From an uncultured Prevotella sp. (GTDB lineage: Bacteria > Bacteroidota > Bacteroidia > Bacteroidales > Bacteroidaceae), in the NCBI GenBank assembly GCA_939792625.1, contig CALNFG010000003.1:1-32309 (forward strand): a DNA stretch of 32,309 bases. Direction: 5' to 3'. Made by a program: the position numbers and the translations under genes. The notes under the pieces were generated by a model. It was not told where the DNA came from. It was given only the letters and a program-made list of their open reading frames with translations, and did no database searches. Numbering within the stretch: the stretch's first letter is position 1; every line of letters starts with the position of its first letter. This document shows positions 1 through 32,309 of the stretch, piece by piece.

Positions 1-75
1 ACAAGGCATTTGGCTTTAACTTCTAGCCCGCGCAAGCGGGCGATAACTTCTTTAACTACTCTAACTTCTTTTCAG
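1..75. repeat. Dispersed intergenic repeat, copy 1 (may be truncated by the window edge)
   Basis: GGCATTTGGCTTTAACTTCTAGCCCGCGCAAGCGGGCGATAACTTCTTTAACTACTCTAACTTCTT closely matches 7962-8033. Confidence 0.7.
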
Positions 76-87
76 ACTCCTGTCTGC

Positions 88-912
88 TTACTCTTCCGCT
101 GCTTCACGGGCACGTTTTTCCTCGTCGAGCATCTGGAAGTCTTTCTTGCGCAGCACGAAACTGTTGCTGAGATACTTCTCTCTGACAATCTTGTTCTCGG
201 CCAGTTCTTCGGGCGTTCCCTGAAAGAGGATGCGCCCTTCAAACAGCAGATAGGCGCGGTCAGTGATGCTCAGAGTCTCCTGCACGTTATGGTCGGTTAT
301 CAGGATGCCTATGTTGCGGTACTTCAACTGCCACACTATGTGCTGTATATCCTCCACGGCGATGGGGTCAACGCCGGCGAAAGGCTCGTCAAGCATGATA
401 AACTTGGGGTCGATGGCCAGACATCTGGCTATCTCGGTACGGCGCCGCTCACCGCCCGAAAGACGGTCGCCGGTGTTCTTGCGCACCTTTTCGAGGCGGA
501 ATTCCTTAATCAGGCTCTCCAGTTTTTCACGCTGCTCGGCCCGCGACAGCTTGGTCATCTCAAGCACGGCAAGGATGTTGTCCTCGACACTAAGCTTGCG
601 GAAAACGCTCGCCTCCTGAGGCAAATAGCCTATGCCGGCACGCGCACGCTTGTAAACGGGGAAGCCGGTGATGTCTTTGTCGTCAAGATATATGTGTCCT
701 GCATTGGGCACAATGAGGCCGGTCGTCATGTAGAACGATGTTGTCTTGCCCGCACCGTTAGGACCAAGCAGACCAACTATCTCGCCCTGACGCACGTTGA
801 TGGACACATCGTTGACAACGGTACGTTTGCCATAACGCTTTACGAGGCCTTCGGTACGCAAGACCATACCCTCATGCAAGGGGGCAGACATATTGTCGGT
901 TGTTTCGTTCAT
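88..912 (-). CDS. lptB: LPS export ABC transporter ATP-binding protein LptB
   Basis: Walker [16 protein letters not shown], signature LSGGERRR, Walker [14 protein letters not shown]. Start placed at 912 because a TAnnTTTG element lies at 931-938, inside the longer ORF. Confidence 0.93.
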
Positions 913-930
913 CTGTACTTTATTTTTCGG

Positions 931-938
931 CAAAAGTA
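931..938 (-). promoter_or_regulatory. Putative Bacteroidota -7 element (TACTTTTG) for lptB
   Basis: Reverse complement of CAAAAGTA fits TAnnTTTG, about 20 nt upstream of the start. Confidence 0.5.
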
Positions 939-1013
939 GTAAAATTGTATCTAATAATGCTTTATAAACGCAAAAACTCTCATTCACGTTGTAGTTTTTT
1001 TAGTTATTTTGGT

Positions 1014-1021
1014 TACTTTTG
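1014..1021 (+). promoter_or_regulatory. Putative Bacteroidota -7 element (TACTTTTG) for mlaE
   Basis: Fits TAnnTTTG, 36 nt upstream of ATG 1057. Confidence 0.5.
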
Positions 1022-1056
1022 TAGCGTGGGAACAGACAAATAAAACAAAACAAACC

Positions 1057-1803
1057 ATGTTGTTACAAAAATATCTAACCAGTTTCGGACGTTACCTCAT
1101 GCTCATGGGGCGTGCCATTGCACGTCCCGAACGCTTCAGGATGTTTCTGAAGCAGTACGTCAAGGAGATGTCCGCGCTCGGCGTAAACTCCATCGGAATA
1201 GTTCTCCTGATATCATTCTTCATCGGAGCGGTAATCTGCATACAGATAAAACTAAACGTGCAGAGCGCATGGATGCCGCGGTTTGTCACGGGATATGTCA
1301 CCCGTGAAATCATGCTGCTTGAGTTCTCGTCGTCTATCATGTGCCTTATCCTCGCCGGAAAGGTAGGCTCCAACATAGCCTCCGAAATCGGGACAATGCG
1401 TGTCACACAGCAAATCGACGCACTCGACATAATGGGCGTCAACTCGGCCAACTTCCTGATACTGCCGAAAATCCTCGGCATGATGACCCTCATGCCGTTT
1501 CTCGTGATATTCAGCACGGCATCCGGCATAGTGGGAGCATACGCGACGGCATACATAGGGCATGTCATCAGCCCCGAAGACCTTACCCTCGGACTGCAAT
1601 ACGACTTCACGCCGTGGTTTATGTACATGAGCATCATTAAAAGTCTCTTCTTCGCTTTCATCATAACGAGCGTGCCGTCATATTACGGATACACGGTTGA
1701 GGGAGGCTCGGTCAACGTAGGAAAGGCCAGCACTGACGCCGTTGTGACAAGCAGCGTGATGATATTGTTCTCTGACTTGTTCCTGACTCAGATATTATCT
1801 TAA
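1057..1803 (+). CDS. mlaE: MlaE-family ABC transporter permease
   Basis: MlaE/YrbE-like sequence (ARPERFRMFLKQ, LAGKVGSNIASEIGTMRVTQQIDALDIMGVN). Confidence 0.9.
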   Translation: MLLQKYLTSFGRYLMLMGRAIARPERFRMFLKQYVKEMSALGVNSIGIVLLISFFIGAVICIQIKLNVQSAWMPRFVTGYVTREIMLLEFSSSIMCLILAGKVGSNIASEIGTMRVTQQIDALDIMGVNSANFLILPKILGMMTLMPFLVIFSTASGIVGAYATAYIGHVISPEDLTLGLQYDFTPWFMYMSIIKSLFFAFIITSVPSYYGYTVEGGSVNVGKASTDAVVTSSVMILFSDLFLTQILS

Positions 1804-1936
1804 AAGCAGACAAGGAACGAGTAACAAGCAGACAAGGAGAAAAGCCCTGCCTGCCATATAACAGACAATAACCGACAAGCAGACAGACAAATATCCTTGC
1901 CAACTCGTATGCTTGTAACTTGTCAACTAAAAAGCT

Positions 1937-2707
1937 ATGATTGAAATCAAACATCTTTACAAATCGTTCGGCGACAAAGAAGTACTGAAAGACATAAGCG
2001 CCGTGTTCGAGGGAGGCAAGACCAACCTCATAATAGGACAGAGCGGCTCGGGCAAGACCGTACTTATAAAAAATCTCGTCGGACTGCTTGCCCCGACAAG
2101 CGGCGAAGTGCTGTATGACGGACGCAACTTCGTGGCGATGGACAAAAAAGAAAAAGCCTCACTGAGACGTGAAATGGGCATGATATTCCAAAGTGCGGCG
2201 CTGTTTGACTCGATGACGGTGCTGGAAAACGTCATGTTTCCGCTTGACATGTTTTCTTCAATGACGCTGCGCGACCGCATCCACCGGGCCAGGACGTGCC
2301 TTGACAGAGTGAATCTGAGCGGTACAGACCGCAAATATCCGGGCGAACTTTCCGGCGGAATGCAAAAGCGTGTGGCCATAGCAAGGGCCATATCGCTTAA
2401 CCCCAAATATCTGTTCTGCGACGAGCCGAACTCAGGTCTCGACCCTAAAACATCACTGGTTATCGACCAGCTGCTGCACAGCATCACCCACGAGTTCGGC
2501 ATAACGACGATAATCAACACCCACGACATGAACTCCGTGATGGGCATCGGCGAGAGCATAATCTTCATACATCAGGGCCGCAAGGAGTGGGAAGGCGTAA
2601 GTGCCGACGTAATGGGCAGCGACAACAAGAATCTTACAGACTTTATCTTTGCCAGCGACCTGCTGAAAAAAATGAGAAAAGCCTCACTGCAGATACACAA
2701 CTCTTAA
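1937..2707 (+). CDS. mlaF: MlaF-family ABC transporter ATP-binding protein
   Basis: Walker A IIGQSGSGKTVLIKN, signature ELSGGMQKRVAIARA, Walker B YLFCDEPNSGLDP. Directly downstream of mlaE. Confidence 0.9.
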   Translation: MIEIKHLYKSFGDKEVLKDISAVFEGGKTNLIIGQSGSGKTVLIKNLVGLLAPTSGEVLYDGRNFVAMDKKEKASLRREMGMIFQSAALFDSMTVLENVMFPLDMFSSMTLRDRIHRARTCLDRVNLSGTDRKYPGELSGGMQKRVAIARAISLNPKYLFCDEPNSGLDPKTSLVIDQLLHSITHEFGITTIINTHDMNSVMGIGESIIFIHQGRKEWEGVSADVMGSDNKNLTDFIFASDLLKKMRKASLQIHNS

Positions 2708-2710
2708 ATC

Positions 2711-2738
2711 ATGGAGCCTTCCACAGGCTCCATTTATT
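2711..2738 (+). terminator. Rho-independent-like terminator after mlaF
   Basis: ATGGAGCC (2711-2718) / GGCTCCAT (2726-2733) followed by TTTATT. Confidence 0.7.
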
Positions 2739-2822
2739 AAACTAAAACGGTGTCCTTAACCACAAACACTACAGACTCCGGCACGAAAATGCCGGCTGAC
2801 ATTATTACAAATCCTAATTTTT

Positions 2823-3908
2823 ATGCTTATGAAACTGAAACTATTGGCTATCATCGCAATGGCTTTTGTCATGCAGAAAGCCGGCGCCTGCACAGGAATC
2901 ACTCTGAAAAGCCGTGACGGGCACACCGTAACGGCACGCACGATAGAATGGGGAGGCAGCGACCTTAACAGCCGTTATGTCATCGTACCGAGGGGATACA
3001 GACAGACATCTTATACCCCTGGCGGCAAAAAAGACGGCATGACATTCACCGCACGCTACGGATACGTGGGGCTGGCGGTAGAACAGGAAGAGTTCATTGC
3101 CGAAGGACTGAATGAAGAAGGACTGTCTGCCGGACTGTTTTACTTCCCGGGCTACGGCGGATATGAAGACTTCAACGAGGCTGAAAAGCAGTCAAGCATG
3201 GCCGACCTGCAACTCGTCGCGTGGATGCTTGGCAATTTCAAGACCGTGGACGAGGTGAAAGCCGGGTTGAAAGACATACATGTCATAGCAGTGGATCCTC
3301 GTGCCTCAACAGCACACTGGCGAGTGGCCGACCCGTCGGGACAGCAAATAGTGATAGAGATTGTTGACAAGAAAGTGAACATCCATGAAAACAAACTGGG
3401 TGTGCTGACCAACTCGCCCGACTTTGAATGGCATCTGACAAATCTCAACAATTACGTAAACCTGTATCCCGGAACGGCCAAAGGCAAGCAGCTGGGCAGC
3501 GTAGGCATAGCCTCGTTTGGTGCAGGCAGCGGCTTTCTCGGCATTCCGGGTGATGTCACTCCTCCGTCACGGTTTGTCCGCGCGGCATGGTATCAGGCCA
3601 CGGCTCCCGTACTTGCCACGGCAGACAAAACGGTGAGACAATGCTTCCAGATACTCAACAACTTCGACATACCCATCGGCATAGAGACGGCCGAGGGTGA
3701 GACTGCCGTCGAAATACCAAGCGCCACACAATGGACATCGGCCACAGACATGAGCGGAGGCAAGATATATTACCGCACGATGTACAACAGCGCAATACGT
3801 CTGATTGACCTCAACACGATAGACTTCGGCAAAACATCATACAAGGCCTCACCACTTGACACGGAAAAGGAACAGCCTTTCTTCCCGGTAAACATTAATC
3901 GAAATTGA
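2823..3908 (+). CDS. Linear amide C-N hydrolase, choloylglycine hydrolase (BSH/PVA) family, secreted
   Basis: Signal peptide ending AGA|C, which gives an N-terminal nucleophile Cys (CTGITLKSRDGHTVTARTIEWG). Also LTNSPDFEWHLTNLNNY and PPSRFVRA motifs. Confidence 0.9.
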   Translation: MLMKLKLLAIIAMAFVMQKAGACTGITLKSRDGHTVTARTIEWGGSDLNSRYVIVPRGYRQTSYTPGGKKDGMTFTARYGYVGLAVEQEEFIAEGLNEEGLSAGLFYFPGYGGYEDFNEAEKQSSMADLQLVAWMLGNFKTVDEVKAGLKDIHVIAVDPRASTAHWRVADPSGQQIVIEIVDKKVNIHENKLGVLTNSPDFEWHLTNLNNYVNLYPGTAKGKQLGSVGIASFGAGSGFLGIPGDVTPPSRFVRAAWYQATAPVLATADKTVRQCFQILNNFDIPIGIETAEGETAVEIPSATQWTSATDMSGGKIYYRTMYNSAIRLIDLNTIDFGKTSYKASPLDTEKEQPFFPVNINRN

Positions 3909-3923
3909 TTTAAGCATAAGAAA

Positions 3924-4009
3924 AAAGTCGGCCTGACGTTTTCACATCCGGAACAATGCTTTTCTCTCTTTTATTAGTAAGCATACCGGACAAACATCAG
4001 GCCGACTTT
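3924..4009. terminator. Long inverted repeat, likely shared terminator between convergent genes
   Basis: AAAGTCGGCCTGA (3924-3936) / TCAGGCCGACTTT (3997-4009) with further imperfect pairing inside. An A-tract on the left gives a T-tract for minus-strand transcripts. Confidence 0.7.
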
Positions 4010-4061
4010 AAATCTCAATATATAAAATCAAATTTTATATTACAACAAACGTTCTTATCTG

Positions 4062-5843
4062 TCAGTTCGGACGGAAATAAACATTGCGGCTTGCCTTGTT
4101 ACGACCTGTTTCCGAACGCCCCTTACTTGTCAGCTCGCCGATAATAGACTTCAGGATATACTCAAAGTTGTTGAATCCGTTTGTCAAGTCGGTTTCATGT
4201 ATAAGGTTTGTCCAATCGTCAAGATTGCCCCAGTCGCCGCTGTAAGAAGGATCTTCATAGCCATAAGGTGCAAACAACACAAGTCGTCGGCCCGAAGGCA
4301 TTGCATTCCATTTTTCTTCCAACTCAGAGAGAACTATGTCCGAATAACCACTATTTATCAGATAAGGCGCATCTGTCCAAAGAATTACGACCTGACGATG
4401 ATAACCGTCATCAACACCCCAGTCTTCTTTGTCGAAAGCAGCATCAAGAGCTTCAAGCCCACTTTCAGGAGTATCGCCTCCACCATCGGCATAAAGACCG
4501 TTTACAAATGTATTAAAGTCATCACGTTCTACGGGCAGAGAGTAAGTCTTACTTATGTTTAACCATTCTCTGTCAACATTCTTGTCACGGAAAGCAATAA
4601 CCTGTGTGTTAAGTGCAGCCAACTGTATGCCCTCTTCCGTGCAACTTTCATTAAACAGGTCATAAAATTCTATGGCATTGTTCTTCACTGTATTTATTAT
4701 ACCGCCCATACTTCCAGTTACATCTATGCACATAACAACATCTACGGTCAGGATATTGTCACCGGTAGTAAATGATTTAATGGTTGTATCGTAAATCACA
4801 TCATCTGTGGGATTACCATATTTCGGAACAAGGTTTCCGTGGTCAGAACTGTTAAATTTATAATAGGCTCTGTAATAATATGTAGTATTCGGTTTGAATC
4901 CCCTGAAGTCAACGCTGAAACTCAGATCATTCTTATCCTGATACCCCGTACCTTCATATTCGGCGTTTCCAAGTGTCAGATTAGACTGGTCAGCATCACA
5001 TATTATTCCATACGTACCATAATCATTATAGGTATATGAAGGACAGAATACCGTTCCACTGAGAGTGCATGAAGAACCTCCTACCTTAAACGTAGCTTTT
5101 CCTGTCCACAACGACAGAACGTTGTAAACATTCTCTGTAACATTATCATCATACCACCGTTGTACAGTTATCGTAAACTGATAGTCACCTGAGTTTCCTA
5201 TTTCGATTTCGGCAACAAACTTGTCATCTGTTATATACGGCTTTATACTTATTTGTTCAAACAATTCAGCATAAGTCTTTATCAATGTGCTTATGGCCGC
5301 ATTTCCACCAAACTTGCCAGTATTCTTTTTGAGCAGCAATGCCGCGTTAGACAATATAGCCTTGAAAGCATCATCCTTGTTCTCAAAGCCCGGCAAAGTA
5401 TTCTTGGTATATGCAATACTGTCAAGCATGACAAGTCCCTTTCCGTCATCATATAATAACTCCAATATAGAATCGTTAGGGAAACTGAAATACACTATAC
5501 CTTCACTCGATACAAGTTGTGTCGGTATATTTTCATTCTTATTTGATATCAGGCTGACGTAATCACCTCCGTCTTCACTCATATATGTCAAAGCACTGTA
5601 ATTACTGTTACCTCCGCTAACTTCATTTTCAGCCGTTATATCAGCTTTGTAACAGAAATAACCCATTTCCGTCACATAGGCAGCGTCCCATTCGCCAATC
5701 TTCGCGTCAAGTCTGATTATTCCGTCTATATCAATTTCTGTTGAGGGTGTGCCTCCATCGTCGATGTCATCACCAAGGTTTGATGCTGAAAATCCCATGA
5801 CAAACAAGGCCATCACAAAGGCCGTAAACAAATATCTTTTCAT
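4062..5843 (-). CDS. Secreted von Willebrand factor type A (VWA) domain protein
   Basis: Signal peptide; MIDAS DVVMCIDVTGSMGG, later VVILWTDAP; upstream beta-rich segment TTYYYRAYYKF resembling FN3-like repeats. Confidence 0.85.
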   Translation of the reverse strand: MKRYLFTAFVMALFVMGFSASNLGDDIDDGGTPSTEIDIDGIIRLDAKIGEWDAAYVTEMGYFCYKADITAENEVSGGNSNYSALTYMSEDGGDYVSLISNKNENIPTQLVSSEGIVYFSFPNDSILELLYDDGKGLVMLDSIAYTKNTLPGFENKDDAFKAILSNAALLLKKNTGKFGGNAAISTLIKTYAELFEQISIKPYITDDKFVAEIEIGNSGDYQFTITVQRWYDDNVTENVYNVLSLWTGKATFKVGGSSCTLSGTVFCPSYTYNDYGTYGIICDADQSNLTLGNAEYEGTGYQDKNDLSFSVDFRGFKPNTTYYYRAYYKFNSSDHGNLVPKYGNPTDDVIYDTTIKSFTTGDNILTVDVVMCIDVTGSMGGIINTVKNNAIEFYDLFNESCTEEGIQLAALNTQVIAFRDKNVDREWLNISKTYSLPVERDDFNTFVNGLYADGGGDTPESGLEALDAAFDKEDWGVDDGYHRQVVILWTDAPYLINSGYSDIVLSELEEKWNAMPSGRRLVLFAPYGYEDPSYSGDWGNLDDWTNLIHETDLTNGFNNFEYILKSIIGELTSKGRSETGRNKASRNVYFRPN

Positions 5844-6337
5844 TGCAGGTTTAATTTAGGTTTTGTAAAAAAGGTTTCCTTAGAAAAGGTAAAATACAGA
5901 ATCAGCGGTATCGCATAAAATGTGAAATCAGCCCAATCGAAAGTTCCCTCCGCCAAACGCAACCCCTGAAGCATTTCATGAATCAAAGCCATTACGGGAA
6001 CAAAACAAACGATAACAAACCTCTTTCCACAATGTTCATACATCCACACTGCATCCATAGTCAATATATACGCTGCACAATATAAACCGTCGGGTAAGCT
6101 GTAAACAATGATATCAGGTAAACTGATATTCGCAGTGACATTACGTGCCGCAACAAGTACATCGCTAAACCCTGCCGCCTCAAACCATTGGTAAAGCCGT
6201 ATGGATTTACTTCTGAACAACAGATATATGGCACACCCGCACGCCAGCAACGTTATTCCGGAAACAAGCTCAATGACTCTCCGCCACCTGAATCTACATG
6301 AGTGGTTTCCCGTCATTTTCTTTTCTGTTTCCTTCAT
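5840..6337 (-). CDS. Small membrane protein, possibly VanZ-like
   Basis: Several hydrophobic segments; IHEMLQGLRLAEGTFDWADFTFYAIPL resembles the VanZ-like E..Q...D..D pattern. 4-bp overlap with the VWA gene. Confidence 0.5.
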   Translation of the reverse strand: MKETEKKMTGNHSCRFRWRRVIELVSGITLLACGCAIYLLFRSKSIRLYQWFEAAGFSDVLVAARNVTANISLPDIIVYSLPDGLYCAAYILTMDAVWMYEHCGKRFVIVCFVPVMALIHEMLQGLRLAEGTFDWADFTFYAIPLILYFTFSKETFFTKPKLNLQ

Positions 6338-6843
6338 TTCTCAATCTCAAATAACATTTCCGGCCTTACTACAATCAAGCTGAATACCACCGGCCGGGAG
6401 TAGCAATCAGTTCGTCTGCTTTTCATTGATTAAATTACGTCAGTCAGTCCATAGGCAAATGTTCGTTTAATTAAGAGCTTGCAACTCCCAAGCATAAAAT
6501 AAAAAATTCATTGTGATTTGTTTTAGAATGTTGACAGTACATAAAAGCCAAAGTGCGGAGTTGTTTATTTCCAAATCATTCGTCTGCCGATGATTACAAA
6601 AATCTTTCTTGACATATCATGTGTCCTGTTTTCGCATCAGTTATTTTCCATAGGCGTCAGTTTTTAATGTCACATTGCAAATGTAATAAAAAATAATATA
6701 AAAACATATATATAGCAATGTATATTTATTAAATATTAACATTAAAAATTTTGATATTACAAACAATGTGTTTTTATCGTTTACAGCATGACCGGTTTTA
6801 CCATTACACCGCTCTTTCATAAACCAATAGATGCACCAATATA

Positions 6844-7773
6844 TCAATGCGGCATTTCAGGCGGCCCGAAAGGTATCTGTCCTGGCGTGGGCACACCCTC
6901 GGGCATTATCATCGGCCCGTTGCTGTATTTGCCTTTATGCACGGCTTTGTCGATGGCCTCTCTTACAAGCCAGCCCACCGGCAAATCCAAAGTAAACTTA
7001 TCGCTGAAACGTATCTTAGGCGTTATGATGGGTGATGTAACCCACCGACGTGCAAAGGAATCATAATAACGCTCCACGCCGACATCGATGCCGACCGTCT
7101 CGCCCATAAACGTGACAAAGCCACCGTAACCCGACGTTCCGACATAAGGCATGGCTGCCATGCCAAGATAATAGTTCTTATCATAATAACGGCCGAACAT
7201 CGTGGCCGACACGTTGTCGTTGAAGCGGTAATTCATAGAGCCGCTCACGCCGAACACTGTCCTCGTGCCCCTCCACAACAGATAGCGGTCGGCCGAAGCA
7301 AAAGCCGTGAACGTGAAGTTGCCCGCACTCTGCACCACGCCCAACGAGGCATTGCTGCGTGAAAACAGTGCCGGCATCGTGGCACGGAAGCCCGAGCCCG
7401 CTACGGCCCCGCCGCCCCATGATGTCAGTACGCCGGCCGTATTGTAGTCAAAGGCATAAGGATTGTGTGCGAAGCGTATGCCGCCGGACTCGTAAGTCGT
7501 CATGCTGCTGATATTGTTCATTGCGCCCGGAGAGAAGGCTCTCATGTCCATAACGTACCTCACGGGCAGCACGGGGCGTATCCACGCAGAGTCTTTCATC
7601 CTTGCGGCAAACACCAACGAATCACGCAAAGCTTCGGGCGAAGTGGCATTAAGCTTCATTCCGGGCATGCCTAACAACGGTCTGCTCATGTCACGTACAT
7701 CACGGTAATCCTGCGCCGGCACCGATACACATGCCGCCACGAGGCACGCCGCAACAACCACGCGCCTGAACAT
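6844..7773 (-). CDS. Hypothetical exported, probably outer-membrane beta-barrel protein
   Basis: Signal peptide MFRRVVVAACLVAACVSVPAQ; Gly/aromatic alternation typical of OM strands. Possible alternative start at 7806, below a TATTTTTG element at 7824-7831. Confidence 0.65.
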   Translation of the reverse strand: MFRRVVVAACLVAACVSVPAQDYRDVRDMSRPLLGMPGMKLNATSPEALRDSLVFAARMKDSAWIRPVLPVRYVMDMRAFSPGAMNNISSMTTYESGGIRFAHNPYAFDYNTAGVLTSWGGGAVAGSGFRATMPALFSRSNASLGVVQSAGNFTFTAFASADRYLLWRGTRTVFGVSGSMNYRFNDNVSATMFGRYYDKNYYLGMAAMPYVGTSGYGGFVTFMGETVGIDVGVERYYDSFARRWVTSPIITPKIRFSDKFTLDLPVGWLVREAIDKAVHKGKYSNGPMIMPEGVPTPGQIPFGPPEMPH

Positions 7774-7889
7774 AATGCCGCCGTCTGACAAATGTACTGT
7801 ATTCATAACGCAACATTTTTGCGCAAAAATAGTACGAAAATGCCGGACTGACAAACAAAACAATCAAAATGTTTTTTGAAAAGAAATTA

Positions 7890-8033
7890 AAGAAGTTAGA
7901 GAAGTTATCACTCGCTTCGCTCGTCAGAAGTTAAAGCCATTACCTTTCGCGGATGACATCCTGCAAGACATTTGGCTTTAAATTCTTAGCCCTCGCAAGC
8001 GGGCGATAGCTCCTTTAACTTCTCTAACTTCTT
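7890..8033. repeat. Inverted pair of the dispersed repeat
   Basis: AAGAAGTTAGAGAAGTTA (7890-7907) / TAACTTCTCTAACTTCTT (8016-8033), perfect 18-bp arms. The right half matches 1-75. Confidence 0.8.
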
Positions 8034-8241
8034 GAAAAAGCCCTTACCTCTTTATAACTTTCCTCACGTTGCTGCTGTTTTTCACAATGAGGTATCCGTC
8101 CGTGTTTCTTTTTACACGGCAAAGATACGGCAAACCGCTTTATGCATCCATACACAGATTACAGAAAGAAATACCTGTTTTACCGCCCCACCATCCTACC
8201 TGCAGACCTTCCGAAAAACGACCTGTTATCACCCGTTTTGC

Positions 8242-8343
8242 AAAAGCTAACCTTTCGCTCTTCAAAAGGTTATCTTTTACCGGCCAAAAGGTAAGCTTTT
8301 GCAAGCCAAAAGGTTACCTTTTGGCCGGTAAAAGATAAACATC
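8242..8343. repeat. 22-bp-period palindromic repeat array 1 (5 units)
   Basis: Units start at 8242, 8264, 8286, 8308 and 8330. Contains a perfect 25-bp inverted repeat, 8270-8294 / 8314-8338. Confidence 0.9.
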
Positions 8344-8603
8344 TGACAATCAGCCACTTATAAAACCACAATCTCAACACCCGCACCATGCGCGCACAAG
8401 CCTGCCGGAACAGGATGAAAGACCGTAGGCACAGCTCCACAGACTATAAACAGAATCTACAACATTGTAACAATTCAGAAATACTAACGTAAAGGCATAT
8501 TCACCCGAGTGAGACATCGTTGTCACGCCGTTGGCCGAACTTTGTACCCGAAAACGAAAGCATACACAGATATACGAAAAATCAAACCAGCAGACAACGA
8601 AGA

Positions 8604-11306
8604 ATGAACAGGGTTAAGAAATTGCTCGGAGCAGCAGCATTAATGTCGGTAATGACAGTTCAGGCATTTGCCGCCGACATTACGGACGTAGACTTGAAAG
8701 GACGTGTGAAAGACAGACAATCGCAAGAGCCGCTAATCGGAGCCACTGTACACGTGGTAGGCAGCAACGTAGCCGCCGTGACCGATATTGACGGAAACTT
8801 CCAGCTGTCGGGACTGGCCGACGGCATATATGACATCGAGATAAAATACATCGGATACAAGACGGCCGTTAAACGCCAGGTAAAAATAGAAGACAACAAG
8901 GTCACAACCTTAGACTTCGAGATGGAGGCCGACAGCCGCCAGCTCGCCGGCGTCGAGGTTGTGGCAAAAGCCAACCGCGAGTCAGAGAACGTGACGATGA
9001 TGGAGCAGAAACGTTCGGTCGTAGCCGTGCAGACGGTAGGCGCACAGGAAATGTCGCGCAAGGGCGTGAGCGACGCTCAGGCTGCCGTCACCAAGATTTC
9101 AGGCATATCCAAGCAGGAGGGAGTGAAGAACGTTTTCGTGCGCGGACTGGGCGACCGTTACAACATCACCACCCTCAACCGCTTCCCCATTCCGTCGGAA
9201 GACCCTGAATACAAGAACATCGCACTCGACTTCTTCTCTACCGACATCATACAGTCGATAGACGTCAACAAGGCTTTTTACAGCAACACCCCGGCCGACG
9301 CCGCGGGAGCCGACATCAACATAACGTCTAAAGAACTCACCGGCGACGGCAAACTGAACGTGAGCGTGTCGGGAGGTCTCAATACGCAGACCGTGTCGTC
9401 AGACTTCATGAGACTTGACGGGGTCAACGCTTTCGGTTTTGCCGACAAGACGCAGCCCGGCGAGAACATCGGTTCATATAACTTCAAGAACTCGCTCGAC
9501 CCCAGCCGCCAGAACCTGCAGATCAACCAGAGCTACGCCATATCAGGCGGCAAACGCTTCAAGCTAGGAGACAATCCGCTGTCGTTCTTCGTCGTGGCAA
9601 GCCACAACAAGAACTTCACCCACTATGAGGAAGAAGTACGCAACTCAATAACGAGCGGCGCACTGTCACAAGACATGGAGGGAGACATATCGCAGGTGGA
9701 GACCAGCCAGATAGCAATGGCCAACCTCGAATATACCCATAACCGGAAACACAAGATAGCCTACAACTTCATGATGGTGCATGCCACAAAAGAGTCGGTG
9801 GGCGACTATCTCGGCATGGACGCCGACTATCAGTCGTCTGACACATACGAAGGATTCATGCGCCGCCAGCAGACTAACGACAACATGCTGTTCGTAAACC
9901 AGCTTATCAGCAAATGGGAACTCAGCAAGAAGTTCGACCTCAACGCCGGACTGTCTTACAACACCATAAACGGCAACGAGCCTGACCGCCGCATCAACAA
10001 TCTGGTAAAGACCGACAACGGCTACGTGCCCATGAGAGGCACCGGCATACAGCAGCGATATTTCTCCGAACTCAACGAGAAAGACCTCAATGCCCGGGCA
10101 TCGCTCGTGTACAAGATAAAAGACAAGTTTGACGGAAATTCCAACCTGCAGATAGGTTACATGGGACGCTTCATCGACGACGGATTTGAGGCCGTGGAGT
10201 ATGACATGTCGGTGATAAGGCAGACAGAGTTTGACATCAACAACATCAGCTTCGACAATTATTACAACGAGAGCAACCTTGCCGACGGCATGTTCCAGCT
10301 TGACCGCAACCTCGACGAATACAGCGTGAAGAAGAACATACACTCGGCCTACGCCGAAGCCACCTATCAGCTCACCTCTAACTTCATCGCCAACCTCGGC
10401 CTCAAGTATGATGATGTGAACATGAAGGTGAACTACAACGTAAACCGCGGCGGCAGCCGGGGCGAACAGGAGATAGACAAATCTTACTTCCTGCCCAGCC
10501 TCAACCTGCGCTACAACATCAACGACAGGCACGCCCTGCGCCTGGCAGCCAGCAAGACATACACTCTGCCGCAGGCAAAGGAAATTTCTCCCTTCCGCTA
10601 CGTCAGCGTAAGCTTCAACAGTCAGGGTAATCCCGACCTGAAACCATCGGACAACTATAACTTCGACCTGAAGTGGGACTGGTATCTGTCTTCTTCCGAG
10701 ATATTCTCAATCACAGGCTTCTACAAATACATCAAGCGCCCCATATCGCGCATAGAGATAGCCAGTGCCGGAGGATTCCTCTCTTACGAGAACATCGCCG
10801 ACCACGCCACAGCCGCCGGAGTGGAAGTTGAACTGAAAAAACACATATTCTCACACACCCTCGAAAACGACGGCTTGAGCCGCCTCACGCTCGGTGTAAA
10901 CGGCGCATACACATACACATGCGCCAAAGTTCCACTCGCCACCGACCCCACCGGTTCACAGCTTGAGGGCGCCGCACCCTGGCTGGCCAACGCTGACCTC
11001 ACATATCAGTACCGCAAGGGTGACAACTCGTTTACCGGCGCGCTGGTGTTCAACTACTTCAGCGACCGCATCTACACCATCGGCACCGAGGGATACCAGG
11101 ACATTATAGAGAACGGCATACCGACACTCGACTTTGTGGCCACCACGCAGATAGGCAAACACTTCTCCGTAAACCTGAAGGCACGCAACCTGCTCAACGC
11201 CGCCCACCAGCTGACACGCAAGGGCAACGCCACCAACGAGGAAGTTGTGCTGAGCAAATACAAGAAAGGCATGGACTTCAGCATAGGTCTGTCATACAAC
11301 CTATAA
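8604..11306 (+). CDS. TonB-dependent outer membrane receptor with N-terminal carboxypeptidase-regulatory-like domain
   Basis: Signal peptide MNRVKKLLGAAALMSVMTVQAFA; LKGRVKDRQSQEPLIGATVHVVGSN; plug NVFVRGLGDRYNITTLN; C-terminal barrel. Confidence 0.93.
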   Translation: MNRVKKLLGAAALMSVMTVQAFAADITDVDLKGRVKDRQSQEPLIGATVHVVGSNVAAVTDIDGNFQLSGLADGIYDIEIKYIGYKTAVKRQVKIEDNKVTTLDFEMEADSRQLAGVEVVAKANRESENVTMMEQKRSVVAVQTVGAQEMSRKGVSDAQAAVTKISGISKQEGVKNVFVRGLGDRYNITTLNRFPIPSEDPEYKNIALDFFSTDIIQSIDVNKAFYSNTPADAAGADINITSKELTGDGKLNVSVSGGLNTQTVSSDFMRLDGVNAFGFADKTQPGENIGSYNFKNSLDPSRQNLQINQSYAISGGKRFKLGDNPLSFFVVASHNKNFTHYEEEVRNSITSGALSQDMEGDISQVETSQIAMANLEYTHNRKHKIAYNFMMVHATKESVGDYLGMDADYQSSDTYEGFMRRQQTNDNMLFVNQLISKWELSKKFDLNAGLSYNTINGNEPDRRINNLVKTDNGYVPMRGTGIQQRYFSELNEKDLNARASLVYKIKDKFDGNSNLQIGYMGRFIDDGFEAVEYDMSVIRQTEFDINNISFDNYYNESNLADGMFQLDRNLDEYSVKKNIHSAYAEATYQLTSNFIANLGLKYDDVNMKVNYNVNRGGSRGEQEIDKSYFLPSLNLRYNINDRHALRLAASKTYTLPQAKEISPFRYVSVSFNSQGNPDLKPSDNYNFDLKWDWYLSSSEIFSITGFYKYIKRPISRIEIASAGGFLSYENIADHATAAGVEVELKKHIFSHTLENDGLSRLTLGVNGAYTYTCAKVPLATDPTGSQLEGAAPWLANADLTYQYRKGDNSFTGALVFNYFSDRIYTIGTEGYQDIIENGIPTLDFVATTQIGKHFSVNLKARNLLNAAHQLTRKGNATNEEVVLSKYKKGMDFSIGLSYNL

Positions 11307-11360
11307 TAAAGACCGAATATAAAAGAACATAAATATTTAATAACCAATTTATTTAGCAAC

Positions 11361-13583
11361 ATGAGAAAATTATTTCTGACCGCAATGGCTTTCTCAGCCA
11401 TGATGAGCGTAATGACTTTGACATCTTGCTCTGACGATGAAAACAACAACGGCGGTGGAGGTACTGACATCACCGAAACAGTTGAACTGGCAGGTACGAT
11501 TGAAGGCACAATGACACTTGACGCAAGCAAGGAATATCACCTTACAGGTACGGTCATCGTGCCCGAAGGAGCAACACTCGAAATACCGGCCGGAACTACA
11601 ATCAGAGCCGCACAGGGCTTCGATAAGTACATACTCGTGGCTCAGGGAGGAAAAATCAACGCCCGCGGAACTGCCGACAGGCCCATTATATTCACTGCCG
11701 ACAGTGAAAGCGCCACATCAGGATATTGGGGCGGACTCATCATCAACGGCCGTGCGCCCATCTCAGGCGATGCTGCGGGACAGACGGCGGCAACCGAAAT
11801 TGACAACAACCAGCCTTACGGCGGTACGGATGCTGCCGACAACTCAGGCGTTATAGAATATGTTCAGCTGCTGTACACCGGCGCACGCTCGAGCGCTGAC
11901 ATAGAGCATAACGGTCTTACGCTCAATGCTGTTGGCAACGGAACAACCGTCAACAACATCTACATTGCCGAAGGAGCCGACGACGCGATAGAGTTCTTCG
12001 GCGGCACAGTCAACGTAAGCAACCTGCTGGCCGTGAACTGCGACGACGACATGTTTGACTTCACTCAGGGATACAGCGGCACACTGAGCAACTGTTACGG
12101 TGTTTGGGAAAGCGGATTCACAAGTACAGAGGAAGACCCGCGCGGCGTAGAGGCTGACGGAAACCTCGACGGCAACGGCCCCGACCATACTCCGCAGGCC
12201 AACTTCCACATAGACGGCATGACCATAGCCAACTATTCATCAAGCCAGTCTATGCAGGACGCCATCAAGATTCGCCGCGGAGCAACGGCACACATCAGCA
12301 ACGCTCTCGTTGCCGGCAGCGGAGCAATAGAGAATCTGATTGACCTCACCGACAGTAAAGGCGACGCCACGACAGCAACCGAAATCAGCGTGACCAACAA
12401 CGCCACACAGCTGACCGACGACCTTGTACACAGCAACGAGACATATCCCGGCGTACAGATAGAGAGCGGCAACACCGGAGCAGACGCATCAGCTTTTGCA
12501 TGGACAGGATATCAGTTTGAGGGAACGGCTCTCGAGGATGCCGACATGCCTCTCGAAGTAACATCTGACGTGACACTCGAAGCCGACAAGCAGTATTACA
12601 TCAACGGAGCCGTACACGTAAAAGAGGGCGGCGTGCTGAGGATACCTGCCGGCATGACAATCAAAGCCCGCGAAGGTTTCGGCAATTACATCATCGTAGA
12701 GCGCGGCGGAATGATATACGCAGAGGGCACGGCTGAAGCTCCCATCACATTCACTGCCGACAACGACAACGCCACTTCAGGCTATTGGGGCGGCATAATC
12801 ATCAACGGCAGGGCCGTGATATCGGGCGAAGCCGGCAGAACCAACGAAGGTGCCACCGAGATAGACAACAACATAATGTACGGCGGCGACGACAATGCCG
12901 ACAACTCCGGCGTGCTGACCTACGTCAAGATACTTTACTCCGGAGCGCGCTCAAGTGCCGACATCGAGCATAACGGACTTACTCTCAACGGCGTGGGCAA
13001 CGGTACAAAGATTGACCACATCTACATCGCAGAGGGTGCTGACGACGCCATAGAGTTCTTCGGAGGTTCTGTCAACGTAAGCAATCTGCTGGCTGTCAAC
13101 TGTGACGACGACTGTTTCGACTTCACTCAGGGTTACTGCGGCACGCTGAGCAACTGCTACGGCCGCTGGGAGGCTTCGTTTACAAGCACAGAGGAAGACC
13201 CGCGCGGCGTAGAGGCTGACGGCAACCTTGACGGCAACGGCCCCGACCACACACCGCAGGCTAACTTCACCATTGAGAACATGACCATCGAGAATCTTTC
13301 TGAAAACCAGGCCATGCAGGACGCAATAAAGGTGCGCCGCGGTGCAACGGCCAACATAAGGAACGCCGTGGTTAAAGGCAGCGGAGTGATAGAAGAACTT
13401 GTAGACCTGCAGGACAGCAAGGGTACGGCCGCCGACGGCACAACAGTAAACGTGACTAAAGAAGCCACAAACGTTGAAAAAGACACCAACGACAACAATC
13501 CTGCCGGAGCTACCGTAAACATTGCAACAGGCAACACGGGATGCCCGACCACCGACTTCGGCTGGACAGGATACAGTCTTTAA
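11361..13583 (+). CDS. Surface lipoprotein with two tandem beta-helix-like domains
   Basis: Lipobox LTSC followed by acidic SDDENNN; GYWGGLIINGRAPISG...EDPRGVEADGNLDGNGPDHTPQANF occurs twice at an offset of 354 codons. Confidence 0.85.
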   Translation: MRKLFLTAMAFSAMMSVMTLTSCSDDENNNGGGGTDITETVELAGTIEGTMTLDASKEYHLTGTVIVPEGATLEIPAGTTIRAAQGFDKYILVAQGGKINARGTADRPIIFTADSESATSGYWGGLIINGRAPISGDAAGQTAATEIDNNQPYGGTDAADNSGVIEYVQLLYTGARSSADIEHNGLTLNAVGNGTTVNNIYIAEGADDAIEFFGGTVNVSNLLAVNCDDDMFDFTQGYSGTLSNCYGVWESGFTSTEEDPRGVEADGNLDGNGPDHTPQANFHIDGMTIANYSSSQSMQDAIKIRRGATAHISNALVAGSGAIENLIDLTDSKGDATTATEISVTNNATQLTDDLVHSNETYPGVQIESGNTGADASAFAWTGYQFEGTALEDADMPLEVTSDVTLEADKQYYINGAVHVKEGGVLRIPAGMTIKAREGFGNYIIVERGGMIYAEGTAEAPITFTADNDNATSGYWGGIIINGRAVISGEAGRTNEGATEIDNNIMYGGDDNADNSGVLTYVKILYSGARSSADIEHNGLTLNGVGNGTKIDHIYIAEGADDAIEFFGGSVNVSNLLAVNCDDDCFDFTQGYCGTLSNCYGRWEASFTSTEEDPRGVEADGNLDGNGPDHTPQANFTIENMTIENLSENQAMQDAIKVRRGATANIRNAVVKGSGVIEELVDLQDSKGTAADGTTVNVTKEATNVEKDTNDNNPAGATVNIATGNTGCPTTDFGWTGYSL

Positions 13584-13590
13584 GCTTTTT

Positions 13591-13775
13591 AGCAGACGAG
13601 CAGACAAGTAACAAGCAGACAAGGAGATTTGTTTCACTGTGAGGCATTTCTCCTTGTCTGCTTGTTTACTTGTCTCCTTGTCACTAAAACAAATCTCCTT
13701 GTCTGCTTGTTACTCGTCAACTTGTCACTAAAGCAAATCTCCTTGTCTGCTTGTTTACTTGTCTGCTCGTCTGCT
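13591..13775. repeat. Complex intergenic repeat: three ~45-bp tandem copies plus inverted flanking copy
   Basis: CTCCTTGTCTGCTTG at 13650, 13695 and 13739. Left arm 13591-13631 is the near-perfect reverse complement of 13734-13775. Confidence 0.85.
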
Positions 13776-13780
13776 TTAAT

Positions 13781-14284
13781 TTATTCCAAGTACCATTTCG
13801 AGTATTCCACATAATGCTTGGCAAAACTCTCGGCCTGGTCGGGACGTGTTTTCTTGATAAACTTTGCGGGCACTCCGCCCCATATCTCGTGAGGCCCGAT
13901 TTTAGTGCCCTGCAACACGAGAGCCCCCGCAGCGACAACCGCACCCTCGCCCACTTCGGCGTTGTCAAGCACCGTTGAGCCCATGCCTATGAGCGCACCG
14001 CGACGTATGGTGCAGGCATGCACAGTGGCATTATGTCCCACGGTGACGTCATCTTCCATAAGCACGGGACCCGTGGTGTTGGTAACATGCACACAGGCGC
14101 CGTCCTGTATGTTTACGCGGTTGCCCATTGTTATCGGTGCGACGTCGCCGCGCACAACGGCGTTAAACCACACCGAACATTCATCGCCCATCGTAACTTC
14201 GCCCACTATCGCGGCGTTCTCACTGAAATAACAGTCCCTGCCCCACTTAGGAGCAAGTCCCTTAACGGTCTTTATAAGTGCCAT
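13781..14284 (-). CDS. Gamma carbonic anhydrase family protein (left-handed beta-helix)
   Basis: Hexapeptide repeats; ENAAIVGEVTMGDECSVWFNAVVRGDVAPITMGNRVNIQDGACVHV...VGHNATVHACTI. Confidence 0.92.
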   Translation of the reverse strand: MALIKTVKGLAPKWGRDCYFSENAAIVGEVTMGDECSVWFNAVVRGDVAPITMGNRVNIQDGACVHVTNTTGPVLMEDDVTVGHNATVHACTIRRGALIGMGSTVLDNAEVGEGAVVAAGALVLQGTKIGPHEIWGGVPAKFIKKTRPDQAESFAKHYVEYSKWYLE

Positions 14285-14424
14285 TTGTGTTTACTTGTTT
14301 TGATTACAGATGCAAAAGTAATCAAAAATTCCATACATCCGCACAGCACCGCCTGATGATTTTACCGGTCTCTTGGCCGCGACATTCAACCTGTCGCTGA
14401 ACGGCATGAAAAAAGCCGTTTTGC

Positions 14425-14514
14425 AAAAGGTAAGCTTTCGGCCTCCAAAAGGTAAGCTTTCACCTTGTAAAAGGTAAGCTTTCGCAGCCTAAAAGGTAAG
14501 CTTTTGCAAAACGG
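14425..14514. repeat. 22-bp-period palindromic repeat array 2 (4 units)
   Basis: AAAAGGTAAGCTTT at 14425, 14447, 14469 and 14491. Flanked by CCGTTTTGCAAAAG (14416-14429) / CTTTTGCAAAACGG (14501-14514). Confidence 0.95.
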
Positions 14515-14584
14515 ATGAAAACATGGCCGTCCGCGTCTCAGCACAATGCAGACAACCATCTGATTATCAACAGAATACAGACAC

Positions 14585-15046
14585 TCAGCGCTTATTCTTG
14601 AAAAAATCCTGCATCAGCCTGCGGCACTCGCCTTCAAGCACACCCGCAGTGACCGAAGCCCTGGGATGGAGAGCCTGCGGAGCATAGCGGCTGAAACCTC
14701 TCTTCACGTCGGAAGCACCGTAAACGACCCGTCTCACCTGAGCCCAGCCCAACGCTCCGGCACACATCACGCACGGCTCCACCGTGACGTACAGCGTGCA
14801 GTCGGCCAGATACTTGCCGCCGAGATAATTGGCGGCCGAGGTTATGGCCTGCATCTCGGCGTGAGCCGTAACGTCGCATAGCGTCTCTGTAAGATTGTGC
14901 CCGCGCGCCACCACCCTGTCGCCGCACACTATGACGGCTCCTATCGGAATCTCACCCTCGGCCAGTGCCGCCTCTGCCTCGGCCAGAGCCTTGCGCATGT
15001 ACAGCTCGTCTTTCTGTCTGCGGCTGTCTTCTTTTATGTCATCCAT
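14585..15046 (-). CDS. tadA: tRNA-specific adenosine deaminase / nucleoside deaminase
   Basis: HAEMQAI and PCVMCAGAL zinc motifs; EGEIPIGAVIV. Confidence 0.9.
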   Translation of the reverse strand: MDDIKEDSRRQKDELYMRKALAEAEAALAEGEIPIGAVIVCGDRVVARGHNLTETLCDVTAHAEMQAITSAANYLGGKYLADCTLYVTVEPCVMCAGALGWAQVRRVVYGASDVKRGFSRYAPQALHPRASVTAGVLEGECRRLMQDFFKNKR

Positions 15047-15062
15047 CGTTTCCTTTTTTCGG

Positions 15063-15070
15063 CAAAAATA
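15063..15070 (-). promoter_or_regulatory. Putative -7 element (TATTTTTG) for tadA
   Basis: Fits TAnnTTTG, 17 nt upstream of the tadA start. Confidence 0.5.
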
Positions 15071-15113
15071 CCATTTTTCGCCATGACCTCGGCCGCGATT
15101 GACGGAAAAGTTG

Positions 15114-15121
15114 TATTTTTG
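15114..15121 (+). promoter_or_regulatory. Putative -7 element (TATTTTTG) for yraN
   Basis: Fits TAnnTTTG, divergent from the tadA element. Confidence 0.5.
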
Positions 15122-15146
15122 CACATAAGACAACCCACAACTGACT

Positions 15147-15515
15147 ATGGCAGAACATAACGACCGCGGACGCTGGGGCGAACAGAAAGCTGCCGAATAT
15201 CTTGAACGCAGCGGCTACCGCATACTGTGGAGAGACTGGCGTTGCGGTCACCGCGACATCGACATCGTGGCCGTTGACGCCGACCACCTCGTCATCGTAG
15301 AAGTAAAGACCAGACACAACAACGACTACATGGAGCCCGAACAGGCCGTTGACGCCCGCAAGAGACGCAGCCTGGGCATTGCCGCGGCACAGCTTGCGGC
15401 AACATGCGGCATGGACATGCCGCTGAGATTTGACATAATAACCGTAACGGGCACGGGTGACGATGACTGCAGGATAAACCACATTGAAGACGCCTTCACC
15501 CCGATGCAATACTGA
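15147..15515 (+). CDS. YraN family endonuclease-like protein (UPF0102)
   Basis: GRWGEQKAAEYLERSGYRILWRDWRCGHRDIDIVAVDADHLVIVEVKTR. Confidence 0.92.
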   Translation: MAEHNDRGRWGEQKAAEYLERSGYRILWRDWRCGHRDIDIVAVDADHLVIVEVKTRHNNDYMEPEQAVDARKRRSLGIAAAQLAATCGMDMPLRFDIITVTGTGDDDCRINHIEDAFTPMQY

Positions 15516-15519
15516 GACT

Positions 15520-16281
15520 ATGAGAGAAACCGTCATCATAAAACTGGCAGAGACCGACTCTACCAACCGTTTTCTGCGCGACTACCGAGGCGAAACGGGA
15601 CTGCGCATGACCGTGGCGACAGCCGAACACCAGACGGCAGGACGCGGACAGGGCGGCAACACATGGGAAAGCGAGGCCGGACGCAACATTCTGCTGAGCG
15701 TCATGACCCACCCGCAAGGACTTGCCGCACGGCGCCAGTTCGTCATGCTCGAGGCAGGCGCGCTGGCAGTACGCGATACGCTGACGCTGCATGCCGACGG
15801 ATTCAGCATAAAATGGCCCAACGACATATACTGGCATGACATGAAGATAAGCGGCACTCTGTCTGAATGTGACATCAGCCGCGGCATGGTGGGCCGGTGT
15901 ATCCTCGGTACGGGCATCAACATCAACCAGCGCACGTTCACCGGCAGTGCGCCCAACCCCGTGTCGCTGTGGCAGATAACGGGACAGGAAACCGACCGCA
16001 ACCAAATAACCGACGAGCTGCTGAAGCGCCTCGAACATTATCTCGACATGGTGGACACCGGCCGCTACAGTGACATTCACGACATGTATGCCGGCTCACT
16101 ATACCGCCGCAACGGGCTACATGCCTACCGCGACGCCGGCGGCGTATTCATGGCACGAATAGAAAGAATAGAGCCTGACGGCCGCCTCGTGCTGCACCGC
16201 ACAGACGGCAGCCTGAAGGAGTATATGTTTAAAGAGGTGGAACACATAATAACACCCTGCCCGACAACAACAAGACAATAA
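15520..16281 (+). CDS. birA: Biotin--[acetyl-CoA-carboxylase] ligase
   Basis: DSTNRFLRDY, AEHQTAGRGQGGNTWESEAGRNILLSV, IKWPNDIYW, LGTGININQ. Confidence 0.92.
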   Translation: MRETVIIKLAETDSTNRFLRDYRGETGLRMTVATAEHQTAGRGQGGNTWESEAGRNILLSVMTHPQGLAARRQFVMLEAGALAVRDTLTLHADGFSIKWPNDIYWHDMKISGTLSECDISRGMVGRCILGTGININQRTFTGSAPNPVSLWQITGQETDRNQITDELLKRLEHYLDMVDTGRYSDIHDMYAGSLYRRNGLHAYRDAGGVFMARIERIEPDGRLVLHRTDGSLKEYMFKEVEHIITPCPTTTRQ

Positions 16282-16308
16282 AAACAACAATATCAAAAAC
16301 TCAACAAC

Positions 16309-17019
16309 ATGGCAAAGTACAAACGAATATTACTGAAGCTCAGCGGCGAAAGCTTAATGGGCAAGCAACATTTCGGCATCGATCCGGAACGGCTCTCAGA
16401 CTATGCAAGGCAGATAAAGGAAGTGCATGACATGGGTGTGCAGATAGGCATCGTCATAGGCGGAGGCAACATTTTCCGCGGACTGAGCGGCGCGGGAAAA
16501 GGCTTTGACCGCGTAAAAGGCGACCAGATGGGCATGTGCGCAACGGTAATCAACTCACTCGCACTGAGTTCGGCACTCGGCGCCATAGGCGTTAAGAACA
16601 AGGTCATGACAGCCATAAGAATGGAGCCGATAGGCGAATTTTACAGCAAATGGAAGGCGATAGAGGCCATGGAGACAGGATACATCTGCATATTCAGCGC
16701 CGGTACGGGCTCGCCTTATTTCACGACCGACACCGGCAGCTCGCTGCGCGGCATAGAGATCGAAGCCGACGTCATGCTTAAAGGCACACGAGTGGACGGC
16801 ATCTACACAGCCGACCCGGAAAAAGACCCGGCAGCCGTCAAGTTCAGCGACATTACATACGACGAGATTTACACACGCGGCCTGAAAGTGATGGACCTCA
16901 CCGCCACGACAATGTGCAAAGAAAACAATCTGCCCATCTACGTGTTCAACATGGACATAGTGGGCAACCTGAAGCGCGTAATCGACGGCGAGGATATCGG
17001 TACGCTGGTACACAACTGA
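16309..17019 (+). CDS. pyrH: UMP kinase
   Basis: YKRILLKLSGESLMG, VIGGGNIFRG, GTGSPYFTTDT. Confidence 0.97.
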   Translation: MAKYKRILLKLSGESLMGKQHFGIDPERLSDYARQIKEVHDMGVQIGIVIGGGNIFRGLSGAGKGFDRVKGDQMGMCATVINSLALSSALGAIGVKNKVMTAIRMEPIGEFYSKWKAIEAMETGYICIFSAGTGSPYFTTDTGSSLRGIEIEADVMLKGTRVDGIYTADPEKDPAAVKFSDITYDEIYTRGLKVMDLTATTMCKENNLPIYVFNMDIVGNLKRVIDGEDIGTLVHN

Positions 17020-17059
17020 AAATAAACCGGCCGTCACCGTAACGGCAGTGACAAAAAGA

Positions 17060-17130
17060 GATGAGCCGCACGGCATGCCGCAGACAGAAACATCAAATCG
17101 TCTGCACTCACGGCATGGGTGCGGCTCATC
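17060..17130. terminator. Strong hairpin between convergent pyrH and lysO genes
   Basis: GATGAGCCGCAC (17060-17071) / GTGCGGCTCATC (17119-17130), plus inner CATGCCG and CAGAC pairing. Confidence 0.7.
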
Positions 17131-17149
17131 TTGGATATATATAACGGCA

Positions 17150-17776
17150 CTACATACTGCAGAACAGAGTGACCAACAACGGTACGGCCATCTCGAGAGT
17201 CATGCCGTGCATTATGGCCGCCGGTACCATGTCATTGCCGGAATAACGGCTTATCGACGGCAGCATGACATCCATCGACCCTGCACCGGCGGCAGATATG
17301 GGTGCCATCCGTCCGAATATGCGGGGCAAAACCGGAACAAGGAGCAGGGCCATTATTTCACGCACGACATTTGTCAGCAGAGCCAGTGTAGCCAGTTCTG
17401 CCGCCACCTGCGCCCCGGCCGACGCGCTTTTAAGCTCGGTTATCAGCACCGACGACAGCGAATAATAAGCAAAGCCGCTGCTCACGGCAAGACAGTCGGG
17501 CAGGCTGCGCTCCTCGATAAACCATCCTGCGGGCACTGCAAAAAGCAACGTACCGGCAACTGTGGCCAGCGGCAACAGCAGCATTTTGGGGCGCATGCCC
17601 CGCAATATGTCTTTCAGACTGTCGTCAGAGCCTATGCTCAGTCCCACCTGCGCCACCAGTACATACAGCAATATCATGCCCAAACCTTCAGGCACGGCAT
17701 CCACGGGCACACTGTGGCTGAGGCCGAGCGCACAGCCCAAACCGAACATCACTACTACGGGCAGCATGTCCTTCAC
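17150..17776 (-). CDS. lysO: Lysine exporter LysO family, C-terminal half
   Basis: GLGMILLYVLVAQVGLSIGSD, VSSGFAYYSLSSVLITE; GTG start preceded by AAAGGAGG. Confidence 0.8.
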   Translation of the reverse strand: MKDMLPVVVMFGLGCALGLSHSVPVDAVPEGLGMILLYVLVAQVGLSIGSDDSLKDILRGMRPKMLLLPLATVAGTLLFAVPAGWFIEERSLPDCLAVSSGFAYYSLSSVLITELKSASAGAQVAAELATLALLTNVVREIMALLLVPVLPRIFGRMAPISAAGAGSMDVMLPSISRYSGNDMVPAAIMHGMTLEMAVPLLVTLFCSM

Positions 17777-18060
17777 TGACGGCCTCCTTTCTTCTTCTCC
17801 TTAAACATCACAACATACACCAGCCACGAAGCCAGAACACTGCCCGCCGTGCAAGCCGAAGCCAACATTACGGCCTGCATGCCGTAATGACCGAAGTTGG
17901 ACATCAGGGCACCGTTGCTGCCAATGGAATGTCCGAAAACAAAGAGCAGCAGCCATACCGTAAGCGTTATGCTACGCCCCAGATTCTTCAAAAAGCCGGT
18001 ACGACGCAGCACAAAGCCCAGCGCAACGCCCGACAACAAAATCATCAATACGTTGAACAT
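17773..18060 (-). CDS. LysO family (DUF340), N-terminal half
   Basis: LSGVALGFVLRRTGFLKNLGRSITLTVWLLLFVFGHSIGSN. 4-bp GTGA overlap with the C-terminal half. Confidence 0.75.
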   Translation of the reverse strand: MFNVLMILLSGVALGFVLRRTGFLKNLGRSITLTVWLLLFVFGHSIGSNGALMSNFGHYGMQAVMLASACTAGSVLASWLVYVVMFKEKKKGGRQ

Positions 18061-18583
18061 AATTATTTTGTTTTTATATTTACAGCCGTTCTTCACGTAA
18101 CCGGTACGGCATGACGGCAACAACCGTCCCCGCAACGGCACAAGACAACAGCCGGAAAGACCGGCACACACGGCAACCGGCCCGATTCATAATAAGCTAT
18201 AAAAATACAGAATATCGTGTACGGATAACAAAACGGCATAAACAAACGGCTTATGCAGACATCCGTAACATCATGCCTCAGGCAAAACCGCTGAACCAAT
18301 GAGCCTGCACGACAACATGTGCCTGCAACACCGACACGAGTTGCAAGTTACAAGCGGCAGCCTTATATGTGATTGACATCAGCATGTGTTATTACCTTAT
18401 ATACAATGAATATCGTCGTTTATGGGGTGCAAAGGTATGAAAAAATCTCCGAATAATGAATATAAATACAAAAAATATGCCGTACCACTTGATTGTCAGA
18501 ACATAAAATAAGACAATACAAAAACAGCCCACACAGTATTACGCAACACCGATGCAGGCTTTAAGACCATGACCTAAAGTCAC

Positions 18584-18606
18584 TTAGAAACTGTTTTGAT
18601 TTTTTT
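18584..18606 (+). repeat. Short dispersed repeat TTAGAAACTGTTTTGATTTTTTT
   Basis: Matches the reverse complement of 32251-32273 with 2 mismatches. Confidence 0.6.
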
Positions 18607-18679
18607 GTTAAATGTATTGAGATGTGCTTTCGAGATGTTTCCGATTGCTGTTTCATCAAAAAACGAGTTCTGCAAAAAA

Positions 18680-18784
18680 TCATTCCGACGGGTCAGCTAT
18701 TTCAGGCGTAAGACGCACAATGTCTCCTCCCTGCCATTGAGGATAAACAAGGCGCAAAGTAGATTTTGATGATTTGGTGTTCAT
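18680..18784 (-). pseudogene. Truncated N-terminal remnant, probable arginase/agmatinase-family gene
   Basis: Reads MNTKSSKSTLRLVYPQWQGGDIVRLTPEIADPSE-stop. LRLVYPQWQGG resembles the N-terminus of Bacteroidota arginase-family proteins. Not in the supplied ORF track. Confidence 0.45.
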
Positions 18785-18892
18785 GTTTTCCGTAATTTAC
18801 AGTTATTGACACGTATCATAAACACAACAGACGGCCGGCAAGTAAGAAATACCCGCCGACCGTCACTGTTATCCGTAATAGAAAGATGTTTG

Positions 18893-20467
18893 TCAGAAAT
18901 CAAGCGTCAGTCCTTCAGCGTCTATCTTGTCATACGTTTTTCCGTTGACAGTTGCGTTTGTAGAGTTCTTTGCACTGAACGTATGCGATTCGGCTGACAC
19001 GCTTATGTTATCAAGCTTAACCCCGTCGGTGTTGTTTACGATGATACCTTCTTTGGCATTATTAACCTCAAGGTCGGTTATATGCACGTTCTTCACGGGC
19101 ATTTCGGGCAGTCCGTTGAAGTAAGCGGCACGGCGGGCACGACGGCATATCACGTGATTGATGTATATGTCACGGAAACACGGCGTGGTCTCATCCACCT
19201 TCCTGGCTGCCTGTTGCTGCTGTTTCTGCTCGTCTCCGTCTTCAAGAGCCTCAACCGCAGACTTTCCTCCGTAATAAAGGTCGAAAGTGATGGCATCGGT
19301 CTGAATATCAAACATTGAGATGTTATTGATATATATGCCTTCCACAACACCGCCGCGGCCACGCGTACTCTTGAAACGAAGGCCCACATCGGTGCCGAGG
19401 AACTGGCAGTCAGATACATATATGTTTTTCACTCCGCCGCTCATCTCGCTGCCGACTACGAATCCGCCGTGGCCCTTGAACACCGTGCAACCATGTACTA
19501 TGACATTCTCACACGGCATTCCGCGTCTGCGTCCGTCTGCATCTTTACCGCTCTTTATACAAATACCGTCATCACCGACATCGAATGATGAGTTAACGAT
19601 CAGGGCATTCTTGCATGATTCCAGGTCTATGCCGTCACCATTCTGCGCAAACGACGGATTTCTTACCTGTACTTTTTCCACAAGCACGTTCTCGCACATC
19701 AGCGGATGAACGTTCCATGCAGGTGAGTTCTGGAAGATTACACCCTGCAACCATACGTTCTTACACTTGACAAGGCTTATCATCACAGGGCGCAGATAAT
19801 GCTTTATTTCGTTCCACCCCTCATCTGTAATATCACCTTTGGGCACATTCATGTCACTCATTGAGGCTCCTTTTAGCGCACCTTCGGATGGATACCATAC
19901 CTTAGGACTTTGGAAGGCTCCGCCCCGTGATGTAAATTCTTTCCACTGTTTGTCGGTCACTTTCTCACGCTTGACCGGACGCCAGTACTCACCATTGCCG
20001 TCGATGACGCCATAGCCCGTTATCGCCACGTTCTCAAGATTGTATCCTGATATAGGCGACTGGCAACGCCGCGTATCAAGTCCCTCGAATGATGTGTCAA
20101 TAAGCGGATAAAGGTCAAGATCAGGTGAGAAAAGAATAATGGCTCCACGCTCAAGATGCAGGTTAATGTTGCTTTTCAGACTGATTGGCCCTGTGTACCA
20201 CACACCCTGAGGTACGACAAGACGGCCTCCGCCCTTTTGTGCCAAAGCATCTATCGCCCGTGCAAAAGCCTCTGTACACAGCGATGACCCATCGCCTTTA
20301 GCTCCATAATCTTTGATGTTAACTTCGTTATCCGGGAACACGGGAGCAGTGACCCTGCTCATCTCAAACGGCAGATTCTCATACAGATGACTGTACTTGC
20401 CATCGCCTGCGGCGTAAGCTCCTAAAGCAAGAACAAAAGCGCAGACAAGAAAGAAGATTTTTTTCAT
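18893..20467 (-). CDS. Glycoside hydrolase family 28 (polygalacturonase-like), secreted
   Basis: Signal peptide; NIKDYGAKGDGSSLCTEAFARAIDA; GDGIDLESCKNALIVNSSFDVGDDGICIKSGKD; GHGGFVVGSEMSGGV. Confidence 0.93.
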   Translation of the reverse strand: MKKIFFLVCAFVLALGAYAAGDGKYSHLYENLPFEMSRVTAPVFPDNEVNIKDYGAKGDGSSLCTEAFARAIDALAQKGGGRLVVPQGVWYTGPISLKSNINLHLERGAIILFSPDLDLYPLIDTSFEGLDTRRCQSPISGYNLENVAITGYGVIDGNGEYWRPVKREKVTDKQWKEFTSRGGAFQSPKVWYPSEGALKGASMSDMNVPKGDITDEGWNEIKHYLRPVMISLVKCKNVWLQGVIFQNSPAWNVHPLMCENVLVEKVQVRNPSFAQNGDGIDLESCKNALIVNSSFDVGDDGICIKSGKDADGRRRGMPCENVIVHGCTVFKGHGGFVVGSEMSGGVKNIYVSDCQFLGTDVGLRFKSTRGRGGVVEGIYINNISMFDIQTDAITFDLYYGGKSAVEALEDGDEQKQQQQAARKVDETTPCFRDIYINHVICRRARRAAYFNGLPEMPVKNVHITDLEVNNAKEGIIVNNTDGVKLDNISVSAESHTFSAKNSTNATVNGKTYDKIDAEGLTLDF

Positions 20468-20575
20468 TGCTTTTTAATTTAGTAATTATTAGGTTTTAGG
20501 TAATAAGTTTTCAAAATATATCTTTCAAGATATAATCATCATTGATACCGGTGTAAGCTTATGCCGAGAACACCG

Positions 20576-20854
20576 TTACTTTTCCTCCTCGAAATCTACA
20601 TACTCGCCTTCGTTTTTTGAGAATATCTTACGATTTACCTCATCAGGCCGGCGGCGGTCTATTATCACCTCATCTGAATACGACATATTGTCTGTCTGCT
20701 GCCGCCCGAAACCGGATTTAGTTTCTCCAAAACCGGAAGAAAACTTCTTCTTTATATTATGGAACGAGCGGTATATGCGGTAAGCAACCACACAGACCAC
20801 AATAAAAGCGATGAAGAGTATTGCCAATATGAAGTTGAAAAGGAAAGCTATCAT
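20576..20854 (-). CDS. DUF4834 family small membrane protein
   Basis: Single N-terminal TM segment, short acidic tail; 4-bp overlap with pssA. Confidence 0.7.
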   Translation of the reverse strand: MIAFLFNFILAILFIAFIVVCVVAYRIYRSFHNIKKKFSSGFGETKSGFGRQQTDNMSYSDEVIIDRRRPDEVNRKIFSKNEGEYVDFEEEK

Positions 20855-21558
20855 CGTCTGTTGTGTTTTTTATTTACATAAACTGAGAGCAACACATACC
20901 ATGCCACAATCAAGGCGAAAGCCGAAATACGGAAAATGGCAATCAAGGGAACACACGAAGCAATAAATATATATTTCACCTCATTATCTTTCCATCCCCA
21001 TTGCTTGAACTTGAGAGCGAACATCGGCAATTCTGCCACCATAATAAAACAGCTGAGAAGTACGAGCGCCAAAACCACGATAATCATATATGGTGACGAC
21101 TCTATGAAACTGCCTGCACCGACCGTCAGTGACGCCCAAAACAAGGCATTGGCAGGAGTGGGCAAGCCTATGAACGATGATGTCTGCCGCTCGTCAAGAT
21201 TAAATTTGGCAAGTCTCAATGCGGAAAAAGCCGCCATGACGTAAGCGAAAAACGGCAATACCGGTCGCAACGGCTCAAGCCACGACGGATAATCCATCAC
21301 TCCTAGTTCAAAAAACACCATTGTAGCCGGAGCCACTCCGAAAGTTACATCATCGGCCAAAGAGTCAAGCTCCTTGCCCATCGGAGACGAAACTCCGAGC
21401 AAGCGTGCACTCATGCCGTCAAAGAAATCAAAAACCGCTCCTATGACAATAAACATAAAAGCCATATCAAGCCTGCCGCCAAAGGCAAAAGCCGTGGCAA
21501 CGCAACCGGAAATAAGGTTGCAACAAGTTAATGTATTGGGAATGTGTTTCTTTATCAT
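20851..21558 (-). CDS. pssA: CDP-diacylglycerol--serine O-phosphatidyltransferase
   Basis: IPNTLTCCNLISGC; CDP-alcohol motif DFFDGMSARLLGVSSPMGKELDSLADDVTFG. Confidence 0.93.
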   Translation of the reverse strand: MIKKHIPNTLTCCNLISGCVATAFAFGGRLDMAFMFIVIGAVFDFFDGMSARLLGVSSPMGKELDSLADDVTFGVAPATMVFFELGVMDYPSWLEPLRPVLPFFAYVMAAFSALRLAKFNLDERQTSSFIGLPTPANALFWASLTVGAGSFIESSPYMIIVVLALVLLSCFIMVAELPMFALKFKQWGWKDNEVKYIFIASCVPLIAIFRISAFALIVAWYVLLSVYVNKKHNRR

Positions 21559-21649
21559 TATAACTGAGTCAACGGACAGACACTTATGCAGAAGCTGCCA
21601 AACAAATATCAGGTCTTAAATAACAGTACAAGCGAAGCAACGATACCGT

Positions 21650-22339
21650 TTACTTGAGCCTGGCTATCACGGTACGGTTACCCGTAGTACTTTGCCCCAT
21701 CTTCACACATACTTCCGTACCTACGGGCAGATATACATCAACACGTGAGCCGAACTTGATAAAACCAAGATGTTCGTCTATATAACAGTCTTCCTCCGCT
21801 TTGGCATAAGTAACGATACGACGTGCCACTGCACCGGCAATCTGCCGGCACAATATCTCTGTGCCGGCAGGTGTTTCGAGCATGATGTCGGCATGTTCGT
21901 TCTCTTCGCTGGCTTTCGGCAGCCAGGCCTTATGATAGTTTCCGTTCTGATGATGCACGAATTTCACCTTCCCGTCAACAGGGAACCAGTTGGCATGTAC
22001 ATTGAAAAGGCTCATGAAGATGCTTATCATAAGACGCTTGTCGTGGAAATATTCATCCTCAACAACTTCCTCAATAACCACCACTTTACCGTCGGCCGGA
22101 GCCACGACAATGTTTTCGGTGTCATCGTCAAAATATCTTTTCGGACAACGGAAGAAGTTGACAACTATCGAATAAATTGTGCCGAAAACTATGACGAACG
22201 CCCAGAAGAACAGCTTGCAATCCACATACACCCAAAGAATCATCGCAATGGCGACGAGCGCAACCAGCCCGTAAACCAGCGTATCGGTGCCTTCACGGTG
22301 CAGCCTGACGTTCTTAAGTTTTCTTATTCTTCTTCCCAT
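21650..22339 (-). CDS. psd: Phosphatidylserine decarboxylase
   Basis: [31 protein letters not shown]-terminal [18 protein letters not shown] element at 22369-22376. Confidence 0.93.
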
Positions 22340-22488
22340 GATAAGTCTATGAGGCATGAAAATCGGTGCAAAGGTACTCCTTTTTTATGTATTTCCCAAA
22401 TTTTTCACGTCATTCTTTGCCCTCAGACCGTTTCCAGCTTTCAAGTAAAACACTTCAGACACACTTGAATACATATTATCGCCGCCGC

Positions 22489-23652
22489 TCAGTCATTCCC
22501 TGTATTATCTGTCGCGGCAGTATTTTCTGTCTGTTCCGGCGCAAGTGTCATGCTGTTCTGTTCCGGTTGCCCTTCACCATTGTCAACATCCTTTGTAACA
22601 TACCGCTGGTAATAAGCTATGATGAGAGTGGTAAGCGGAAGGGCCACAATAAGTCCGATAAATCCCAGCAAAGCTCCCCAGACCGACAGCGACAGAAGTA
22701 TCACGGCAGGATTAAGCCCCATGGCCTTGCCCATTATCTTAGGCGTAAGCACCATATCGGTGATGACCTGTACGACAAGAAAAACTCCCACTGCCGAAGC
22801 GAATATTATCCAGAAGTTTTGCCCTGTGTCGGCAGCTTTCAGCAACGACAGGATTATCATCGGAATAAAGGCCAGACCGTGGACATAAGGAATCAGACTG
22901 AGTATGCCGATAAGTATGCCGAGACCTATCGCCATCGGAAAATCGATTATCGTAAAACCGATGCAGAAAAGCACTCCTATGCACAGAGCCACGAGGCTCT
23001 GACCGCGTATGTAGCTGTTCATCTCACGCTCCACGTCATTAATCAGCGCATGCCAGAACGGTCTGTTTTTCTTCGGGAATATTTTTATGAAGCCCGAGGC
23101 AAGCCTCTCATAGTCAAGAAGGATAAAGAAGAGATACAACAGGGTGATGAGCGATGCCACTATGCTGATTATCACATTTGCTGTCTGCCCTATCACGGAA
23201 AAAACTTTAGGCATGGCGTTTTTTATGGCTTCAGTGACATCCTCCTGCTGGAAAAAGTCCATTATGCTGTCCTTGTTTTCGTTGAGCCACTGCTGTATCG
23301 TCACCGGAAAGTTGTTTATATGTGTCTTTTCGTGCAGATAACGCGACAGCACCTCGCTCAACTTGTCAAACTGGTCTATCATCGGAGGAATGATGAGATA
23401 GAATATTCCACCGATGACACCGATGATAAAAACAAGTGAAACGATGATTGACAGCACCCTTGTGGGCACACGCATCTTATACTGCACAAACTTCACTACG
23501 GGATATATCAGGTAAGCCAACAGCCAGGCTACAAAAAACGGCAACAAAACGCTGCTAAGATAATTCATAAGCAGCAACACCGCTATGACCACAACCGAAG
23601 TCAGAGCCCAACGTATAAACTTGTCGAATGTTATTTTTTCCTCTATCATCAT
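22489..23652 (-). CDS. AI-2E family transporter
   Basis: Polytopic membrane protein; GLGILIGILSLIPYVHGLAFIP; VVQVITDMVLTPKIMGKAMGLNP. Confidence 0.88.
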   Translation of the reverse strand: MMIEEKITFDKFIRWALTSVVVIAVLLLMNYLSSVLLPFFVAWLLAYLIYPVVKFVQYKMRVPTRVLSIIVSLVFIIGVIGGIFYLIIPPMIDQFDKLSEVLSRYLHEKTHINNFPVTIQQWLNENKDSIMDFFQQEDVTEAIKNAMPKVFSVIGQTANVIISIVASLITLLYLFFILLDYERLASGFIKIFPKKNRPFWHALINDVEREMNSYIRGQSLVALCIGVLFCIGFTIIDFPMAIGLGILIGILSLIPYVHGLAFIPMIILSLLKAADTGQNFWIIFASAVGVFLVVQVITDMVLTPKIMGKAMGLNPAVILLSLSVWGALLGFIGLIVALPLTTLIIAYYQRYVTKDVDNGEGQPEQNSMTLAPEQTENTAATDNTGND

Positions 23653-23709
23653 CGTCAGTTTCTGTCTGTTTTCAACGTAAACAGTTTGCCGGCAAAGCAA
23701 GTCTGCACG

Positions 23710-24315
23710 TCAGATATCCTGCATACGGGCCGCCTTACGCTCCTCTTCAACCGCCTTGCGGTAACACTCGCGGCAAAGAGGCTCATACTCGCTCTCCTCA
23801 CCAAGCATAACCCGCTTGTCACTGCAGACAAGTCTGTGACTGACATAGGCAAGCGAGCCGCATTTCACACAGATGGCATGCACCTTCGTCACCTCGTCGG
23901 CCACGGCGCAAAGCGCAGGAATAGGGCCGAAAGGCACTCCCTTGAAATCCATGTCCAGACCGGCCACGATGACACGCACGCCACGCCCGGCAAGCTCATT
24001 ACACACACCGACAAGACCTTCGTCGAAAAACTGCGCCTCGTCGATGCCCACTACATCTATGTCTGACGACAGCAGAAGTATGGACGAGGAAGAGTCAACC
24101 GGCGTACTCGGTATCGAATGGCGGTCATGACTAACCACATCTATGTCTGAATACCTTGTGTCGATGGCCGGCTTGAATATCTCTACCTTCTGTCTCGCGA
24201 ATTCGGCACGTTTGAGACGCCTGATAAGCTCTTCGGTCTTGCCCGAAAACATCGAGCCGCACACAACTTCTATTCTACCCGGGCGGTGTGCCTCGCCTGA
24301 CATATTGTTATTCAT
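23710..24315 (-). CDS. tdk: Thymidine kinase
   Basis: [37 protein letters not shown]; Zn-binding Cys pairs CVKCGS and CREC. Confidence 0.96.
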
Positions 24316-24322
24316 CGCGGCG

Positions 24323-24330
24323 CAAAATTA
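24323..24330 (-). promoter_or_regulatory. Putative -7 element (TAATTTTG) for tdk
   Basis: Fits TAnnTTTG, only 7 nt from the ATG. Confidence 0.45.
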
Positions 24331-24392
24331 CAAATACGTTTTAAAAATTGCAAAGATTTACACCGTTTTTTTGCCGACGTAGATTAAATACT

Positions 24393-24400
24393 TATATTTG
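24393..24400 (+). promoter_or_regulatory. Putative -7 element (TATATTTG) for rsmI
   Basis: Fits TAnnTTTG, 9 nt from ATG 24410. Confidence 0.5.
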
Positions 24401-24409
24401 TGGCTGATT

Positions 24410-25165
24410 ATGGGTTTATTATACGTTGTACCCACGCCGGTGGGTAATCTGGAAGACATGACATTCAGGGCAGTCCGCATACTGAAAGAAGCGGATTTTG
24501 TTCTGGCTGAAGACACACGCACATCCGGCATCCTGCTGAAACATTTTGAGATAAAGGCTCATCTTGTGTCCCACCACAAGTTTAACGAGCATGGCACGTC
24601 TGCATCTGTCGTGGAACGGCTGAAAGCCGGAGCCACAGCCGCCCTTATAAGCGACGCCGGCACGCCGGGCATAAGCGACCCCGGATTCTTCCTCGTGCGC
24701 GAGGCTGTCAGCGCCGGAGTCACAGTGCAATGTCTTCCGGGAGCAACGGCATTCGTCCCAGCCCTGGTGTCATCGGGCCTGCCGTGCGACCGTTTCTGCT
24801 TCGAAGGCTTTCTGCCGCCCAAAAAAGGCCGTGCCACACGCCTCGAAACGCTGAAGCAAGAGACTCGCACAATGGTCTTCTATGAGTCGCCTTACCGAGT
24901 GCTGAAAACCCTGCAGCAGTTCGCCGAATGTTTCGGCGGAAACAGAAGGGTGAGCGTATGCCGCGAAATATCAAAGATACATGAAGAGAGTGTGCGCGGA
25001 ACGCTTGACGAAGTGACGGCCCACTTCAAGGAGACCGAGCCCCGTGGGGAATTTGTCATAGTGCTGGAAGGCAGTCCCGAAGTAAGGAGCATAAAGGCAA
25101 GAAGACAAAATCAGGCCGGTGAAGACAGCCGGCCGGCAGACGAAAAGCCCGGCCAAGCCACATAG
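24410..25165 (+). CDS. rsmI: 16S rRNA (cytidine(1402)-2'-O)-methyltransferase
   Basis: LYVVPTPVGNLEDMTFRAVRIL, LAEDTRTSGILLKHF, ALISDAGTPGISDPGF. Confidence 0.95.
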   Translation: MGLLYVVPTPVGNLEDMTFRAVRILKEADFVLAEDTRTSGILLKHFEIKAHLVSHHKFNEHGTSASVVERLKAGATAALISDAGTPGISDPGFFLVREAVSAGVTVQCLPGATAFVPALVSSGLPCDRFCFEGFLPPKKGRATRLETLKQETRTMVFYESPYRVLKTLQQFAECFGGNRRVSVCREISKIHEESVRGTLDEVTAHFKETEPRGEFVIVLEGSPEVRSIKARRQNQAGEDSRPADEKPGQAT

Positions 25166-25209
25166 GACAGAATATCATTGAAAAAACATAAACATAAAAT
25201 ATCAAGATT

Positions 25210-26058
25210 ATGAAAAAGCTATTATTCTTCGCGGCATGCCTGCTGGCATTAGTCGCATGCAACAGCGGTAAGTCGCAGAAAGACCTGCCTAACACCGCCA
25301 GACAAGACTCTCTGCAGAAAATAATCGAGCAGAAAGACAACGAAATCAACGACATGATGGGCATCCTCAACGAAGTGGAGGAAGGATTCCGCCAAATCAA
25401 TGAGGCCGAAAACCGTGTAAGTGTGGCCAAAGAGGGTGAAGGCGCCAAACGCCAGCAGCAAATCAGGGAGAACATGCAGTTCATACAACAGCGCATGGCA
25501 GAAAACCGCGAGCTGATAGCAAAGCTGCGCAACCAGGTGAAAAACGGCACGGTGAAGAGCGAACAGCTGCAAAAAACAATAGAAAACCTCACCAAGCAGC
25601 TTGAGGACAAAGACAATCAGATAAAAGACCTCTACGCACAGCTTGAAGCCAAAGACATACATATAGAGGAACTGGAACGCACAACAACCACCCTCAACAA
25701 AAATGTCAACATCCTGCAAGACGACAACGCGAAGAAGGCCAACACCATCAACACGCAGGACAAGCAGCTGAACACGGCATGGTATGTGTACGGCACGAAG
25801 AAAGAACTTAAAGACCAGAACATCCTTGTGGACGGAAAGGTGCTACAGTCGAACTTCAACAAGAGCTACTTCACAAAAGTTGACATCCGCACGCTCAAGG
25901 CTATCAAACTGTATTCAAAGTCGGCCAAGCTGCTCACCATGCACCCCTCAAGCAGTTACAAGCTTGAGCGCGACGCACAGAAGCAGTACGTGCTGCACAT
26001 CACCAACCCGCAAATATTCTGGAGTACAAGCAAATATCTGGTGGTACAGGTCAAGTAA
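25210..26058 (+). CDS. Coiled-coil lipoprotein, Cbp1-family (collagen-binding adhesin)-like
   Basis: Lipobox LVAC; long coiled coil; MMGILNEVEEGFRQINEAENRV and AWYVYGTKKELKDQNIL resemble, from memory, Bacteroides Cbp1-type proteins. Confidence 0.6.
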   Translation: MKKLLFFAACLLALVACNSGKSQKDLPNTARQDSLQKIIEQKDNEINDMMGILNEVEEGFRQINEAENRVSVAKEGEGAKRQQQIRENMQFIQQRMAENRELIAKLRNQVKNGTVKSEQLQKTIENLTKQLEDKDNQIKDLYAQLEAKDIHIEELERTTTTLNKNVNILQDDNAKKANTINTQDKQLNTAWYVYGTKKELKDQNILVDGKVLQSNFNKSYFTKVDIRTLKAIKLYSKSAKLLTMHPSSSYKLERDAQKQYVLHITNPQIFWSTSKYLVVQVK

Positions 26059-26080
26059 CTCCGGCACATAAGAAAACACA

Positions 26081-26126
26081 ACGGGCAGGCAACGACGGTG
26101 ACACGACCGTCCGCCTGCCCGTTTTT
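26081..26126 (+). terminator. Rho-independent terminator
   Basis: ACGGGCAGGC...ACGGT/ACCGT...GCCTGCCCGT followed by T-tract. Confidence 0.85.
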
Positions 26127-26159
26127 ATTGCGGCATATAATCACCTTTCAGCTGTCATA

Positions 26160-27452
26160 CTATTCTTTCAGCCATCCCCAGCGCATGCCCCAGTCATCCA
26201 TGACTTCTTTGCGCCACTTGTATATCGTGGCTCCGCCCTGCATGTAACCGTGGAACAAAGCCGGACTGCCGTGGTCAGTAAACCAATGACCGCCAGTGAG
26301 ATAATCGGTCTGGCGCGATTTACCCGGCCAAGAGTTCTCTATTGTAACCTCACCTTTCTGCACAGGGAAGCCTTCTATGTCAGACTCGATTGTGTACGGC
26401 AGCGTGCCGAGAGTATATGTGGAATAACGCACCATGTAGTCGCCGCCGCCCATATAATACCCGGCCCAGCTTTGTTTTGCTATTGTCAAGGTTACACACG
26501 GACGGCCTGTCATGGAAGAGTCAAGCACCGGGCCACTGACATGAAACTCTATGACGGCATAATTCTGCACGGTGTCTTCGGCCGTGGCAGTGCGGTTGAA
26601 CACCACTCTCGGACTGTGCGTGCATCGCTCAAAGCTCCCTCCCCACGAATCTTTCTCAGGGTCGGCAGGGTCGCCGTCCATCATGTACAGCAACGCCGGA
26701 GTGTCGCCCATCTTGGGACGGCCGCCGAGATAAGAGGCAAAATCAGCCCCGAGATGTCCTGCCCCTGCCACGAAATGACTGTAAAAACCGGCGTTGTAAT
26801 CATCAGGATTCCTGCCGTCGCTTATAAAGGCGCGGTAAGACACGTTGTTCTCTATCATCCACAAATCAGGGAAATTCTCTATTATATAGACATAGCTGTT
26901 GATGCTCCACTTCTTGTTCGGGCCTCCTATCCAGTACACCCTTATCCTGCCGGCTATGTCGGGGGCATCGTGCAGAGCCTGTGCCAGGTCGTCAAGCCCG
27001 CCCCACACCAAGACGTACAACGGTCTGTCACTGTCCTTACGCGCACATCTCACAATCCAGTCAGAGCCTTCGGTGGATGTCATGTACCCGCACAGCGGAG
27101 CGGCCCCCTTACGTCCCTGCTTGGTGACCGAACGCAGATAATCGGGCGAGGCAAAGCCTTCGGCATGCTTCTTCAGCACCGGGAGGTCCTGTTCGTACAC
27201 GTCTATCATGCGGAGTATCTCATCCTTGCTTCCATCTCCGTACGACGGCGACGATATTATACCTTCTGTTTCAAACATGTCGCTGTACATAAGGAAGTGA
27301 GCCATTGACTGATTGTCGTCCGGGTCGGTGCCGCCTATGTCAGTACTGATAAGTATACGCGGCTTTACGGCGGGCACGACACGGGCCTCAACACCGCAAC
27401 TCACAGCCAACGACACCGCCGCAGCAATGACGGCAATTATTTTCTTTTTCAT
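26160..27452 (-). CDS. DUF1593 / nucleoside-hydrolase-like secreted protein
   Basis: Signal peptide; RILISTDIGGTDPDDNQSMAHFLMYSD; LYVLVWGGLDDLAQAL; IRVYWIGGPN. Confidence 0.88.
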   Translation of the reverse strand: MKKKIIAVIAAAVSLAVSCGVEARVVPAVKPRILISTDIGGTDPDDNQSMAHFLMYSDMFETEGIISSPSYGDGSKDEILRMIDVYEQDLPVLKKHAEGFASPDYLRSVTKQGRKGAAPLCGYMTSTEGSDWIVRCARKDSDRPLYVLVWGGLDDLAQALHDAPDIAGRIRVYWIGGPNKKWSINSYVYIIENFPDLWMIENNVSYRAFISDGRNPDDYNAGFYSHFVAGAGHLGADFASYLGGRPKMGDTPALLYMMDGDPADPEKDSWGGSFERCTHSPRVVFNRTATAEDTVQNYAVIEFHVSGPVLDSSMTGRPCVTLTIAKQSWAGYYMGGGDYMVRYSTYTLGTLPYTIESDIEGFPVQKGEVTIENSWPGKSRQTDYLTGGHWFTDHGSPALFHGYMQGGATIYKWRKEVMDDWGMRWGWLKE

Positions 27453-27655
27453 TATACCTGGCTTTTGCATATTCAACATATTCTCGCTTTAAATCAAACC
27501 ATGCACATCGGGCATACGCCCAAACATGAACAAAGATATGTCATATTTACGTCATCTGCAAGCTTACCGTCCGTTCCTTTTCCATGTTTAACATTCCGTA
27601 ACACGGATGAAAGAGACATTGTGCCGCGTCACACATACCCGCCCCGTTAACCGCC

Positions 27656-27736
27656 GAAAGGTAAGCTTTTGACGTGCCGAAGACGGTCTTTGACGAGACA
27701 AAAGGTCATGTTTTGCAAAGCAAAAGCTTACCTTTC
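27656..27736. repeat. 22-bp-period palindromic repeat array 3 (4 units, one degenerate)
   Basis: Units at 27656, 27678, 27700 and 27722. Perfect 16-bp inverted repeat GAAAGGTAAGCTTTTG (27656-27671) / CAAAAGCTTACCTTTC (27721-27736). Confidence 0.85.
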
Positions 27737-27926
27737 ATATTGTAAACAATCATGCGCCTCCCGCTTACAACAAAACTCCCGCAGCAGCACAAAAGACATA
27801 TATTAAAACCGCAGGCGCGGCATTTTCTTACGATTTTTCAACAAATGCGAAAGAATGACAGCCCGCCGCAGCTTTTATTTTTTACATTATTCACACGTTC
27901 TTCTTGGCAGTCTCGTTTTTTAGCCC

Positions 27927-27934
27927 TAACTTTG
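27927..27934 (+). promoter_or_regulatory. Putative -7 element (TAACTTTG) for dnaE
   Basis: Fits TAnnTTTG, 44 nt upstream of ATG 27979. Confidence 0.5.
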
Positions 27935-27978
27935 ACCGTCGAAAAAACGTTCCACAACATTTTCACACAATACTATAT

Positions 27979-30900
27979 ATGCAAGACTACGTTCATCTCC
28001 ACGTACACACTTATTACAGCATACTCGACGGCCAGGCCAGCGTCAAGCGGCTTGTGGACAAGGCCATAGCCGACGGCATGCGTGGCATGGCCGTGACCGA
28101 CCACGGCAACATGATGGGCATAAAGGAGTTTTTCAACTATTGCAAGAAGAAAAACGCCGAACTGAAGGAGCAGGGCAAGCCCGAGTTCAAGCCCATACTG
28201 GGATGCGAGATGTACGTGGCGCGACGCACGAAAGCCGACAAGGTAAAAGACCTCGGCGACCAGGGCGGTTACCACCTCATAGTATTGGCAAAAAACTACA
28301 AGGGATATAAAAACCTGATAAAACTGGTGAGCCGCGCATGGGTGGACGGATTCTACATGCGTCCGCGCACCGACCGTGCCGACCTCGAGACTTATCACGA
28401 GGGACTTATCGTCTGCTCGGCATGTATTGCAGGCGAAGTGCCTGCCAAAATACTGAAAGGCGACATTGCCGGAGCAGAAGAGGCCGCGCAGTGGTACAAG
28501 CGCGTGTTCGGCGACGACTATTACCTCGAGCTGCAACGCCACGAGGTGAAAGACCCGCGCATACGGGCCAACCGCGAGACATACCCGCTGCAGCAGAAGG
28601 CAAACAAAGTGTTGATGGAGTTTTCAAAGAAGTACGGCATCAAGCTGGTATGCACCAACGACTGCCACTTCGTTGACGAAGAGAACGCCGAAGCGCACGA
28701 CCGCCTGCTGTGTCTTTCAACGAACAAAGACCTTGACGACCCCAACCGCATGCTGTATTCAAAGCAGGAATGGTTTAAAACAAGAGCCGAGATGAACGAA
28801 GTGTTTGCCGACGTGCCCGAAGCTCTTGCCAACACATGCGAAGTGTTGGACAAGGTGGAGTCTTACAGCATAGACCACTCCCCCATCATGCCTTTCTTCC
28901 CGATACCCGAAGAGTTCGGCACGGAGGAGGAATACCGCAAGCGCTTCACCGAAGAACAGCTGTACGACGAGTTCACACAAGACGAAAACGGCAACGTGGT
29001 GCTGTCGCGCGAGGAAGGGGAAAAGAAGATACAGAAGCTCGGAGGCTATGACAAGATATACCGGATAAAGTTTGAGGCCGACTATCTGGCCAAACTCGCA
29101 TACGAAGGCGCAAGGAAACTCTACGGCGACCCGCTGTCGGAGGAAGTGGAAGAGCGCGTGAAGTTCGAGCTGTACATAATGAAGACGATGGGCTTCCCGG
29201 GATACTTCCTCATCGTGCAGGACTTCATCAACTCCGCACGCGACGAACTCGGAGTGATGGTAGGCCCGGGCCGAGGCAGCGCAGCAGGCTCCGTCGTGGC
29301 CTATTGTCTGGGCATCACGAAGATTGACCCAATAAAATACGACCTGCTGTTCGAGCGTTTCCTTAACCCCGACCGTATCTCGCTGCCCGATATCGACACC
29401 GATTTCGATGATGACGGACGCGGAAAGGTACTCGACTGGGTAACCCGGAAATACGGTGCCGACAAAGTGGCACACATCATAACATACGGCACCATGGCCA
29501 CAAAACTTGCCATAAAAGACGTGGCCCGCGTGGAAAAGCTGCCCCTGGAAGAGTCAAACCGCCTGTGCAAGGCCATACCCGACCGCCTGCCCGACGGCAT
29601 GAAGATGAATCTGACCAACGCCATAAAGTGCGTGAGAGAACTGCGCGAAGCCGAAGCCTCACCCGACCCGCGCCTGCACGAGACAATAGAGTATGCCAAG
29701 ATGCTCGAAGGCAACGTGCGCAACACGGGCATACACGCCTGCGGCACCATAATATGCCGCGACCCTATCAGCGACTGGGTGCCGGTATCTACGGCCGATG
29801 ACAAAGAGACAGGCAAGAAACTGCTCTGCACACAGTATGAAGGCAGCGTCATAGAGGAGACGGGACTCATCAAGATGGACTTTCTCGGACTGAAAACGTT
29901 GTCAATCCTGAAAGAGGCAGTGGAGAACATACGCCTGACCACAGGCGACGTGATCGACCTCGACACAATACCCATTGACGACCCCGAGACCTACAAACTG
30001 TACAGCGAGGGCCGCACGATAGGCACGTTCCAGTTTGAGTCGGCCGGCATGCAGAAGTACCTCCGCGAGCTTCATCCCACCGTGTTTGAAGACCTCATAG
30101 CCATGAACGCCCTCTACCGGCCGGGCCCGATGGACTACATACCGCAGTTTATCGAACGTAAGCGCGACCCGTCGAAGATTACGTACGACATCCCCTGCAT
30201 GGAGAAATATCTCAAAGACACTTACGGCATCACCGTGTATCAGGAGCAGGTCATGCTCCTCAGCCGCCAGCTGGCCGGCTTCACGCGCGGCCAGAGCGAC
30301 ACTCTGCGCAAGGCCATGGGTAAGAAGCTCATCGAAAAGATGAACCACCTTGAGGGACTCTTCTACGAGGGTGGCAAAAAGAACGGCTACAAGCACGAGG
30401 TGCTGCACAAGATATGGGAAGACTGGAAGAAGTTTGCCAGCTATGCGTTCAACAAGAGTCACGCTACATGCTACTCGTGGGTGGCTTACCAGACGGCGTA
30501 TCTCAAGGCTCACTATCCCGCCGAATACATGGCAGCCAACATGAGCCGGAACTACACCAACATAGCCGAAATAACCAAGCTCATGGACGAATGTAAGGCC
30601 ATGGGCATAAAGACACTCGGCCCCGACGTAAACGAAAGCCGGCAGAAATTCAGCGTTAACAAACAGGGAGCCATACGCTTCGGCCTTGCCGCGATAAAGG
30701 GTATGGGCTCGGCTGCCGCCGAAGCCATAATAAGCGAACGCGAGAAGAACGGCCCTTACAAAGACGTCTTCGACCTGGCACAACGTGTCAACCTTGCCGC
30801 ATGCAACCGCAAGTGTTTCGAGAGTCTGGCGCTGAGCGGCGGATTTGACAGTTTCAACATAAGACGTGAGAACTATTTCGGCAAAAACGCCAAAGGCGAC

Positions 30901-31686
30901 GCTTTCCTTGACACGCTGATACGTTACGGACAGTTATACCAACAGGAGAAGAACGCCGCACAGAACTCACTCTTCGGAGGAGTTGACGATGTTGACATCG
31001 CCACACCGCCAATACCCGAAGGCGAGCCCTGGAGCAGCATTGAGAAACTGAACAGGGAGCGCGACCTCGTCGGAATATACCTGTCGGCCCACCCGCTTGA
31101 CGATTTTGAAGTGATACTCAACAACTTATGCAACACTCACTGCTCGGAACTGGCCGACAAGCAGGAGCTTTCAAAGAAACAGGAAGTACTGCTGGGAGGC
31201 ATCGTCACGATGGTACGCAGCAAATTCACGAAAACCGGCAAGCCGTGCGGATTTGTCACAATCGAAGATTTTGAAGGATCGGGTGAACTGGCTTTATTCG
31301 GCGAAGAATGTGGCAAGTGGAAAGGCATGCTCATAGAGGGCTGCACCGTTATGATAAAGGCGCAGTTCGTGCAGCGCTTCCGCGGCAGCGACATGATGGA
31401 AATGCGCATCACCGACATACAGTATCTGCAAACCGTAAAAGACAACCAGATAGAACGTCTCACCATAACTCTTGACGCCGCAAAGCTCGATGACACCACC
31501 GTGTCAGACCTCGTGACGGTGATAAAAGACAGTCCGGGCACGACACAACTGTACTTTCAGGTGAATGACGGACTGGCAAACCGCCCGTTCACCCTGCACA
31601 GCCGCACCGGTAAAGTAGACGTATGCAAAGAACTGATATCATTTATAAAGAACAATGAGGCACTGAGTTACAGGATTAATTCATAA
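27979..31686 (+). CDS. dnaE: DNA polymerase III subunit alpha
   Basis: PHP start YVHLHVHTYYSILDG; VGPGRGSAAGSVVAYCLGIT; LPDIDTDFDDDGR; C-terminal OB-fold region. Confidence 0.97.
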   Translation: MQDYVHLHVHTYYSILDGQASVKRLVDKAIADGMRGMAVTDHGNMMGIKEFFNYCKKKNAELKEQGKPEFKPILGCEMYVARRTKADKVKDLGDQGGYHLIVLAKNYKGYKNLIKLVSRAWVDGFYMRPRTDRADLETYHEGLIVCSACIAGEVPAKILKGDIAGAEEAAQWYKRVFGDDYYLELQRHEVKDPRIRANRETYPLQQKANKVLMEFSKKYGIKLVCTNDCHFVDEENAEAHDRLLCLSTNKDLDDPNRMLYSKQEWFKTRAEMNEVFADVPEALANTCEVLDKVESYSIDHSPIMPFFPIPEEFGTEEEYRKRFTEEQLYDEFTQDENGNVVLSREEGEKKIQKLGGYDKIYRIKFEADYLAKLAYEGARKLYGDPLSEEVEERVKFELYIMKTMGFPGYFLIVQDFINSARDELGVMVGPGRGSAAGSVVAYCLGITKIDPIKYDLLFERFLNPDRISLPDIDTDFDDDGRGKVLDWVTRKYGADKVAHIITYGTMATKLAIKDVARVEKLPLEESNRLCKAIPDRLPDGMKMNLTNAIKCVRELREAEASPDPRLHETIEYAKMLEGNVRNTGIHACGTIICRDPISDWVPVSTADDKETGKKLLCTQYEGSVIEETGLIKMDFLGLKTLSILKEAVENIRLTTGDVIDLDTIPIDDPETYKLYSEGRTIGTFQFESAGMQKYLRELHPTVFEDLIAMNALYRPGPMDYIPQFIERKRDPSKITYDIPCMEKYLKDTYGITVYQEQVMLLSRQLAGFTRGQSDTLRKAMGKKLIEKMNHLEGLFYEGGKKNGYKHEVLHKIWEDWKKFASYAFNKSHATCYSWVAYQTAYLKAHYPAEYMAANMSRNYTNIAEITKLMDECKAMGIKTLGPDVNESRQKFSVNKQGAIRFGLAAIKGMGSAAAEAIISEREKNGPYKDVFDLAQRVNLAACNRKCFESLALSGGFDSFNIRRENYFGKNAKGDAFLDTLIRYGQLYQQEKNAAQNSLFGGVDDVDIATPPIPEGEPWSSIEKLNRERDLVGIYLSAHPLDDFEVILNNLCNTHCSELADKQELSKKQEVLLGGIVTMVRSKFTKTGKPCGFVTIEDFEGSGELALFGEECGKWKGMLIEGCTVMIKAQFVQRFRGSDMMEMRITDIQYLQTVKDNQIERLTITLDAAKLDDTTVSDLVTVIKDSPGTTQLYFQVNDGLANRPFTLHSRTGKVDVCKELISFIKNNEALSYRINS

Positions 31687-31773
31687 TTCACAATTCATAG
31701 TTCATAAATGGGCAGGCGCATAAAGTTTTTCCGCAAGGCAATTATGAATTGTGAATCATGAACCATGAATTAA
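31676..31773. repeat. Inverted AATTCATAATTCACAATTCAT-type repeat
   Basis: TTAATTCATAATTCACAATTCATAGTTCATAAATG is opposed by CAATTATGAATTGTGAATCATGAACCATGAATTAA. Confidence 0.75.
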
Positions 31774-31778
31774 AAAAG

Positions 31779-31796
31779 CTGGCACATTGTTTGCAG
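31779..31796 (+). promoter_or_regulatory. Putative sigma-54 (-24/-12) promoter for trxA
   Basis: CTGGCACATTGTTTGCAG matches TGGCACRNNNNTTGCW with exact GG-N10-GC spacing. Confidence 0.65.
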
Positions 31797-31844
31797 GAAT
31801 TATAATACAGGCAACATAGTTATTCACTTAAAAAAATAAAAAAC

Positions 31845-32159
31845 ATGGAAGTAAAAATCACAACAGAGAACTTTGAAAGCTTAAAGAACGGCAACCTGCC
31901 GTTAGTAGTTGACTTTTGGGCAACATGGTGCGGCCCCTGCAAAGCCATAGCTCCCATTATCGGCGAACTTGCCGAAGAATATGACGGAAAAATCGTTGTA
32001 GGCAAATGCGATGTCGAAGAGTGCGACGATATCGCCATGGAGTTCGGTGTCCGCAACATCCCGACAATACTGTTCTTCAAAGACGGTAAGGTGGTAGACA
32101 AGTTCGTAGGCTCTACGACAAAGAGCAAACTGCAGGATAAATTTGAATCTCTACTGTAA
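31845..32159 (+). CDS. trxA: Thioredoxin
   Basis: VVDFWATWCGPCKAIAPIIGELAEEY; NIPTILFFKDGK. Confidence 0.97.
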   Translation: MEVKITTENFESLKNGNLPLVVDFWATWCGPCKAIAPIIGELAEEYDGKIVVGKCDVEECDDIAMEFGVRNIPTILFFKDGKVVDKFVGSTTKSKLQDKFESLL

Positions 32160-32183
32160 TGACTTAATACCATAATGCAAATG

Positions 32184-32219
32184 AACGGCCGGCTGCAACA
32201 TTTTTGCGGCCGGCCGTTT
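32184..32219 (+). terminator. Terminator-like hairpin after trxA
   Basis: AACGGCCGGC (32184-32193) / GCCGGCCGTT (32209-32218). Confidence 0.75.
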
Positions 32220-32250
32220 ACATCTTACACACTTACATGTGTCATGACTG

Positions 32251-32273
32251 TAAAAAATCAAAACAGCTTCTAA
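32251..32273 (-). repeat. Second copy of TTAGAARCTGTTTTGATTTTTT
   Basis: Reverse complement matches 18584-18606 with 2 mismatches. Confidence 0.6.
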
Positions 32274-32309
32274 ATCCGACGGTCAAGCGGCTTCTCAAAC
32301 GCTATACGC

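Follow-up and report, generated by a model that had tools for sequence, protein, structure and literature searches.

Short repeat arrays with a fixed 22-bp geometry were found between genes at about 100 copies per megabase in an uncultured Prevotella. The geometry was genus-wide and the letters of the repeat were specific to each species, a pattern that suggests a so far undescribed set of protein-binding sites along the whole chromosome. No description of such arrays was found in the literature, as covered by open-access papers. The arrays were traced from a window of 32,309 nt, the whole stretch of DNA that was analysed (contig CALNFG010000003.1 of an uncultured Prevotella sp.). The wider analysis covered 1.24 Mb (1.236 Mb) of the source genome (G000, 78% complete) and 665 kb of contiguous sequence from a relative ~80% identical to it at the DNA level (G102).

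In the window, the core AAAAGGTAAGCTTT occurred in exact copies at positions 14425, 14447, 14469 and 14491 (array 2; Table 1), which bore out the four cores and the exact 22-bp period reported by an earlier, sequence-only reading of this DNA. The spacers between them were CGGCCTCC, CACCTTGT, and CGCAGCCT. The inverted repeat that had been said to bound the block was also present. Its 14-bp form was peculiar to array 2, and across the genome only the short ends G-N-TTTTGC and GCAAAA-N-C were common to the arrays. Scored against the array model R1, array 2 reached 75.4 bits, the second-best in the genome among the matches listed. The same reading had placed the architecture at two more loci of the window, and both were recovered, one intact and the other degenerate. 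In the window, 16 sites fitted the proposed consensus AAARGNTWNSYTTT, where chance alone would give 0.11. Across the entire draft genome it matched 276 + 300 times (both strands), compared with 5–7 for the reversed control.

Table 1. Positions of the arrays and of their associated features in the window.
Feature	Position	Strand	Description
Array 1	8242..8322	.	Intact, four family units between divergent genes; degraded fifth unit at 8330-8344
B box of array 1	8335..8361	.	Around CTGACAATCAG; centre 25 bp from array end
Array 2	14425..14505	.	Units 14425-14439, 14447-14461, 14469-14483, 14491-14505; three 7-nt spacers; period 22
Left arm, closing inverted repeat of array 2	14416..14429	+	CCGTTTTGCAAAAG; contains the shared end GTTTTGC
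Right arm, closing inverted repeat of array 2	14501..14514	+	CTTTTGCAAAACGG
B box of array 2	14552..14578	.	27-bp palindrome, two apparent inverted IHF-type half sites around CTGATTATCAA; ~59 bp from array end (1 bp away from phase 14+44)
Array 3	27656..27736	.	Degenerate, with four units, upstream of dnaE; those at 27656, 27700, 27722 good

The unit was better defined as a 15-bp palindrome, RAAAG-N5-CTTTY, followed by a 7-nt spacer. In the 1.24 Mb of the source genome, 131 pairs of perfect units lay exactly 22 bp apart; the others were separated by 44, 66, 88, or 110 bp, with a single exception at 29 bp. The spacing was thus locked genome-wide, as had been proposed for array 2, and the preference for 22 bp and its multiples was almost absolute. 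Perfect cores led to 100 arrays, of which 72 consisted of exactly four units (a length of 81 bp). Within the unit, the feet (AAAAG/CTTTT) were conserved at >90% at nearly all positions, and the variable positions lay in the core interior and mid-spacer. The earlier description of the spacers as free to vary held for the central base, which carried 0.00 bits, and failed for the outer two bases on each side, which were constrained. The information content was symmetric around the centre of the core, as in the site of a dimer. Rare core interiors recurred as reverse-complement pairs within one array, in any combination of units (34 vs. 7 in the source genome, p ~1e-5), and this pairing was weaker in the relative. 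Correction of quasi-palindromes at replication could give rise to it even if structure is not under selection.

A four-unit profile detected 120 arrays in the source genome (97.1/Mb) and 65 in the relative (97.7/Mb), and none in shuffled DNA. The loci of the window therefore belonged to a family, as had been suspected. The arrays formed a quasi-regular lattice, with one array every 4–20 kb and a median of ~8 kb. When the same number of arrays was placed randomly in the gene gaps of the same contigs (1000 simulations), ~37 of the 113 pooled neighbour intervals were expected to be shorter than 3.9 kb, and none was. The separate counts were 0 of 54 in the source genome (null mean 21, minimum 13) and 0 of 59 in the relative (null mean 16, minimum 9). 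The shortest intervals were 3983 and 3936 bp and the medians 8.1 and 8.7 kb, respectively, and the coefficients of variation (0.43 and 0.47) were lower than in every simulation. In the near-complete genome G010, where array detection was incomplete, 1 of 71 intervals was below 7 kb vs. 13.7 expected. Ten loci of other relatives with at least two arrays had a median interval of 8.8 kb and a smallest one of 3.4 kb. Contig ends of the source genome were twofold enriched near arrays (20 vs. ~10). The lattice was not made by assembly breaks, because contigs of 90–176 kb in the relative gave the same result. Insertion immunity or the loss of close pairs could lie behind the lattice, rather than a job that depends on spacing.

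None of the 185 arrays in the two genomes overlapped a gene called by our home-made gene caller, which agreed with the view that array 2 is non-coding. In the first set, 42 arrays lay in tandem, 30 in divergent, and 14 in convergent gaps, in line with the available gap length. Arrays in tandem gaps were at least 47 bp from the downstream starts. Together with the gap classes, this indicated that the arrays are united by neither promoter control nor termination. The orientation of arrays towards upstream gene ends was 22:7 in the source genome but 5:5 in the relative, and the bias was not reproduced. An array after the thioredoxin gene downstream of dnaE was seen in several relatives, at a frequency not clearly above chance.

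When the flanks were aligned, a phased 27-bp palindrome, RYAAYnnnYTGAnnnTCARnnnRTTRY (B box), was their sole shared feature beyond the short ends. It stood beside about half of the arrays, on one side only, and the other half had no recognizable B box; the background rate in other gene gaps was 3%. Its centre was 13 or 14 bp from the array end in 28 arrays, 25 bp in 13, 36–37 bp in four, and 47 bp in three. By its letters, the B box reads as a pair of inverted IHF consensus sites. Its centre falls at 14+11n bp from the array, in steps of one helical turn, and is thus helically phased. The half-site logo, W A T C A R N N N N T T R Y (WATCARNNNNTTRY), was the same in both genomes. It corresponds to the IHF consensus of E. 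coli, WATCARNNNNTTR, which the B box contains as two inverted copies; the sites preferred by the Prevotella proteins may differ. Because the B box score was derived from these array flanks, the conservation of its columns is in part circular; the W and A columns at the centre lay outside the scoring, and the IHF consensus played no part in finding the box. No link was found between the side of the B box and GC skew or local gene direction, and a signal of the replication strand was rejected. DNABII proteins were encoded in all 20 Prevotella genomes tested. At G000:C13:9196-9760, a small DNABII gene adjoined the gene for a ~440-aa protein with an N-terminal DNABII domain, and the same pair was present in most Prevotella tested. 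This pair is a candidate for the binder of the B box.

A scan of public genomes anchored on dnaE assigned the window to Prevotella. Beyond the two genomes, the geometry was kept and the palindrome changed. The core interiors were GTAAG/GTTAC in the source genome, GCCGC/ACGGC in G102, CTATG in G012, and CGGCT in G108. Intergenic four-unit repeats in 80 loci of relatives showed a sharp peak at a period of 22 (45 segments in 31 loci), compared with eight segments at 21, three at 23, one at 24, and none at 25–41. The units were GAAACGGGCCGTTTC in locus L209, AGTACATGGGCCTTGTACT in L219, and TGAATGGCATGTTCA in Xylanibacter muris, with wholly different letters. All three arrays of L209 had a B box, 21–22 bp from the centre of the last unit. 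Cultured carriers include Prevotella corporis DSM 18810 (locus L259). Some single-locus arrays were weak, those in Bacteroides among them. The even spacing, the IHF-type box and the change of palindrome from one species to another were beyond the reach of the earlier, sequence-only reading. A palindrome that switches between species within a constant geometry would imply that a binding protein coevolves with its sites.

The best explanation, to which we give an even chance, is that the arrays are landing sites of a multimeric protein which, with a DNABII bend, organize the chromosome. A multimeric, sequence-specific DNA-binding protein would land on each array as four dimers, two helical turns apart on the same face of the DNA. 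At about half of the arrays, a symmetric IHF/HU-type (DNABII) site on one side, at whole helical turns, would add a bend and build a larger nucleoprotein complex, and such complexes would recur in gene gaps every 4–20 kb along the chromosome. The likeliest role would be chromosome organization (barriers of supercoil domains, loading of gyrase or condensin, or nucleoid anchoring) rather than control of single genes. A multimeric site on one DNA face had already been suggested for array 2; it remained the best reading and was strengthened by the 11-bp phasing of the flanking IHF-type palindrome. Plain protein binding does not predict the reverse-complement pairs of interiors, which counts against this explanation. 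A wider proposal, which we advance tentatively, is that Prevotella and allied Bacteroidaceae possess an undescribed chromosome-organizing system. In it, a fast-evolving palindrome-binding protein and a homodimeric IHF-like protein would act on four-site arrays at near-regular 4–20 kb, with the specificity re-invented in each species and the 22-bp geometry and the lattice conserved.

The strongest rival to protein landing sites is a mobile element with local exclusion. The arrays would be non-autonomous repeats similar to MITEs or BIMEs, with the palindromes as sites of a transposase or accessory protein and the B box as an IHF site at the element end; insertion into gene gaps with ~4 kb exclusion by target immunity, which occurs in some transposons, would be followed by divergence. 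We consider this possible but rather unlikely. None of seven collinear orthologous gaps shared an array between the source genome and the relative, each having one in a single genome only, and in the two gaps compared in detail the array-less ortholog was ~200 bp shorter. This indicated that sites come and go with density and geometry maintained, and such turnover suits a mobile element too. Synteny breaks were commoner at arrays (6 of 33 array gaps collinear vs. 36 of 75 control gaps, in counts raw for gap size), and the one-sidedness of the B box speaks for mobility as well. Two exact four-unit arrays, AAAGCATAGCTTT, were carried 20.8 kb apart by a tailed provirus with tape measure and head maturation protease genes (IMGVR_UViG_2558860931_000002; L283:6507 and L284:6883), each right at a gene end. 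Against mobility, nearest-neighbour arrays differed at 15.9 of 81 positions, close to the 17.4 of unit-shuffled arrays, yet their feet were highly conserved. The arrays are therefore not recent copies of each other, one locally duplicated pair excepted, and recent MITE copies were ruled out. The aligned flanks had in common brief end sequences and, on one side, the phased B box, which was the sole conserved part of the flank positions. Two indels were seen in comparison with the relative, with boundaries blurred at ~80% identity; no terminal inverted repeat common to the arrays and no duplicated target could be made out. The Y1/RAYT transposase (PF01797) was absent from the array carriers G000, G102, G411, G012, and G108, of which G000 was 78% complete, a caveat for that genome, and the other four 97–99%.

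A self-recognition or DNA-uptake sequence, by which the arrays would mark a species' own DNA, would account for both the changing letters and the even spacing, and is improbable. The letters are species-specific within a fixed geometry. Even spacing has also been described for the uptake sequences of H. influenzae, which were significantly evenly spaced according to Karlin et al., as cited in PMC1939737. Uptake sequences are short, non-palindromic, and often inside genes (PMC1939737), whereas the arrays were 81 bp long, in no called genes, and far rarer. The sequences of Pasteurellaceae and Neisseriaceae resemble the arrays in their species dialects and, as far as the account in PMC1939737 goes, in their even spacing; they differ in that they do not form arrays. 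The arrays lay in a genus for which we know of no uptake bias.

Slightly less probable still is a structured RNA, or a terminator of transcription in both directions, that arises when units pair with each other. The fold of array 2 beat those of shuffled sequences on both strands (z -3.9 and -5.1), the closing inverted repeat was followed by six T on the minus strand, and the rare interiors often formed reverse-complement pairs. However, the consensus fold of 37 arrays reached -1.2 kcal/mol and its covariation term was -0.02, pairing between spacers was overall not above that of shuffles, and no Rfam model matched in the window or locally at E<=1. The structured RNA that had been suggested for array 2 was thus not supported. 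The suggested 3'-end element fared no better, since arrays in divergent gaps were about as common as gap length predicted (30 of 86). The 11-bp phasing and the kilobase lattice would also be left unexplained by an RNA. A passive minisatellite grown by slippage, or intrinsic curvature from phased A-tracts, would fit the tandem units and the AAAA/TTTT every 11 bp in the source species and is scarcely credible, as the number of units was mostly fixed at four, the units within an array differed, and curvature was disfavoured by the units of relatives that lack A-tracts and keep the 22-bp period, such as those of L209 and L219.

Among known systems, the closest in make-up was BIME-1/RIB of E. coli, an interspersed, intergenic, high-copy combination of REP palindromes and an IHF site (PMC2817692), for which a role in chromosome organization has been proposed (Boccard and Prentki 1993, as cited in PMC2817692). 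The arrays are likewise intergenic and of high copy number, with several palindromes and an IHF-type site, the latter by sequence match, and in broad terms the two would work in a similar way. They differ in having four units at a fixed 22-bp period and a symmetric pair of IHF-type sites outside the palindromes at 11-bp steps. The GTAG/CGTC tag was absent from their aligned ends and flanks, and several carriers had no Y1/RAYT transposase; identity with REP/RAYT elements was rejected on these two grounds. No report of quasi-regular kilobase spacing was found for BIMEs in the literature examined. Within the same order, Bacteroidales, BrickBuilt of Porphyromonas gingivalis is a MITE/minisatellite of 23-nt spacerless units, with 19 copies per genome and a leader and tail that carry IS5-like terminal inverted repeats (PMC4596501). 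It shares with the arrays the short tandem units between genes, whereas the arrays have a period of 22, variable spacers, ~97 copies/Mb, and no terminal inverted repeat in common that could be found. With no RAYT, and BrickBuilt differing in unit length, copy number, and structure, no named MITE or REP family was found to match.

The sites of matS/MatP, SlmA, and Noc are also palindromes scattered over the chromosome, each bound by a dedicated protein. They are single short sites within a domain, whereas the arrays are four-site, occur everywhere, and have species-specific letters. Iteron origins, such as that of R6K with its 22-bp iterons and an IHF site, resemble the arrays in placing several sites at intervals of two helical turns next to an IHF site. 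However, there is one iteron origin per replicon as against ~100 arrays/Mb, and the array units are palindromic.

Chromosomal landmarks at regular intervals are rare among bacteria. If the nucleoid is organized by the arrays, their sequence would give access to supercoil domains in a genus that is dominant in gut and rumen and whose chromosome architecture has hardly been studied. If they are mobile, a repeat family with strict local exclusion and no visible copying would likewise be unexplained. The switch of palindrome within a fixed geometry makes the coevolution of protein and site directly testable.

Other repeats also occurred in the gene gaps of the window. At 7880-8035, an inverted repeat of ~155 bp, AAGAAGTTAGAGAAGTTA ... 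TAACTTCTCTAACTTCTT, was of another type and is possibly a MITE; the relative had a similar element upstream of a carbonic-anhydrase-like gene. A 44-bp tandem repeat with 8-bp TCTACTTG sub-repeats lay between two genes at 13591-13776, and two 7-bp tandem repeats, TAATTCA and AATTATG, were located between dnaE and a thioredoxin gene at 31677-31772.
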